From the NCBI RefSeq assembly GCF_900102725.1, contig NZ_FNJW01000008.1, forward strand, positions 1,240,001-1,304,000: DNA of 64,000 nt. Reading direction: 5' to 3'. This DNA comes from Carnobacterium viridans. Its GTDB lineage: Bacteria > Bacillota > Bacilli > Lactobacillales > Carnobacteriaceae. The first letter of the stretch is position 1. Every line of letters begins with the position of its first letter. The notes below the pieces were generated by a model. That model saw only the letters and a list, made by a program, of their open reading frames with translations, searched no databases and was not told the origin of the DNA. Shown here piece after piece: positions 1-64,000 of this stretch. The translations under genes were made by a program, and so were the position numbers.

Positions 1-608
1 TATCTTAATAAGATAGCGAAACCAACAGCAGGCAGAACAGCACCGGCTACAGCTAATCCGTTACCTAACCACAGTAATTGGTTGTTTAAGACACCAACAA
101 TAGAATTGACAAAGCTTCCGCCAAAACTTAATGCTAGCAATACTGGGACAGCTCTAGATAATGACCAAGATAAGGCCCCCATAAGAAAGTTTCGTTCAAT
201 TCCTTTGTAATCCATCTCTTCAATCTTTGTATCAATGCGATGTGCAAAAAATGTATTTGCAAATCTTCCTAAAATATCCATTTGAATCATTAATCCTGCT
301 ACTGGAACTGCGATTGCAGCGATTGCTTGCTCTGGGTTCATACCAATTCCTACTGAAAAAGCTGTAGCCAAAACGGTACCAGAGTTAGCATCTATTTTTG
401 AAGAACCTCCAAATGTACCTATACCTAAAACAGTTAATTGCATACTACCACCAATAATAAGTCCAGTTGTAACATCACCCATAATTAAACCAGCTATTAA
501 TCCAGCGAATACCGGTTGAGCAAGACCAGTATAAACTTGTAATTCATCTAAAATTTGATACCCTGCGTAAAGCGTTAACAATATAATTTGCCACCATGCA
601 ACTGCCAT
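1..608 (-). CDS. PTS mannose/galactosamine-family EIIC component (partial, runs off left edge)
   Basis: Membrane-spanning IIC subunit of a mannose-family (Man/Aga/Sor) sugar PTS, forming the sugar channel. The visible 202 codons begin MAVAWWQIILLTLYAGYQIL and contain the family-typical hydrophobic stretches with GLIAGLIMGDVTTGLIIGG and a glycine-rich loop GTFGGSSKIDANSGT. The start at 608 is preceded by a strong GAGGAGG ribosome binding site. The gene lies 30 bp after the EIIB gene and in line with the GH35 gene, so it belongs to one leftward operon; IID and IIA subunits are expected just outside the window. The substrate is inferred from the neighbour to be a beta-galactoside released from host or plant glycans. 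The C-terminus is cut by the window edge, not by mutation. Confidence 0.85.
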   Translation of the reverse strand, partial: MAVAWWQIILLTLYAGYQILDELQVYTGLAQPVFAGLIAGLIMGDVTTGLIIGGSMQLTVLGIGTFGGSSKIDANSGTVLATAFSVGIGMNPEQAIAAIAVPVAGLMIQMDILGRFANTFFAHRIDTKIEEMDYKGIERNFLMGALSWSLSRAVPVLLALSFGGSFVNSIVGVLNNQLLWLGNGLAVAGAVLPAVGFAILLR

Positions 609-638
609 TATTTTTTCCTCCTCTATCTTTATCTATTT

Positions 639-1124
639 TTAAATATGTTGTTTTAACAAACCAATAAAGTTCTCTTCGCGATCGCTTGGAACCATTTGTG
701 ATACCAATTCCACGCCTTTTTCATTAAGTTGCTTGAAGTTCTCAATATCTTCTTCTAGAACGTTGATCGATCTTGTAATAGATTTTGATTCATCCGATTG
801 AGACATATTTCCAACGTTGATTTTTTTAATTGGTACTCCCAATTCAACTAGCTTTAATAATCTGTCTGGTTTTTTTGCAATGATCAGTAACCGCTGTGAA
901 TCATATTTTCCAGCTAGAATATTTGCAGCTGCTTTTTCGATTGATAAAATACTTAATTTGACCCCCGCCGGAGTGGCCAATTTCAACCCGCTCTTTTCGA
1001 TTGCATTTGTTGTTACGCTATCATCTACCACCATAATTCTGCTGATACCTAGTTTTGTGGTCCAAAGATTTGCTACTTGTCCGTGAATCAATCTTCCATC
1101 TATTCTTACTGCTGTAATACTCAT
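639..1124 (-). CDS. PTS mannose/galactosamine-family EIIB component
   Basis: Cytoplasmic EIIB phosphocarrier of a mannose-family PTS, 161 aa, which is full length for the family. The N-terminus carries the hallmark RIDGRLIHGQV motif with the phosphorylated histidine at about residue 14. It accepts phosphate from EIIA and passes it to the incoming sugar in the IIC/IID channel. Its start is 1 bp from the stop of the upstream beta-galactosidase gene, so translation is probably coupled. The order regulator / GH35 enzyme / IIB / IIC resembles the pneumococcal bgaR-bgaC-PTS locus. The identity of the transported sugar is an inference from that arrangement. Confidence 0.9.
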   Translation of the reverse strand: MSITAVRIDGRLIHGQVANLWTTKLGISRIMVVDDSVTTNAIEKSGLKLATPAGVKLSILSIEKAAANILAGKYDSQRLLIIAKKPDRLLKLVELGVPIKKINVGNMSQSDESKSITRSINVLEEDIENFKQLNEKGVELVSQMVPSDREENFIGLLKQHI

Positions 1125-1125
1125 A

Positions 1126-2913
1126 TTACTCTTCCTCCTTATCCATTTTTTTAAATTTTGGTTCCATTTCCAAACTTATTGTCTCTGACCAAATGCCTTC
1201 TGTTTCAAAAACAATAATCTCATTTTCTCCCTTTTTAAAGAGAGCTTTTGGAACATATAACGATAGAGTTGGTCCCTCATTCCAAAATCGCCCAATGTTA
1301 AATCCATTTACTAGAACGATTCCTTTGCCAAACGACTCCATGTTGATAAATGTATCTTCTGGTGCATCGATTTCCACTTTATACTGGTAAAACGATGGCG
1401 AATGCTCTTCCCATTCTTTATCAAAGTCAATAGACAACGGTTCTGAAAAGTCTAAGCTGTATTGCTCCCAATCGGTAATAAAATGCAGATCAGACATGAC
1501 TCCTCTTCGGATCCCTTTTTGTTGCGTATCTGCCAATAACTTGTGTCCGTAATTGACACGCCCCATATTTTCTACTAGTACATCCAGTTGGTTAGAGCCC
1601 GTTATAGGTGAAGCGTATATTTTTTCTCCAATCTCTTCTTGATATTGTGTGGCTATTTTTTCTTCATTAAAGAAAAACTGGAGACGATCGCTGCCATCAA
1701 TTACACGATAAAATTCTTTTTGACTGTCTTTTTCCACATAACTTCTGTAAAGCGTATACCCATATTGTTGACCTAGTTCTTCCATTGTTTTTGGGTACTT
1801 AGATTCTTGTTTTTTAGCGATACGATCGACAATAGAAAGCAGACTTACTTTTCCAGTGACCTTTATATCCTTAATGTTCATGCTTGTCTTTAACAAAGGG
1901 CTATGTTGTTTAATATCAGGAAAAAATTCTTGCATCATTTTTTGTAAAGCATAATATTTCTCTGTCGGATTGCCTTGTTCATCTAAAGGAGCATCATAAT
2001 CATATGAAGTTACTTGCGGAAGATCTTTCCTTAACCTTGCCGAACTTCCATTCATGAAACCAAAGTTCGTTCCACCATGAAACATATAAAGATTTAAACT
2101 TCCTATCTCTAAAGCTTCTTTAACATCGCGAGTTAAATCATGAGCTTCTCTCTTTATGATTGGATCATTCCAGCGATTAAACCAGCCGTCCCAGTATTCC
2201 ATACACATCAATGGCCATTTTTTTCCCTTTGATTCGTGAAAATCTTTTAAATCTTTAAAATTCTCTTTTGAATGCGAGCCAAAATTCCCAGTTGTTAAAA
2301 TATCTAGGTCAGTCATTGTTCCTGCTTCTTGCGTAGCTTTCCATGCCCCATCTGATGTGAAAATAGGAACGGTTACACCAAGTTGTACCATCAATTCGTA
2401 AAGCATTTTTAAATATTCTTTGTCTTCGCCATATGAACCGTATTCATTTTCTAGCTGCATCATGATCACAGGTCCACCCTGGTCTACCTGTAAAGGTGTG
2501 ATTTGTTTAAGAAGCTTTTTATAATAGCGAGAAACTTTTTCAATAAATGCTGGATCTGAAGAACGTATTCGCATATTTTTATACGTTAGGAGCCAAGCCG
2601 GCAATCCGCCAAATTCCCACTCAGCACAAATATAAGGAGACGGGCGCAAAATAACAAACAAATCTAATTCCTCTGCTATTTGAACAAACCTTTTGATATC
2701 AAATTGACCTGAAAAATTGTATTCTTCTTCTTTTTGTTCGTGTACATTCCAAGGAATATATGTTTCTAATGTATTAAAACCCAACGCTTTTAAATTATAT
2801 AAGGAGTGATACCAATCCTCAGGAAGAACTCGGAAATAGTGAACGGCACCAGATATGATTTTGAACGGTTCACCATTTAGTAAAAATTCTTCTTTTATTT
2901 CAAATGTATTCAT
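1126..2913 (-). CDS. bgaC: Beta-galactosidase, glycoside hydrolase family 35 (BgaC-like)
   Basis: 595-aa retaining beta-galactosidase of family GH35. The TIM-barrel part shows the family acid/base motif QLENEYGSYG (acid/base Glu near residue 157) and the nucleophile motif MEYWDGWF (Glu near residue 239); conserved SGAVHYFRV and ETYIPWNVHE lie at the N-terminus, and two beta domains follow. No signal peptide is visible, so the enzyme should be cytoplasmic and hydrolyse sugars imported by the adjacent PTS. Pneumococcal BgaC prefers Gal-beta-1,3-GlcNAc; the same preference is plausible here but not shown by sequence. It is the first gene of a leftward operon and is divergent from a GntR regulator; a cre-like site at 2929-2942 lies just upstream of its ribosome binding site. 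Confidence 0.92.
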   Translation of the reverse strand: MNTFEIKEEFLLNGEPFKIISGAVHYFRVLPEDWYHSLYNLKALGFNTLETYIPWNVHEQKEEEYNFSGQFDIKRFVQIAEELDLFVILRPSPYICAEWEFGGLPAWLLTYKNMRIRSSDPAFIEKVSRYYKKLLKQITPLQVDQGGPVIMMQLENEYGSYGEDKEYLKMLYELMVQLGVTVPIFTSDGAWKATQEAGTMTDLDILTTGNFGSHSKENFKDLKDFHESKGKKWPLMCMEYWDGWFNRWNDPIIKREAHDLTRDVKEALEIGSLNLYMFHGGTNFGFMNGSSARLRKDLPQVTSYDYDAPLDEQGNPTEKYYALQKMMQEFFPDIKQHSPLLKTSMNIKDIKVTGKVSLLSIVDRIAKKQESKYPKTMEELGQQYGYTLYRSYVEKDSQKEFYRVIDGSDRLQFFFNEEKIATQYQEEIGEKIYASPITGSNQLDVLVENMGRVNYGHKLLADTQQKGIRRGVMSDLHFITDWEQYSLDFSEPLSIDFDKEWEEHSPSFYQYKVEIDAPEDTFINMESFGKGIVLVNGFNIGRFWNEGPTLSLYVPKALFKKGENEIIVFETEGIWSETISLEMEPKFKKMDKEEE

Positions 2914-2928
2914 TTAAGTACTCCTCTC

Positions 2929-2942
2929 GTAAAACGTTTACA
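2929..2942. promoter_or_regulatory. cre-like site upstream of bgaC
   Basis: GTAAAACGTTTACA matches the CcpA cre consensus TGNNARCGNWWWCA except at the first two bases. It sits about 16 bp upstream of the bgaC start, where CcpA would act as a roadblock. Similar sequences recur upstream of other catabolic genes in this window. This is a motif match only. Confidence 0.45.
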
Positions 2943-2952
2943 TTCAATATAT

Positions 2953-3058
2953 TAATATACTAAGTTGACATCTGTCAATCTTTATTTTAGTAAAAATAGA
3001 AAATATTTACTAAAAAAGAAATAAATGGTAAAATTCCTTTTTTTAAGTTAGTATATTA
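2953..3058. promoter_or_regulatory. Inverted pair of putative GntR operators between bgaC and bgaR
   Basis: TAATATACTAA at 2953-2963 and its exact reverse complement TTAGTATATTA at 3048-3058 face each other in the divergent intergenic region; the similarity extends a few bases outward. One copy lies close to each gene, as expected for a GntR-family regulator that controls both the operon and itself. Confidence 0.5.
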
Positions 3059-3085
3059 AGTAAATGGTATAGAAAGGAGATAGGA

Positions 3086-3799
3086 ATGAAAATCCCAAAG
3101 TATCAACAGATTAAAGATGATTTGCTCAAAAAAATTGAAGTTGGAGAGTTTAAACATGGCGATCGATTTTACAGTGAAGCGGAGTTAGTTAAACTTTATA
3201 ATGTTAGTTCAATCACTGTTATTAGAGCTGTTCAAGAATTAGTTAATGATGGTTATCTCTTACGGTTCCAAGGAAAAGGTACCTATGTTTCTCGCTCCCG
3301 TAAACGGAAACTTGTGGAGTTTTCAGACATTGAAATTTATGCTGGTGAACCAGAAACGGTAGAGGTTTTAAGCTTAAAAATTCAACATAATGAAGAGAAA
3401 AGAAAAGAATTAAAACTAAGAAAAAAAGAAGACTACTATGAAATTGTTCGGTTAAGAAAAGTTAATGAGGATCCATTTTTGTTGCATCTTTCTTATATTC
3501 CTAGCCAATTTATTAAAAATGATGTTCCTAGCCTTGATTATTATGATTCTATTTATAACCGTTTTAAAAGCGACTTTAACATCTATATGTATGATGAAGA
3601 ATCAAAAGAAACTAACGAAATTTGCTTCCCTACAGATGATTGGGTCGCAAAATTATTACAAATGAACACTAACGAGCCTACTATCAGACAAGAAAAGAAA
3701 ACTATTTTACAAGATGGAACTGTTGCTGAAGTAGTAGTCAGCTACAAAAAGTGGAACTACTACAAGATAGAGTTATCGTCGTTTAAAGATCAATATTAA
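3086..3799 (+). CDS. bgaR: GntR-family transcriptional regulator (HutC/UTRA type), BgaR-like
   Basis: 237-aa regulator. Residues 1-70 form a GntR winged helix-turn-helix (YQQIKDDLLKKIEVGEF, then YNVSSITVIRAVQELVNDGY and GKGTYV); the remainder is a UTRA-type effector domain (YYEIVRLRKVNEDPFLLHLSYIP). UTRA regulators commonly sense phosphorylated sugars. It is divergent from the GH35/PTS operon and separated from it by an inverted repeat pair, so local control of that operon is the natural inference. A good ribosome binding site (AAAGGAGA) precedes the ATG. The symbol is by analogy to the pneumococcal locus. Confidence 0.85.
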   Translation: MKIPKYQQIKDDLLKKIEVGEFKHGDRFYSEAELVKLYNVSSITVIRAVQELVNDGYLLRFQGKGTYVSRSRKRKLVEFSDIEIYAGEPETVEVLSLKIQHNEEKRKELKLRKKEDYYEIVRLRKVNEDPFLLHLSYIPSQFIKNDVPSLDYYDSIYNRFKSDFNIYMYDEESKETNEICFPTDDWVAKLLQMNTNEPTIRQEKKTILQDGTVAEVVVSYKKWNYYKIELSSFKDQY

Positions 3800-3831
3800 A
3801 CAATAAGTATACTAGGAGGCATACAAATCTT

Positions 3832-4365
3832 ATGGCAAGAATTGCAATTGATATGGATGAAGTTATCGCTGATTTTTACAGCAATGATTTAAAGGTATAC
3901 AATGAACTTTATGAAGCTGAGTTGACTATTAGTGATTTAAATGGACAGTATGTAAGTGAGCTTTACCCAGAAACGGATAAGATCATGCGTTATATACGTA
4001 ATACTAAAGGCTTCTTTAAAGATCTGCCTGTCATTGAGAATGCTCAACAAGTGATAAGTGAATTGATGCAAGAGCATGAAATCTTCATCACTACAGCAGC
4101 TATGGACTTTCCAAATAGTTTTGATGATAAATTTTATTGGCTTCAAAGTCACTTCCCTTCTATCCAAAAAGAAAATATTGTTTTTTGTGGCAATAAAAGT
4201 ATCATACATGCTGATTACTTAGTTGATGATAACATTGGTCATTTCAGCAACTTTTCAGGAATCGGATTGCTATTTACTGCCCATCATAATAAAAAAATTG
4301 ATTTTCCCAATCGTATGGAAAACTGGAAAGCTGTTAAAGATTTTTTCCAACAACTTACTGAATAA
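3832..4365 (+). CDS. HAD-superfamily 5'(3')-deoxyribonucleotidase-like protein
   Basis: 177-aa protein of the NT5C-type HAD family. Motif I is IAIDMDEVIADF with the two catalytic aspartates near residues 7 and 9; motif II is ITTAAMDFPN; the C-terminal motif YLVDDNIGHF supplies the metal-binding acidic residues. Such proteins dephosphorylate deoxynucleoside monophosphates. It follows the GntR gene by 32 bp and may be cotranscribed with it. Its ribosome binding site (AGGAGG) is rather far, about 13 bp, from the ATG. A terminator follows directly, separating it from the galactose operon. Confidence 0.8.
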   Translation: MARIAIDMDEVIADFYSNDLKVYNELYEAELTISDLNGQYVSELYPETDKIMRYIRNTKGFFKDLPVIENAQQVISELMQEHEIFITTAAMDFPNSFDDKFYWLQSHFPSIQKENIVFCGNKSIIHADYLVDDNIGHFSNFSGIGLLFTAHHNKKIDFPNRMENWKAVKDFFQQLTE

Positions 4366-4370
4366 TTTTT

Positions 4371-4402
4371 AAAACTGTCTTAGTTTTTCTCGGGACAGTT
4401 TT
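4371..4402 (+). terminator. Rho-independent terminator after the nucleotidase gene
   Basis: AAAACTGTC at 4371-4379 pairs with GACAGTTTT at 4394-4402 and is followed by a T-rich stretch. It ends the bgaR/nucleotidase transcript before galK. Confidence 0.75.
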
Positions 4403-4440
4403 TTCTATTGAACTATAAAAAGTAATCTTTATTTTTAGGT

Positions 4441-4484
4441 TTTACTAAATTTTACTTGTATTTATTTACTAAATTAATTACACT
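4441..4484 (+). promoter_or_regulatory. Putative gal promoter/operator region with direct repeat
   Basis: The 11-mer TTTACTAAATT occurs at 4441-4451 and again at 4465-4475. A possible promoter is TTGTAT (4456-4461), 17 bp, TACACT (4479-4484). The repeat could be an operator for the GalR encoded at the end of the operon, although it does not look like a standard LacI-family palindrome. Confidence 0.35.
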
Positions 4485-4520
4485 AAGAATATCAAAACAT
4501 TATTAAGGAGGATATACAAA

Positions 4521-5699
4521 ATGAATTTAAACAACTTGAAAAAAAAATTCACCGAACTTTTTAAACAAACTGATATGGAAGCGTTTTTTTCTCCTGGGAG
4601 AATTAACTTGATTGGAGAACACACTGATTACAACGGTGGGAATGTTTTTCCATGCGCAATTACTTTAGGGACATACGGTTTAGCAGCAAAACGTGAGGAT
4701 AAAACGCTTAACTTCTATTCTGAAAACTTTGCTGAATTAGGTATTATTTCTATTGATTTAGATAACTTAGAATACAATGTAGCAGATAGATGGACGAATT
4801 ATCCTAAAGGAATGATCAAGTTTTTAAAAGAGTCTGGATATGATATCAATCAAGGACTAGATATTCTTTATTACGGTAATATTCCAAATGGAGCGGGTCT
4901 TTCCTCTTCTGCTTCGATTGAATTATTGACAGGATTTATAGTACAAACACTATTTGGTTTAGACATCGATCGATTAGAGTTGATTAAAACTGGTCAACGA
5001 GTGGAAAATGAATTTATTGGGGTCAATTCAGGTATTATGGATCAATTTGCAGTAGGTAAAGGCAAAAAAGATACAGCTATTTTACTAGACTGCAACACTT
5101 TAGAATATGAATTGATTCCAGTAGTGTTAGAAAATCATTCAATTGTTATCATGAACACTAAAAAAAGACGTGAGTTAGCTGATTCTAAATACAATGAACG
5201 ACGTAGCGAATGCGATCAAGCATTAACAGAATTGCAAAAATTTCTTACTGTTTCTTCATTAGGTGCGTTGGATGAACAAACATTTGCTGACCATCAATCT
5301 ATTCTTTCAAATGAAACCATTCTAAAAAGAGCACGACATGCCGTAACTGAGAATCAAAGGACACTTAAGGCAGCCGTAGCTTTAAAGGCTGGAAATCTAA
5401 AAGAATTTGGTCAATTAATGAATCAATCACATATTTCTTTGAGAGATGATTATGAAGTAACTGGACCAGAATTGGACGCAATAGTTCAAGCTGCCTGGGA
5501 TCAACCAGGGATTTTAGGTGCACGAATGACGGGTGCAGGATTTGGCGGATGTGCCATCGCAATCGTTGAAAACGATAAGATAGATGATTTTATTGACCAA
5601 GTTGGAAAACAATACCTAGATCAAATTGGCTACCCTGGTGAGTTTTATATCGCTCAAATTAGTGATGGTCCTAAATTGCTTGAGGAGGAATCAGTATGA
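4521..5699 (+). CDS. galK: Galactokinase
   Basis: 392-aa GHMP kinase that phosphorylates alpha-D-galactose to galactose-1-phosphate, the entry step of the Leloir pathway. The family signature [17 protein letters not shown] is at residues 24-40, the phosphate-binding motif [11 protein letters not shown] near 130, and MTGAGFGGC near 340. The length is typical. AAGGAGG precedes the ATG. It is first in the operon galK-galE-galT-galM-galR; its stop overlaps the galE start by 4 bp (ATGA), so the two are translationally coupled. Confidence 0.97.
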
Positions 5700-6694
5700 C
5701 AGTCTTAGTCTTAGGAGGAGCCGGTTATATCGGTTCTCATGCCGTTGATCAATTAATTGAACAACAATATGACGTCACAGTAATCGATAATTTACAAACT
5801 GGACACCGAGGTGCGATTCATAAAAAAGCACGTTTTTACCAAGGAGACATTCGTGACAAAGCCTTTATGGAATCTGTTTTTGAAAAAGAATCGATTGAAG
5901 GAGTTATGCACTTTGCAGCAAATTCTTTAGTGGGAGAATCAATACAACAACCGCTACAATACTTTAATAATAATGTCTATGGAACTCAGGTCACTTTAGA
6001 AGTTATGCAGAAATTCGCTGTTAAATCCATTGTCTTCTCTTCTTCAGCTGCTACTTACGGCGAGCCAAAAGAAGTTCCAATTAAGGAAACTGCAGACACC
6101 AATCCTGAAAGTCCGTATGGAGAAACAAAATTGATGATGGAAAAGATATTGAAATGGTGCGACAAAGCTTATGATATGAAATTTGTTGCTTTACGGTATT
6201 TTAATGTAGCTGGAGCAAAATTAGATGGCAGCATCGGTGAAGATCACTCGCCTGAGTCACATTTAGTTCCTCTTATTTTACAAACGGCTTTAGGACAAAG
6301 AAATGAATTAACCATTTTCGGAGACGATTATGCTACACCAGACGGTACTTGTATCCGTGATTATGTCCATGTAGTCGATTTAGTTGAAGCACATATCTTA
6401 GCACTCGAGTATTTGAAGGCTGGAAATCAAAGTACTGTTTTTAATTTAGGCAGCAGTACTGGTTTTTCAGTCAAAAAGATGCTGGATACTGCACGTGAAG
6501 TTACTGGAAGAGAAATCCCTGCAACAGTAACCGTACGTCGAGCTGGAGATCCTAGTACATTGATTGCTTCAAGCGAGAAAGCAAAAACTATTTTAAATTG
6601 GAAACCTCAATACACAGATATAAAAGATATCATAGCATCAGCTTGGAATTGGCATAAAAACTCTCCTCACGGTTATACAGACACACACAATTAG
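5696..6694 (+). CDS. galE: UDP-glucose 4-epimerase
   Basis: 332-aa extended SDR enzyme interconverting UDP-galactose and UDP-glucose. The NAD-binding motif GGAGYIGSH is at residues 7-15, [10 protein letters not shown] near 115, and the catalytic YxxxK (YGETK) at residues 141-145; YFNVAGA and [10 protein letters not shown] are typical GalE motifs. It overlaps galK by 4 bp and is followed by galT after a short gap, consistent with a single transcript. Confidence 0.97.
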
Positions 6695-6709
6695 AAAGGA
6701 TGAATGTAT

Positions 6710-8213
6710 ATGATCGATCAATCAGTAACCGACTTTATTCAAATCGGTTATCAAAATCAAGAAATTCATCCGTTAGATGTTCTTCTTAAACAAAATCAAT
6801 TGCTCGCCTTGATTGGAAAACAAGCTTTAGATTCAGATATAAAAGCTTCTATGCCATTACCAAATCGTTTGGAAACATTGGATACACTAGTAGATTATGC
6901 TATTCAAGAAAATGTGATTAAAGATTTGGAATCTGAAAGAGACATATTATCCGCAAAAATTATGAATCTCATCACTCCTTTACCTTCTGAAGTAAACTGG
7001 AAATTTTGGGATCTTTATCAAGAAAGCCCTAAATCTGCTACAAATTACTTTTATCACCTTAGTCGGGAAAATGACTATATTAAAACAAGGGCCATTGAAA
7101 AGAATATCGAATTTACCAAATCTACTGTTTATGGTGATTTAGAGATTACAATCAATTTATCTAAACCAGAAAAAGACCCTAAGCAGATAGCTTTGGCTAA
7201 AACAGCTCCTACTTCTTTCGGGTATCCTACTTGTCTATTATGTATGGAAAATGAAGGTTACGAGGGACATATAAATCATCCAGCTAGGAGCAATCATCGT
7301 ATTGTCCGTTTAACTTTAAATCAAGAAAATTGGGGGCTGCAATATTCACCTTATGCTTATTATGAAGAGCATTGTATTTTCCTGTCACAAGAACATAAAC
7401 CAATGAAACTAGAAAAAGCAACATTTGAGAAGCTTTTAAATATAGTAGAACAATTTCCACATTACTTCGTAGGATCCAACGCTGATTTACCGATAGTTGG
7501 AGGCTCTATTCTTTCTCACGATCATTACCAAGGTGGCCAGCACACATTTGCAATGGCAAATGCAGCTACAGAGCATTCTTTTACATTAAAAGATACTCCT
7601 TCTGTAGAAGCTGGAATCGTCAAATGGCCAATGTCAGTCATCCGCCTAAGAAGCGCTAATCAAACAGAATTGATAACTGCTGCAAATCTTATTTTAGATC
7701 AGTGGCGTTTGTATTCAGATAAGTCAGTAGATATTTTAGCTCAGACAAACGGTGAACTTCATAATACGATTACGCCTATCGCAAGATATAAAGAAAAAAA
7801 ATATGAATTAGACTTAGTATTGCGCAATAATCGTACATCACAGCAATATCCTGAAGGAATTTTCCATCCTCATCCTGATGTTCAACATATTAAAAAAGAA
7901 AATATTGGGCTGATTGAAGTAATGGGCTTAGCTATCTTGCCACCAAGACTAAAAAAAGAACTTGTTGAAGTTGAGCACTACTTATTAGATGAACCTCATC
8001 AGTTAGACACTTCTCATCAAGATTGGGCTGATGAATTAAAAAGAACAAAAAAAATTACAAAAGAAACGGTCGGAACAATCGTTGAAGATGCCGTTGGATC
8101 TATTTTTCTGAGAGTACTAGAAGACGCCGGAGTGTATAAACAGAATGCTGAAGGAAAAGCTGCTTTCAAACGATTTATAAATAGTTTTGCTCATTCAAAA
8201 GGAGGAGAAAAGA

Positions 8214-8230
<17 letters not shown>
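6710..8230 (+). CDS. galT: UTP/UDP-glucose--hexose-1-phosphate uridylyltransferase, class II
   Basis: About 506 aa, the large Firmicutes class II GalT (pfam GalP_UDP_transf-type), which transfers UMP between UDP-glucose and galactose-1-phosphate. Recognisable elements are CLLCMENEGYEGHINHPARSNHR and the histidine cluster GGSILSHDHYQGGQH. Two ATGs are in frame at 6704 and 6710; I prefer 6710 because AAAGGA ends at 6700, giving a 9-bp spacing rather than 3. Its 3' end overlaps galM by 17 bp. Confidence 0.95.
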
Positions 8231-10314
<2,084 letters not shown>

Positions 10315-10318
10315 TTAA

Positions 10319-10367
10319 AAAAGGACATTCTTAGAGTTCAAAATTGAACCTTAAGAATGTCCTTTTT
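10319..10367. terminator. Bidirectional terminator between galR and the acyl-CoA operon
   Basis: A long stem AAAAGGACATTCTTA / TAAGAATGTCCTTTTT with an inner GTTCAA/TTGAAC stem serves the two convergent transcripts (galR on plus, CoA-transferase on minus). Confidence 0.85.
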
Positions 10368-10376
10368 CTGTTATAC

Positions 10377-11714
10377 TTAGCCTTCCATAAGAGACATCGT
10401 TTCTTCTATTTCATTTACTTTTTCTGTAATAAAGTGTTTTTCAATGGCTTTTTGTCGCAATTCTTCACGAAACTTAGGATGTGCTACTTCAATCAAAGCC
10501 TCTGCTCTTTCTTGTACTGTTTTCCCAATTAATTCAGCTTTTCCATACTCCGTTACAATTGTATCGATATCATTTTTAGAAGTTGATACAGCTGATCCTA
10601 AAGCTAATTCAGGTACAATTGTAGAGATAGTGTCGTTCTTAGCTGTTGAATACAAGCAGATGATTCCACAGCCATTTTTAGCTAGTCTAACTCCTTTAGT
10701 AAAGTCAGCTTGACCACCTGTAGATGAATAATACGAACCTTTTACCGTTTCTGAATTGCATTGTCCTAAAAAGTCAACTTCAACTGTCGAATTGATGGCT
10801 TTTAAATTATCAATTTTAGCAATTTCGCGAATATCATTCGTCATATCACAGGGCAACATCAATATATCTCTGTTGTTATTCATAAATTCATATAATTGTT
10901 TTGAGCCGATCGCGAACGTAGAAACTGTTTTTGTTGGATAAGTAGTTTTATATTTATTGTTGACAATGCCTTTTGCATAGAGTTCCACAATTTTATCTGG
11001 AAGCATCTCACTATGAACACCTAAATTTCGTTTATCCATCAAGTAGTCCATTACAGCATTTGGCATTGAACCAAAACCAATTTGAACCGTATCTCCATCT
11101 TTCACCGTTTCAGCAATGATTTTGCCGATAGCCAAATCTTTTTCACTTAATTTAGGGCTAGGTAAAGTTGGCAATTCAAAATCGTGTTCAATTAATGCTG
11201 AGACTTCACTAATATGAATGGTATTTTTGGCACCAAATGTACGTGGCATGTTCTTGTTGACTTCAAGAATGATGGTTTTTGCATCTTCAATCAATGAAGC
11301 AACATAAGAAGGACTTGTTCCTAAAGAGAAGTTACCGTCTTCATCCATTGACGATACTGTCGCCATGATTACTGGACGATCTGTACGTTTTTTTAGTAAT
11401 GCCGGTATATCCGAAAAGTGATTTGGCAGTAAATCAATGTTGCCTTGATTAAATCCTTTTCTGTCCATACCTGATAAAAATATTGATACTTGTTTTAGCT
11501 TAGATGGCGAGATATCCACGGTCGGAAAGCTTGGCAGCATACGGTATAAAGTATTTCCTTTTAACGACCCATTTATAGGTAACGCTTCCAATAATGCTGG
11601 AGGTTCGCCTGGCATGATGGGGAAAATGATCCCCTCTCCTGGCTCAATCAATTGTACCGCTTCTTGTGCTGTTGTTTTTTTCTTTTCATACATTTTTTCG
11701 TATAATTTTAACAT
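10377..11714 (-). CDS. Acetyl-CoA hydrolase/transferase family CoA-transferase (butyryl-CoA:acetate or 4-hydroxybutyrate CoA-transferase-like)
   Basis: 445-aa member of the acetyl-CoA hydrolase/transferase family, which moves CoA between carboxylic acids. The family elements VQIGFGSMPNAV and LGVHSEMLPDKIVELY (catalytic Glu in HSEM) are present, as is GGQADFTKG near residue 340. The last gene of the leftward thiolase-to-CoA-transferase operon, 35 bp after the crotonase. In that context it could either release butyrate (or another short acid) from its CoA ester or activate an imported acid using acetyl-CoA. Which acids it uses cannot be read from the sequence. Confidence 0.85.
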   Translation of the reverse strand: MLKLYEKMYEKKKTTAQEAVQLIEPGEGIIFPIMPGEPPALLEALPINGSLKGNTLYRMLPSFPTVDISPSKLKQVSIFLSGMDRKGFNQGNIDLLPNHFSDIPALLKKRTDRPVIMATVSSMDEDGNFSLGTSPSYVASLIEDAKTIILEVNKNMPRTFGAKNTIHISEVSALIEHDFELPTLPSPKLSEKDLAIGKIIAETVKDGDTVQIGFGSMPNAVMDYLMDKRNLGVHSEMLPDKIVELYAKGIVNNKYKTTYPTKTVSTFAIGSKQLYEFMNNNRDILMLPCDMTNDIREIAKIDNLKAINSTVEVDFLGQCNSETVKGSYYSSTGGQADFTKGVRLAKNGCGIICLYSTAKNDTISTIVPELALGSAVSTSKNDIDTIVTEYGKAELIGKTVQERAEALIEVAHPKFREELRQKAIEKHFITEKVNEIEETMSLMEG

Positions 11715-11749
11715 GACTACAATCCCCCAATCAGATGAATGATTCTTTT

Positions 11750-12535
11750 TTATTTATTTTCAAATTGTGCATTACGCTTTTCAACAAAAGCAGTCATACC
11801 CTCTTTTTGATCTTCAGTAGCAAATAAAGCTCCAAAAACTTCAGATTCCAATGCTAATCCTTGCTGTATACTCATTTGCATGCCTTGATTGATTGATTTT
11901 TTACTGCCTTCTACACCTAATGGCGAATTTTTGATTATTTTTTCAGCCATCGCTTTTGTTTCTTCTAGCAAGTCTTCAACGGCTACTACTTTATTCAGTA
12001 AACCAATTCGATAAGCTTCTGCGGCTGCGACGTTTGCTCCTGTGTAAATCAATTCTTTAGCTTTCCCAGTTCCAACCAGGCGTGGCAAGCGTTGGGTTCC
12101 GCCAAATCCAGGAATGATTCCCAACCCTACTTCAGGTTGTCCAAATTTTGCATTTTCAGCGCCGATTCGAATGTCACAAGCTAAAGCAAGTTCACACCCA
12201 CCGCCTAAAGCAAATCCATTAACGGCAGCTATAGTCGGCTGACGTAATTGTTCCAATTTTGAAAAAACCGCATTGCCTAAGGAAGAAAAAATTGTTCCTT
12301 CAACTGCATTTTTTTCTTTCATTTCTTTGATATCTGCACCTGCTACAAACGCTTTAGTACCTGAACCGGTCACGATTAGCACACGAATCGCACCATCTTT
12401 CTCCACCTCATCAAGCGCAACCGACACTTCTTCTAAGACTTCTTGACTTAATGCGTTTAACATTTTAGGTCGATTAATGGTTAAAGTAGCGATTCCTTCT
12501 GCTTTTTCTAAAGTAAGTGTATTATATTCTGTCAT
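11750..12535 (-). CDS. crt: Enoyl-CoA hydratase (crotonase)
   Basis: 261-aa crotonase. Both catalytic glutamates are visible, in ALGGGCELALACDI and QPEVGLGIIPGFGGTQRL, together with the oxyanion-hole motif AFVAGADIKEM. It reversibly hydrates 2-enoyl-CoA to 3-hydroxyacyl-CoA. It follows the hydroxyacyl-CoA dehydrogenase gene with a 15-bp gap in one operon, giving the consecutive steps of a short-chain beta-oxidation or butyrate-type pathway. A good GGAGAGG site precedes the ATG. Confidence 0.93.
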   Translation of the reverse strand: MTEYNTLTLEKAEGIATLTINRPKMLNALSQEVLEEVSVALDEVEKDGAIRVLIVTGSGTKAFVAGADIKEMKEKNAVEGTIFSSLGNAVFSKLEQLRQPTIAAVNGFALGGGCELALACDIRIGAENAKFGQPEVGLGIIPGFGGTQRLPRLVGTGKAKELIYTGANVAAAEAYRIGLLNKVVAVEDLLEETKAMAEKIIKNSPLGVEGSKKSINQGMQMSIQQGLALESEVFGALFATEDQKEGMTAFVEKRNAQFENK

Positions 12536-12550
12536 TTCGTTGTCCTCTCC

Positions 12551-13405
12551 TTATGAAGCATATTCATAAAACCCTTTACCGGTTTTTCTACCTAGCCAGC
12601 CAGCTTCTACATATTTTTTCAACAACGGACAAGGACGATATTTGGAATCATTAAATCCTATATATAAAACTTCCATAATAGCTAAACAAACATCCAGTCC
12701 AATATAATCTGCTAAAGCAATTGGACCCATTGGGTGATTTGCACCTAGCTTCATTGCTTCGTCGACTTCTTCAAGTGTTGCTATGCCTTCATGCACCGTA
12801 AAAATGGCTTCATTGATCATTGGCATCAAAATACGATTAACGGCAAACCCTGGCGAATCTTTAATATCAATCGTAATTTTCCCGATTTTTTCGCTCAACG
12901 CTTTAATAGTGGCTGCTGTTTCATCATCTGTTGCCAAACCTCGATTGATCTCTACTAATTTCATAACAGGAACCGGATTAAAGAAGTGCAATCCAATAAC
13001 TTTTTCAGGTCGATTTGTCGCTGCAGCAATTTCTGTAATCGAAAGAGAGGACGTATTGCTGGCTAAAATCGTTTCTTTATCTGTAATTTCATCTAGTTCT
13101 TTAAAAATAGACAATTTGATTTTTTTATTTTCTGTCGCTGCTTCAATGACTAATTGCGCTTCTTTTGCATCTTGAATATCTGTTGAAAGTGTAAAATGAA
13201 CTAAAATACGTTGTTTTTCGGCTTCTGTTTTACGACCTTTTTCAACTTCACGAGTTAACCCTTTTTCGATCTTAGTGAATCCTCGTTGCACAAATTCTTC
13301 TTTTATATCGTTCAAGATAACATCATATCCAGCTTGTGCCATAACTTGCGCAATACCACTGCCCATTTGTCCTGATCCGATTACCATAACTTTTTTGATT
13401 TCCAT
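12551..13405 (-). CDS. hbd: 3-hydroxybutyryl-CoA dehydrogenase
   Basis: 284-aa NAD(P)-dependent 3-hydroxyacyl-CoA dehydrogenase. Rossmann motif [13 protein letters not shown], catalytic His in [16 protein letters not shown], and C-terminal domain motif [16 protein letters not shown] are all intact. The single-domain length is that of clostridial Hbd rather than of fused FadB proteins. Two adjacent ATGs occur at 13408 and 13405; the second has the better spacing from GAGGAG. Third gene in the operon. Confidence 0.93.
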
Positions 13406-13448
13406 CATCTCACTCCTCTAAATAAGTAACTAGTACTTTTCCTTGTGA

Positions 13449-14570
13449 TCAGTTAATCCATTTTTTTGCAATTGCATCTTTTTGCGTTTCTAACGTACCA
13501 CCATAAATGGCTGTTAACTTAGCATCTCTAACGTAGCGTTCGATATCGTTGTTCCGCATGTATCCGTAACCGCCAGTTACTTGAATGGCCATTTCAGTCA
13601 TTTCGATACTAGTATTTGCAGCTTTCAACTTAACCATAGCGACCATTATTGAATCAAGTTGATCGTTTTTCGCTACTTGATCCAACAGTGCAGCCGCAGC
13701 TTGAAATTCTGTATACATTTCAGCGAGTTTAAATTGTGTGTTGCGCAGATCAATCAGTCGTTGCCCAAATTTACGATCTTGACTAACATAGTTTAAAGCT
13801 CGTTCAAAAGATCCTTCAGCGATTCCTATCGCTTGAGCGGCAATTGACAATCGCATATGATCACTGATAGATTGGCATTGCTCTGCTCCATTACAGCTAC
13901 CACCCAATAAATTTTCTTTTGAAACGCATATCTGGTCAAACTCAAGTGAAGCCACAGGAAGAGCACGTATACCCATCTTTTCTTCTCTATTTCCTATAGT
14001 AAGCCCACGCATTTCAGCTGTTATAATAAAGATACCGTATCCGCTTGTTCCATCTTTAGCTATGGTCTTACTTCCTATTAAATAAACGTTTGCTTTTGCC
14101 GCATTTGAAACAAATGCTTTAGCCCCACTTAGTTCCCAATAATTTTCTTTTTCAACTGCAAGAGTTTCCATGTTTTCAAGATTATTGCCCATCCCTAACT
14201 CATTTAGTCCAAATGCACCAAAGGTTTCTCCACTTAGCATAGCAGGCAGATGCTTCTGTTTTTGTCGTTCAGTGCCATATTGATAGATTGGCCAAAGGCT
14301 CATAGATGTTTGAGTCAGTAAAATACTAGCTGTTGAAGCACAATCTCTTGATACGATCCGAATGACTTCCAACAAATCTTTAAATGATCCCCCAAGTCCC
14401 CCATGCAACCGATCAAATGGCATCCGTAAAACGCCCATATCACTTAATTGATTTAGTTGTTCTTCAGGAAATGCTTCTGTTTTATCATATTCAGAAGCAT
14501 TTGGTCGTATGACTGTTTTAGAAAAATCAGCTACTCGACTGATCAAATGGTTCATTGTTTCATTCATCAT
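13449..14570 (-). CDS. Acyl-CoA dehydrogenase with atypical active site
   Basis: 373-aa flavoprotein of the acyl-CoA dehydrogenase family, with FAD-binding GAFGLNELGMGNN and a C-terminal helical domain containing QVTGGYGYMRNNDIERYVRDAK. The position of the catalytic glutamate in most family members (YEGT) reads IYGGT. Members with that change, such as isovaleryl- and long-chain acyl-CoA dehydrogenases, place the Glu in an ERLVLA-type helix, but here that site reads DHMRLSIA. By eye alignment, therefore, neither usual catalytic Glu is present. Second gene in the operon between thiolase and Hbd. It may act on an unusual substrate or use a different base. No Etf genes are in the window to receive its electrons. 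Confidence 0.85.
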   Translation of the reverse strand: MMNETMNHLISRVADFSKTVIRPNASEYDKTEAFPEEQLNQLSDMGVLRMPFDRLHGGLGGSFKDLLEVIRIVSRDCASTASILLTQTSMSLWPIYQYGTERQKQKHLPAMLSGETFGAFGLNELGMGNNLENMETLAVEKENYWELSGAKAFVSNAAKANVYLIGSKTIAKDGTSGYGIFIITAEMRGLTIGNREEKMGIRALPVASLEFDQICVSKENLLGGSCNGAEQCQSISDHMRLSIAAQAIGIAEGSFERALNYVSQDRKFGQRLIDLRNTQFKLAEMYTEFQAAAALLDQVAKNDQLDSIMVAMVKLKAANTSIEMTEMAIQVTGGYGYMRNNDIERYVRDAKLTAIYGGTLETQKDAIAKKWIN

Positions 14571-14624
14571 GTTTGGATACTCCTCTTTGAATTTTCTACT
14601 AGCTAGCCATACATTTTTTATTTC

Positions 14625-15803
14625 TTAACGTTCAACGATTAGTGACATTCCTTGTCCTCCGCCAATACATAACGTTGCTAATCCACGTTTTGAATCGCGT
14701 TTTTCCATTTCGTGAAGTAAAGTGACCAAGATACGAGCACCACTAGCTCCAACTGGGTGTCCTAAAGCAATCGCACCACCATTGACGTTAACGATATCCG
14801 TGTTGAATTTTAAATCTGTTATGACACTTAATGCTTGTGCCGCAAAAGCTTCATTTGCTTCGATCAAGTCTAAATCTTCTACTGTTAAACCGGCTTTTTT
14901 CAATGCTTTTTGAGTTGCTGGAATTGGACCACATCCCATAATTTTTGGATCTACACCTGCACTTGCATATGACTTGATTGTAGCTAGAGGTTTCAATCCT
15001 AACTCATCTGCTTTTTCACGGCTCATAACGATCAAGACTGCTGCACCATCGTTCAATCCTGAAGCATTTCCTGCTGTTACTGAACCATCTTTTTTGAAAG
15101 CGGGTTTTAATTTCGCCATTGCTTCATTTGTTGTACCAAAACGTGGGTGTTCATCTGTATCGATTACTTTAGGTCCTCCTCTGCGTTGAGGTACTTCGAT
15201 TGGAACGATTTCTTCTTTGAATCGGCCAGAGGTTACAGCCTTCTCAGCATTATTTTGACTGCGAACCGCTAATTCGTCTTGTTGCTCACGAGTAAATTGA
15301 TATTTTTCAACAATATTTTCAGCTGTTATGCCCATATGAATATCGGTAAAGGCATCCGTTAAACCATCCTTCAACATTGTATCGATCATTTGACCATTAC
15401 CCATTCGTTTACCCCATCGTGCATCAGGCAATACGTATGGTGCTTGACTCATACTTTCGGTTCCACCAGCAATAACAATTTCATTGTCTCCTGAAAGAAT
15501 TGATTGCGCTGCTAAAGCGACCGTTTTCAATCCCGAACCACATACTTTATTGATAGCAAAAGATGGAACGTGTTTTGGGATTCCAGCTTTTATTGCTACT
15601 TGTCTAGCAACATTTTGACCTAAACCTGCACTTAAAACGTTTCCAAATATCATTTCATCAATTGTTGCTGGATCTAATCCAATACTGTCAATTGCTTTTT
15701 TTACAACAGCAGCTCCTAAATCAACGGCTGATACATCTTTAAAAGCTCCTCCAAATGATCCAACTGGCGTTCTTAATGCTGACACGATTACTGCTTCTGT
15801 CAT
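14625..15803 (-). CDS. Acetyl-CoA C-acetyltransferase (thiolase)
   Basis: 392-aa biosynthetic-type thiolase. The nucleophilic cysteine is in [12 protein letters not shown] (Cys88), the catalytic histidine in [17 protein letters not shown] and the second cysteine in [10 protein letters not shown]. It condenses two acetyl-CoA or cleaves 3-ketoacyl-CoA. It is the first gene of the leftward operon thl-acd-hbd-crt-CoA-transferase; GGAGG precedes the ATG and a cre-like site lies 52 bp upstream. Lactobacillales normally have a thiolase for the mevalonate pathway; this copy is instead embedded in an acyl-CoA operon. Confidence 0.94.
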
Positions 15804-15854
15804 TTAAATTACCTCCAAATAATTTCCCTGTTTTTATTACGTCTTCAAGTTTAC

Positions 15855-15868
15855 GTGAAGCGTTTACA
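15855..15868. promoter_or_regulatory. cre-like site upstream of the thiolase operon
   Basis: GTGAAGCGTTTACA matches the cre consensus apart from the first two bases and lies about 52 bp upstream of the thiolase ATG. Carbon catabolite repression of the operon is a reasonable inference. Confidence 0.45.
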
Positions 15869-15970
15869 TTGTTATCATAAATGGATTGATTCTAAACGTC
15901 TAACAAGTATATATTACAGATTCAATAAGTTTTATTAATACCTTTGTGAAAGGGTATTCAAAAAAAACAA

Positions 15971-16013
15971 AAATACGAAAGAACCGGATAAAAACATCGG
16001 GCCTTTCGTATTT
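15971..16013 (-). terminator. Terminator after the LysR gene
   Basis: AAATACGAAAG pairs with CTTTCGTATTT; read leftward the hairpin ends in a run of T. It separates the regulator transcript from the thiolase operon. Confidence 0.75.
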
Positions 16014-16069
16014 GAGTAAAGAAATTTCTTGCACAATTTCAAGCTAATTTGTACTGCTTACTTCATGAA

Positions 16070-16960
16070 TCAGTAAAAATAACTTAAAACAGATTCATGT
16101 AAATTTGTTTCAACAACTGAATAATTAGTTTTTATCGGACGGCACAATAGAACATTAAAAGGAATCGGGTTCTTAAATGTTTTTTCCACATAATCCTCAC
16201 TGTTTAAATAGCGTCCAATAGGTGAAGGTAAAATAGCAATTGTATCTGAGTAACGAGTTGTTTCAATTAAAAAATCCCACGAAGAAGAAGTAAAAATAAT
16301 TTCTGCATTAGAATTTTGTTCCTTAAATGTTCGTTTAACTAAATCGTTGGTCACAAATGATTCATTAAATGTAGCAATTGGGTAATCATCAATTTCTGTC
16401 CAATTGATTTTATTCTTCCTGCTTAAATCATGAGTTGTTGACATAAAAGCTGTTAATTCATCAATTTGAATCACATGCTCTTCATAGGCTTTCGGATCAA
16501 GATTCGTTGGTTCGATCAATACGACATAATCTAAATCTTTTTGCAAGAACATCCTTCTCAACTCATTACAGCTATCTTCTACAATCTCTATTTTAATTTC
16601 CGGGTTTTCCACGATGAATTTAGAGAAGAAGTTGGAAAAGAAAACACGTAAAATTAAAGAAGGTACACCTAAACGAATCGTTCCTTTTTGTTTGGATGAT
16701 TCTTTACGAATCATATTTTTCATTTCATCATGCATTTTCAAAATATCTAAAGCATATCGGTATAACTTAATACCACTTGGTGTCATTTCTTCTAATCTTC
16801 CATTTTTACGATAAAAGAGACTTAATTCTTCATCTTTTTCAAAATTAGTAATCATTTGGCTTAAAGCTGACTGCGAGATATGAATTTTTTTTGCAGCTAA
16901 CGATAAATTGCAACCGCATTCAACAATGTTGATAAAATAATTCAATTGTGTAATATCCAA
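16070..16960 (-). CDS. LysR-family transcriptional regulator
   Basis: 296-aa LysR-type regulator: N-terminal winged helix-turn-helix (LNYFINIVECGCNLSLAAKKIHISQSALSQ, residues 6-35) and a C-terminal substrate-binding-like effector domain (GTIRLGVPSLILRVF). The start codon is TTG, supported by AAGGGGAA about 9 bp upstream. It lies between the thiolase operon and the second acyl-CoA dehydrogenase, all leftward, so it is the best local candidate for controlling the acyl-CoA genes. The effector is unknown. Confidence 0.88.
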   Translation of the reverse strand: MDITQLNYFINIVECGCNLSLAAKKIHISQSALSQMITNFEKDEELSLFYRKNGRLEEMTPSGIKLYRYALDILKMHDEMKNMIRKESSKQKGTIRLGVPSLILRVFFSNFFSKFIVENPEIKIEIVEDSCNELRRMFLQKDLDYVVLIEPTNLDPKAYEEHVIQIDELTAFMSTTHDLSRKNKINWTEIDDYPIATFNESFVTNDLVKRTFKEQNSNAEIIFTSSSWDFLIETTRYSDTIAILPSPIGRYLNSEDYVEKTFKNPIPFNVLLCRPIKTNYSVVETNLHESVLSYFY

Positions 16961-17075
16961 TTCCAGTTATTCCCCTTTTTTTTGATTATTCCTTTTGAGA
17001 CCAGTTTATGTCATAAGAAATAATTATATCTATATATAGAATACCATGGTTAAAGATGTTTGTGCAAAAGGAGAC

Positions 17076-17123
17076 AAAAAAACTCAGAAAACAAGGATCA
17101 TTGATCCCGTTTTCTGAGTTTTT
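17076..17123 (-). terminator. Terminator after the second acyl-CoA dehydrogenase
   Basis: Long hairpin AAAAACTCAGAAAAC / GTTTTCTGAGTTTTT with inner GGATCA/TGATCC stem, T-rich on both sides. Confidence 0.85.
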
Positions 17124-17131
17124 AATAACAT

Positions 17132-18352
17132 TTAAACAAAAGCGCCTACACCTGTCAAATATCTTCCAACAATTAAAGCATTGATTTCATGTGTTCCTTC
17201 GTAAGAGTAGATAGCTTCTGCATCTGCAAAGAATCGAGCAACATCCGTTTCCAGTGTAATTCCATTTCCACCGACTACTTCGCGAGCTAATGCAACAGTC
17301 TCACGCATGCGTAAAGCATTATGCATTTTTGCCATTGAAGAATTCACTTCGCGGTAATTGCCTTCTTCCTGCATTTGAGCTAAACGTACAGAGAAACTTA
17401 AATTAGCCGTTACGTTTGCTTGCATGATAGACAGTTTTTCTTGAACCAATTGGAATGAACCTAAATTCTTACCAAATTGTTCGCGTTGTTTGACGTAACG
17501 TAAAGCAGCTTCAAACGCACCTGCTGTTAATCCTGTCGCCAAATGAGAGATATCTGCACGCGTAATCCGTAGAATACCTGCTACATCTTTAAATGAATTC
17601 ACGTTTTGCAATCTGCGATCTTCTCCAACTTTCACATCCGTAAACGTGATATGCCCATTTTGTGTCATACGAAGTGAAATTTTTCCTTCGATTTTTTGAA
17701 CATGTACCCCTTCAGCTTTACCAGGAACCATAAAGGCTTTAACTTTTCCATCCGCTTCATCACGAGCAAATACAGCCATTTCATCTGCTGATCCAGCTCC
17801 ACCGATCCAACGTTTTTCTCCATTGATGATCCAAGTATCGCCTTCTTTACGTGCAGTAGTTGCTAGTCCGCCAGCAATATCTGAACCGTGTTCGGGTTCG
17901 GTCAAAGCAAAACACCCTTGAATTTCATACGAAGCTGTTTTATCAGCCCAACGTTCGATTTGTTCTTCATTTCCGCCTTGTAACAACGTTGCGTAGAATA
18001 ATCCGCCATGAACCGTGTAGAAGGTTGCGATAGAAGCATCTAGTTTAGCTAACTCAAAATATCTAAAAACGTTGTATAATTCGCTTGGTTTACGTGTATT
18101 TTCACGACCTTCAAATAACAATGGATTATCCATCATTCTTACTTTTCCGATTTTCTCAAAAGCTTCAAAAGGAAATTCGGCTTTTTCCCAATACTCACTT
18201 AGTACAGGACGTAAATTTATTTCAAGAGCCTCACGCAACTCTTTTAAAACTGTTAATTCTCCATCTGTTAATGCACTTGAATACTCATAAAGATCTGATG
18301 GATAAAAAGTAGCTAAATCAACTGGTCTTTCCATTGTCTTTGTGTTCATCAT
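17132..18352 (-). CDS. Acyl-CoA dehydrogenase (glutaryl-CoA dehydrogenase-like)
   Basis: 406-aa acyl-CoA dehydrogenase. In contrast to the other copy, the canonical catalytic glutamate is present (IYSYEGTHEINALIVGR), as are the FAD-binding motif QGCFALTEPEHGSDIAGG and WIGGAG. The YEGTHEI...GRYLTG ending and the 400-aa length resemble the glutaryl-CoA dehydrogenase/ACX4 branch, so decarboxylating or branched/dicarboxylic acyl substrates are possible; that assignment is by similarity only. It is a single-gene unit with its own terminator and a cre-like site upstream. Confidence 0.9.
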   Translation of the reverse strand: MMNTKTMERPVDLATFYPSDLYEYSSALTDGELTVLKELREALEINLRPVLSEYWEKAEFPFEAFEKIGKVRMMDNPLLFEGRENTRKPSELYNVFRYFELAKLDASIATFYTVHGGLFYATLLQGGNEEQIERWADKTASYEIQGCFALTEPEHGSDIAGGLATTARKEGDTWIINGEKRWIGGAGSADEMAVFARDEADGKVKAFMVPGKAEGVHVQKIEGKISLRMTQNGHITFTDVKVGEDRRLQNVNSFKDVAGILRITRADISHLATGLTAGAFEAALRYVKQREQFGKNLGSFQLVQEKLSIMQANVTANLSFSVRLAQMQEEGNYREVNSSMAKMHNALRMRETVALAREVVGGNGITLETDVARFFADAEAIYSYEGTHEINALIVGRYLTGVGAFV

Positions 18353-18398
18353 TTTAATCGCCCCTTAATTATTTTTAATTTTTAATAGGTTTTATTTT

Positions 18399-18412
18399 AT
18401 CAAGCGCTTACA
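18399..18412. promoter_or_regulatory. cre-like site upstream of the second acyl-CoA dehydrogenase
   Basis: ATCAAGCGCTTACA shares the right half and centre of the cre consensus (AAGCGCTTACA) and lies about 47 bp upstream of the ATG. Confidence 0.4.
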
Positions 18413-18541
18413 ATGCTTAATTTAAGCCATTTATAAATTTTAGTCTACTTACCATAAATTATAGAAGGTATAAGAAGAACTTAACGTCATTCTACAAACC
18501 TATAGTTTATTGCTTTTTTCAAAATAAATGACAAAAATAAA

Positions 18542-18590
18542 AACACTATCTAAAAACAGATTCTTAAAATCAGCTTTTAAATAGTGTTGT
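18542..18590 (-). terminator. Terminator after the lactonase-like gene
   Basis: AACACTAT...TAAAA pairs with TTTTA...ATAGTGTT; a T-rich tail is read leftward. It is adjacent to the stop codon at 18596. Confidence 0.65.
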
Positions 18591-18595
18591 TTGTT

Positions 18596-19462
18596 TTAGT
18601 TAAAGGTAATATATGCTTGTTTACTTCGCTTCAATGAATCTACTACATTTTTTCCAGTCTCATCCCATTCAATCATACGATAATACGCATCGTGGTAAAA
18701 AATGAATTTATACTGGTTTTTATAAGCTTCTTTCATCCATTTTTCTTTACTGAATATAGACGTCATTGGATAATCATCGTAAGCCAAGACCCATAAAGGA
18801 TTTTGATGTGCATGTGTTGGCATGATGTCGGCCATATGCACTAACGTTTCACCATTTTGTGTTAGTTTGATTAATGCATGCCCTACACTGTGTCCTCCAG
18901 TGTGGATCATATCAATTCCAGGCACTACTTCAAGCGATTCCTGATACGTAATGATTTGATCCTGAACTGGCTCCCAATTTTCTTTCCAATACGTGCTTTT
19001 GGAACGAATATTTGGATTTCTCATTTCATCCCATTCAATCTCGTTAACGTAAATAGCTGCACTTGGAAAAGTAGAAACGAGCTTCTCATTTTCCCAATGT
19101 GTTAATCCGCCGGCATGGTCAAAATGTAAATGTGTCATTAATAATACATCAATGTCATTCACGGTCAATCCAAGTTCTGCTAGACTTTCCTTTATCTTTG
19201 TCTCTTCCACAACTCCATAATTGCGTCGTTGCTTATCTGATAATTTCCCTTGCCCTACTCCAGCATCAATCAAATAATTCTTATTTTGATATTGGATCAG
19301 AATCGAATCCGTTGGTAACTCGATTTGATTTTTTTCATTGACCGGATATTTACGTGACCATAATGGTTTAGGCACTACCCCAAACATTGCTCCTCCATCC
19401 ATAGAAGTGATTCCACCATCCATCCAAGTTAACTTCATGTCATGAAATACTAAACTATCCAT
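18596..19462 (-). CDS. Metallo-beta-lactamase-fold hydrolase, YtnP-like (putative lactonase)
   Basis: 288-aa MBL-fold metalloenzyme. The zinc motif [11 protein letters not shown], the downstream HTGGHSVGH histidine and the DIMPTHAH aspartate are present. The N-terminal [15 protein letters not shown] block is characteristic of YtnP-type proteins, which are linked to quorum-quenching lactone hydrolysis. I use the ATG at 19462, directly after AGAAGGAGG; an extension to 19507 lacks a site. It is a leftward single gene with a cre-like sequence upstream. Its true substrate is unknown; a lactone or thioester related to the neighbouring acyl-CoA genes is only a possibility. Confidence 0.88.
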
Positions 19463-19482
19463 CTTCTTCCTCCTTCTATTAA

Positions 19483-19496
19483 AAAAAGCGTTTCCA
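19483..19496. promoter_or_regulatory. Weak cre-like site upstream of the lactonase-like gene
   Basis: AAAAAGCGTTTCCA contains the cre core AAAGCGTTTCC and final CA. It lies about 21 bp upstream of the ATG. Confidence 0.35.
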
Positions 19497-19571
19497 TTCA
19501 TTCCCAATTGATTATACGCAATCTTTCGTATTTATTCAAAATTAAGAAAAACATTTAATAATTTGATCAAC

Positions 19572-19610
19572 AAAAAAAGATTCAAAGTTTTTTACTTTGA
19601 ACCTTTTTTT
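19572..19610 (-). terminator. Terminator after the ketopantoate reductase-like gene
   Basis: AAAAAAAGATTCAAAGT pairs with ACTTTGAACCTTTTTTT, flanking a short T-loop. Confidence 0.8.
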
Positions 19611-19620
19611 AAAGTCGTTT

Positions 19621-20547
19621 TTAACTTTTAATTCCTAGGATATCTTCTTTTGCATGGATTAACTGCGTGATTTGTTTGCTATATGGTGCTTCAAAACCTC
19701 TACGTTCAGATTCTTTTGCTACCATGCCATTCAAAAAGTCGATTTCAGTTGGGCGTTTATTCTTTAAATCTTGATGCATTGATGGATAATGTCCACCAAC
19801 TTTTTCGGCAATTCCTTTCAAGTAATTAATCGTTTCTTCAACATCTAATGTTACACCTTCCGTTTCTGCTACACGAGAAAATTCACTAACAATTCCTTGA
19901 TTTAATTCGTCAATTTGAGCCACATCAAACAATTCTTTGATATTGCAGTCCAATAAAGAACAAAGGGCATTCATTGTTCCATTAACACATGCTTTTCTCC
20001 AAGTTGTAAAATGGACATTTGAACTATACACTCCGTTTAGTCCACAATCTGCCATCATTTGAACAACTTGACGTGTACCTTCTTCTTCGTTCTCATCACT
20101 ATTTTGAACTTCAACAGGACCTTCTCCCATAAAATGCGTTTTCCCAGGTGCGTCTAGACCACCTGTCCACACTGTTGTTCCCATGATGATATTCTTTTTA
20201 GGAATATATTCAGAGATGGTATTCGCATGTCCTAATCCATTTAATAAGCACACCACTTTTGTGTCTTCTGTTAACGTGTGTTTGATTTCTTCCAACATAT
20301 GTCTCAAACCCATTGATTTAGTAAAGATAAAAATAGTATCAAATGTATCCTTGATCTCTTCCGGTTTGCCAATTGAAATATTGATAGTATCTTCTTTGCC
20401 ATTTACTGTAACTGACAATCCATTTTCTTTAATGGTATTGATATGTTCGTCCCAAAAATCTAATAATGTAACATCATTTCCACCTTTTTGCATCATGTAA
20501 CCAAATCCACATCCTAAAGCTCCTGAACCTGCAATTGCTATTTTCAT
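19621..20547 (-). CDS. Ketopantoate/oxopantoate reductase family protein (PanE-like)
   Basis: 308-aa protein of the 2-dehydropantoate 2-reductase family. The N-terminal Rossmann motif is IAIAGSGALGCGFGYMM; the C-terminal domain includes NGTMNALCSLLDCN and the EIDFLNG motif typical of the ApbA/PanE C-terminal domain. Enzymes of this family reduce 2-ketopantoate with NADPH, but many paralogs act on other 2-oxo acids. It follows a membrane protein of the EIIC type with a 39-bp gap, suggesting a transporter/reductase pair rather than a pantothenate biosynthesis locus. Confidence 0.85.
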   Translation of the reverse strand: MKIAIAGSGALGCGFGYMMQKGGNDVTLLDFWDEHINTIKENGLSVTVNGKEDTINISIGKPEEIKDTFDTIFIFTKSMGLRHMLEEIKHTLTEDTKVVCLLNGLGHANTISEYIPKKNIIMGTTVWTGGLDAPGKTHFMGEGPVEVQNSDENEEEGTRQVVQMMADCGLNGVYSSNVHFTTWRKACVNGTMNALCSLLDCNIKELFDVAQIDELNQGIVSEFSRVAETEGVTLDVEETINYLKGIAEKVGGHYPSMHQDLKNKRPTEIDFLNGMVAKESERRGFEAPYSKQITQLIHAKEDILGIKS

Positions 20548-20586
20548 TATAAAATTCCTCCAATTTAATTTAACGTATCTTTTGTA

Positions 20587-21633
20587 TTAGTTTGATGCAG
20601 GGATAAATTTAAAGATTTCATCCTCATAAACATGTAAGAACTTGCTACATACCAAGTCAATAATATATCCTCCAACGAAAGGAATTACAAAATAGGCTAA
20701 TAAAACATTTAACAACCCAGTTCCCATATTGAAAGCTTGAATAGGTCCAACTAGTCCCACGATTCCAAAACCAGCTGTTTGCGGAGTTCCATGAATCGTA
20801 AGAACATAAACCCCTATACCTGAAACAATGGCATTCAGCACAACAGGAATCATGATTTTTGGGTACTTAATTAAGTTAGGAATCATCATCTTCATAGCAC
20901 CAAGTAAGATGGCCAAAGTGGTTCCTGTTTGATTAATTCGGATAGAGCCGATAACAAGAATAGCTGTACATGCTGTCACTCCTACTGCTGCAGCACCAGC
21001 TCCTAAACCAGATACGCCAATAGCAATTCCAATCGCTACTGTTGAGATCGGTGAAATAATTAATACTGAGAAAGCCACCGAAATCAAAATAGCCATCACT
21101 AATGGTTGAAGAGTCGTGAAGCTATTGATTAAATTCCCTATTGTAGAAGTAATCATTCCAACATATGGTAACATAATCAAACCAATTGTTCCTACCCCAG
21201 CACCAACAATAATTGGCATCAAGATCAATGTCAATGAGCCTAATTTGCCTTGCAATAAACGGGTAACAAAAACGGCAATAGCAGAAACAAGCATAACATT
21301 TATTAAATCTCCGATGCCAACTAATTGAACACCCGTTTCGGTAACTTTATAAGCACCAGATCCTAAGAATGTTGCTGCTCCAATAACGACACTTTCCATT
21401 CCGTTCATTTTAAACTGTAAAGCTACAAGCACACCAATAATAGCGGGTGTAATAAATTGCATAACCATAACCACACTTGATAGCAGTGCAAATATAGATC
21501 CATAAGGAATAAGAGCTTTAAATATCGACCCTAGTATCGCATTAGCAATCAATCCGATAACAATACCCGATGCCGTTCCTCCTAAAACCTTGTTTAAATA
21601 ATCTTTACTCGTATATTTTACTGTATCTCCCAT
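20587..21633 (-). CDS. EIIC-like membrane transporter (PTS_EIIC_2 type)
   Basis: About 348-aa integral membrane protein with eight to ten hydrophobic segments, of the stand-alone EIIC family without attached EIIB or EIIA domains. Motifs such as GLGAGAAAVGVTACTAI and GTPQTAGFGIVGLVGPIQAF support this. I take the ATG at 21633, preceded by AGAGAGG; a TTG three codons upstream is also possible. No EIIA/EIIB gene is adjacent, so it may not work as a classical PTS. Pairing with the PanE-like gene suggests it moves a 2-oxo acid, pantoate-like compound or sugar acid, which is inference only. Confidence 0.75.
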   Translation of the reverse strand: MGDTVKYTSKDYLNKVLGGTASGIVIGLIANAILGSIFKALIPYGSIFALLSSVVMVMQFITPAIIGVLVALQFKMNGMESVVIGAATFLGSGAYKVTETGVQLVGIGDLINVMLVSAIAVFVTRLLQGKLGSLTLILMPIIVGAGVGTIGLIMLPYVGMITSTIGNLINSFTTLQPLVMAILISVAFSVLIISPISTVAIGIAIGVSGLGAGAAAVGVTACTAILVIGSIRINQTGTTLAILLGAMKMMIPNLIKYPKIMIPVVLNAIVSGIGVYVLTIHGTPQTAGFGIVGLVGPIQAFNMGTGLLNVLLAYFVIPFVGGYIIDLVCSKFLHVYEDEIFKFIPASN

Positions 21634-22163
21634 TAAACTCAACCTCTCTTGTTTTATTAAATGAATAATTAACCCTTTTTTATATTTGTTAAACTATTCA
21701 CTAATATTTACTACTAGTTAAATTTATCACAAAGCCTTTTTTATTTCAACATAAATATCATTTTCTCATTTTTTGCTCATCTAATTTTTTCGCGGCAACG
21801 ATTGGTATACTTGCATAAATCATCATCTTTCCTCTTAGATATAACGTATATAAAATCTCGTTTTAAAAATTGACTATACCTAAAGGAGTAACTGAGTTCA
21901 AATACAAATTTAATTTTTCCAATTATCACCTATCTATTCGCTCAACAAATAACAAATACAACTATTTAATTACTTAATTACCAATAAAAAAAACCAACCC
22001 AACATTTTTGTGCATAAAAAAACAGTTTAACGATTTTGAAAATTACAACAATAAAAACACTATCAAATGTTAACCAACCCATCACAAAAAACAGAGAAAG
22101 AAAGAAAGAAAGAGCAAAACTTCAAAATTGAAGGATTCGCCCTTTCTTGTTTAAATAATTACA
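21634..22163. other. 530-bp AT-rich non-coding gap
   Basis: Holds the promoter of the leftward EIIC-like/PanE-like pair (not resolved) and the 3' end of cstA. Visible details are a short GAAA microsatellite near 22095-22111 and a small CTTCAA...TTGAAG hairpin near 22123-22136 that could terminate cstA leftward. No convincing gene seen. Confidence 0.5.
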
Positions 22164-23642
22164 TTAATTATTTGATGCAAATGTACCGATTGGCAATTGA
22201 TCGTTTAACAATTCGTCTGATGGATCCAGACTTCTTTTTTGCTTTTTACCCGTTTCCCAATAAAGAATCATTATACCAAGTGTTAAAATTGAGCTTAAGA
22301 TATATGTTAATGTGCTCAATCCCATACCCAAGCCAATTGGTTCACTAAATATATAAACCACACAAGCATAGAGCATGAATATGCCTGGAAGAAGAGTCAC
22401 AAAGTAATTTTTATTTTTCAAATACAAGTAACGTGTTGAGACTAATAGAGAAATTACTGCCGTAACTTGATTTGCCCAGTTGAAATATCTCCATAAGATA
22501 TTAAAATCAACTTGCGTTAAAACTAACGAGATTGCGTACAAAGGAATGGTTACCATCAATATTTTTTTCAGTGTATCTTGTTTAATGTGCAGATAATCTG
22601 CAGCTATCGTCCGTAAACTTCTAAAAGCAGAAAGTCCTGAAGAAATCGGTAAAACAATTACGCCGATAATCGCAACTGTCCCAAAGACACTACCCAAAAG
22701 CATGTAAGATACTTGGTTAACTACAAGTGAAGGAGTCCCATTATTGATCATTTGGCTGAGTGTTTGCCCGTCAAATAAAGACATTGAAGCTGCAGCCCAA
22801 ATCATTGCAATCACACCTTCAGCAATCATCATGCCATAAAAAGTAAATCGTCCTTCTTTTTCATTTTTAGATGTTCTAGAAACCATTGGTGCTTGTGTAG
22901 CATGGAACCCAGATAAAGCTCCACAAGAAATGGTAAAGAATAGAGCAGGAAAAATTGGTGTGCCTTCTGGATTGAAGTTTTGCATCGTACTTGGTGTTAA
23001 GTTCGGAATAGTGTGTCCGCCAAAAATCAAACTTAGTCCAATAGCAAGTGTACTGATAATCAGAATTGCTCCAAAATAAGGATAGACTGCTCCCATCGCT
23101 TTATCGATTGGCAAAATAGTTGAAATAATATAATAAAGAAAAATTAATCCAATAATTACCCCTAAAGTTAACCAATTTGGTGTAATACTTTCAATTAAGT
23201 TAGCTGGTGAAGTAACAAAAACGGTACCCACTAACATCAACAGTAACATAGAGAAAATATTTACGACATGCTTTACCGGTTTTCCTAAGTATTTGCTGGC
23301 TAATTCTGGCAGATGGGCACCATCATTTCGTAAAGAAATCATACCTAGCATATAATCGTGCACTGCTCCTCCTAGAATACAACCTACGATAATCCAAATG
23401 TAAGCAATTGGCCCATAAAGCGCTCCCATTATTGGTCCGAAAATAGGGCCTGTTCCTGCAATATTTAATAATTGAATAATAGCATTTTTAGATTTAGACA
23501 TTGGGACAAAATCGTAGCCGTCTCTCAATGCTTCTGCAGGCGTTGTACGATCCGGATCAATACCAAAATTCTTTTCAATATACTTTCCATAAATAAAATA
23601 ACCTAAAATTAATAACGCGATACCACCCAACAACGTAATCAT
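22164..23642 (-). CDS. cstA: CstA-family carbon starvation/pyruvate-type transporter
   Basis: 492-aa polytopic membrane protein of the CstA/BtsT family, the short Firmicutes form. Conserved blocks are NIAGTGPIFGPIMGALYGPIAY, GGAVHDYMLGMISLRNDGA and SCGALSGFHATQAPMVSRT. Characterised relatives take up pyruvate or peptides. It is directly downstream of a LytS/LytR-type two-component system, as btsT/cstA genes often are, so induction by that system is likely. AAGGAGG precedes the ATG. A terminator-like hairpin sits in its leader, at 23670-23695. Confidence 0.9.
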   Translation of the reverse strand: MITLLGGIALLILGYFIYGKYIEKNFGIDPDRTTPAEALRDGYDFVPMSKSKNAIIQLLNIAGTGPIFGPIMGALYGPIAYIWIIVGCILGGAVHDYMLGMISLRNDGAHLPELASKYLGKPVKHVVNIFSMLLLMLVGTVFVTSPANLIESITPNWLTLGVIIGLIFLYYIISTILPIDKAMGAVYPYFGAILIISTLAIGLSLIFGGHTIPNLTPSTMQNFNPEGTPIFPALFFTISCGALSGFHATQAPMVSRTSKNEKEGRFTFYGMMIAEGVIAMIWAAASMSLFDGQTLSQMINNGTPSLVVNQVSYMLLGSVFGTVAIIGVIVLPISSGLSAFRSLRTIAADYLHIKQDTLKKILMVTIPLYAISLVLTQVDFNILWRYFNWANQVTAVISLLVSTRYLYLKNKNYFVTLLPGIFMLYACVVYIFSEPIGLGMGLSTLTYILSSILTLGIMILYWETGKKQKRSLDPSDELLNDQLPIGTFASNN

Positions 23643-23669
23643 TTTTCCTACCTCCTTATAGTATTAAGC

Positions 23670-23714
23670 AAAAAATTGGCGTTGCCAATTTTTTTATAGC
23701 CCTACTGTACTATA
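23670..23714 (-). promoter_or_regulatory. Leader hairpin and inverted repeat upstream of cstA
   Basis: Read leftward, AAAAAAATTGGC-AAC-GCCAATTTTTT (23695-23670) is a terminator-like hairpin only about 28 bp before the cstA ATG. Next to it lies TATAG...CTATA (23695-23714), a possible response-regulator or promoter element. The hairpin could attenuate cstA or be a second terminator for the regulator genes. Confidence 0.45.
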
Positions 23715-23752
23715 AAAAATGAGGTTTAGGATCCAAATCAAGCTGACATAGC

Positions 23753-23784
23753 AAAACTGCTAGCTAAAGTGCCCGCCAGCAGTT
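23753..23784 (-). terminator. Terminator after the LytR-type regulator gene
   Basis: AACTGCTxGC pairs with GCxAGCAGTT, followed leftward by TTTTGCT. It follows the regulator stop at 23811. Confidence 0.55.
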
Positions 23785-23810
23785 CTCAAATTCATTTAAT
23801 CAATGAGCCA

Positions 23811-24539
23811 TTACAATCCTACTTCTTCTTTAAATTGTTTCATATAATGTCTACTTACCGGGATTTTCACTTGATTGCTCATCGTAACGAGAAACGTATG
23901 GTTAAACCACGGCTGTATTTCTAGGATCTCTTTCATGTTAAGCAAATAAGAGCGGTGTACTCGCAAAAAAGCATGCCCTTTCACTTTTTCTTCATAGGCG
24001 TTTAAAGGTTCAGTCGCAGTGTATTCTTTCTCATCAGTATAGATAGTTGTAATGCCGTTTTCCACAGCGATAGCAATAATGTCTTCGATTTTAACAATGT
24101 AGATACGCTCGTCCATTTGAATAGGGATCGTCTTTAAGTATTCTTGTTTGTCCTCCGCTTGCAATTGTACCCGTTCTTTTTGATATCTAGTGTACGCTTT
24201 TTGGACAGCATCTTGAATTCGAGGCAATTCAAACGGTTTTAAAACGTAATCCGTTGCATTTAATTCAAATGCTTTTATGGCATATTCATCATAAGCGGTC
24301 GCAAAAATAATCATTGGCGGATTCTTTAACTGGTTGATTTTATTCGCTAACGTCAGTCCGCTTTCACTGGTCAAATGAATATCTAAGAAAATCAAATCTA
24401 TTTCATGCTGCAGCATTTTTTCCAAAGCTTCTTCAATAGATTCGGCTTCAACGATAGCTGTAATTCCTTCACAACGTTCCAATAAATACGCCAGTTCATT
24501 TCTAGCTAATGGTTCATCATCCACTATTAAGGTATACAT
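23811..24539 (-). CDS. LytTR-type response regulator
   Basis: 242-aa two-component response regulator. The receiver domain has LIVDDEP, phospho-acceptor Asp53 in IFLDIHL and the KPFELPR lysine; the C-terminal half is a LytTR DNA-binding domain (IAIAVENGITTIYT, FLRVHRSYLLNM, VSRHYMKQ). I start at 24539 (MYTLIVDDE) because GGAGGG lies 5 bp upstream, inside the end of the sensor gene; a longer frame to 24575 has no such support. It is encoded immediately after the LytS-type sensor and before cstA. Confidence 0.92.
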   Translation of the reverse strand: MYTLIVDDEPLARNELAYLLERCEGITAIVEAESIEEALEKMLQHEIDLIFLDIHLTSESGLTLANKINQLKNPPMIIFATAYDEYAIKAFELNATDYVLKPFELPRIQDAVQKAYTRYQKERVQLQAEDKQEYLKTIPIQMDERIYIVKIEDIIAIAVENGITTIYTDEKEYTATEPLNAYEEKVKGHAFLRVHRSYLLNMKEILEIQPWFNHTFLVTMSNQVKIPVSRHYMKQFKEEVGL

Positions 24540-24541
24540 TT

Positions 24542-26290
24542 TTATCCCTCCATTCCTTGGTAAGGTATCTTGCAAAAAACAACGGTTCCTTGTTCTGAAG
24601 ATTTAAAGTTCAATTGAGCTTTATCCCCAAATAAACTGATCAGGCGCTTATTTAAATTTTCTAAAGCTGATCCGGTTCCTTTTTCAGAAGTAACACTTTC
24701 TTTGCCTAATTTTCCAAGCCTATCCTCTTCTATCCCATAACCATTGTCTTGTACACTTACGAGAATGTCCTGATCCATCTTATTGACCGTTACTTGGACT
24801 ATATTATCCACTTTCCGGTTTTTAAATGCATGTTTAAAGGCATTTTCTACCAATATTTGAATCACAAATGGAGGCAATAAAATATTCTTCAACCCATTTT
24901 CTATGTTCATTTCGACCTGATAGCGATCTGGAAAGCGCGCTTGTTCCAACTTCATATAAGCTTCTACTTGAAGCAGTTCTTTTTCTAAAGGAATCACATT
25001 CGTTCTGGCACCTTGCAGATTAGATCGGAAAAAGGTACTCAACTGCAGCAACATTTCGCGAGCTTTCTCACTATCCACTCGAATCAATGCAGAAATGGTA
25101 TTGATGGTATTAAAGAAGAAATGTGGGTTTACTTGAGCTTGCAACGATTTGATTTCTGCATCTTGCAATAGTTGACTTTGCAATTCCATTTCGCCAAGTT
25201 CAATTTGACTGGAAAATATAGTAGCCAAGCCTTCCGCTAATTGTCTTTCAACAAAGGTCAACTTTGAGGCGTCAGTGAAATACAACTTTAACGTTCCAAT
25301 CGTTTTTTCCTTTGACTTTAACGGAATAACGATTGCAGCTTCTAATGGGCAGCCAGGGTGATCACACCCGATTTCTCCATGAGAATGTGCTTCTTTGATC
25401 TCTCCCGTTCGCAAAACTTCTTTAGATAAGTTGGTCACTATTTTTTTTGACGGAAAATGATGATCACTGGCTGCACCAACATGTGCTAAAATGCTATCTT
25501 TGTTGGTGATGCTTACAGCTGAAACTTTGATCAGCTTCTGAATGATTTTTGCTGCTTGCGTACAGGATTCTTCATTCATGCCCGAACGAAAATAAGGCAT
25601 CGTTTCATTGGTCAATTGGAAAACATCATGGGTTTGGACGGCTCTTGTCTGTTCTTCCTGCCGCAATGTTGAGTCAATGATCGACAAGAAAATCCCTGTT
25701 CCAATACTGTTCGTCAAAATCATGGGCAACCCAATAAATTTGACTAAATTTACAGCTTCTTGGAAGTTTGTACTTAATAAAATAATACACACCATTTGGA
25801 CAGCTTCCATTGCTGCACCAAAGACGAGTCCCTCTCCAACTTTTGGATAAGTATTTTCCCGAATAGACTTCAACCCATATAACCCGGAAAATAATCCAAC
25901 TAATATAGATGAAATCACGTAAATATAAGCGTCCATTCCGCCTTGAAGATAGCGGATAGCTCCCGAAATGATTCCTACACTCACACCTATGATCGGTCCT
26001 CCTATCAATCCTGAAACACCAATCGTCAATACACGTGTATTAGCCAGCGAAGAATGGGTGGCTAAGTCAGTAAATGGTTGATCGATCATAATTTGATTTC
26101 CGTCAATTTCTATACCGGTAAAATTAGAAATAATAGCAAATATTCCGAAGACTATAATTAGCTGAACCATCGTACTTACTTTTCTTCGATTTCCTAAAAG
26201 GTTTTTAAAATAAGGGATATTCATTAGTATATAGGCCAAAATAATAATTAATCCGCCACGTTCAAGCATTAAAATAAATAAGTTGAACAT
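24542..26290 (-). CDS. LytS-family sensor histidine kinase
   Basis: 582-aa sensor kinase. Residues 1-215 form the 5TMR-LytS membrane domain (about six hydrophobic segments, GVSGLIGGPIIGVSVGIISGAIRY); residues 225-365 form a GAF domain with the conserved GEIGCDHPGCPLEAAIVIPL; the kinase core has the phospho-acceptor His near 390 in QAQVNPHFFFNTINTI and an ATPase motif QDNGYGIEEDRL. Such kinases paired with LytTR regulators control murein hydrolase genes or, in BtsS/YpdA types, carboxylate transporters; the following cstA gene favours the second role. Confidence 0.92.
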   Translation of the reverse strand: MFNLFILMLERGGLIIILAYILMNIPYFKNLLGNRRKVSTMVQLIIVFGIFAIISNFTGIEIDGNQIMIDQPFTDLATHSSLANTRVLTIGVSGLIGGPIIGVSVGIISGAIRYLQGGMDAYIYVISSILVGLFSGLYGLKSIRENTYPKVGEGLVFGAAMEAVQMVCIILLSTNFQEAVNLVKFIGLPMILTNSIGTGIFLSIIDSTLRQEEQTRAVQTHDVFQLTNETMPYFRSGMNEESCTQAAKIIQKLIKVSAVSITNKDSILAHVGAASDHHFPSKKIVTNLSKEVLRTGEIKEAHSHGEIGCDHPGCPLEAAIVIPLKSKEKTIGTLKLYFTDASKLTFVERQLAEGLATIFSSQIELGEMELQSQLLQDAEIKSLQAQVNPHFFFNTINTISALIRVDSEKAREMLLQLSTFFRSNLQGARTNVIPLEKELLQVEAYMKLEQARFPDRYQVEMNIENGLKNILLPPFVIQILVENAFKHAFKNRKVDNIVQVTVNKMDQDILVSVQDNGYGIEEDRLGKLGKESVTSEKGTGSALENLNKRLISLFGDKAQLNFKSSEQGTVVFCKIPYQGMEG

Positions 26291-26403
26291 CTTTTCACTT
26301 CCTATAGTTTGATATCTTTAGTTTACCTTACAAAAACTAGTTATGCACACAAATAAATAGAGCTCTACATCACTTGATGCAAAGCTCTGGTGTCTCATCT
26401 ATT

Positions 26404-26616
26404 TTATTGTTCCTCATTTTTATATTCTAGAATATCTCCTGGTTGGCAATCTAATGCTTTGCAGATCGCCTCTAACGTTGAAAATCGAATAGCTTTCGCT
26501 TTCCCATTTTTCAATATAGAAAGGTTCGCCATCGTAATACCTACTTTATTTGAAAGTTCTGTTACGCTCATTTTGCGTTTGGCCAACATCACATCAACAT
26601 TAATTATAATTGCCAT
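26404..26616 (-). CDS. XRE-family helix-turn-helix regulator, small
   Basis: 70-aa Cro/CI-type DNA-binding protein consisting of one helix-turn-helix domain (MLAKRKMSVTELSNKVGITMANLSILKNGK). The ATG at 26616 has GAGGTG upstream; a GTG at 26625 is possible but lies on the ribosome binding site itself. It follows a DUF2975 membrane protein with a short gap, a pairing widely seen in Firmicutes in which the small regulator and membrane protein act together. Target unknown. Confidence 0.85.
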   Translation of the reverse strand: MAIIINVDVMLAKRKMSVTELSNKVGITMANLSILKNGKAKAIRFSTLEAICKALDCQPGDILEYKNEEQ

Positions 26617-26631
26617 AGTACTCACCTCAGA

Positions 26632-27108
26632 TCAGACTATTAAATCATTTTCTTTTTTTATATCAATGGCTTCTTGTAAAAGTCTTTGAAGAACTGCAGC
26701 AAAAACTGTGATAACAAATGATGCAAAGACTGGAATCATTCCGACTAAAATAAGCCCAGGTGCATCATCCATTTGTGCTACACCAAAAACAAATGGCAAT
26801 ATCATCACGTATAAACCACAGATTACTAAAGCACAAAACTTGATAGTTTTAAGCGCTTTAACAGATAAATCAGAGAACGCTTGGTTCCTATCAATATAAG
26901 TTAACAGTTTAAAAGCTTGATATAAAGCTATGAAAAAAGGTATGGCAGATACATACATACCAATTATAATAGGATAAAGTAACTGATCATAATTTGGATT
27001 TGCCGGATTTCTCATTAACCAAATAAATCCAACTATACTCAAAACAAGAACAGGAAGACCAATTAAAATTAATGCTGCTTTTAAAAAAAATGTTGTACCT
27101 CGTTTCAT
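26632..27108 (-). CDS. DUF2975 membrane protein
   Basis: 158-aa membrane protein with four hydrophobic segments (approximate residues 8-28, 45-63, 88-110, 120-142), fitting the DUF2975 family, including the FKLLTYIDRNQAFSDLSVKALKTIKFCA block between segments two and three. AGGGAGG precedes the ATG. It is cotranscribed with the small XRE regulator downstream and may modulate its activity at the membrane; function is not established. Confidence 0.85.
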   Translation of the reverse strand: MKRGTTFFLKAALILIGLPVLVLSIVGFIWLMRNPANPNYDQLLYPIIIGMYVSAIPFFIALYQAFKLLTYIDRNQAFSDLSVKALKTIKFCALVICGLYVMILPFVFGVAQMDDAPGLILVGMIPVFASFVITVFAAVLQRLLQEAIDIKKENDLIV

Positions 27109-27388
27109 AAATAATACCTCCCTTACTTAGTATAACTATTATTTTAGTACATATTTTATTGATTAACAATAAATAAATATCATTTTAAAATATATTTAAG
27201 TTGTTTGGTACTTTTCAATTTATCGAAACTATTGTTCCAAAAAAGTAAGCATACGTAAATAAAAAACCTATAAAAATTTATAGATTTCTTATTTTGCTAT
27301 TAAATTATTTGTCAAAATTCCTGCTATCTTCTACCCTACATACTCAGAACACCTAAAAATGGGAAGTTGATTCATTCTAAAATAACAA

Positions 27389-27930
27389 TTATTCTAAATT
27401 TAATAACTTTTCTCCTATTACATATTCATCTACCAAGGACATCATAGTCAGTTTAACTGAGTTAGTATTTTTTAATTTTAAAGAATAAATAAATTCAACG
27501 GTGTCTCCAGGATCAACCTCTGATACCTTATTGCCTAACGTCTGGCTATACTTGCTATCCTTAGCAGTTTTTTCTGAAATAACTGCTTGCTCTTCTAAAA
27601 AGACCTCTTGTTGTTCCAACGTTTGACTAACAGTAAAATACCCAAAATCTTGTATTGGTATTCTTTTTTCATCAGAAAGATTGGTATATTCAGCCAATAT
27701 CAAAAGGCTTAGATCCCCTTCTTTATCATCTCTTACTTCATAAGAAAGAAATTTGATAGTTGCATCAAAAGTGACTAATTCATCATCTTTATAATAGGGT
27801 ATGGTAAGTTCTTCAATACTTTCAGACTCTTGAGAACTCGTACCTATGGAACTCTCGTTTGTAGTTTTACATGCTGCTACACTTATCATCGCTAACGTTA
27901 TTAAAAAAAAAGTTTAATTTTACTTTTCAT
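27389..27930 (-). pseudogene. DUF5067-like lipoprotein with frameshift in the signal peptide
   Basis: From the ATG at 27930 (ribosome binding site GAGGAGAG at 27936-27943) the frame reads MKSKIKLFF and then meets a TAA at 27901-27903, right after a run of nine T (27903-27911, read leftward). Adding one T would give MKSKIKLFFLITLAMISVAAC, a perfect lipoprotein signal with lipobox, joined to the 160-aa body (positions 27889 to 27389) that looks like a DUF5067-type secreted protein. The body is intact. So the gene is off by one base in a homopolymer: a phase-variable switch, a fresh mutation, or a sequencing error. Confidence 0.7.
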
Positions 27931-28167
27931 TTTATCTCTCCTCATTTTGATTTTATGTCAATATACCTCTATTCTGGGGATGGCTAATAATTTGATTACC
28001 TGTCCAAATAACCTCTAGTTATAAATTGAAAATTACATCTTAACATCTACATTTTCTCTTTTATTCTCTATGTAAACCAATAGGTGCTAAAAGCAACCAA
28101 TAGTTGATAGTCAACAACCGTTATTTTCGGTATGATAGAAGAAAATAATCGAAAAGGAGAAAAACAG

Positions 28168-28683
28168 ATGGCCTTAGGAAAACGCTTGAAAGAAAGTAGA
28201 GTTAACAAAGGATTTTCGCAAGGAGATGTTGCTGAATATTTACAAATTTCTAGACAATCAATTTCAAAATGGGAAACCGGAAATGGCTATCCAGATTTAG
28301 ACAACTTAGTTAAATTAAGCGTGTATTATGAAGTTTCGATTGATGATTTACTTAAAGAAAATCAAAAACTTAAAAATAAAATCCACGAAAATGAAATTAA
28401 AATTGAAGAAAATCACCAAAAATTAGATTTTATCCGTGGATTTGTTGAAAAAGATGAAGGTCTACTATTGTTAACGATTGCCTTTATTGGGTGTTTGATT
28501 CCTCCATTAGGTTTTCTTGTGGCTCCAGTTATGATCAAACGAAATAAAAAAACAAATACACTTTATAAGTTTGTTTATTTCGCGTGTGCTTGTTGTCTAT
28601 TAATTAATCTATTTGCTGTTTATAGTATTGCTGGAGACTATTTAGGATGGGGAACAACCACCGTTGAATACCTTGTTGAATAA
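28168..28683 (+). CDS. XRE-family regulator with C-terminal membrane segments
   Basis: 171-aa protein. Residues 1-65 are a Cro/CI helix-turn-helix (LGKRLKESRVNKGFSQGDVAEYL, SRQSISKWETGNGYPDL), followed by a charged coiled-coil linker (about 70-105) and two hydrophobic segments, making a membrane-anchored regulator. The ATG at 28168 is preceded by AAAAGGAG; an upstream in-frame ATG at 28132 lacks a site. Located divergently from the interrupted lipoprotein gene. Target unknown. Confidence 0.85.
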   Translation: MALGKRLKESRVNKGFSQGDVAEYLQISRQSISKWETGNGYPDLDNLVKLSVYYEVSIDDLLKENQKLKNKIHENEIKIEENHQKLDFIRGFVEKDEGLLLLTIAFIGCLIPPLGFLVAPVMIKRNKKTNTLYKFVYFACACCLLINLFAVYSIAGDYLGWGTTTVEYLVE

Positions 28684-28687
28684 ACTC

Positions 28688-29167
28688 TTAATACGTAATA
28701 ATAATACTGCTTCCGGATAGTTTAGCTCTTAAATTTATAGAAGATTCTAAACCCAATAGTGTTCGTTTTAAATAATAAGTAGCTTGCGTAGAACTATCGA
28801 CTTTTAAAAGCAAACTTTTAAAGCTCCCAGTATATGCAGTTGCTGAGCCAGTGTGTGCTCGAGTAATTTTATTATTGCTTACATCAATTTTATAGCTTGC
28901 TTTCCATTGTAACGCTCGTTCTTTTGTAATTTTGTATGTACCATTACTAACACTACTTGTTGCTAGTAAAAATTGTGGTTCTTTTTCAACGGTAATAGTG
29001 TAACTTTCACCTAAATCATTTTCAACTTCAAACTGCTGTAAGCCACCCTGCTCTAAATCATAGATGACGGTGTTCTCAGTTTGAGCTATTGTCTCTGCAG
29101 CCTGTGCCTCTTTAGCACCAAAACAAAAAATAGTAAAACAACCTAAAATAAAGACTAATTTCTTCAA
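28688..29167 (-). CDS. Secreted protein, DUF5626-like
   Basis: About 159-aa exported protein. A signal peptide (KKLVFILGCFTIFCFGAKEAQA) precedes a mature domain rich in beta-forming residues with a repeated VSNGTYKITKERALQWKASY / THTGSATAYTGSF type pattern. I choose the TTG at 29167 because GGAGGG (29174-29179) lies 6 bp upstream; the GTG at 29200 has nothing upstream. It resembles small DUF5626 proteins of lactobacilli and carnobacteria; function unknown. Convergent with the membrane-anchored XRE regulator, 4 bp apart. Confidence 0.7.
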   Translation of the reverse strand: MKKLVFILGCFTIFCFGAKEAQAAETIAQTENTVIYDLEQGGLQQFEVENDLGESYTITVEKEPQFLLATSSVSNGTYKITKERALQWKASYKIDVSNNKITRAHTGSATAYTGSFKSLLLKVDSSTQATYYLKRTLLGLESSINLRAKLSGSSIIITY

Positions 29168-29351
29168 ATAAATCCCTCCAGATAGTTTTTTTAATAACAC
29201 CTATAATATAACAGATATAGATGTATTAATTAAGTGTTTTTTCAGTCTATGCAACGATCAGCACCATCAAAGAACTAACTGAAGAGTAATTATTTTACAA
29301 AGGAGAACTTGAGAAAACATGCTAGAAATTATGAGGAAATGAGATAATTAA

Positions 29352-29531
29352 ATGAAACTACTATTATATATACTGATATTTCTTATTGGCTATTCCTTAT
29401 TATGTACTTTAATAGCTTTACTAGTTGCATTATACAAGACACTTAGATATAAAGTATCTTTTAAAGAATCCTACAAAGAAACATTTTTGTTCTTTTTGTT
29501 TGAATTATTTGATCCATTTAATTATTTTTAA
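29352..29531 (+). CDS. Possible small membrane peptide (59 aa)
   Basis: An ATG at 29352 opens a 59-codon frame beginning MKLLLYILIFLIGYSLLCTL, one clear hydrophobic segment, then a basic linker and a phenylalanine-rich tail. The only nearby Shine-Dalgarno-like sequence (GAGG) is about 15 bp upstream, so translation is uncertain. It lies in a 760-bp interval with other coding scraps and may be a small toxin-like or orphan peptide, or a remnant. Confidence 0.35.
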   Translation: MKLLLYILIFLIGYSLLCTLIALLVALYKTLRYKVSFKESYKETFLFFLFELFDPFNYF

Positions 29532-29540
29532 ATGGGATAA

Positions 29541-29640
29541 TTAAATGTGACACACGATCCATAATTGCTTTGCTTCTTTTCGTTTAGGTGAATTTTTGAA
29601 CTTACTGATGGTTTCGACTAAAAAACACACTCCTTCGAAC
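29541..29640 (-). pseudogene. Decayed coding remnant
   Basis: Read leftward, an open frame ending with TAA at 29541-29543 encodes VETISKFKNSPKRKEAKQL and WIVCHI, with protein-like composition but no start codon. AAGGAG lies upstream without a proper start. A second scrap (VYATISTIKELTEE, plus strand, about 29240-29290) is nearby. Probably gene debris. Confidence 0.3.
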
Positions 29641-29859
29641 TTGTACGTATATATATAGTATAGGAAATCTTATATGGTTATACTATTACACCTATTTTTA
29701 CTTTTTAGTACTTGATAAAAATAGAGCTTCAATTAAGAAAACAAAATTTATTCTAATTTTGAAAAACTATGCAGAACATAAATAATGAATCCTTACTACT
29801 ACGCAAATTCATAGAAACCTGTAGGAAGGACGTTATTAGTAAACACTCTTAAATAAGAA

Positions 29860-29902
29860 CGCAAAAAGAGAGGTGAATTAAATTCGCCTCTCTTTTTGCG
29901 TT
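29860..29902 (-). terminator. Terminator after the purine permease
   Basis: Near-perfect 20-bp stem from CGCAAAAAGAGAGG to CCTCTCTTTTTGCG; ends the guaD/permease operon leftward. Confidence 0.85.
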
Positions 29903-29929
29903 TCAAGAATATTATTCAGCAATACTCAA

Positions 29930-31249
29930 TTAATCTTGTGGCAACAATTTGTTTAAAATAATAGCCATTAAAGAGGCTATTGCGATTGGAGAACCAAAGA
30001 GATAGCGAACCATAGTCGGTAGACTATTTAAATAGTCAGATGGCAAGAACGTTAACGCTACTACTAATAGAATGGGAATAGAAACAACATACGTTGCCTT
30101 TTGTCCGATTGTTTCTTTTTTCAGCACCTGAAAACCACTCATTGCAATAACTCCACAAACAAGTGCGAAGACACCTCCAATAACAGCTGAAGGAATAGAT
30201 GAAATTAACACAGAAAGTTTTCCCGATAAACCAAAAATAATAAACAACCCACCCGCAGCTAAAAAGACGCGACGGCTAGCAATACCTGTAATAGTAATAA
30301 TACCAGCATTAGAAGAATATCCTGTTACAGGAGTAGTCCCCAGAAGAGCAGCTGTCATACAACCTAATCCTTCACCAATAACTCCTCGATTAAGGCGATC
30401 TTTATCGAGAGGAACTTTAGTTACATTACTTACAGCCAACCACGTACCAGTTGTTTCAGCTAATAAGACTATATAAATAATCAGCATGGTTATTATTGCT
30501 GAGAAATCAAATGAAAACGTGAAATCTTTAAATATAAATTGTGGCATAGAAAACCATTTTGCTTCTGCTACAGGTGTCAAATCCAATATCCCCATAAAGC
30601 CGGCAAGAATACTCCCAACAAAAAGAGCAATAATAACAGAAGAAATTCGAAAAATACGTCCACCTTTAGATGAGTGATTTCCTAAAATAGAACAGCCAAT
30701 CATAACTATTCCCGTTATCACTGCTAAAGAAATATTCTGACCTATTGTCCCAACAGCACTTTGATAGATATTATCATTTACAGCTGCAGGCATCAAAGAT
30801 AGACCGACACAAAAAATAATAGTGCCTCCTACTATCGATGGAACAAAGGAATCAATAAGTTTATGGAATAAACCAGTAAACCCTAAAATGGTTACGACAA
30901 CAGCACCTACAAAACTAGCACCCATCGCCGTACTCCAACCTTCCATTCCTCCTCCATTAGCGAGTGTAATACCCGCAATGGCACCAATCGGAATAAACGA
31001 AGCCCTTTGAGCAACTGGCATTTTCATCAGTAAACCTGACTGGATTATAGTAGCAATGCCAGCAGCGATAAAAGTTGATTGAATCAGTATTGCTGACTGT
31101 CCGGAAGAAAAACCTACCGTCATAGCAACAATGAATGGAACAACATAAACATCCATTGCCAGCAAATGTTGTAATCCGAGTAAAAAACTTTGTTTCCAAG
31201 ATACGTCATCCTCTGTTCCCACTGTCAAAAGCGTTTCAGTATTCTCCAT
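29930..31249 (-). CDS. NCS2-family xanthine/purine permease
   Basis: 439-aa polytopic transporter of the nucleobase:cation symporter 2 family, about 12-14 hydrophobic segments. Family-typical blocks are MTVGFSSGQSAILIQSTFIAAG, GLGCMTAALLGTTPVTGYSSNAG and AVIGGVFALVCGVIAMSGF. It overlaps the end of the guanine deaminase gene by 14 bp, so it probably imports guanine, hypoxanthine or xanthine that the deaminase feeds into purine degradation or salvage. Exact specificity cannot be read. Confidence 0.88.
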   Translation of the reverse strand: MENTETLLTVGTEDDVSWKQSFLLGLQHLLAMDVYVVPFIVAMTVGFSSGQSAILIQSTFIAAGIATIIQSGLLMKMPVAQRASFIPIGAIAGITLANGGGMEGWSTAMGASFVGAVVVTILGFTGLFHKLIDSFVPSIVGGTIIFCVGLSLMPAAVNDNIYQSAVGTIGQNISLAVITGIVMIGCSILGNHSSKGGRIFRISSVIIALFVGSILAGFMGILDLTPVAEAKWFSMPQFIFKDFTFSFDFSAIITMLIIYIVLLAETTGTWLAVSNVTKVPLDKDRLNRGVIGEGLGCMTAALLGTTPVTGYSSNAGIITITGIASRRVFLAAGGLFIIFGLSGKLSVLISSIPSAVIGGVFALVCGVIAMSGFQVLKKETIGQKATYVVSIPILLVVALTFLPSDYLNSLPTMVRYLFGSPIAIASLMAIILNKLLPQD

Positions 31250-32633
31250 TATAAGTATAACTCTCCTTCTTATTCGCTATTTTTTCTCCTTGTACCCATA
31301 CAGAAATAATATTTTCACGTTTAGTCAAATAAAGCAGTTTTTGAAAAATATCCTCTAGAGGTTCATTTTCATCAAAAATTGGCATTGATGCTTGAGAAAT
31401 AGTCGTATCAATTATTTGAGCATCGAATGCATAGTTTTCTGCAAGTCTGCCAATTGGCAAGCTTAAACTTTCTCCACCACCAGCTGTTGCAAAATAAAAA
31501 GCTTCTTTCGCTGTGACACGCGAATTGCTCCTACCACCACGGTCTTCAGGCGCTTTCTCTGTATCTACCCCATCTTCCAACACGCGAGAGGATATCACCG
31601 TTTGGCGTATTGCCGAGTAGATGCTTGGATCGTATCCTCCAGAAAGATCTGTTCCTAAACCAACCTCAACACCAAGATCATGGAAGTGTTTAATGGGAAT
31701 CACACTGTTCGCAAAATACGCATTCGAGATAGGACAATGAGCAATAGCACTACCTTTCTCTTTAAAAGTACAAGCATCTGCTTCACTTAAAAAATTACAA
31801 TGAGCCATAACGGACTTTTCTCTTAACAAACCAAATTCATTTAGTACTTGAGCATCATTTTTTCCAAAACGCTCTTTAACGTAACCATGTTCCCAATCAC
31901 TTTCGCTACAGTGACTAGTGACATGAACATCATACGCTTCAGCTAATTTCCCTAAACCATCTAATGCTGAATCTGTACAACTCGGTACAAATCGAGGTGT
32001 GATAACGGGATAAACCCCTTGTATTGTCTCCTCATGTAAAGCTTTAACACGATTAATGAATCGCTCAGTTTCTTCTAACGCCGTTTGAGTATCATTATCA
32101 CGGTAATAGTCAGGATTTTGGTCAGGATCGTCCATTATGACTTTTCCCACTAAGCCACGTTGTCCTTTTTCTGCGCAGATTTTAGCCAATTGATAGCTTG
32201 ATTCTTCATGAACAGTTGCGAAATATAAACCAGTAGTTGTTCCATTTGCCAGTAAGGTATCTACTAAATGGGAATAGACCTTTTTAGCAAATAGTGTATC
32301 TTCAAATTTAGATTCTAATGGAAAAGTATAGGTATTCAACCATTGATGTAAAGGAATATCCAATGCTGTCCCACTCTGTGCCCACTGCGGAGCATGAATG
32401 TGTAAGTCAATAAATCCCGGTAATAGGTATTGTCCTTCAGTTAATTCAACAAGCTTATGTTCGTCTTTTGCATTTTGAAGTGTTGAATAATAATGTGAAT
32501 TTGACGGGGATAAACGTTTTACAATCATTCCTCTCTCGTCTATGCAATAGAGATAGTTCTCCAACATTTCAATCTCCTGAGCAGAAATACTAGAAAATCC
32601 CGTTCCTTTTAAAACCTTAACAATATCTTTCAT
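31236..32633 (-). CDS. guaD: Guanine deaminase
   Basis: 465-aa amidohydrolase converting guanine to xanthine and ammonia. Metal ligands appear in PGFIDLHIHAPQ (HxH), VTSHCSESDWEHG and the catalytic Asp in VGLGTDLSGGYDPS, all standard for the GuaD branch. I use the ATG at 32633, preceded by GAAGGTGG; the frame continues to 32672 without a site. It heads a two-gene leftward operon with an NCS2 permease. Possible PurR boxes lie upstream. Confidence 0.93.
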   Translation of the reverse strand: MKDIVKVLKGTGFSSISAQEIEMLENYLYCIDERGMIVKRLSPSNSHYYSTLQNAKDEHKLVELTEGQYLLPGFIDLHIHAPQWAQSGTALDIPLHQWLNTYTFPLESKFEDTLFAKKVYSHLVDTLLANGTTTGLYFATVHEESSYQLAKICAEKGQRGLVGKVIMDDPDQNPDYYRDNDTQTALEETERFINRVKALHEETIQGVYPVITPRFVPSCTDSALDGLGKLAEAYDVHVTSHCSESDWEHGYVKERFGKNDAQVLNEFGLLREKSVMAHCNFLSEADACTFKEKGSAIAHCPISNAYFANSVIPIKHFHDLGVEVGLGTDLSGGYDPSIYSAIRQTVISSRVLEDGVDTEKAPEDRGGRSNSRVTAKEAFYFATAGGGESLSLPIGRLAENYAFDAQIIDTTISQASMPIFDENEPLEDIFQKLLYLTKRENIISVWVQGEKIANKKESYTYNGEY

Positions 32634-32704
32634 ACAATCCACCTTCATTCGTCTTATTAGTACATTTCTCATTATATAGTATGAAAAATAGAATAGTCAA
32701 TACG

Positions 32705-32748
32705 AATAACGAATTATAATCATCCTCCCATTTCGATTGTTCGCATAA
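32705..32748. promoter_or_regulatory. Possible PurBox pair upstream of guaD
   Basis: AATAACGAATTAT (32705-32717, plus) and TTATGCGAACAAT (32748-32736, minus) each match the PurR box AWWWCCGAACWWT at 11 of 13 positions, on opposite strands with 18 bp between, the arrangement typical of Gram-positive PurR sites. Match is imperfect. Confidence 0.3.
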
Positions 32749-32925
32749 TTCACACTGCTTTATTTTTACAATAGTGACTATTAGAAAACTCAAATCCACC
32801 AAAGTTAATTTTTAAATTTAAAAAACGTCCTTTTTATTTATTGAGATTCTTATCCTCTTAAGTCATAATAGACACGAAAGATACTTTTATTGTTTTTAAA
32901 TAATATGTACATAGGAGTGGATTTA

Positions 32926-33807
32926 ATGATAGAACATTATGAAGCATTACAAGCAAAATTAAAATCGTTATTAAAAAAAGAGGAAAGTTCAACAATAAGA
33001 TTTGAAGAAAATACTTTACGATATGAATCTGCAAAAACTACTTTTGATAAGGAAAGCGAAGACATCGAAAAATTACAGACTGAATCGTTGTCTACTTTCA
33101 TGAAACGATTAATTGGAAGTTACGAAAAAAAATTAGATAAAGAAATTCAAGAACAACTGACAGCTAAAATAGAATTAGATTTGTCTTTAGCTTTAATGTT
33201 AGAATCTAGAGAAGATTTAGCTGATGTTCAATCAACCATTAATCAAACTAGGGCTGAACTTAATCAGTTAAAAGAACTTTTGTACCGACAAGATAGTGAT
33301 TTTCGTGAAAAAATTAGTACTGAAGAACTTAAACGTGTTCATCTTAAACAAGAATTGATTGAGATTGAAGAAGCTTCTGCAGCCGGAGAAAAAGTCTTGA
33401 ATGGAATAGATATTGCATTGGAAGACTTAGATTCAGCTGATTCTTTTTCAACCTGGGATATGTTTACAGATAGTAGTTTTATCATTGATATGATGAAATA
33501 CGATAAAATTGATAAAGCAGAAGCTAAAATGAATCACCTAGAACAGCTCTTAGGACGTTATGCAAAGGAATTAAAAGATGTTTCTTTAGATACTTATCTT
33601 AGCTATGAAAAATTTAGTGGTATGGGTAAAACTTTCGATGTTTTCTTTGATAATATTTTTTCTGACTGGGATACAAAAGATAAAATTGGACGAAATATTG
33701 AAATGCTTGAAAACCTTGGAACAACCATTAAAGAACTGCAAAATAAACTTGAAACTAATAAAGAAGAGATTCTAAAACAAATCGAAGAGTCTGAAATTTT
33801 ATATTAA
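32926..33807 (+). CDS. Coiled-coil protein of unknown function
   Basis: 293-aa soluble, strongly acidic and helical protein. Residues 1-150 and 215-290 are heptad-rich coiled coil; no signal peptide, membrane segment or catalytic motif is seen. The middle part has SFSTWDMFTDSSFIIDMMKYDKIDKAEAKM-type sequence, suggesting a small folded insertion. AGGAGTGG lies upstream of the ATG at 32926; the in-frame ATGs upstream have no site. Monocistronic. Not recognised; possibly a stress or scaffold protein. Confidence 0.75.
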   Translation: MIEHYEALQAKLKSLLKKEESSTIRFEENTLRYESAKTTFDKESEDIEKLQTESLSTFMKRLIGSYEKKLDKEIQEQLTAKIELDLSLALMLESREDLADVQSTINQTRAELNQLKELLYRQDSDFREKISTEELKRVHLKQELIEIEEASAAGEKVLNGIDIALEDLDSADSFSTWDMFTDSSFIIDMMKYDKIDKAEAKMNHLEQLLGRYAKELKDVSLDTYLSYEKFSGMGKTFDVFFDNIFSDWDTKDKIGRNIEMLENLGTTIKELQNKLETNKEEILKQIEESEILY

Positions 33808-33986
33808 AAGGATGAACAATAAGCTAATAAACTGCTCTTATTTCAGCAGAATGCGGGATTAAATCTCCAAAAAAGAAACTGACAACAGTATTAATAACAT
33901 ACAAAACTATACTCATTAGGCTACAAGTGAGCATTGCGGATAATTTTCACAAAACAGAGAACCGTCCACAGTAAGATAAAAAGCAA

Positions 33987-34022
33987 AAAAAAGAATTGCC
34001 TATAATTGGCAATTCTTTTTTT
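33987..34022 (-). terminator. Terminator after the SDR gene
   Basis: AAAAAAGAATTGCC pairs with GGCAATTCTTTTTT around a 7-nt loop. Confidence 0.85.
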
Positions 34023-34026
34023 AAGT

Positions 34027-34911
34027 TTATAGTTTATCTTTTATCTTGTTTACAATTCCTTTTGTTGGTGTTGTAGCCGGTTCAATATCTATTGATTTTT
34101 GGACCATCTCATGTCTTTCACCTAGATTTTCATCAGTCTTTTTATCCCAAAGTTCTTTTTGTCTCTTTTGAACTATAGATCTCATTGCTTTAGGAATAAC
34201 ATTTCGGTAGTCCTTTGTTTCTCCAGTTAGTACTTTAATGGATTCTTTAATAACTTCTTCGGGATCAAATTGTTCATAAGGAAATGCTAATTGCTCGTAA
34301 TCAAATAGACGCTCTTCTGGATTGTCTCTCCAAGCTCTCCAGGCTTCGAATTCTCGGTCATTGAATCCCGTCAAGAAGGGTCCCGGATTGATAGTTGCTA
34401 CTTGCACATTAAACTCTTGAAGTTCTTTACTTAACGATTCCGCAAATGCTTCTAATGTGAATTTTGATCCGCCATAAGGTCCTGATATTGGGTCTGCCAT
34501 TAGCCCTGAAACAGAAGACATAAACACGATTTTCCCACGTTGTTTCTTTGCCATTGCCTTAGCTATTTTTTGGGTCAATAACATTGGTCCGAATACATTC
34601 ACTTCAAATTGACGGCGTAATTGTTCTTCTGGTATATCTGCCAGTGATCCGCCTTCTGAAATTCCAGCGTTATTCAAAAGGACATCAACATCCCACGTCC
34701 ACGCTCTTTGTCTATCTGTTGGATTGGTTACATCCAATTTCTCAACTTGTATCTCAATTTTCTTTTCTTTTGCTTCATTTAACAATGCGGATACTTCAGA
34801 CATTGTTTCGACTCCGGCGATAACTTTTTTCCCTTGTTCCGCCAAACCCAAAGCAATACCCTTTCCAAATCCTGTTCCTGCACCAGTGATTAAATACGTT
34901 TCTTGGACCAT
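34027..34911 (-). CDS. Short-chain dehydrogenase/reductase family oxidoreductase
   Basis: 294-aa SDR. Cofactor motif ITGAGTGFGKGIALGLAEQG at residues 6-25, structural NNAG near 85, and catalytic S...YxxxK (FMSSVSGL, GPYGGSK near 150) are intact. The C-terminal 100 residues are longer than the classical SDR core and rich in charged residues. Monocistronic with its own terminator. Substrate not predictable. Confidence 0.88.
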   Translation of the reverse strand: MVQETYLITGAGTGFGKGIALGLAEQGKKVIAGVETMSEVSALLNEAKEKKIEIQVEKLDVTNPTDRQRAWTWDVDVLLNNAGISEGGSLADIPEEQLRRQFEVNVFGPMLLTQKIAKAMAKKQRGKIVFMSSVSGLMADPISGPYGGSKFTLEAFAESLSKELQEFNVQVATINPGPFLTGFNDREFEAWRAWRDNPEERLFDYEQLAFPYEQFDPEEVIKESIKVLTGETKDYRNVIPKAMRSIVQKRQKELWDKKTDENLGERHEMVQKSIDIEPATTPTKGIVNKIKDKL

Positions 34912-35024
34912 ATACTATTCCTCCTAAAAGTTTAATAGATTGGTTAACTCATTAAGAAGTATAACGGTATATGGAAACCGTTTTCCAGTAATACGCATTC
35001 TTCCTTACAACTTATGTTAAAAAC

Positions 35025-35639
35025 CTAAAGAACAGAATACAATTGCTGAAAGTGATCAATTGTGTAATCAGCATATTCATTTTCCTCTTTTTTATTGTTA
35101 AAATAACAAGCACTGATTCCAGCGTTTTTTGCAGCCAATAAATCTAGCTCTCGGTCTCCAATCATTAATGCTTCCTCAGGATGAATAGTGTGCTCATTAA
35201 TCAGATAATTTAGTGCATCAGGGTTTGGTTTTCTTTCAAATCCTTGGTCAAACGTAATAAAATCAGAAAAATAATGATATAAACCATATTTTTTCAGCAA
35301 TGTCACAGATGAATCTCCTCTGTGAGTATAAAGATAATTTTTTCTATTCGTTGAATGGATATATTTACAGATACCTTCAATGCCTTCAAACGGTTTGGCT
35401 AATTCAATTCCTTTAGTTTTCTGTAGAAGTTTATAGTCCTCTATAAACTCACTGCTTATTGCATATTTTTTTTCATAGTATGTTAAAGCAAATGACATAG
35501 ACACTTGCATGTGTTGTTTGATTTCATCTAACGGCTCTTCTATTCCTTCTTTCTCCAGTAAATCTTTAAAAATTTTTGCCATTACTGGATAAGTATCAAA
35601 AAGAGTTCCATCAAAATCCCAAATTACGTGTTTAAACAT
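35025..35639 (-). CDS. HAD-superfamily hydrolase (phosphoglycolate phosphatase-like)
   Basis: 204-aa HAD phosphatase. Motif I WDFDGTLFDTYP near the N-terminus with the nucleophilic Asp, motif II YLYTHRGDS, motif III lysine in FERKPNPDAL, motif IV GDRELDLLAAKNAG. The helical cap inserted after motif I places it in subfamily IA. TTGGAGG precedes the ATG. Small-molecule phosphatase, substrate unknown. Confidence 0.87.
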   Translation of the reverse strand: MFKHVIWDFDGTLFDTYPVMAKIFKDLLEKEGIEEPLDEIKQHMQVSMSFALTYYEKKYAISSEFIEDYKLLQKTKGIELAKPFEGIEGICKYIHSTNRKNYLYTHRGDSSVTLLKKYGLYHYFSDFITFDQGFERKPNPDALNYLINEHTIHPEEALMIGDRELDLLAAKNAGISACYFNNKKEENEYADYTIDHFQQLYSVL

Positions 35640-35751
35640 CTTCCATTTTCCTCCAATAAATAATTTTTCTTAAAAGTATTAGTGAGAATACTTATAATTA
35701 CAATTGTTATGATAAAATAACCTTACTATTCTTTATGAAAAGAGGACAATT

Positions 35752-36186
35752 ATGATTCGAGTTCGAGATATGCAACTAATCGATGCTGAGGCAATCAACT
35801 TACTGAATACTGAGTCTCTAGGATATGACATTTCCATAGAAATAACTAAAAAGCAGATGGAAAAGTTATTAATTAACCCTAACCATCATATTTTTTACAT
35901 TGCTGAAGAGGAAGAATTAGTTGTGGGGTATGTACATGCCGAATTGTATGAGACACTCTATTCAGAACCTATGCTAAACGTATTGGCTTTGGCAGTTAAT
36001 CAAACTTATCAGAAAAAAGGTATTGGAAAACAATTAATGCAAAAAATCGAACAAGCAGCTAGTGAACGTGATTTAGTTGGCGTACGCTTAAATTCTGGAG
36101 AAACTAGAACCGGAGCTCATAAGTTTTACGAGTCTATTGGCTATAGTAGTGATAAAAATCAAAAAAGATTCCTGAAGATTATCTAG
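35752..36186 (+). CDS. GNAT-family N-acetyltransferase
   Basis: 144-aa single-domain acetyltransferase. The acetyl-CoA-binding motif A is LALAVNQTYQKKGIGKQLMQKIEQ (residues about 80-103); motif B includes VRLNSGETRTGAHKFYESIGY, with the tyrosine common in the family. AGAGGAC precedes the ATG. Monocistronic, acceptor substrate unknown. Confidence 0.88.
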   Translation: MIRVRDMQLIDAEAINLLNTESLGYDISIEITKKQMEKLLINPNHHIFYIAEEEELVVGYVHAELYETLYSEPMLNVLALAVNQTYQKKGIGKQLMQKIEQAASERDLVGVRLNSGETRTGAHKFYESIGYSSDKNQKRFLKII

Positions 36187-36201
36187 TAGCGTCTATTTGA
36201 A

Positions 36202-36660
36202 CTAACGATAAAAACCCAATTCTCCAGAAAAATAGTCTTTTATTGCGTCTTTGTGCTGTTGATTGGCTATTTCTGGTAGATTAGTTTTAGAAAAAAATCC
36301 TAAATCTAACGTTTCACTATTCTCAATAGAAAGGTTGCCTTCAACTAATTTAAAAATAAACATTGTTGTAATAGTTTGAGCTTTATCCCCGTTAGGATAG
36401 GTATCAAAATAATTGGAATAAACACCTAACAACGATACAACTTTTACATGCAAACCTGTTTCTTCTAGCACTTCTCTGACTGCAGCCTGTTCAACTGTCT
36501 CGCCCTTTTCAACAGCCCCACCAGGTAAGCCCCACAAATTTTTATCGCTTCTTAACTGTAGCAAAACTTCATTTTTTTGATTTGTTACGATTCCTCCTGA
36601 AAAATTTAAGATAATCTCTTGATTGCCAATATAACTTCTAATCCAAGATATGTAATCCAC
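36202..36660 (-). CDS. NUDIX hydrolase
   Basis: 152-aa NUDIX protein. The box [24 protein letters not shown] (residues about 45-68) conforms to Gx5Ex7REUxEExGU. Start codon is GTG at 36660 with GAGGAG 7 bp upstream. Hydrolyses nucleoside diphosphates linked to other groups; substrate not predictable. It is followed, upstream on the same strand, by a histidine phosphatase, possibly cotranscribed. Confidence 0.9.
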
Positions 36661-36698
36661 TCAGCATCTCCTCATTACTACTTTTTATGAGTCCAAAT

Positions 36699-37319
36699 TC
36701 ATTTAACCTGATCCGTCAACATAGGTTCGCTCAAACCGATAGTTGTGATCTCATTATTTTTAAATACATCAATGGACTCTATTTTTATAGAAATCTGATT
36801 TTCAAACGACATTTTTACGATCCAAGGCATTAACCCTTTTATTTTTGAAAAGTCTTCGAAACCAAAATGAGGATTAAAATGATTGATAAGTGTACTTAGA
36901 GCCGTTCCATGACTCCCAATAACACAATTCGCTTCCGGATGTAACTGTACTAGTTTCATTAACGCCTTCACATTTCTTAATTGAACTTCTCTTAGACATT
37001 CTCCATCAGACAATCTATAGTCAAAATCATTCCATTGTCGCTGACTAAAAGTAGCAAAGTCCTCAACCCACCTAGAGATACCACGTTCTCTAAAGTCATC
37101 AATACACGTCACATCAATAACAAGCCTTTCAGATAAGTCTTTAACTGTATCAACTGCTCTGACATAAGGGCTAGAATAGATGTATTGAATATTCTTATCT
37201 TTCAAATAGTTGGTAACTAACGCGCTATCTCGTATGCCTTTTTCAGTTAACGGTCTTGAAAACTCATCATGAACTCTAATATCTGACTCAGCGTGCCTAA
37301 CAAAATAAATATCTCCCAT
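36699..37319 (-). CDS. Histidine phosphatase family protein
   Basis: 206-aa phosphoglycerate-mutase-like phosphatase. The phospho-histidine motif is IYFVRHAESD near the N-terminus; the second catalytic histidine is in CVIGSHGTALSTLI. TAGGAGG precedes the ATG. It is 38 bp upstream of the NUDIX gene on the same strand, so a small operon of nucleotide/sugar-phosphate clean-up enzymes is likely. Substrate unknown. Confidence 0.88.
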   Translation of the reverse strand: MGDIYFVRHAESDIRVHDEFSRPLTEKGIRDSALVTNYLKDKNIQYIYSSPYVRAVDTVKDLSERLVIDVTCIDDFRERGISRWVEDFATFSQRQWNDFDYRLSDGECLREVQLRNVKALMKLVQLHPEANCVIGSHGTALSTLINHFNPHFGFEDFSKIKGLMPWIVKMSFENQISIKIESIDVFKNNEITTIGLSEPMLTDQVK

Positions 37320-37496
37320 TTCTATTCCTCCTATACACTAAATAGATGAACACCTTTTTCCTTTCAAATTTACTTCTTCCATATTTTTTAGAAAATAGTT
37401 TAAGAAGAAAAATGAATACCAAATAACCTAATATGTAAAATAAATAAAAATTGCAACTCTATTCTATTATGTACTTATTTGCTTTAAACAGCCTAT

Positions 37497-38243
37497 CTAT
37501 AGTTGTTTATGTTCTTCTAAATCAACTTTAAAATACATAGCTCTTAAGTAATTACGAATGTTACTAATTATTCGAGTATCTAAATGACTATAGGTTTTCT
37601 TTGATAAAACATGATTAATCAAACTCTCTATTTTGTCGATAAATTCCTGAGAGATTCCATAACGATTAATCAAAGCAGCAGAAGGCGTTGAGAGTCTTTC
37701 TATTTCATCATCTTCATAAACAAAAGGACTATTTACACAGAAAATTAGTGCTTCTACCACTTTTTCATACATGCTTTGTTCAAATAATGGATGAGTAATA
37801 ATCTCATCTAATAAATCAGCACAATGTGCAATCGAGTGTGCCCAACCTTTCTCTTCAGTAAAACCACGTCTATCCTGTTCATTTACAAGATAAAAACAAG
37901 CCCTATCTAATACAAAAGAAATTTGAGATTTTTCAAGAAGCTGCTGTTCTTTGTCTTTATTGATTAAAAGTCCTAGAACAAGTGCTGAAAATGAACGTTT
38001 ATAAACTGAATCACTATTCTTAAATCCAATTCCATACAATAAATACTGATTAGATAGTAATTGATTAAATAAATTTTTTAATTGATCATTCGTTAAATAA
38101 TCTTTAGTAATCATTCCTATAAAAGCATTATAGATCAATTTATCTCTAATATAAGAGTTAACATTGCCTATATTTAGTAGCATTTCTTTTAAAAGCCATT
38201 CACTATCACTATAATTTTTTTCTTCTAGTTTTTTAATCAACAT
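37497..38243 (-). CDS. DUF2785 family protein
   Basis: 248-aa helical protein whose opening (KKLEEKNYSDSEWLLKEMLLNIG, then YIRDKLIYNAF) and the GWAHSIAHCADLLDEI motif fit the DUF2785 family, where the conserved GWxHxxAHxAD suggests metal or phosphate binding. No membrane or signal segment. AGGAG precedes the ATG. Monocistronic. Function of the family is not established. Confidence 0.75.
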   Translation of the reverse strand: MLIKKLEEKNYSDSEWLLKEMLLNIGNVNSYIRDKLIYNAFIGMITKDYLTNDQLKNLFNQLLSNQYLLYGIGFKNSDSVYKRSFSALVLGLLINKDKEQQLLEKSQISFVLDRACFYLVNEQDRRGFTEEKGWAHSIAHCADLLDEIITHPLFEQSMYEKVVEALIFCVNSPFVYEDDEIERLSTPSAALINRYGISQEFIDKIESLINHVLSKKTYSHLDTRIISNIRNYLRAMYFKVDLEEHKQL

Positions 38244-38466
38244 TTTTTTACTCCTTAAACTATTCCTTGTCTTTTTATATCTAATACAAATAAAATAAGT
38301 TAAAATTAAAGAATGGTTAACTTAAGAATATAACACTCTAATATTTTAAGTATATTAATCTTAACCCAAAAGAACAATATTTTTTTAATAAAATAAAATT
38401 TCTAGGTGGTTTTAATAGATTCTTATGGTAGTGATTACTTAGATTTGATCAGTTAGAAGGGATTTT

Positions 38467-38735
38467 TAGTCTCAGTTAGTCGAATTGAAGCTTGTTATGC
38501 TTACTCAAATAGAAAGTTGCTTTGAGTTAATTGAATTAAGATTTGTTACGTCTACTCAAATGAAAAACACTTCTGAGTTAAACGAATTAAGCCTTATTGT
38601 TTCAACTCAATTGAAAAACACTTCTGAGTTAACTGAACTAAGTCTTGTTACGTCAACTCAAACGAAAAACACTTCTGAGTTAATCGAATTAAGGATTATT
38701 GCGTCTACTCAAATGAGATTCTACATTGAGTTGAT
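38467..38735. repeat. 51-bp tandem repeat array with internal inverted repeats
   Basis: Units begin with ACTCAA at 38503, 38554, 38605, 38656 and 38707, exactly 51 bp apart, with a degenerate half unit before the first and a half unit at the end. Each full unit contains AACTCA or ACTCAA and, about 15-17 bp later, TGAGTT, so every unit can form a small hairpin; the rest of the unit is a conserved AT-rich segment ending in a GTTACGTC-like string. Because 51 is divisible by 3, one plus-strand frame stays open through the array, but it has no ribosome binding site and I do not call it a gene. Confidence 0.85.
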
Positions 38736-38872
38736 GCTCCATTCGTTTTCATTGTCAAATTTATCTCTTTCGAAACAGTAGTAGCTTATTTTTCTGCTAC
38801 TATACAAACACTCATTCACAAATCATTGTTAAACTTTAATCTAATAAGGTGAACTCTTAATAAAAGCGTACA

Positions 38873-38917
38873 AAAAAACAAGCCATATCAGATTTATTCT
38901 GGGATGGCTTGTTTTTA
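38873..38917 (-). terminator. Terminator after the FMN reductase gene
   Basis: AAAACAAGCCAT pairs with ATGGCTTGTTTT; T-rich tail on both sides. Confidence 0.8.
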
Positions 38918-38927
38918 ATTTGTGTTC

Positions 38928-39485
38928 TTATCTAATTGTGTTAAGAGCTTTCGTCCATAACAACAAGTCATCAAACATGCCTTGTGCATTTACTTTATTG
39001 TAGTCATTTGGTTTGAAAACACTCATGTTTTCAAAGTCCGTCATTAATGAGAAGTTTGTTGTTGTGTGCACTGATGCCACACTCAATTCTCCTAAGATCA
39101 CACGCATATTTTCGTGAGCACGTGCGCCACCTAAACTGCCGTATCCAACTAATGCTGCTGCTTTGTTCGCTACTTCTACTTTTAAGAAGTCGGTCGCATT
39201 TTTCAATGCTCCCCCTACTGCATGGTTGTATTCTGGAGTGATAAACACATATCCATCAAATGAAGCCATTTTTTCAGACCATGCTTGAATAGCTGCGCCA
39301 GCTGTTGCTTGACGTTCTTCAGAAAGTTTAGCGCCTAATAATGGTAAGTCGTAATCTGCTAAAGCAACCATTTCATATTCGACACCTTCATCATTTCTGT
39401 TTAATGCAAATTCATGGATCCATTCTGTTACTGCTGCTGAGTTTCTTCCTTCACGTACGCTTCCTGAGATAATACCGATTTTCAT
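38928..39485 (-). CDS. NADPH-dependent FMN reductase / azoreductase-like flavoprotein
   Basis: 185-aa flavodoxin-fold reductase. The FMN phosphate-binding loop is GIISGSVREGRNS, and TPEYNHAVGGALKNATDFL is the family signature. I use the ATG at 39485 with AAAGGGGAA upstream, which gives the usual family length. An alternative TTG at 39578 with GGAGG upstream would add about 31 residues (ANKSVFTRMSEALFGKK) of unknown purpose. Located next to, and divergent from, the MhqO/MhqD-type genes, so it may join quinone or electrophile detoxification. Confidence 0.88.
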   Translation of the reverse strand: MKIGIISGSVREGRNSAAVTEWIHEFALNRNDEGVEYEMVALADYDLPLLGAKLSEERQATAGAAIQAWSEKMASFDGYVFITPEYNHAVGGALKNATDFLKVEVANKAAALVGYGSLGGARAHENMRVILGELSVASVHTTTNFSLMTDFENMSVFKPNDYNKVNAQGMFDDLLLWTKALNTIR

Positions 39486-39802
39486 AATTTTGTTCCCCTT
39501 TTCTTCTATTTTATTTGTTTGTTCTTTCTTTCCGAATAAAGCTTCGCTCATTCGAGTAAATACCGATTTGTTAGCCAATGTGTTTCCTCCATTACAGATC
39601 ATTTAATTGAAGGTCACCCACCAATTAACACTTACATTTCGTAAGTACATTTACTAGTATGCCATAGATCGAATTTTATTACAAGTCTATTTATTCTTAA
39701 TTAGAGATTTTTACTAAAAATAAGTGATTCTTCTTTTTATACACCTCTAAAGTAAGGTTTCTTCTATAAATAGGTTGTAAAAAAAGGATTAGATTACTCT
39801 AT

Positions 39803-39859
39803 TTGACAAAATTAATTAATCGTATTACAATTACCTCGAATTAGTAATATATTAATTCG
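39803..39859 (+). promoter_or_regulatory. Promoter and operator-like inverted repeat of the mhq-type operon
   Basis: TTGACA (39803-39808), 17 bp, TACAAT (39826-39831) is a near-consensus promoter. Directly downstream, CGAATTA (39837-39843) and TAATTCG (39853-39859) form an inverted repeat placed to block transcription, as a MarR-type (MhqR/YodB-like) repressor would. No such repressor is encoded in the window. Confidence 0.6.
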
Positions 39860-39940
39860 TAATTAAATTCAAACATTATATGTAGCTTTATAACATTTAA
39901 AATCTGTAGTTCAATTATTAAAACATAAGGAGCGATTGAT

Positions 39941-40876
39941 ATGAAGAAAACAGCAGGTATTCATCACATTACAGCTATCGTTGGGCACCCTCAAGAAAAC
40001 GTCGATTTTTATGCTGGTATTTTAGGTTTGCGACTTATTAAAAAAACTGTCAATTTTGATGATCCAGGTACGTATCATCTCTATTTTGGAGATGATGGTG
40101 GAAAACCCGGGACTATTATTACCTTCTTTCCTTGGGCTGGAGCTGCACAGGGAAAAATTGGCGGAGGTCAAGTTGGCGTGACCACTTATGCTATTCCAGT
40201 TGGATCCTTAGTTTATTGGGAGACTAGATTAAGCAAATTTGCTATCCGTTACGAAAAAACAAGTCGCTTTGGTGAAACCTATTTACAATTTGAAGACTAC
40301 CATGGTTTACAACTAGAATTAGTTGAACGTGCAGATGGTCAACTTAACCATTGGACTTTTGGGGAAGTAACCCCTGATGTAGCCATAAAAGGATTTGGTG
40401 GAGCAATATTGTATTCAACTGATCCAAATTCAACAATTGAAACACTTCAAGAAACGATGGGTTTGGAAAAAATTGCCGAAGAAGACGATCTTATTCGATT
40501 GAGAGCTTATGGAGAAATTGGAAATATTATCGATGTTAAACAAAGTGCACTTGCTCAAGGGATAATGGGCGTTGGGACTGTCCACCATATTGCGTGGCGA
40601 GCAAAAGATGAAGCCGATCACGTTGATTGGCAAGATTATGTTTATAACAAAGGGTACGGTGTAACAGAAATAAAAGACCGCAACTATTTTAACGCTATCT
40701 ATTTTAGAGAATATGGCGATATTTTATTTGAAATAGCAACCGATACTCCTGGTTTTGCACATGACGAATCATATGAGACAATGGGACAAAGTTTGAAACT
40801 ACCAACTCAATATGAAAGCGCGCGAGAAAAATTGATCACTAACCTGATTCCAATTGAAGTCAGAGAATTGGATTAA
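39941..40876 (+). CDS. Ring-cleaving (extradiol) dioxygenase, glyoxalase family, first copy
   Basis: 311-aa two-domain vicinal-oxygen-chelate protein of the MhqA/MhqO type. Likely metal ligands are His in GIHHITAI, His in TVHHIAWRAK and Glu in LFEIATDTPGF. Such enzymes open hydroquinone or catechol-type adducts formed under electrophile stress. AAGGAGC precedes the ATG. First gene of a three-gene operon with a second paralog and an esterase. Tandem paralogs suggest different substrates. Confidence 0.88.
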   Translation: MKKTAGIHHITAIVGHPQENVDFYAGILGLRLIKKTVNFDDPGTYHLYFGDDGGKPGTIITFFPWAGAAQGKIGGGQVGVTTYAIPVGSLVYWETRLSKFAIRYEKTSRFGETYLQFEDYHGLQLELVERADGQLNHWTFGEVTPDVAIKGFGGAILYSTDPNSTIETLQETMGLEKIAEEDDLIRLRAYGEIGNIIDVKQSALAQGIMGVGTVHHIAWRAKDEADHVDWQDYVYNKGYGVTEIKDRNYFNAIYFREYGDILFEIATDTPGFAHDESYETMGQSLKLPTQYESAREKLITNLIPIEVRELD

Positions 40877-40918
40877 ACGCTATTTTAAAACTAAACCAAC
40901 TAATTGGAGGAATAATTT

Positions 40919-41911
40919 ATGAACGAATTTACAGGAATCCACCACGTAACCGCAATAACAAGTAGCGCTGAAAAAATCTATGACTTTTATACAAATGTCT
41001 TAGGTCTTCGCTTAGTTAAAAAAACCATTAATCAAGATGATATTCACACTTACCATCTATTCTTTGCAGATGAAAGCGGCAGTCCAGGAACAGATATGAC
41101 CTTTTTTGATTTTCCAAATGTTCCAAAAGGATCAAAAGGAACGGATGACATTTCAAGAACTTCTTTTCGTGTACCAACTGATGCAGCGCTAGATTATTGG
41201 GTTAAACGATTCAACAAATATGCGGTTAAACATGGAGAAATCAAAGAAATGTTTGGGGTCAAGACTTTACAATTTGAAGATTTTGATGAACAACAATACC
41301 AATTGATCTCGGATGAAAACGATACTGGAGTCGCTTCTGGGAAACCTTGGCATAAAGGTCCTGTCCCTGACGAATTTTCCATTACCGGTTTAGGTCCTAT
41401 TTTTTTTAGAGTTTCAAATTTTGACTATATGAAGCAAGTTCTTGAAAAAGTTCTTTTATTCAAAGAAATCGCATTTGAGGGGGACTACCACCAATTTGAA
41501 GTTGGAGAGTTTGGTGGTAACGGCGCTCAAATCATTGTTGAATCAAATACGAGTATGCCACGTGGAAGACAAGGATACGGCAGCGTACATCATGTTGCTT
41601 TCCGTGCAAAAAGCCGTGAGAATCTTGACTATTGGACAGAACGGATGCAAAGTTTTGGACTGCCAAATTCAGGATATGTCGACCGTTTCTATTTTGAATC
41701 CACGTACACAAATATCTATCCTGGTATTTTATTTGAGCTAGCTACAGATGAACCGGGTTTCATTGATGATGAAGAATCTATTGAGACTTTAGGTGAAACA
41801 CTTGCTTTACCGCCAGCTTTTAGAAATGACCGTAGTCGTATTGAGTCATTAGTTCGTCCTATTGATACTGTACGTAGCACAAAAGTATTTGAAAAAGAGT
41901 ATTTAGAGTAA
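40919..41911 (+). CDS. mhqO: Ring-cleaving (extradiol) dioxygenase MhqO-like, second copy
   Basis: 330-aa paralog of the preceding gene with the same architecture: GIHHVTAIT at the N-terminus, SVHHVAFRAK and LFELATDEPGF in the second half, the expected metal-binding triad. TTGGAGG precedes the ATG and the intergenic gap is 42 bp. Together with mhqD it matches the Bacillus MhqO/MhqD pair used against quinones. The two copies are clearly related throughout, indicating an old tandem duplication. Confidence 0.88.
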   Translation: MNEFTGIHHVTAITSSAEKIYDFYTNVLGLRLVKKTINQDDIHTYHLFFADESGSPGTDMTFFDFPNVPKGSKGTDDISRTSFRVPTDAALDYWVKRFNKYAVKHGEIKEMFGVKTLQFEDFDEQQYQLISDENDTGVASGKPWHKGPVPDEFSITGLGPIFFRVSNFDYMKQVLEKVLLFKEIAFEGDYHQFEVGEFGGNGAQIIVESNTSMPRGRQGYGSVHHVAFRAKSRENLDYWTERMQSFGLPNSGYVDRFYFESTYTNIYPGILFELATDEPGFIDDEESIETLGETLALPPAFRNDRSRIESLVRPIDTVRSTKVFEKEYLE

Positions 41912-41949
41912 GTGACCTATTAGGAATAGAATAATGAAGGAGGAATAGT

Positions 41950-42558
41950 ATGAAACATTTATTTATTAAAGGAAAAGATCAAACGAAACCGACTTTGCTT
42001 CTACTACATGGAACGGGAGGCACTGAACGTGACCTTCTTCCTCTTGCAGCAGAAATCGATCCAGATGCAAATGTCTTAAGTGTCCGAGGAAATGTTTCAG
42101 AAAATGGCATGCCGCGCTTTTTCCGTCGACTTGCTGAAGGGATTTTTGATGAAGAAGATTTAGTTTATCATACAAAAGAAATGAACGAATTTCTTGATGA
42201 GGCTGCTAGTCAGTATGAGTTTGACCGTACAAACATTTTAGCTATAGGGTATTCAAATGGTGCAAACATTGCTGCTAGTCTTCTCTTTCATTATGGTGAT
42301 GCATTGTCTGGAGCTATTTTGCACCACCCGATGGTCCCTAGAAGAGGCATTTCTTTACCTGATTTAACAAGCAAAGCTGTCTTTATCAGTGCTGGAACAA
42401 ACGATCCAATCTGTCCTTCAAAAGAATCCGAAGAATTGTATGCTACACTGGAAAAAGCACATGCCAAAGTTGAGATTCACTGGGAAAGCAACCAACATCA
42501 ATTAACGTATAGTGAGGTTGCTGCTGCAGCTAAATGGTACCAACTAACTTATGCTTAA
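41950..42558 (+). CDS. mhqD: Alpha/beta hydrolase (carboxylesterase), MhqD-like
   Basis: 202-aa phospholipase/carboxylesterase-family hydrolase. Oxyanion-hole motif LLLHGTGGTERDLLPLA, nucleophile serine in AIGYSNGANIA, acid in SAGTNDPICP and histidine in NQHQLTYSE complete the triad. AGGAGG precedes the ATG. Third gene of the electrophile-response operon, ended by a strong terminator. Likely hydrolyses ring-cleavage or ester intermediates. Confidence 0.9.
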   Translation: MKHLFIKGKDQTKPTLLLLHGTGGTERDLLPLAAEIDPDANVLSVRGNVSENGMPRFFRRLAEGIFDEEDLVYHTKEMNEFLDEAASQYEFDRTNILAIGYSNGANIAASLLFHYGDALSGAILHHPMVPRRGISLPDLTSKAVFISAGTNDPICPSKESEELYATLEKAHAKVEIHWESNQHQLTYSEVAAAAKWYQLTYA

Positions 42559-42591
42559 AAAATATTAATTTAGATAATCTAACCAGATTAA

Positions 42592-42640
42592 AATAATCCT
42601 TAAACGAATGATTCTCTTCGCTTAAGGATTATTATTTTTG
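42592..42640 (+). terminator. Terminator after mhqD
   Basis: AATAATCCTTAA pairs with TTAAGGATTATT and is followed by ATTTTT. Confidence 0.85.
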
Positions 42641-42775
42641 GTTATTACTAACTTTATTTAATGAGTCCACAAATTAACCTTAGAACACTTAATAAAACTA
42701 CTCTAGGTTCTACGTAGCTACGTTCCGTTTAACCATATGTTATACTTTATAATAAATGAAAGGAACGTGATATTG

Positions 42776-43066
42776 ATGAAACTATCTTTAACTAATCCGC
42801 ATACTCACCAAATGAAGCACGTAAAAATTGGTTTTTCATGGACGACCTTTTTTTTTGCTTTTATGCCTGCTCTCTTTCGTGGAGATTTTAAATGGTTCTC
42901 TATTCAACTCGTTTGCGCTGCCTTTTCTTTGGACTTTTCCAGCTTAATTTTTGCTTTCATCTACAATAGATTGTACATCAATGACTTACTTGAAAAAGGT
43001 TATGTACCGGCAGATAAACATGCTGCTAACGTATTAGCAACCAAAGGGTTTATTGGACGCGATTAA
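42776..43066 (+). CDS. Small membrane protein of unknown function
   Basis: 96-aa protein with two hydrophobic segments (WTTFFFAFMPALF and a longer stretch around residues 35-58) between a short polar N-terminus and a C-terminal tail ENGYVPAD-like (LLEKGYVPADKHAANVLATKG). That tail motif is common in small membrane proteins of the DUF2628/HrgC type. AAAGGA lies about 11 bp upstream of the ATG at 42776. Monocistronic, convergent with the cupin gene. Confidence 0.65.
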   Translation: MKLSLTNPHTHQMKHVKIGFSWTTFFFAFMPALFRGDFKWFSIQLVCAAFSLDFSSLIFAFIYNRLYINDLLEKGYVPADKHAANVLATKGFIGRD

Positions 43067-43112
43067 GACTATTGTCTTAGCTTAGTCCGCACTTTTTTTA
43101 AAATAGTTATAA

Positions 43113-43157
43113 AAAACAGATTAGGTGCACAGTTGATTGCCGCACCTAATCTGTTTT
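43113..43157. terminator. Bidirectional terminator between the small membrane protein and cupin genes
   Basis: AAAACAGATTAGGTGC pairs with GCACCTAATCTGTTTT. Confidence 0.85.
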
Positions 43158-43196
43158 TATTTACTTAAATTTTATATAACCGAATCTAGCTATTTT

Positions 43197-43607
43197 TTAA
43201 TCAACATGTGGTGGTGCATCTTCTCGCAAAATATGAATTGTTCCTTCTTTGTGCTCTGGTGTAGAGTATAATGTATACAGCTTTAAGGGTTTGCCACCTG
43301 TGTTGATGATGTTATGCCACATGTTTTCAGGCACCAATACAGCATCATTCGTGGTAATGGCTCTTTCAAAGTTTAAATTATCTTTGGTTTCACCCATTTT
43401 ACATACGCCCTGTCCCTCTACAATTCGTATGAACTGATCAATGCCTTCATGAATTTCCAATCCCGCTTCCTCATTTTCCTTAATGGACATCACCGTTAGT
43501 TGTAGGTTTTCACCGGTCCAAATCGTGGTACGGAAATTATTATTTTGGATAGTTGCCTCTTCAATGTCGAACATATAAGGTTTTTTGCCATGATCTTTAA
43601 ATTCCAT
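43197..43607 (-). CDS. Cupin-domain protein
   Basis: 136-aa single-domain cupin. The two cupin motifs are EAGLEIHEGIDQFIRIVEGQG and VLVPENMWHNIINTG, supplying His and Glu metal ligands. Similar small cupins are annotated as mannose-6-phosphate isomerase-like proteins, without proof of activity. AAGGAGGG precedes the ATG; a good cre site lies about 70 bp upstream, implying carbon catabolite control. Confidence 0.85.
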   Translation of the reverse strand: MEFKDHGKKPYMFDIEEATIQNNNFRTTIWTGENLQLTVMSIKENEEAGLEIHEGIDQFIRIVEGQGVCKMGETKDNLNFERAITTNDAVLVPENMWHNIINTGGKPLKLYTLYSTPEHKEGTIHILREDAPPHVD

Positions 43608-43676
43608 TGCTATTTCCCTCCTTATGATCTAGTTACTAGTACTTATCTACTTCTTCTACACAGGATTTCACATTTA

Positions 43677-43690
43677 TTGTAGCGCTTTCA
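43677..43690. promoter_or_regulatory. cre site upstream of the cupin gene
   Basis: TTGTAGCGCTTTCA matches the cre consensus TGNNARCGNWWWCA at all but the second position, the best cre match in the window. Confidence 0.55.
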
Positions 43691-43720
43691 AACAAAAAAA
43701 TCATCTTTAAACACTTTAAA

Positions 43721-43800
43721 TTAAACTATCAATCCTTCTTTCATTTTATCAACCAACAAACGAGCAATTTCACCAGAAGAATGGCTATTGGCGAAAAAAT
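43721..43800 (-). pseudogene. Decayed coding remnant
   Basis: Read leftward, a frame ending with TAA at 43721-43723 encodes ANSHSSGEIARLLVDKM followed by KEGLIV, which looks like the C-terminal helix of a lost gene. It has no start and follows the broken lipoprotein gene. Confidence 0.3.
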
Positions 43801-43810
43801 ATAACTAATA

Positions 43811-44068
43811 TTATTCAATTTCCGCTTCTATCATTGTTATTTCTCCATCTACTGAAACCTTGCTTATACCTCTATATTTACTCGCTTCGTTTTCCTATTT
43901 AATTAGGTACTCGTTATCTACTTTTTCTGTAGAAATGATCGTAGCCTCACCTGTCTGATTGCTGTACTCTTCTATAATTAGTTGTTCGGCCTTGTTTTCG
44001 GATATCGTTGCACAGCCAGTTAATGCAAAAACAAGTGAAATATAAGTGAGCAATAGTATTTTACTCAT
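43811..44068 (-). pseudogene. Small lipoprotein gene with premature amber stop
   Basis: An ATG at 44068 with GGGAGA upstream opens MSKILLLTYISLVFALTGCA, a textbook lipoprotein signal with lipobox LTGC. The frame continues to codon 58, where TAG (43895-43897) interrupts it, then goes on in the same frame for 27 more protein-like codons (ENEASKYRGISKVSVDGEIT) to a TAA at 43811. A single substitution would restore an 85-residue lipoprotein. Either a fresh nonsense mutation or the ordinary end of a short protein; the protein-like continuation favours the former. Confidence 0.65.
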
Positions 44069-44083
44069 AAAGTAATCTCCCGT

Positions 44084-44458
44084 TCACTTTATTATTTTTT
44101 TAAGAACAACTGCTGAGATAGTAAAGCCAATCAAAAGAGACCCTGAAATTAACAAAAATGAGGGTAAGGCTTGGTTCAAACCAACACCATAAAAATAATT
44201 TTGGAATAACTTAAAAACACCGAATCCTACGATAGCAGACGTTAACAATCCGATAACATAAAATAATAAAGTATGAGTAAACGTACTATTATCATTCACT
44301 CTTTCATCATCATTGTTCATACTCCCACCTGTGTGTACAGGTTCAGCACTATCTAGCGAATTTTTGTTGGCATCTTGACCAACATTTACTCTAGCATATA
44401 AAGAATTTGAAATATTACTTTGTTGATTATACTTATTTTGTTTATCGCGATCGCTCAT
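44084..44458 (-). CDS. Membrane protein of unknown function
   Basis: 124-aa protein: a polar, asparagine/serine-rich N-terminal half (about residues 1-60) followed by two hydrophobic segments (about 62-82 and 98-118) and a basic end. AAAGGAGG precedes the ATG. It lies just upstream of the broken lipoprotein gene with a 15-bp gap, so the two were probably one operon. A cre-like AAAGCGCTATTT occurs near 44546-44557. Not recognised. Confidence 0.7.
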   Translation of the reverse strand: MSDRDKQNKYNQQSNISNSLYARVNVGQDANKNSLDSAEPVHTGGSMNNDDERVNDNSTFTHTLLFYVIGLLTSAIVGFGVFKLFQNYFYGVGLNQALPSFLLISGSLLIGFTISAVVLKKIIK

Positions 44459-44582
44459 TTTTAAATCCTCCTTTTATTCTCTACATCTAGTTGTTAACTG
44501 ATTTGTTTAATCTGAAGCAATTATAACGTTATTACCTTTATTTCGAAAGCGCTATTTTTAATCAATCAAATTATTTGTTCTT

Positions 44583-45332
44583 TTAGGATACGCTTAAGAA
44601 GAGCACCATTCCTAAAAAAATAATAAAAAAGAATAAGAGCGTTTCAAACCGATGAACTGGAAGTCGTTGGCGAATTCCATTGCCAATTTTGTGGGCTAAA
44701 TAAATTGCGGGAAGAGAAGCAATATAAAAGATAAATAACTCTTTTGACCACAATCCTCCTATCGCTTGTCCAGTAACTATTAAAAGACTTGAAATAATAA
44801 AATAGCTTTGTAGAGTACTTTGAAAAGTCTTCATTTCCCAATCTCGGAAGGTTCCATAAATTACAATAGGAATCCCATTCATGTTATAGGCACTTCCAAG
44901 AACACCTGATAACAGGCCAAAAGGTAATGGTAAAAAATTACTTTCTTTCCATTTTTTGGGTAACTCCAGTTGAAATCGTTGTTTTATCAATGAATAAACA
45001 CCATAGAAAAGAAGAAAGATCCCTAAAATTAGTGTTACTCTTTCTTGAGGCATATTTTTGACTAGATAAAGCCCAATAGGAATTCCAACAAAAGTACTAA
45101 TTGAAAGAAGAATAAGTATACGACGATCAATATACTTCCATGCAGAAAATAGAGCCATGAGCCCGACAGACAAACCAGTTAAACCAATAAGAGAAACACT
45201 TGTATGAATAGAAAGCGGCAGTAAAGCTAATAAAGGCATAGAAATAACTGAATCTCCAAACCCAAAAGTAGAACGGGTCAACGAACCTAGAAAAACGGTT
45301 ATAACTACTAAAATAATGACAGAAACAGGCAT
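44583..45332 (-). CDS. TSUP-family (TauE/SafE) membrane permease
   Basis: 249-aa integral membrane protein with seven or eight hydrophobic segments, of the sulfite exporter TauE/SafE family. The N-terminal GSLTRSTFGFGDSVISMPLLALL and the internal repeat-like GLLSGVLGSAYNMNGIPIVIYG are typical of the two-repeat TSUP fold. AAAGGAG precedes the ATG. Members export or import small sulfur or carboxylate anions; substrate unknown. Confidence 0.85.
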   Translation of the reverse strand: MPVSVIILVVITVFLGSLTRSTFGFGDSVISMPLLALLPLSIHTSVSLIGLTGLSVGLMALFSAWKYIDRRILILLSISTFVGIPIGLYLVKNMPQERVTLILGIFLLFYGVYSLIKQRFQLELPKKWKESNFLPLPFGLLSGVLGSAYNMNGIPIVIYGTFRDWEMKTFQSTLQSYFIISSLLIVTGQAIGGLWSKELFIFYIASLPAIYLAHKIGNGIRQRLPVHRFETLLFFFIIFLGMVLFLSVS

Positions 45333-45410
45333 TAAAAAAAACTCCTTTTATAATTAAATAGTTAACCTTTATTGTATCATAGTTAAATTTCAAACCTGTA
45401 TATTAAACAA

Positions 45411-45445
45411 AAAAGTCATTAACTGTTTAGAGTTAATGACTTTTT
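45411..45445 (-). terminator. Terminator after nupC
   Basis: AAAAGTCATTAACT pairs with AGTTAATGACTTTTT around a 6-nt loop. Confidence 0.85.
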
Positions 45446-45472
45446 AGATCAATATAAAAATATACTGAGTTT

Positions 45473-46651
45473 TTATAAAAACAATCCAACAAACATTGCT
45501 GATAGGATAGGAACAATAAATCCGCCTAACATTCCTCGTAGAGCAAGTTTAGATAAATCATTTTTCCTAGTTGGCGCAAATACTGACAATCCTGTTACGC
45601 AAATCGCAATACTGGCAAACGCTCCAAAACTGCCTACAGCAATGGATAACATAGCTACAGCTCGTTCAGATAGTTCAGCCATCATAGGCACTAAGTCGGC
45701 ATAAGCGACAAATTCATTAATAGACATTTTAGTACCTAAAATTTGCCCAGCAATCATTGCTTCAGAACCGCTTAACCCCATCAACCAACCAATTGGTAGA
45801 AAGACATAGCCTAGAGCCTCTGTAAAACTCGTTCCTATTAAGCCTAAAATGCTGTTTAATAAGGCTACAATTGAGATCACGGCAATCAAACTAGCACCAA
45901 TACCTAGAACCATTTGCAAACCATTATTGATTCCTTCAGCCATCGCAGAAAAAATTGACGTATTAGATCCTTTACGATCTAACGTTACGTCTGATACTTG
46001 ACTAATTTCTGTTTCAGGTGTCAAAATTTTAGCAACCAGCATTGACCCAAACGGAACTAAAGCAGTTGTGATTAGCAGCCATTTCATAGGAATACCTAAC
46101 AAATTATACCCTACTAAAATAGAAGCTGACATTGAGCCCATTCCTGAAACCAAAACCGTCATCAGTTCCGAATTCGTCATATTTGGCAGATATTTGGCTA
46201 CTAAGAAAGGAGCCTCTGTTTGGCCTAGGAACATATTAGCCACAGCTACAAACGACTCTGCTTTCTCTGTGCCTAACAATTTACCTACAGCACCTCCAAT
46301 TACTTTCACGACCCAACCTACTACACCTAAGTAACCTAGGATACCTGTTAAAGCCGATAGGAAAATAATGACTCCCAGTACATCAATAAAGAAATACCCT
46401 TGTCCAAATAAATCTCCAAATACGAAGGTTAGCCCTTCATTAGCAAAACTAAACAACTTTGTTACACCGCTTGCTAATTGTTCAATAATCCAACTACCAA
46501 TAGGAACTTTAATTAAGAATAATGACAAAACAATTTGCGCTCCTAAAGCAGTAAAGACTGTTCTTTTATTAATAGCTTTTTTATTATCAGATAAGAGATA
46601 AACAATCCCCAACATAACGATAATTCCTAAAATCGTGATCAATTTATTCAT
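45473..46651 (-). CDS. nupC: NupC-family nucleoside transporter
   Basis: 392-aa concentrative nucleoside transporter. Recognised blocks are the N-terminal membrane segments, FLGQTEAPFLVAKYLPNMTNSEL, GMGSMSASILVGYNLLG and LMGLSGSEAMIAGQILGTKMSINEFVAY, all family hallmarks. Its start overlaps the stop of the deoxynucleoside kinase gene by 4 bp (ATGA), making a translationally coupled uptake/phosphorylation operon for (deoxy)nucleosides. Confidence 0.94.
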   Translation of the reverse strand: MNKLITILGIIVMLGIVYLLSDNKKAINKRTVFTALGAQIVLSLFLIKVPIGSWIIEQLASGVTKLFSFANEGLTFVFGDLFGQGYFFIDVLGVIIFLSALTGILGYLGVVGWVVKVIGGAVGKLLGTEKAESFVAVANMFLGQTEAPFLVAKYLPNMTNSELMTVLVSGMGSMSASILVGYNLLGIPMKWLLITTALVPFGSMLVAKILTPETEISQVSDVTLDRKGSNTSIFSAMAEGINNGLQMVLGIGASLIAVISIVALLNSILGLIGTSFTEALGYVFLPIGWLMGLSGSEAMIAGQILGTKMSINEFVAYADLVPMMAELSERAVAMLSIAVGSFGAFASIAICVTGLSVFAPTRKNDLSKLALRGMLGGFIVPILSAMFVGLFL

Positions 46652-47310
46652 TTATTACCTATCTCCATCTCTGCTAATTTATCTTTAACCATTGTTACGA
46701 CCGTATAGGCATCTGCAGGGTTATTGACTACATCAATCTTATCTATGTTGATAATCAACACCTCAGAGGCATCATAATGTTTGGCAACCCAATTGTCATA
46801 ACCTTCCCAAAGAGCTTTATAATAATCCAGCAACCCTTGATCCTGTTCAAAGTCTCTGCCGCGCAAACCAATACGGTAAAGAACCGTTTCAAAAGACCCT
46901 TGCAAATAGATCATTAAATCAGGTGATTTTTTTGGCAATTCTTGTAATTCTTCCATCATATTATTAAGCAACTTTTCATATATATTAAATTCCGTTTCAG
47001 AAATACGCCCTAGTTCAGTATTTACTTTCGCAAAATACCAGTCCTCATAGATTGATCGATCTAAAACATTATTTTGATTATGTAGCGCTTCTTTAATACT
47101 TTTAAACCGACTATTCAAAAACTCCAATTGCAGTAAAAACGGGTAACGTTTGACTCTTTGCTCCTCTTCGCTTGCTGTATAAAATAAAGGCAATATTTCG
47201 TTGTCCTCTACATTTTCATAAAAGACCTCAGTACCCAAAGAGCCTCCCAAAAGTTCAGCCACACTTGTTTTTCCTGCTCCAATCATTCCACCAATTACTA
47301 AAATTGCCAT
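46648..47310 (-). CDS. Deoxynucleoside kinase
   Basis: 220-aa deoxynucleoside kinase (dAdo/dGuo/dCyd type). P-loop VIGGMIGAGKTSVAELLG at the N-terminus, the DRS motif VLDRSIYED near 90, and the arginine-rich lid LRGRDFEQ near 150. It traps imported deoxynucleosides as monophosphates; the coupled nupC supplies them. Its leader contains a terminator-like hairpin, suggesting attenuation. Whether it prefers purine or pyrimidine deoxynucleosides cannot be settled by eye. Confidence 0.92.
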   Translation of the reverse strand: MAILVIGGMIGAGKTSVAELLGGSLGTEVFYENVEDNEILPLFYTASEEEQRVKRYPFLLQLEFLNSRFKSIKEALHNQNNVLDRSIYEDWYFAKVNTELGRISETEFNIYEKLLNNMMEELQELPKKSPDLMIYLQGSFETVLYRIGLRGRDFEQDQGLLDYYKALWEGYDNWVAKHYDASEVLIINIDKIDVVNNPADAYTVVTMVKDKLAEMEIGNK

Positions 47311-47333
47311 CTACCCCTCTCCTTATTTCAAGG

Positions 47334-47364
47334 AAAAAGAGTAGCCCGTTGAGCTACTCTTTTT
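47334..47364 (-). promoter_or_regulatory. Terminator-like hairpin in the deoxynucleoside kinase leader
   Basis: Read leftward, AAAAAGAGTAGC pairs with GCTACTCTTTTT, ending only about 10 bp before the ribosome binding site and 24 bp before the ATG at 47310. Adjacent is CTATTTAGTTAAATAG, a small inverted repeat. No plus-strand gene needs a terminator here, so attenuation of the salvage operon is a possibility. Confidence 0.5.
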
Positions 47365-47540
47365 CTATTTAGTTAAATAGTATTATCTTGATTATCTTTG
47401 TTGCTTTAGTTCAAATTGGTTTGCTAAACAAATTTCAGGCTAACCTTCATTTCATTTAAAACTACTTATTCTATAAATAGTCACAACCTCATCCAGCAGC
47501 ACCTTAATTATAATACTACTATCCCCAATCTTTTTCAACA

Positions 47541-47592
47541 AAAAAACACAACATACGCTATTTAAAATAAAAAAAACACAACATGTTGTATT
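47541..47592. promoter_or_regulatory. Operator-like repeat far upstream of the deoxynucleoside kinase operon
   Basis: AAAAAACACAACAT occurs at 47541-47554 and again at 47571-47584, exactly 30 bp (about three helical turns) apart; the second copy is extended into a perfect palindrome ACAACATGTTGT (47579-47590). The layout resembles paired repressor boxes such as NrdR sites, but the sequence match is not strong enough to name the regulator. Confidence 0.35.
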
Positions 47593-47700
47593 GTCGCTAA
47601 TTTAATGTTTTCATTTACTTACTATATCTTAAGGCTAAAAGACATCCTAATGTGCTTTATTTATTTTAGAATAGTAGAATGCCAACTTAATTTCCAATAA

Positions 47701-47745
47701 AAAATAGACAAGGCCAAGGATATTTCCTCTAACTTGTCTATTTTT
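47701..47745 (-). terminator. Terminator after the lipoprotein of the VTC/DUF4956 operon
   Basis: AAAATAGACAAG pairs with CTTGTCTATTTTT; it follows the stop at 47762. Confidence 0.8.
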
Positions 47746-47761
47746 GTTTATAAACCTTTAT

Positions 47762-49660
47762 TTAATTAAGTGCGGGCATACTATCTGGTTTTTCTCCACT
47801 AGGTTTTTGCATGTCATCGCCATTTCCAGGCTGTTGCATGCCGCCTCCCATTTGTCCTGTTGTAGTGCCTACTGTCGTTGATACTGAATCAATTGGAACT
47901 TCAAAAGTCTCATCATTAACGGATAAAGCGTATGTTTCATCTACTGCTAAATCAGCTGAACTGAACTGTACAGAAGAAAAACTTTTATCCGCTGTCCATG
48001 ACAAGAGAACCGTTCCGTCTGCATCACTTAGTTCAATTTCGCTACCCGCTTCATAAGTCGTTTCAAATCCATAAAAAACACTAACTTGACTAGAACTGTC
48101 TGAAAAAGTTACAGCCATACCTGAACTACCAGCAGCCATTAATGATCCTCCAGTGATAATAGTATCTCCATTTGAATCAATTGTTCCATTTCCGTCATTT
48201 TCCGGCCCACTAACTGTCGTTAATCCTCCAGAAATTTCAATCGTTCCATTTGAATCTAATCCATCGCCGCTACTATTTACTGTCAGTGTACCACCAGAAA
48301 TGACTAATGCATTTTCACTGCTACCAGCTGTTTCACCGGGACCAGTTTGTTCGCTAGTTGACGAAGTACCGCTAGATGCGTTTAACCCATCATCATTGGC
48401 TAAAACCGTTATCTCCCCGTCACTGATTGTGATTGTCTTGCCTTCAATACCCTCATAACTTTCTGTAATCGCAACAGTTGAACCGCTTAATTCCAAATCA
48501 TTGTCAGCATGTAAGCCATCATCGCCAGAAGTTAATGTCAGAGACCCACCTGAAAGGATTAGATTACCATCTGTATGAACACTGTCATCAGCTGAATCAA
48601 TTGTGATCGTGCCATCATTAACAATCAACTCACTTACAGATTTCAACCCTTTTGTACTTATTGAACTGATTTCATCGCTATCCGCATTTTCTTCTTCATC
48701 GGCCTTTTGAGCAAAGAAATCCATCCCTTCTTGGGTTTTTGCTACTGCATTAGCACTTCCACCACCTGTTGTGATATCAAACGTTCCGCCATCAATTTGA
48801 AGCAACGTCTCAACTTGAATACCATCTTGCTCAGCATCAATAGTAAAGTCTCCGCCAGCAATATAAACAAATCCTCTGCCTTCTTCCTGATCATTATCCG
48901 ATTGGATTGCGTCAGTTCCTGTATTCAACGTAAATATCCCATCTTTGATTTTAACTGCGTCTTTTCCTGACAGGCCTTGACCTGCTGCAGTGATTTGATA
49001 CGTACCGCTTACGATAGTTAAATCATCCTTTGATACGATTCCGTGATTCGTATTCCCATTTATGATCAAGCTACCAGAACCGTTTACTGTTAAATCAGCC
49101 TTACTAAAGATTGTTCCATCAATACTCGTTGCATCAGTTCCTATACCGATAGTTGCTGTGCTGCCGGCTTTATCTGTTAATGTATTTTCTGAATCTTCAG
49201 CCAGTGTTACAAAAACTTTTTCAGCTTCTTCAACAAGCAGAGGTGCACTGGTAGAAGAAGTAATATCCACTCCATCCAAAATCAAATGAACTTCTTCGGT
49301 ATCTGGAGCTATTACTTTTATCTGACCATCTGAGAGTGTCCCACTGATTAGATAAGTTCCTCCTGTTGTAATCGTAACAACATTGCCATTGACTGTTACT
49401 CCCTCTCCACTACTTGTGCTTTGGTCATCAGCTAGTTGGATAGTGGTTGTATCAGACTCATCATAACCGACTTCAAGATCATCTGAGCTGAATTCTAAGT
49501 CATAGTCCACTGTACTTTCCGAAGTACCAGAGTTAGCAGTTACAGTAGATTCTGTGCTTTGGGCAGTATCAGAAGAAGTTACTTGGCATCCGGCTAACAT
49601 AACTAAAACAGCTAGCGACAAAAATGGGGTAATTTTCGTATGTTTCATCTTTTTTTTCAT
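47762..49660 (-). CDS. Secreted carbohydrate-binding-domain lipoprotein (DUF4353/cthe_2159 type)
   Basis: 632-aa lipoprotein. The signal peptide ends in the lipobox LAGC (about residue 24). The mature protein is an acidic right-handed beta-helix built of repeated turns such as GGSLTLTSGDDGLHADNDL, GGTFDITTGGGSANA and DDGLNASSG, the pattern of calcium- and polysaccharide-binding cthe_2159-like domains; a Gly/Gln/Met/Pro-rich tail ends it. I start at 49660, where ATG overlaps the DUF4956 stop (TAATG) and AAAGGAAG lies upstream. Part of an operon with DUF4956 and a VTC-domain protein, a trio seen repeatedly in Firmicutes; role probably at the cell surface. Confidence 0.85.
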   Translation of the reverse strand: MKKKMKHTKITPFLSLAVLVMLAGCQVTSSDTAQSTESTVTANSGTSESTVDYDLEFSSDDLEVGYDESDTTTIQLADDQSTSSGEGVTVNGNVVTITTGGTYLISGTLSDGQIKVIAPDTEEVHLILDGVDITSSTSAPLLVEEAEKVFVTLAEDSENTLTDKAGSTATIGIGTDATSIDGTIFSKADLTVNGSGSLIINGNTNHGIVSKDDLTIVSGTYQITAAGQGLSGKDAVKIKDGIFTLNTGTDAIQSDNDQEEGRGFVYIAGGDFTIDAEQDGIQVETLLQIDGGTFDITTGGGSANAVAKTQEGMDFFAQKADEEENADSDEISSISTKGLKSVSELIVNDGTITIDSADDSVHTDGNLILSGGSLTLTSGDDGLHADNDLELSGSTVAITESYEGIEGKTITISDGEITVLANDDGLNASSGTSSTSEQTGPGETAGSSENALVISGGTLTVNSSGDGLDSNGTIEISGGLTTVSGPENDGNGTIDSNGDTIITGGSLMAAGSSGMAVTFSDSSSQVSVFYGFETTYEAGSEIELSDADGTVLLSWTADKSFSSVQFSSADLAVDETYALSVNDETFEVPIDSVSTTVGTTTGQMGGGMQQPGNGDDMQKPSGEKPDSMPALN

Positions 49661-50343
49661 TAGAGTTCTTCCTTTCCAGTTAACGAGCGACCACAACTAA
49701 TTTCCAAGTTTCCATTCCTGCAACGCAAAGCATCAATCAGTTGTTTTTCTTGCATTTGATCCTTCAACTCGATTGTGTATTCAAGACGAAACAGGCTGCC
49801 CATATTAGTCGTTTTCACTCTCAGCATTTGGTAACTTGATAAGTGTTGTTCGAAGATATCGTCAAAAATCGTGCTATAATCCAGATTTTCGGGAATAGTG
49901 ATTCTTAACATACGGACTTGTTCACCCATTTCGCCAAAGCGGGAAAGATTTAAAATCATCATTACACCGCAAATGATTACGGCGAATACTACAGCAAATC
50001 CTATATAACCCATACCAGTTGCTAAACCAATAGCCATGGCTAGGAAAATACTGCTGATTTCTTTAGCCGAGCCCGGAACTGATCGGAATCGTACTAGACT
50101 GAATGCTCCCATTACTGCAACTCCGGCTCCAACGTTCCCATTAACCAACATGATAACCATTTGCACCATGGCTGGTAATAGAAATAATGTACCTACAAAC
50201 CCTTTAGAATAATGATTTTGATGCATATAGGTCCATGCAATAAATCCTCCTAAAATTAAACTTGCTAGTGTACAAAAAATAAAACTCGTAATTGAAAACG
50301 CAGATGTGTTTTCCATATATAAACTATTAAATAAATCACTCAT
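49660..50343 (-). CDS. DUF4956 membrane protein
   Basis: 227-aa protein with four hydrophobic segments in the first 135 residues (including a glycine-rich FVGTLFLLPAMVQMVIMLVNG and MAIGLATGMGYIGFAVVFAVI), then a soluble C-terminal domain of alternating beta strands. The ATMGAFSLVRFRSVPGSAKEI-type block is the DUF4956 signature. It overlaps the upstream VTC-domain gene by 4 bp (ATGA) and the downstream lipoprotein by 1 bp, so all three proteins are made together. Confidence 0.85.
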   Translation of the reverse strand: MSDLFNSLYMENTSAFSITSFIFCTLASLILGGFIAWTYMHQNHYSKGFVGTLFLLPAMVQMVIMLVNGNVGAGVAVMGAFSLVRFRSVPGSAKEISSIFLAMAIGLATGMGYIGFAVVFAVIICGVMMILNLSRFGEMGEQVRMLRITIPENLDYSTIFDDIFEQHLSSYQMLRVKTTNMGSLFRLEYTIELKDQMQEKQLIDALRCRNGNLEISCGRSLTGKEEL

Positions 50344-51089
50344 GCACTATAAACCTCTCTTTCTTTTACTTCTATTGTTGTTTCTCCTTGTTTCTTTAGA
50401 TAGTCTTGGTACCCATTAGCATATTTAGAAAATTTTGCTGGGTAAATTTGTTGCCCGGATAAAATACGAGCAAGCCATACAGGCATTGCACCGCAAATTT
50501 TTATTTCCATCAATAAGTGATTTTCTGGTAAAATCGGCTCTCCATAAGATCCAGATGACAAAGAAAGATCCTCTGTGCGGTATAGAATTTCTTGATCAAA
50601 AGTGATCCGAATACTATTATCCAACTTTCCAAAGTAAGCTAGCCTTTTATAAGACAAATACATTGCTGGCTCTAAGTCGGGATAAAAAGCAAGAACCGAC
50701 TCAAATTCACGTACTTTTTGATTATCATTGACAGATTCAAGCTCATTTTGACGTGCTAAAAACCTTTCTGCATTTTTCAATTGCATTTTGGTTCTTCTTT
50801 TATAGACAATTCCATCAAATTTTTTCTTAATTTCAAGATAGACTGAATCTTTTTTTGTTGGAACACCATAACTGCGCAATCGAACTTTTTCTTTGTAGAG
50901 CGGCTTACTTATTGAGTGACGTATCAAATACCAACTCGGAGTATCATAGTAAATATTTGTAATCAAATGCTTGCCATATTGGTCCAATTCCATATACGGT
51001 CTAAGCTCTATAAGCAATTTATTCCATTGATCATAAGTAATTAAGTACTTTGTTTCCTTTCGTTCAAAAACACTTTGATAATTAGCCAT
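50340..51089 (-). CDS. VTC-domain protein (polyphosphate polymerase-like)
   Basis: 249-aa CYTH/VTC-type triphosphate-tunnel protein. Basic and acidic tunnel residues appear in ERKETKYLI, YKEKVRLRSYG, YLEIKKKFDGIVYKRRTKM and HLLMEIKICGAMPVWL, matching the domain that makes polyphosphate in yeast Vtc4. No membrane segment, so it must act with its partner DUF4956 at the membrane. I use the ATG at 51089 with AAGGAGG 8 bp upstream. First gene of the leftward trio. Actual polyphosphate synthesis is inference from family. Confidence 0.85.
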   Translation of the reverse strand: MANYQSVFERKETKYLITYDQWNKLLIELRPYMELDQYGKHLITNIYYDTPSWYLIRHSISKPLYKEKVRLRSYGVPTKKDSVYLEIKKKFDGIVYKRRTKMQLKNAERFLARQNELESVNDNQKVREFESVLAFYPDLEPAMYLSYKRLAYFGKLDNSIRITFDQEILYRTEDLSLSSGSYGEPILPENHLLMEIKICGAMPVWLARILSGQQIYPAKFSKYANGYQDYLKKQGETTIEVKEREVYSA

Positions 51090-51227
51090 ATCCATTACCT
51101 CCTTGCTCGATGGATACAATATAAAACTTGGACCTTAATTGAACCTTAAGTCTAAAATTTAAAAGCAGATTTATTTGTAGAATGCGTATTTAGTTAGTGA
51201 GGCTAATTTAGCGAGGAGGTCTAATGT

Positions 51228-52100
51228 ATGTATCACCCACGAGAAAAGCCCTATTTATTAATAATAATGGAGTCTTTAGCCGTAAGAGGAACGTTAACCA
51301 GCAAACAGAGGCAGTATCTGAAACATTTGCAAAAAGGCTTTGCGGGTGAACAGCTGTTTGACAAGCTGACTGTTCAATTGAATAGCAACTGTTTAACTTT
51401 GAACGATTTGTTTCTACAGCCTCATTTATCAAACGCCTTTCAAATTGATTCCTTGATTTTGACTGAAAGGACTCTTTATTTGTATGAAATAAAAAACTAT
51501 AGTGGAGAATATTATTACGATGAAGAAATGTTAGTGAAGATCCCTAATTTCAAAGTGAGCAATCCTTTGATTCAAGCACAAAATACTAAAAATAAACTCA
51601 CCATTTTTTTGAAAGAACTCCGGTACGAGATTGAAATTAAAGCTTATGCTACTTATGTTCACCCAGAATTCACTTTATTTAACGCTCCGAAACACGAAGG
51701 CATTCTATTGCCTTCACAGCTGAAAAGTCATTTTGATAACATTCAAAAACAAAGTAAGCCTTTGACTAATTTCCATAAAGAAATAGCGGCAGATTTAATT
51801 GCTCATCAGACTGATCCGATGTTATTTACTAACGATATTCCAAATTATTCATTTGCTGGTTTGCGCAAAGGGTTATGCTGCGAGGAATGCAATTCATTAG
51901 ATTTAGAATTGCGTCGCAATCAGTATCACTGCTGTTCATGTGGTTATGAACATTTTATTAATTCTGCGCTCTCAGCATGTATCAAGGAGTACCAACGTCT
52001 TTTCCCAAATGATAAGCTGACTACTTCAATACTTTATATTTGGTGTGCTGGAAAGATTTCGAGAAAAAGGATTACTCGAATGCTAAATACACTTAACTGA
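51228..52100 (+). CDS. NERD-domain protein with C-terminal zinc ribbon
   Basis: 290-aa protein. Residues about 40-150 form a nuclease-related domain (GFAGEQLFDKL, NAFQIDSLILTERTLYLYEIKNYSG) with the D...ExK arrangement; near residue 215 a zinc ribbon follows (CCEECNSLDLELR, then CCSCGYEHF). GAGGAGG precedes the ATG. Divergent from the VTC operon. NERD proteins are thought to process DNA or RNA, sometimes in defence or mobile contexts; no defence partner is visible nearby. Confidence 0.85.
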   Translation: MYHPREKPYLLIIMESLAVRGTLTSKQRQYLKHLQKGFAGEQLFDKLTVQLNSNCLTLNDLFLQPHLSNAFQIDSLILTERTLYLYEIKNYSGEYYYDEEMLVKIPNFKVSNPLIQAQNTKNKLTIFLKELRYEIEIKAYATYVHPEFTLFNAPKHEGILLPSQLKSHFDNIQKQSKPLTNFHKEIAADLIAHQTDPMLFTNDIPNYSFAGLRKGLCCEECNSLDLELRRNQYHCCSCGYEHFINSALSACIKEYQRLFPNDKLTTSILYIWCAGKISRKRITRMLNTLN

Positions 52101-52109
52101 CCTGTAGTG

Positions 52110-52319
52110 GACAAACTTTCCTTTTTTTGACAGAGTTTGTCCCATTTTCTCTTTTTCGGGACAAACTTTCCTTTTTCTGGCGGAGTTTGTCCCATTTTCT
52201 CTTTTTCGGGACAAACTTTCCTTTTTTTGACAGAGTTTGTCCCGTTTTCTCTCTTTCGGGACAAACTTTTCTATTTCTGGAAAAGTTTGTCTTGTTTTCT
52301 CTTTTTCAGGAAAAATTCA
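52110..52319. repeat. 50-bp tandem repeat array with long inverted repeats
   Basis: Four consecutive units start with GACAAACTTT at 52110, 52160, 52210 and 52260, exactly 50 bp apart, with a degenerate tail. Each unit carries GGGACAAACT and, 16 bp later, AGTTTGTCCC (10-bp arms), followed by an ATTTTCTCTTTTT stretch, so each resembles a terminator on the plus strand. The array fills the gap between the convergent NERD and sensor kinase genes. All frames are open by composition but no gene is called. Confidence 0.88.
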
Positions 52320-52392
52320 CCACTCTTTTTGTTTAGATTACACAAAAAAGACAAGTCTTCTGATTTATATCAGTAACTTGCCCACATATTTT

Positions 52393-53637
52393 TCATTTTA
52401 ATGGCAATACAACTTCAAAAGCAATGGTTTCTTCATTCAACGGACTAGCTTGGATTTGCCCATGATAACTTTCTACTATAGCAGCCGCCAATGACAATCC
52501 GATTCCATAACCACCAGCAGTGTGCTTTCTTGCTTGGTCTTCACGGTAAAAGCGATCAAATAGCCGATTAAAGTTTTGCGGCATTTCGCTAACAGTATTG
52601 GAAATGATCAATCTAATTTTATGCTGGTGACTATCTAAACGGACTTGAATGGTTCCCGGTTCTCGAACATATTTATTTGCATTATCCATTAACAGTGAAC
52701 ACAACTTGTTGATTGCATCCCTTTCTGATTGGATAATAATATTTGGCTGGATATCTAAAGAAACAGTAACATTTTTTTTTTCACCAATCAGAATGTATGG
52801 TTCACATGCTTCTCGTAAAACTTGCGAAAAATTAATAGGTTCAATTTTAGGTTGATAAGTTTCTTCTTCCATCTGTGTTAACTGAAGCATGCTCTCCATT
52901 AAACCATTTAAACGGTGAATTTGCTTTCCGGTACTTTTTGTCCACTCAGTATCTCCGTTAAGCATTTGCTGGACGTCATTATTAGCTGAAATAATGGCCA
53001 GAGGTGTTTTAATTTCATGACCCATATCGGTAATAAATTGCTTTTGTCGGTCAATACTTTCTTGAACCGGTTTAATAATTTTCTTTGAAAAATAGAAAAC
53101 CAGTAAAAAAATAAAAACTAAACTAATTAACCCAATTGATAATGAATTTTGCAAGAATGCTCGCATGGTCTGCAATTCTCGTTGACTATCAACGAATAGC
53201 AACAAAAAAGTCCCATCCTCTTTCTCTACAACTTTATAACGAAAATCATCTAGATATCCTTTTGTTTTGTTAGAAGCTAAGACATCTTCCGCGTATATCT
53301 GGCCAGCTTCAGAATCAACCGACCGAATCTTTGTTGTATCAATTTGGATGATTTGTCGATTTGAATTAGTGATTGCAGTAAAATAACGGGTCTCAAAAGG
53401 AGTCTCTATTGAAACTGCTTGATTTGGCGGAATACTCCCAGACTCAAATGCTTTTCCTGAAAATTCCTCATCCGGAAATTTCCCGCCGTTTCCAGCTAAG
53501 ACACTCAAAATCTCATCAGCTCGTTCAGCTGTATGAAAGTAATTCGTGGCATTCAACGCTACTAAAACGACGAGCATCACAAGAAAAACGATGGCCATTG
53601 TAACCAAAATAAATTTTCTCCTCAACTTCTCTATCAT
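52393..53637 (-). CDS. Sensor histidine kinase (EnvZ/OmpR type)
   Basis: 414-aa membrane sensor kinase. Two hydrophobic segments (about residues 10-30 and 166-185) enclose an extracytoplasmic sensor region; the phospho-acceptor His is near 207 in FITDMGHEIKTPLAII; N-box LLMDNANKYV, F-box FDRFYRED and G2-box GGYGIGLSLAAAI are intact. Its ATG overlaps the response regulator stop by 4 bp. The regulated genes are unknown; the VTC/DUF4956 operon and the NERD gene are the nearest candidates. Confidence 0.93.
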   Translation of the reverse strand: MIEKLRRKFILVTMAIVFLVMLVVLVALNATNYFHTAERADEILSVLAGNGGKFPDEEFSGKAFESGSIPPNQAVSIETPFETRYFTAITNSNRQIIQIDTTKIRSVDSEAGQIYAEDVLASNKTKGYLDDFRYKVVEKEDGTFLLLFVDSQRELQTMRAFLQNSLSIGLISLVFIFLLVFYFSKKIIKPVQESIDRQKQFITDMGHEIKTPLAIISANNDVQQMLNGDTEWTKSTGKQIHRLNGLMESMLQLTQMEEETYQPKIEPINFSQVLREACEPYILIGEKKNVTVSLDIQPNIIIQSERDAINKLCSLLMDNANKYVREPGTIQVRLDSHQHKIRLIISNTVSEMPQNFNRLFDRFYREDQARKHTAGGYGIGLSLAAAIVESYHGQIQASPLNEETIAFEVVLPLK

Positions 53638-54308
53638 TTAGTAACCTCCAGCGAATACCCTACACCACGAGTAGCAACAATTTTGACGTGAACATCCAGC
53701 GTTGCTAATTTTTTGCGCAAATTACTTAAATGAACCCAGATACTATTCATTTCAACGTCCGTGTCCCATCCCCAAATTTGTTCAATCATTTGTTCTGCAG
53801 AAAACAATTGTTTAGGATTTTCCATCAACAAATGTAAAATTTGAAATTCTTTATTTGACAATTTTAGTTCTTCCTTGTCTTTACTGATGCGCATAGTGTC
53901 ACTATCCAACTTTAAATCTTCAAAAGTAATTATTTTAGGTTGCAATATCGTTTTGCGCCGAGTCATTGCTCTCACTCGCGCCAGCAATTCTCCCATTGCA
54001 AATGGTTTCGTTAAATAATCATCTGCTCCTAAATCCAGCCCATCGATTCTATCCTCAATAGCTGCTTTTGCCGTCAAAAGTAAAACAGGGGTTTGTTTGC
54101 CCTCTTTTCGTAATTTCTCTAACACTTCCAGTCCAGAATACGTGGGCATCATGATATCAAGAATAATGCCATCGTATTCAGCTAAATCAGCATATTCATA
54201 GGCATCTTTCCCATCATAAACACTATCCACGGCATACCCTTGGCTCTCTAGAATCACTTGGATTGCACGAACCAATTCTTGTTCATCATCTGCTAATAAC
54301 AGCCTCAT
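53634..54308 (-). CDS. OmpR-family response regulator
   Basis: 224-aa response regulator. Receiver domain with DDE near residues 7-9, phospho-acceptor Asp51 in GIILDIMMP, Thr in LLLTAK and Lys in DYLTKPFAMGE; C-terminal winged helix with FQILHLLMENPKQLFSAEQMIE and VHLSNLRKKL. It is the first gene of the operon with the sensor kinase. Confidence 0.94.
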   Translation of the reverse strand: MRLLLADDEQELVRAIQVILESQGYAVDSVYDGKDAYEYADLAEYDGIILDIMMPTYSGLEVLEKLRKEGKQTPVLLLTAKAAIEDRIDGLDLGADDYLTKPFAMGELLARVRAMTRRKTILQPKIITFEDLKLDSDTMRISKDKEELKLSNKEFQILHLLMENPKQLFSAEQMIEQIWGWDTDVEMNSIWVHLSNLRKKLATLDVHVKIVATRGVGYSLEVTK

Positions 54309-54586
54309 ATCCCGACCTCCTCAAAACTTCTTTTGATTAGCATATTCTACTCCGCTAAGATGCGCAAGAACATTTATTTTCAATACCTTTTCTTAGCATC
54401 ACTTTGTAGCTGTTCTTTTATTTACATTCATACCTACCAAAAAGAGATTAAACAAGCTTTAATCTGCCTTATTATTTCAACAATCTGGCAACGACAATTA
54501 TATCGCGGTACGATACTTTTTCCTTGCTAACGATATCTCACCGTGATATAGTTTAATTAGCAAATACATCGAGGTGTGATATAGCA
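54309..54586. other. Divergent intergenic region with PadR-type operator repeats
   Basis: Between the OmpR-type and PadR genes. Near 54530-54553, GATATCTCACCGTGATATAG holds an imperfect ATATC...GATAT repeat, and a related CGAGGTGTGATATAG lies at about 54570-54585, adjoining the padR ribosome binding site. This suits autoregulation by the PadR protein. The rest shows no convincing gene. Confidence 0.45.
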
Positions 54587-54901
54587 ATGGATATTAAATT
54601 AAAGAAATCTTACTTTCCAATGACTGAAACAGCATTCTATATTCTTTTATCTTTAGCTACACCTAGACATGGATATGCAATTATTGATCATGTTAAACAA
54701 CTGACTAAGAAGCGAATTTCACTAGGACCAGGAACCATTTACGGAACATTATCAAAGATGAAAAAAGATGGTTTGATTGAACCGGTAAAAGAAGAAAACA
54801 ACCGAAAGATCTATCAAATCACACGATTAGGGGAAAAAATTTTAGAGGCTGAGAAAGCTCGCATCAAAGAGCTTTATATGAATTCTAAGGGAGGGATATA
54901 A
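54587..54901 (+). CDS. PadR-family transcriptional regulator
   Basis: 104-aa PadR-type winged-helix repressor. The N-terminal FPMTETAFYILLSLATPRHGYAIIDHV and the LGPGTIYGTLSKMKKDGLI recognition segment are family hallmarks, with a short coiled-coil end for dimerisation. The ATG follows GAGGTG by 10 bp. Cotranscribed with the DUF2812 gene, which follows after 2 bp; this pair is common and the PadR protein probably represses its own operon. Confidence 0.9.
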   Translation: MDIKLKKSYFPMTETAFYILLSLATPRHGYAIIDHVKQLTKKRISLGPGTIYGTLSKMKKDGLIEPVKEENNRKIYQITRLGEKILEAEKARIKELYMNSKGGI

Positions 54902-54903
54902 TC

Positions 54904-55434
54904 ATGGAGAAAAAAGTCTTTAAGTTTATTACAGTAGATCAATTAGAAAAAGAGCAAGAATTTTTGCATGAGATGGATTTAAAAGGTTGGCATTTTAAGT
55001 GTTACAAGAACTTAAGGTACCATTTTGAACAAAATCCTCCAGCGAATTATGTTTATTGGATCGACTACAAAGAAACACTAGCAGATCTAGATGAGTATCT
55101 AGCTATTTTTGAAGATGCAGGTTGGGAAGTCGTTTACTCTTATCCTATATTTCAAGGCAGTTGGATCTATTTTAGAAAACTTAGCACAGATGATTCTCGA
55201 GATCTCGAAATTTTTACGGACAGGGATTCGATGGTTGATTTATTAAAAAAAGTAAGAATGCATTGGACTTGGTTTGGAACAGCTATGTCACTTTTGTTGC
55301 TTTTTTTTACAATCTTGAATTTATTTATCTCCAAGTCTCTTGTCAGTGGTGTTCCAACAGCCCTTTGTTTCCTTTTTATTGCAATTCTTTACGTAAAACT
55401 TTTCATTAATCTAACTAAAAAATCAAGCAACTAG
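54904..55434 (+). CDS. DUF2812 membrane protein
   Basis: 176-aa protein. The N-terminal soluble part contains the DUF2812 hallmarks EQEFLHEMDLKGWHFKCY and YVYWIDYKE plus FEDAGWEVVYSYP; the C-terminus has two hydrophobic segments (about residues 121-140 and 148-167). GGAGGG precedes the ATG. Always paired with PadR regulators in my recollection of such loci; function unknown. Confidence 0.88.
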   Translation: MEKKVFKFITVDQLEKEQEFLHEMDLKGWHFKCYKNLRYHFEQNPPANYVYWIDYKETLADLDEYLAIFEDAGWEVVYSYPIFQGSWIYFRKLSTDDSRDLEIFTDRDSMVDLLKKVRMHWTWFGTAMSLLLLFFTILNLFISKSLVSGVPTALCFLFIAILYVKLFINLTKKSSN

Positions 55435-55454
55435 AGCAGAATTAATGTTTTTAA

Positions 55455-55547
55455 TTGATTGTTTTTGAAGAATACGGTACTCCTTACGAGCAAACAGAAC
55501 ATACTTCAGGTCATAACAAATTGATTGCAACACATGATTCAAATTAA
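55455..55547 (+). pseudogene. Short coding remnant
   Basis: A 30-codon open frame starting at a TTG directly after a stop encodes VFEEYGTPYEQTEHTSGHNK and then LIATHDSN, with protein-like composition but no ribosome binding site. Likely the end of a lost gene between DUF2812 and the SAP protein. Confidence 0.3.
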
Positions 55548-55619
55548 ATAATAACTATCCTCTATCTTTTGATGATAGAATAGAATAACTAAATAGGCTA
55601 ATGAAACGAGGTGCTTTAC

Positions 55620-56222
55620 ATGAACACAAACGATAGCGATAAACAAAACAGCCATCTTGATTTAACCGATTCAGATGTAAAAGAAGTTTTTACCCTTTAT
55701 AAAGATCACGAGGAAGTTCCTTATATCTCACCGAAACGCAACTTGAAAGAGTGGTTAGATTTGGTGAATATCGGTTCCGAAAGCTTAGTCCCTAAACGAA
55801 ACATGATGCGGTTTAAAGAGGGTATCCTTCCCGGTCACCTTATTTTGTTATGGCGTATTCAGTTCGGCACGTTTACAACCAGCAGTGGTTACCCTAAATA
55901 TTTTGAATATAATTATGGTATCAATGCAGAACAAGCTCTTAAAGAAGTTATTGAAAAAGGGTACGCAGATCAGTTGTCCGCGATGGATTCTTTGCCCTAC
56001 TTAAATGCTGCTCAACTAAAAGCCGTCTTGAAACAATTTGGACTTAAAGGATACTCCCAGTTGAATAAAGAAGGACTTATGGAACTGGCTCAAGCAGAGT
56101 TGACAGAAGACCAAATCAGTTCTTACTTCACTATCAGAGGCTATAAAATCACCCCAGCTGGAACAGAGATACTTGCTAACTATCCAGAAGTCGTTGATCG
56201 TCACCCTAAAAAGAAGTATTAA
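55620..56222 (+). CDS. SAP-domain protein
   Basis: 200-aa cytoplasmic protein. A SAP-like helix-extended-loop-helix motif lies near residues 125-160 (LPYLNAAQLKAVLKQFGLKGYSQLNKEGLMELAQ), usually a nucleic-acid-binding element; the remainder has NYGINAEQALKEVIEKGY and a C-terminal YKITPAGTEILANYP. I start at 55620, where GAGGTG lies 6 bp upstream. Similar proteins in Firmicutes occur as single genes near phage or defence loci; function unknown. Confidence 0.8.
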   Translation: MNTNDSDKQNSHLDLTDSDVKEVFTLYKDHEEVPYISPKRNLKEWLDLVNIGSESLVPKRNMMRFKEGILPGHLILLWRIQFGTFTTSSGYPKYFEYNYGINAEQALKEVIEKGYADQLSAMDSLPYLNAAQLKAVLKQFGLKGYSQLNKEGLMELAQAELTEDQISSYFTIRGYKITPAGTEILANYPEVVDRHPKKKY

Positions 56223-56282
56223 TCTATTGTATATGGTAAACAGTAACACATCCTGTTAATATACAGCTGTCTTTTGACATAA

Positions 56283-56327
56283 AAACAACCCCTAAAAGTT
56301 AGATTTTCCTAACTTTTAGGGGTTGTT
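56283..56327. terminator. Bidirectional terminator between SAP-domain and codA genes
   Basis: AACAACCCCTAAAAGTTAG pairs with CTAACTTTTAGGGGTTGTT around a 6-nt loop. Confidence 0.9.
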
Positions 56328-56330
56328 ACT

Positions 56331-57602
56331 TTAACGACTGAATTGCACAGGTTCCTTGAATCCGTCTATCATGGTCCGTGTTTCACTTAATGTAGTTTCT
56401 GCAATTTTTTTGCCTTTTTTATAAGAATAGCGGACCGGTACTTGCCTGCGGATTGCTTCGTACTCATTTTCAGCCGGCAGAACAATAAAGTCAGCTGGCT
56501 TTCCTTCTTCAATGCCATAGTGTTCTTCAATATGCAGTGTTTTTGCACTATTGATCGTAATCAAATCCATAGCATTCATAATCTCTTCATAACCTGTCAG
56601 TTGAGTGGCATGCAGCCCCATCAACAGAACTTGCAGCATATTTCCTGTTCCTAGTGGATACCAAGGGTCGTAAATATCGTCATGACCGAAACAAACCGTT
56701 AAATCAGCTTCCAATAATTCTTTGACACGTGTCAGTCCCCGACGTTTCGGATAGGTATCGAACCTTCCTTGCAAATGCATGTTGACCAATGGATTGGAAA
56801 CAAAACGAATATCAGATAGTTTCAATAGTCGGAATAATTTAGACGTATATGCGTTATTGTATGATCCCATCGCTGTTGTATGGCTGGCTGTTGTACGTGA
56901 GCCCATTCCTCTTTCGTAAGCTTCTTTTGCCACCACTTCTACAAAACGTGATTGTTCATCATCGATTTCATCACAGTGAATATCAACTAGACGATCGTAT
57001 TTCTCCGCCAAGTCAAAAGCAAACTTAAGGGATTCTACGCCATATTCTCTAGTGAATTCATAGTGCGGAATGCCGCCCACTACATCAGCTCCCATTTTCA
57101 AGGCTTCTTCCATCAGTTCTTTTCCATTTGGATAAGATAAGATGCCTTCTTGTGGGAATGCAACGATTTGGATATCGACATAAGGTGCCATTTCTGCTTT
57201 TACTTCTAACATAGCTTTTAAGGCCGTTAACTTTGGATCTGTAACATCTACATGTGTGCGTACATACTGAATCCCTTGAGCAATTTGCCATTGTAGGGCT
57301 TTTTTTGCACGTGTTTTAACGTCTTCATGTGTTAGAAAAGCTTTGCGTTCAGACCAACGCTGGATGCCTTCGAATAATGTTCCGCTTTGATTCCATTCCG
57401 GCTCGCCTGCTGTCAATGTTGTGTCTAAATGGATATGCGGTTCAATAAACGGCGGAAGCACCAGTGAACCGTTGACATCTAAAACATCATTTGTTTTTTC
57501 TGCGGCTACCGGCTGCGGTTCAATACCGGTAAACATTCCGTCTTCAATTGTGATTTGCCAAAAGCCTCTTTTTCCTCTTAGCGCTGCATTTTGAATGATC
57601 AT
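56331..57602 (-). CDS. codA: Cytosine deaminase
   Basis: 423-aa amidohydrolase deaminating cytosine to uracil and ammonia. Metal ligands appear in [15 protein letters not shown] (HxH), [12 protein letters not shown] (His), [15 protein letters not shown] and the catalytic Asp in [19 protein letters not shown], the CodA signature. I use the ATG at 57602; upstream extension to 57635 has no clear site. It follows codB with a 16-bp gap and completes the cytosine salvage operon. Confidence 0.95.
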
Positions 57603-57618
57603 ATATTCCACACTTTCA

Positions 57619-58869
57619 TTAATTATTTTTTTCAACTGTTAGTGCTGTCTTAGCTTTCGGTAATTTCATCAATCCTATATAAACCACAGCAGTGCCCACT
57701 AATGCATTTAGCGGAGTAATTCCTGGTGCAAATTGAGCCAAAGCTACACCGATAGCCCAAGCCAGAAGTGCTGTCCAGTTGACGGATACAAAATCTGCTT
57801 CTTCAAATTTTGCATAGTTGCGACGCTTCACAAAAAAGTAATCTGCGATGATGATTGCTCCAATCGAGGGAATAGCCGCACTCAGCAAGTTCAAAAAGCC
57901 GACAAAATTAGTGTACATCCACATAGCCAGCACGGTACCAACCATTCCGTTCACAAAAACCCAGAATTTTTTAGAGATTTTTGTAATATTGGCAAATCCT
58001 AAACCAGAAGCGTAAAGCGCGTTATCATTAGTGGTCCAGATGTTCAGAGCCAGTACTAAAATTGCCGGTATCGCCAAACCTTGTAAAAATAAAACTTCTG
58101 AGATATCTGAGAGTCCATAAACCATCGACCCCACAGCTCCAAATAAGAACATCAACGAATTGCCCAGGAAGAAAGCTGTTGAGGTAGCCGCAACAGCTGA
58201 CCGCGAAGTTTTTGCAAACCGGGCAAAATCGGCTGTCAATGTACCTCCGCTAATAAAGGATCCGATACAGATTGTCAAAGCAGCTGATATAGTGAGACTT
58301 GATTGGGGTTCATACTCGAAAAGAGCTGACAAACCGCCCATGAATTGGGTTGCTTCAATAGCAGAGTAGCTTCCTAAAACCGCAATCAAGGGAACCGCTA
58401 TAAAGCTTAAAATCACCAGCGACTTCATCCCATAAAGAGAAGCCAACGTGATTGCGGTCCCAAAGACGAAAATCAGCAAGTAACTATTCCAGCCCATTTC
58501 TTTTGCAATCGGAACAGCAAACATCGCCACACCGACTCCAAACCATCCAACTTGCGTAAAGCCCAATAAGAAGGATGGTAAGTATGAACCTTTCTCACCA
58601 AACGAGTATTTTGCCAGCAAGTGAGTAGACAATCCCATTTTAGCTGCAATGTGCGCCAATGTTCCAGTATAAAGACATAGTGCCAAGTTTCCCAACAAAA
58701 TGACGAGCAAAAATTGAGAGAAAGTTAAACTTAATCCCAATTGCCCTCCTGCTAGCATGCTGGCTGAAAAAAAGGTGAAACCCAGCATTACAGCCATTGT
58801 TTTTGCAAAAGAATTCCGGCTCGTTTGCGGTACCGTTTGTAATGAAAACTCTGTATCAATTTTCTTCAT
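57619..58869 (-). CDS. codB: Cytosine permease
   Basis: 416-aa NCS1-family permease with about 12 hydrophobic segments. [51 protein letters not shown] and [19 protein letters not shown] are CodB features. I use the ATG at 58869 with GGGAGGAA upstream; an extension to 58941 would run into the attenuator. First gene of codBA and preceded by a PyrR-type attenuator. Confidence 0.95.
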
Positions 58870-58906
58870 TATATTATTTCCTCCCATTTCTATGGGTACC
58901 AAAAGC

Positions 58907-59050
58907 AAAAAAAAGAGACTGAATATCAGATTTCCTGACATTCAGCCTCTTTCTTTAACCTAAGAGAAAAGTGTATATATCCACACTTGCACACATTTCT
59001 CTTAGATTTTCATCCGCTTCCTTGTCAGTCTCTCTGGACTGGTTTAAAGG
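58907..59050 (-). promoter_or_regulatory. PyrR-type transcription attenuator of codBA
   Basis: Read leftward from 59050: AGTCCAGAGAGACTGACAAG (59040-59021) matches the PyrR-binding loop (AGUCCAGAGAGGCUnGCAAGG-like) as hairpin CAGTC-CAGAGA-GACTG (59041-59026). Next comes a hairpin TAAGAGAAA...TTTTCTCTTA (59005-58960), and finally a terminator AAAGAG...CTGAAT / ATTCAG...CTCTTTTTTTT (58953-58907) just before codB. Nine bases of the PyrR loop, AGAGACTGA, are complementary to the terminator 3' arm TCAGTCTCT, providing the antiterminator. Pyrimidine-bound PyrR should thus terminate codBA. Confidence 0.82.
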
Positions 59051-59071
59051 TACCTGTATTTACTTAAGCTT

Positions 59072-59100
59072 ATTATTCCAGAAAAAATTTTCTCTGTCAA
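59072..59100 (-). promoter_or_regulatory. Promoter of codBA
   Basis: Leftward TTGACA (59100-59095), exactly 17 bp, AATAAT (59077-59072). Transcription would begin about 15 bp before the PyrR loop. Confidence 0.7.
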
Positions 59101-59174
59101 CTAGAAAATTCTCGACTAAGCTACCTAAATGTAATAAACCGTTACTATTCACGGCCAAATCGAAAAGTAATTTT

Positions 59175-59345
59175 TCAGCATTCAAATAAAGGTTCTTCAT
59201 TTTCTGGCGTTGATAAGGAAATTTCCTCCGGATTACGGGATAGCTTGCGGAAAGCCATGGGACCATTTTGAGCCGAAGAACGCGTCTCAAAACTTGCAAG
59301 CGTCAAACTTAACGTAGCGGCTAAAGCCGAACGCTAAGTAATTCT
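59175..59345. other. GC-rich structured element of unknown function
   Basis: Clearly richer in G and C than its flanks. Read leftward it contains nested CTTAGCG...CGGCT/AGCCG...CGTTAAG, a TTTTGAG...CTCAAAA hairpin with a CGTTCTTCG loop, and GGTCCCATGGC / GGAGGAAATTTCC pieces. One minus frame is open for 52 codons (59333-59175; e.g. ASFETRSSAQNGPMAFRK) without start signal. Upstream of codBA promoter and of the DUF1858 promoter region; could be a small RNA, a repeat element, or gene debris. Confidence 0.4.
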
Positions 59346-59746
59346 CAATGCATCCTCTTTCATGGCTGCAAGCTCCTCCTATTCCTCCGAAAATTTCTGG
59401 AATGTGTTAAAAGAAACTCAATTAATTACTGACCAACGTCAAATGTTGCAGAACCATTTATATCACATACTCTTTTTTAATTCCATTAATTTATACCGAA
59501 ATTTGCTATTATTCAGCTATTGTGTCGGTTTTGTTCACAAGTGATTAATACTAACTAGCATTTTGTTCACTATTTCTTAAACTCTTTTTTATTTTTATGA
59601 CACAAAATCGCTATACTGTAGAGATAGTTTCAGACAATATTCCTACAATAAACGTTGACATTATGACAAAAAACTCACTCATAAATAGTTAATTTTTCTG
59701 TAAAAATTCATTTCCATTCAATATTTTAATTCTAACAGATTCAAAT

Positions 59747-59764
59747 TTGTGATATAATTAACAA
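59747..59764 (+). promoter_or_regulatory. Rex-like operator overlapping the -10 of the DUF1858/DUF438 operon
   Basis: TTGTGATATAATTAACAA differs from the Rex palindrome TTGTGAnnnnnnTCACAA essentially at one base and overlaps the perfect -10 TATAAT (59753-59758), which has TGTGA upstream. NADH-sensing repression is plausible for a redox-related operon. Confidence 0.45.
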
Positions 59765-59796
59765 TGAAGTTCATTGTTAAAAATGGAGTGTTTGTT

Positions 59797-60021
59797 ATGA
59801 AAGAAATCAATCTAGACTCTTCTGTTTATGAATTAGTTACAGCGTACCCCGAAATTCAAACTATTCTATTTGATTTAGGTTTAAAAGACATCCAAAAACC
59901 TGGCATGTTAACGACTGTAGGAAGATATATGACTATTCCAAAGGGAGCAAAGATGAAAAAAATTGATTTGAAAGTTATTATTGATCAACTAGAACAACTA
60001 GGCTTTACTATTAAGGAGTGA
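59797..60021 (+). CDS. DUF1858 domain protein
   Basis: 74-aa protein made of one DUF1858 domain (INLDSSVYELVTAYPEIQTILFDLGL, then KDIQKPGMLTTVGRYMTIPKGA), a fold found in hybrid-cluster and ScdA/RIC-type contexts. The ATG at 59797 follows GGAGTG; the frame goes back to 59764 without site. It is followed after 4 bp by the DUF438 protein; the two are often fused or adjacent. Redox or nitric oxide-related role is inference. Confidence 0.85.
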   Translation: MKEINLDSSVYELVTAYPEIQTILFDLGLKDIQKPGMLTTVGRYMTIPKGAKMKKIDLKVIIDQLEQLGFTIKE

Positions 60022-60025
60022 GTTT

Positions 60026-61345
60026 ATGGAAAACAATACTGTTCAGCGTCAGAAAAAAATTGTTGAAATTTTAACCTTACTTCATGAAGGTGGAGAGTTT
60101 GAAGAAGCTAAGCGTCTCTTCGACGAGTCTTTTGATGGTGTGGATGTCAGCGAAATTACAGCTGCAGAAAGAGAATTGATTGCCAGTGGTTTAGATCCTT
60201 CAGAAATCCAACATCTATGTAATGTTCATGCGGCTGTATTTAAAGGTTCTATCAGAGATATCCATCGTTCAAATTACGAACATGAGTATCCTGGCCATCC
60301 TGTTCACACTTTAAAGTTGGAAAACAGAGTCATTCACTCACTCTTAGAAGATGAAATCCAAGAAGTTTTTGATCGATTAGCTAAAGGGGACTTTTCTCAA
60401 AAAGAGCGTCTACAGCATGCTTTATTAGATTTGACACAAATTGATAAACATTATGCACGAAAAGAAACATTGATTTTTTCTTATATGGAAAGATATGGCA
60501 TTACTGCGCCACCAAAAGTTATGTGGGGTGTTGATGATGCTATCCGTGCAGCTATAAAAGATGTAAATCTTTATTTAAGTAGCGATAAATTTGCCATTAA
60601 CCCTCTAAGGGAGAAAATCGAACACATTATAACAGAAGCAGAAGAAATGATTTTTAAAGAAGAAGAAATTATGATTCCAATGGTTCTAGATGTTTTTTCC
60701 TTAACAGATTGGCAAAGGATTGCTGAAGATAGCTTAGATATTGGTTTTGCTTTCATTCCTAAGCCTTTAAATTGGAAACCTAGTAAAGATGCACTAGCGC
60801 AAGAAAAAGACCAGCAAGAAGCTCGGACACAAGCAGCAAAAAAAGCCGCTGATATGACAGCAGCTATCTCGCAAGCTCCTCCTATTACTGAGACAGAACA
60901 TTACGATTGGCAGGACGATCCATTAAGTGAAGGCTCTATCGTTTTACCAACTGGTGTCCTTCAGTTAAAAGAATTAACAGCTATTTTTGGTGTTTTACCT
61001 GTGGATCTCACTTTTGTAAATCATGAAGATCGCGTACGCTTTTATTCAGAAGGAAAGAATCGTGTTTTTCCTCGTACAAATTCTGTCATTGGACGCGAAG
61101 TGATTAATTGCCATCCTCCTAAAAGTATGCATATGGTTCAGAAAATTCTTGACGATTTTAGAAGCGGTGAAAGAAATGAAGCAGAATTTTGGATCAATCT
61201 ACATGGAAAAATGATTTATATTCGCTATTTTGCTATTCACAATCCTGAAACAACTGACTATCTAGGCTGTTTAGAAGTCACACAAGATATTACCGAAATT
61301 CAAAAAATCCAAGGAGAACACCGATTATTGAGTGAGAGCAACTAA
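60026..61345 (+). CDS. DUF438/hemerythrin/PAS domain protein
   Basis: 439-aa three-domain protein. Residues 1-70 are DUF438 (EILTLLHEGGEFEEAKRLFDESF); about 75-230 a hemerythrin-type HHE bundle (LCNVHAAVF, HYARKETLIFSYMERYG, EEEIMIPMVLDVF) that binds a diiron centre; about 320-430 a PAS domain (FVNHEDRVRFYSEGKNRVFPRTNSVIGREVINCHPPKS) likely to bind a cofactor. Sensor or metal-repair role under low oxygen or nitric oxide stress is inferred. Ended by a strong terminator. Confidence 0.9.
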   Translation: MENNTVQRQKKIVEILTLLHEGGEFEEAKRLFDESFDGVDVSEITAAERELIASGLDPSEIQHLCNVHAAVFKGSIRDIHRSNYEHEYPGHPVHTLKLENRVIHSLLEDEIQEVFDRLAKGDFSQKERLQHALLDLTQIDKHYARKETLIFSYMERYGITAPPKVMWGVDDAIRAAIKDVNLYLSSDKFAINPLREKIEHIITEAEEMIFKEEEIMIPMVLDVFSLTDWQRIAEDSLDIGFAFIPKPLNWKPSKDALAQEKDQQEARTQAAKKAADMTAAISQAPPITETEHYDWQDDPLSEGSIVLPTGVLQLKELTAIFGVLPVDLTFVNHEDRVRFYSEGKNRVFPRTNSVIGREVINCHPPKSMHMVQKILDDFRSGERNEAEFWINLHGKMIYIRYFAIHNPETTDYLGCLEVTQDITEIQKIQGEHRLLSESN

Positions 61346-61386
61346 CCTTATTCAAAAATATTAAAGTTAGGAAAACTATTGAACTT

Positions 61387-61445
61387 AAGACGATCAAACA
61401 ACCCATCATTCCATATAAGGATGACCGGTTGTTTGATCGTCTTTT
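61387..61445. terminator. Bidirectional terminator after the DUF438 gene
   Basis: AAGACGATCAAACAACC pairs with GGTTGTTTGATCGTCTT, serving the two convergent genes. Confidence 0.88.
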
Positions 61446-61447
61446 GG

Positions 61448-62050
61448 TTATCCTAATTTAATTGTAAATTCAAAACCCGTTGAATTTACTTTAAAAGGTC
61501 TACCAGGTTCTTTGAAAATAAGTTCAATTCCAGAAACATCATCTGGCAAAGAGGGTGATATAATATAGTTTTGACTCATATGCCCGGTTGTCCCACCGCC
61601 AACTTCTGAACGGCAGTCGTATATATCATTAATGGACAATTCAAAAAGATCAGGATTATAGTTGTCTTCACTATTTTCTTTTGCCTCCTCCCAATCTGTA
61701 TCTAGATACAACACGCTAGCGTTAGCATATTGCCGAATAAAGGTCACCGTATATATGACTCCATTATTTTCATACATCTTAAGTACTGGTACATATTTTT
61801 TGAATTCAACAGGCACAACCATTGGCTTGAGACTAGCTTCCATGGCCATTGTCGTAAAGATCGATTGTAAATACTCTTCCTGAAGGTCGTACTCTTCTGC
61901 AAAACAAGAAACAACCTCATCTGGTGGAAAAAATATATTTTTTCCTTGAACTACCTTACGTTGGTTTAATAAATTACAAATCTTTTTATCAATGGATAAG
62001 AGGCTTTCGTTATAATAAGAATTTGTTCTTTCTATTGGTTCAAAGCTCAT
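61448..62050 (-). CDS. Hypothetical protein with chorismate mutase-like N-terminal helix
   Basis: 200-aa soluble protein. Residues 18-35 (LLSIDKKICNLLNQRKVV) resemble the first helix of chorismate mutase-like domains, but the rest (beta-rich, with YVPVLKMYENNGVIYTVTF and GGGTTGHMSQNYIISPSLP) does not. GGAGG lies 8 bp upstream of the ATG at 62050. I do not recognise a family. Monocistronic, between DUF438 and a ROK kinase. Confidence 0.65.
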   Translation of the reverse strand: MSFEPIERTNSYYNESLLSIDKKICNLLNQRKVVQGKNIFFPPDEVVSCFAEEYDLQEEYLQSIFTTMAMEASLKPMVVPVEFKKYVPVLKMYENNGVIYTVTFIRQYANASVLYLDTDWEEAKENSEDNYNPDLFELSINDIYDCRSEVGGGTTGHMSQNYIISPSLPDDVSGIELIFKEPGRPFKVNSTGFEFTIKLG

Positions 62051-62144
62051 ATTTAGTTCCTCCATTTTTTCTATATAAAATAATGTTTATCTTTTTAATG
62101 ACCGGCAATACAACATACGGGTTTATTCAATCAAAAGAAGTGAT

Positions 62145-63038
62145 TTAACTCATTATATTCTTCTTGTAGTCCACCGTTTGTTCAAAATGAGCTACCGCAC
62201 CAATCAAATTAGCATCATTGTGAAATTTACAAACTTGGATATTTAATTTTACATCTTGTGCCTTTTGACGTTCTAAATAAAAGGAAGTTCGTTCATGCAA
62301 GCGTTGAATAAGGTCTTCTCTGACAGATATGCCACCACCAATAACAACCATATCAGGATTAAAACTAATAGAAAGGTTATAAATTCCACGTGCCAAGGCA
62401 TCAATAAGACCATTCACATATTTCACAGCCAAGGGTTCTCCTCTATCCGCTTCTTTGAAAAGGTACTTTCCATCTACAACTGTATCTAATCCTATTTCTT
62501 TTCCATAGCGTTTTGCAGTTTGAACTGGACTTCCCATTTCACTTAACGTATGTTCACCATCTAACAACATATAGCCAAATTCTCCTCCGAAAAGGTCTTT
62601 TCCTTTAAATAACTTACGATCAATAACGACGGATCCGCCAATACCAGAACCAATGATTAGGAACAACGCATGTTGGATATTTTTTGCAGCACCATGCCAC
62701 ACTTCTGCTAATGCAGCACAATTAGCATCATTTTCCATTGAAACGGGCACTCCAAATAAATCTTCCCATTCTTTTTTGATTGGAAAGTAATGGAGGTAAG
62801 GAACAGCACTGATTCCATTGATAATCCCTTCTTTTGCATCAACAGCACCCGGAGCACTGATGGCCACGCCATTCACTGAATAATTTTTTGTAAAGTTATG
62901 ATAAACTTTCATCATTTCTTCTTTCATATCATCCCAATTTTTGGGTGTATAAAATGAACCTTTATTGCTTAAGCCTTCATTTTCCCATAATCCAAATTTC
63001 ACTGCTGATCCGCCGATATCAAATACCACTATACTCAT
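62145..63038 (-). CDS. ROK-family sugar kinase (BglK-like)
   Basis: 297-aa ROK kinase. ATP-binding FDIGGSAVKFGLWENEG near the N-terminus, catalytic Asp in SMENDANCAALAE, and LIIGSGIGGSVVIDRKL follow the family. The zinc motif CxCGxxGC of glucokinases is absent (the region reads GEFGYMLLDGEHTLSEMGSP), as in the beta-glucoside kinase BglK subgroup, so the substrate may be a disaccharide or an amino sugar rather than glucose. GAGGAG precedes the ATG. Single gene. Confidence 0.9.
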   Translation of the reverse strand: MSIVVFDIGGSAVKFGLWENEGLSNKGSFYTPKNWDDMKEEMMKVYHNFTKNYSVNGVAISAPGAVDAKEGIINGISAVPYLHYFPIKKEWEDLFGVPVSMENDANCAALAEVWHGAAKNIQHALFLIIGSGIGGSVVIDRKLFKGKDLFGGEFGYMLLDGEHTLSEMGSPVQTAKRYGKEIGLDTVVDGKYLFKEADRGEPLAVKYVNGLIDALARGIYNLSISFNPDMVVIGGGISVREDLIQRLHERTSFYLERQKAQDVKLNIQVCKFHNDANLIGAVAHFEQTVDYKKNIMS

Positions 63039-63752
63039 TTAGTCGCTCCTCGTTATTTTAATTAATAACGTTTTCATTTTCTTAATCCATAATTCATTTT
63101 AAACCATTTAACAACTTATCTAACCAGTCATTCACCTTTTCTTACAAGTTAAACTATTAAAAAAGGAAAAAGCCAACGACAGAGAATAAAGAACTCTCTT
63201 TCCTTTAGAGAGTCCTTTTATTTCTTAGCCTTTATTCTATAAAATAATCTGATTTCCACCATTTTTTTTGCAACTTCTACTTTCACAGATACCTTTTGAA
63301 TCATTTCATTAATTGTTTCACTAACTCATAATACTGCTTTGAAGAGTAACTTAGAGATATCCTTATTCTATTATATTACCCTCATTATGTTTCTTAGTTT
63401 AATCCATTATTAATTCAATTACAATAATTAAAGTATGGTAACTTACAGTATGTAATAAAAAAACTGCATTTTAAAGTCCCATAGAAATTTTAATCTTCGG
63501 ATAGTTTCTAATAAAATCCTTTTTTATTTTTATTAGTCTTTAGATAATTAGAGGCATAGCACTAAGAAAGTACCGTACCTTTAATAAGATTCCTTGTTAC
63601 CTACTTTTCATTAACAGATTAATCGATTGTTGAAGGCTTTCTTCTCCATTGCTGCCATCGTTGTTGTTTTCCTGGATACACTTTACTAAGTTTTCAGCCA
63701 CTATTAAACTAATTACAAAACTTGTAAAGCAATCTATTATTTTTTCTGCACG
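63039..63752. other. 714-bp intergenic interval with remnants
   Basis: Contains an ACTCTC/GAGAGT hairpin (63193-63213) of terminator type with no obvious gene to serve, and otherwise AT-rich sequence. Between 63597 and 63701 (leftward) a GTG-started 34-codon frame, ENLVKCIQENNNDGSNGEES and on, looks like a gene fragment; the open frame extends further back without a start. Confidence 0.4.
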
Positions 63753-63826
63753 AAAACAACATAAAACAAAAAAAATATTACATTTAGTTGTTTTGTGTTG
63801 TTTTAACTTTATAAAATGTTAAGATA
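63753..63826 (+). promoter_or_regulatory. DeoR operator and promoter
   Basis: AAAACAACATAAAACAA (63753-63769) and TTGTTTTGTGTTGTTTT (63788-63804) are inverted repeats of each other with one mismatch in 17; each arm is itself a direct repeat of AAAACAA. Overlapping promoter candidates are TTGTTT (63788) with TATAAA (63810) or TTGTTT (63798) with TAAGAT (63821). Typical of DeoR autoregulation. Confidence 0.6.
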
Positions 63827-63848
63827 GAAAAGAGCAGGAGGTGTTTTA

Positions 63849-64000
63849 TTGAATCAATTAAAAAGACAAGAATTGATTTTTAATTTGCTAAAAGTCAATG
63901 GAGAAGTGTCATCTAATGAACTTGCTGCTGAATTAAGCGTTTCCATGATGACGATCAACCGTGATCTTAAAGAGATTTCCACATGGGAAGGTATCCATCT
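63849..64000 (+). CDS. DeoR-family transcriptional regulator (partial, runs off right edge)
   Basis: TTG start at 63849 with AGCAGGAGG upstream. The visible 50 residues read MNQLKRQELIFNLLKVNGEV and contain the helix-turn-helix SSNELAAELSVSMMTINRDLKE, the DeoR-type N-terminal domain. The effector domain lies outside the window. Such regulators often control the sugar-phosphate operon that follows. A near-perfect inverted repeat operator lies just upstream. Confidence 0.85.
   Translation, partial: MNQLKRQELIFNLLKVNGEVSSNELAAELSVSMMTINRDLKEISTWEGIH

Follow-up and report, generated by a model that had tools for sequence, protein, structure and literature searches.

ISL3-family IS, which are about 1500 bp long and carry a transposase (PF01610), and the MITEs derived from them are the closest described systems to the locus reported here, which lies in a window of 64,000 nucleotides of the Carnobacterium viridans genome. 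The likeness is in the ends and in the 8-bp target duplication. The element in the window is, in contrast, 265 bp long and has no transposase; seven full ISL3 elements gave no detectable match to its folded core, which was present in one of 1781 bp. RUP and NEMIS/Correia belong to other IS families than ISL3. They and other bacterial MITEs share with our element a short length, the lack of coding sequence, and inverted ends, and can be mobilized by transposases recognizing these ends, according to the accessible parts of two sources, in which order-wide conservation of one fold is not mentioned (PMC3733652, PMC2229807).

Another relevant system is a repeat of Enterococcus faecalis, known as Efa-1 and, as we assume, also as EFAR, in which Venditti in 2007 reportedly described two stem-loops and a preference for stem-loop targets. 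EFAR integrates inside stem-loops, replacing a part of them or with loss of the loop. Our copies, in contrast, stand next to a terminator hairpin and have duplicated 8 bp of the target, and EFAR-like integration inside stem-loops was not observed among them; their duplications lie on terminator tails. Size class and fold are similar, as judged by comparison of the descriptions rather than of the sequences. In the available portions of the sources, Efa-1 is given as a structured type I element of 163 bp with 65 (18) copies (PMC2267715), and EFAR appears as a MITE of Enterococci (PMC3733652). In the literature covered, with most subscription papers outside it, we recognized no description of an ISL3 MITE in Carnobacterium or of the core.

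Extent, composition and copies of the element

The earlier note had pointed to the interval 59175-59345, between codBA and the DUF1858 genes, as GC-rich, hairpin-rich, and without a nameable RNA family. Its location was right, as the element adjoins codBA on one side and the DUF1858 genes on the other, and a real feature is present, but the interval starts 16 bp outside the element and misses its right 110 bp. By alignment with four sister copies (L009-L012), the borders at which similarity ends place the true element at 59191-59455 (265 bp), and a core inside it is conserved well past the range of the element ends. Its features are as follows:

59183-59190, plus strand: left flank CAAATAAA; 1/8 match to the right flank ATTTATAT, no target duplication
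59191-59455, no strand assigned: whole element (MITE); edges from sister copies L009-L012, all four with 8/8 flanking direct repeats
59191-59214, plus strand: left terminal inverted repeat GGTTCTTCATTTTCTGGCGTTGAT, from the alignment of copies
59219-59397, minus strand: conserved folded core, 179 nt; CM R1 160.5 bits (the window copy itself is in the R1 training set), CM R2 147.8 bits
59243-59259, minus strand: base stem of the core, 3' arm
59266-59292, minus strand: core hairpin 2, with GAGAC...GGCTC; 75% of cells paired as aligned
59307-59339, minus strand: core hairpin 1; two-sided changes in 5/7 pairs
59361-59373, minus strand: base stem of the core, 5' arm GCTTGCAGCCATG; two-sided changes in 8/15 pairs of the helix
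59432-59455, minus strand: right terminal inverted repeat GGTTCTGCAACATTTGACGTTGGT; IRL-like (IRL being the IS end on the 5' side of the transposase gene)
59456-59463: right flank ATTTATAT, differing from the left flank CAAATAAA

Pairing in hairpin 2 rose to 89% of cells after a one-column shift in 11/40 rows. The only other CM R2 match inside the window scored 10.3 bits.

The GC content of the flagged interval was 44.4%, a value reached in 2.9% of 171-bp windows, vs. 35.2% for the window and 33% and 26.5% for the 200-bp flanks of the element, which bears out the contrast with AT-rich surroundings. Stable hairpins were likewise found: the fold z-score was −3.7 for the element as DNA and −3.1 for the core as RNA, with 0/200 shuffles as good in either case. 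Among 400 random 265-bp windows, which were not matched for GC, 3 for the plus strand and 1 for the minus strand had a minimum free energy as low as that of the element as RNA. A search of Rfam gave no match overlapping the element, even at E ≤ 10, in agreement with the earlier note, and the same search on 13 related loci gave two matches only, far below the gathering scores (chance level). Long open frames, previously listed as a feature, were not conserved: in each of the six frames, 0, 1, or 2 of 40 related cores were stop-free (shuffled means 0.7–1.4). The lengths of the related cores were spread over all three classes modulo 3. A small protein gene was rejected on the absence of frame conservation. 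No promoter-like match was found within the window element. Along the minus strand, the element is situated upstream of a strong, near-consensus promoter match (TTGACA-17-AATAAT, 59100-59072) ahead of codBA and of the codBA leader, a PyrR-binding attenuator (RF00515, 55.7 bits) at 58907-59054 (minus strand).

BLAST gave 41 matches to the element in its own genome, and the covariance model gave 96 at E ≤ 0.01 among the 150 of 1234 candidates that were scored; the 40 own copies considered below are those found by BLAST. With a length of 265 bp, no conserved frame, and this copy number, the element is short, non-coding, and multi-copy, as MITEs are; a single-copy non-coding RNA gene was rejected on the same counts. 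The young group consisted of four full sister copies at 97–99% identity with intact ends and two partial copies, and an older group showed 67–79% identity (both by BLAST). Both terminal inverted repeats were above the threshold in 30/40 own copies, including the window copy, and at least one end was missing at this threshold in the other 10, four of which had a variant left end (CTACACCTAGG...) absent from the list of ends used. One truncated young copy (L014, G000:C8:98826-98988) had flanking sequence repeated directly on its two sides and was possibly rearranged. Core length also varied among own matches (e.g., L329-L334, L335, L337, L343, and L344): seven were 264–266 nt long, three alignments of long-core matches showing long inserts in both hairpin loops, and at least eight other own matches listed had short cores of 89–90 nt.

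Mobility, ends and insertion sites

Flanking 8-bp repeats (at least 7/8 identical, at the exact offset) were present in 20/30 two-ended copies and in 17/870 mispaired flanks. When offsets from −1 to 2 were allowed, duplications were found in 25/30 copies vs. 111/870 mispaired flanks. One of the four young copies with 8/8 repeats (L012, G000:C8:1674129-1674464) is nested in an older short MITE, with the 8 bp ATTTAACT duplicated around it, and the uninterrupted form of the older copy is visible in L015, L024, and L033. L012 and these three copies are a natural occupied/empty pair.

ISL3 transposases (PF01610), full or partial, were present in 11/18 genomes of the strain's own family, taken to be Carnobacteriaceae; no such domain was found in the assembly of the strain itself. 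From 70 matches in the family, 30 loci were fetched and 14 examined for ends, and 12 of these 14 had similar ends and 8/8 duplications. Genome G012 has an ISL3 element whose IRL agrees with the young right end at 21/24 positions. For both the older and the third subfamily, an IRR was the best match to the left end (23/24 and 21/24, respectively), and the right end best matched an IRL (21/24 and 22/24). For the window copy, the left end gave the weakest ISL3 match, 18/24 to the IRL of an element in genome G104 vs. a shuffled maximum of 17, followed by 17/24 to both ends of the G012 element; it thus appears neither clearly IRR-like nor clearly IRL-like. Over all ends, shuffled sequences gave means of 8.9–9.9 and maxima of 15–17. 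Since the inverted ends are ISL3-like, 8-bp duplications flank the copies, and L012 is a nested insertion, the element is very probably a full-length non-autonomous MITE of the ISL3 type with a conserved folded core. The earlier suggestion of a mobile-element fragment was thus correct as to mobility but not as to the fragment.

In genome G104, the core lies inside a 1781-bp ISL3 element, between the end of the transposase gene and IRR, and its minus strand in the window corresponds to the transposase strand there. This IS has an 8/8 duplication and an in-frame stop in its transposase gene. None of the 30 fetched ISL3 loci of the family carried the core (0/30), so that a parent IS did not turn up locally; at L146, a single 18-bit core match straddles the IS edge. 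An origin of the core as a piece of ISL3 element interior was rejected because no core similarity was detected in the seven full IS. The MITEs may have lost the gene from a G104-type element; alternatively, the core may be a passenger of independent origin.

The target duplications were 86% A/T. The duplicated 8 bp overlapped the T-tail of a terminator-like hairpin in 18/24 copies (L013, L014, and copies with duplications below 7/8 being excluded from the 40), vs. a mean of 3.35 and a maximum of 7 in 40 rounds in which the duplication was kept and the flanks were shuffled. This control shows that the MITE family prefers the T-tail of predicted intrinsic terminators. Copies in relatives behaved similarly (10/19; shuffled mean 2.8, maximum 6), and full IS showed a weaker preference (4/11; shuffled mean 1.0, maximum 4; 11 of 12 IS with 8/8 duplications were used, L155 being omitted). 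Among AT-matched intergenic positions of the window, 43, 42, and 35 of 300 (convergent, tandem, and divergent, respectively) had a terminator tail. Accordingly, the neighboring genes were convergent for 20 copies, tandem for 22, and divergent for 1, out of 43 (44 copies, one undetermined; open frames of 75 aa or more were taken as genes). Compared to the intergenic regions of the window, divergent sites were underrepresented (P = 0.0016 by counts, 0.00094 by length) and convergent sites overrepresented (P = 0.00016 by counts, 0.01 by length). In the accessible part of a report on Enterococcus faecium, inserted DNA that is bounded on one side by an ISL3-family element has an 8-bp duplication, the insertion lying about halfway along a putative rho-independent terminator (PMC11702846). 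This case is an independent hint, with a target position different from that of the MITE.

The window copy is the sole divergent case among the 43 and, as its flanks match at 1/8 positions, has no target duplication. The strain belongs to the same genus as C. jeotgali, whose DUF1858 protein shares 93% identity with the neighboring one here. In C. jeotgali and genome G003, about 8.3 kb separate the codBA side from the DUF1858 side, both lying on the same strand. These 8.3 kb (G005:C10:474084-482432 in C. jeotgali, G005 being a genome of the genus with matches at the same places as in the named C. jeotgali genome) are absent between the two sides in the window. Six genomes of this genus, ours among them, were compared; the right side was found in four and the left side in three. 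The right-hand homology starts at the first base past the element and the left-hand homology ends 41 bp short of it; a decayed fragment of an older copy (78% over 78 bp; 17.6 bits) lies near codBA there. A recombination or deletion involving element copies likely took place in the lineage of the window strain and would account for the mismatched flanks, the break of synteny, the edges of homology, and the older-copy fragment. The window copy would then probably be a hybrid that joined codBA to the DUF1858 side, the same event having removed the matching target duplication.

Conservation and distribution of the folded core

For the own-family alignment, copies with unclear ends (7/40 own and 23/56 from relatives) were excluded, and the 66 pooled copies were thinned by identity to 40 cores. 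Two-sided changes were found in 19/40 pairs. The observed value lay beyond 500/500 shuffles on each of five measures, although related sequences can also exceed shuffled compensatory changes. When partners were slid along the alignment, pairing fell from 92.5% to at most 57%, a comparison favored by the derivation of the structure from the same 40 sequences. The outermost core helix taken alone showed no covariation above shuffles. The order-wide alignment consisted of 58 matches from 56/63 sources, and two-sided changes occurred in 34/36 predicted pairs, a count that leans upward, as the alignment was fitted to a model of similar structure. The core is therefore a stem with two hairpins, a fold supported by covariation. 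Conserved unpaired letters are found around GAATTA, TTTGAAGC, and CGGT.

The first core model detected the core in 36/395 Lactobacillales genomes belonging to 18/80 genera, and the second model in 4/33 named genomes (C. jeotgali, E. diestrammenae, E. lemanii, and E. aquimarinus). Enterococcaceae had the core in 9/105 genomes. In a class-wide sample of Bacilli, all four positive genomes (4/398) were Lactobacillales. The two richest genomes counted had 96 and 90 model matches, with 150 of the 1234 candidates scored in our strain. BLASTN of window positions 59175-59420 against 50,697 phage and 72,556 plasmid records gave no match at E ≤ 1e-5. ISL3 ends accompany the core in the same family, in E. 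aquimarinus (G280), and in genomes G214 and G104; partial ISL3 ends were found in G188 and perhaps in G084. In E. diestrammenae (G410), six close pairs of cores are inverted, e.g., C10:6335-6518 (minus) and 6622-6813 (plus). Core copies overlap long open frames at L304 (2547-4784, plus) and L305 (2557-2811, minus). Such frames are the likely source of "hypothetical protein" fragments and fit the translated fragments that the earlier note mentioned, with reserve, for other Lactobacillales. That note had named a single copy with no conservation or transcription as the outcome that would speak against it, and had proposed BLASTN and covariance analysis; as to copy number and conservation, these brought out a dispersed repeat, as it had suspected, and a fold conserved across the order.

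Nature of the core and history of the element

It is conceivable, though less likely than not, that the core is a mobile nucleic-acid module in its own right, older than its wrappers, which would have spread via ISL3 elements and other carriers across Lactobacillales and would be selected as base-paired DNA or a both-strand structure, its conserved loop letters being recognized by a host or transposon protein. The choice between DNA and RNA was approached by counting G-U and A-C cells. In the order-wide alignment, they were nearly equal, 41 vs. 36 (14.5 vs. 12.8 over 26 clusters), and G-U made up 2% of standard pairs, despite fitting by a model that permitted G-U on the minus (core) strand only. 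Orientation relative to tandem genes was even, 12 vs. 10 (n = 22, little power). For both of these reasons, we lean toward a structure of both strands. Our guess is that the fold matters as DNA hairpins or in read-through transcripts of either direction.

It is possible, if somewhat doubtful, that the core is instead a mobile structured RNA, transcribed from the minus strand and acting in cis or in trans, with the transposon ends as its vehicle. The strong covariation, the conserved unpaired letters, and the location of the core on the transposase strand in the G104 IS would suit such an RNA, as would the excess of G-U over A-C within the family (77 vs. 21, largely from a few columns; 33.7 vs. 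11.7 clustered at 85%). Against it stand the order-wide balance of G-U and A-C, the even orientation, which has little power, and the lack of a promoter-like match in the window element. A strand-specific RNA signal was thus strong in the own-family alignment and absent order-wide. The structured non-coding RNA proposed earlier stays a candidate: the fold is conserved, but no single RNA strand is marked out, though the own-family counts would fit RNA.

The core could also be an independent hairpin transposon of the EFAR or REP kind that ISL3 elements picked up in several lineages; we regard this, too, as possible but somewhat doubtful. In 13 genomes, with 1–5 copies each, a search reaching 230 bp upstream and 180 bp downstream of the copies gave no convincing ISL3 ends, the surroundings of the core differ, and the inverted pairs of E. 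diestrammenae resemble REP doublets, REP elements being known to occur as inverted doublets. The own copies argue against such a transposon, as 30/40 are bounded left and right by ISL3-type ends, with a duplication in 25 of the 30, and so does genome G188, where an IRR-like match (reached by at most 5% of 40 shuffles) lies near 13/24 copies. Insertion into hairpin stems was not supported for G188 (stem score 3.0 vs. 2.9 mispaired, 24 copies), a weak test because the edges used may lie too far in. A decayed IS remnant with an incidental fold agrees with a genome devoid of the transposase and with the truncation of some copies, but is very improbable given the seven full ISL3 elements in which the core was undetected, the intact ends of the young full copies at 97–99% identity, and the covariation counts, the slid controls above all, together with compensatory changes exceeding all 500 shuffles, though related sequences can do likewise.

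For the element as an ISL3-type MITE, the mechanism may be pictured as follows. An ISL3-family transposase, supplied in trans, would have bound both ends and moved the element. Because the assembly of the strain has no ISL3 transposase, its source may be an IS since lost or an unassembled replicon. Duplication of an 8-bp T-tract can leave the terminator standing beside the insertion, which would therefore be nearly harmless. The core would be retained for its fold.

MITEs are usually seen as decaying debris. The element described here contrasts with this view, as one fold is kept by compensatory change in several families of Lactobacillales. This yields a covariance model for elements absent from Rfam and raises the questions of how ISL3-type elements reach mild sites behind genes and why a non-coding transposon retains a complex fold.
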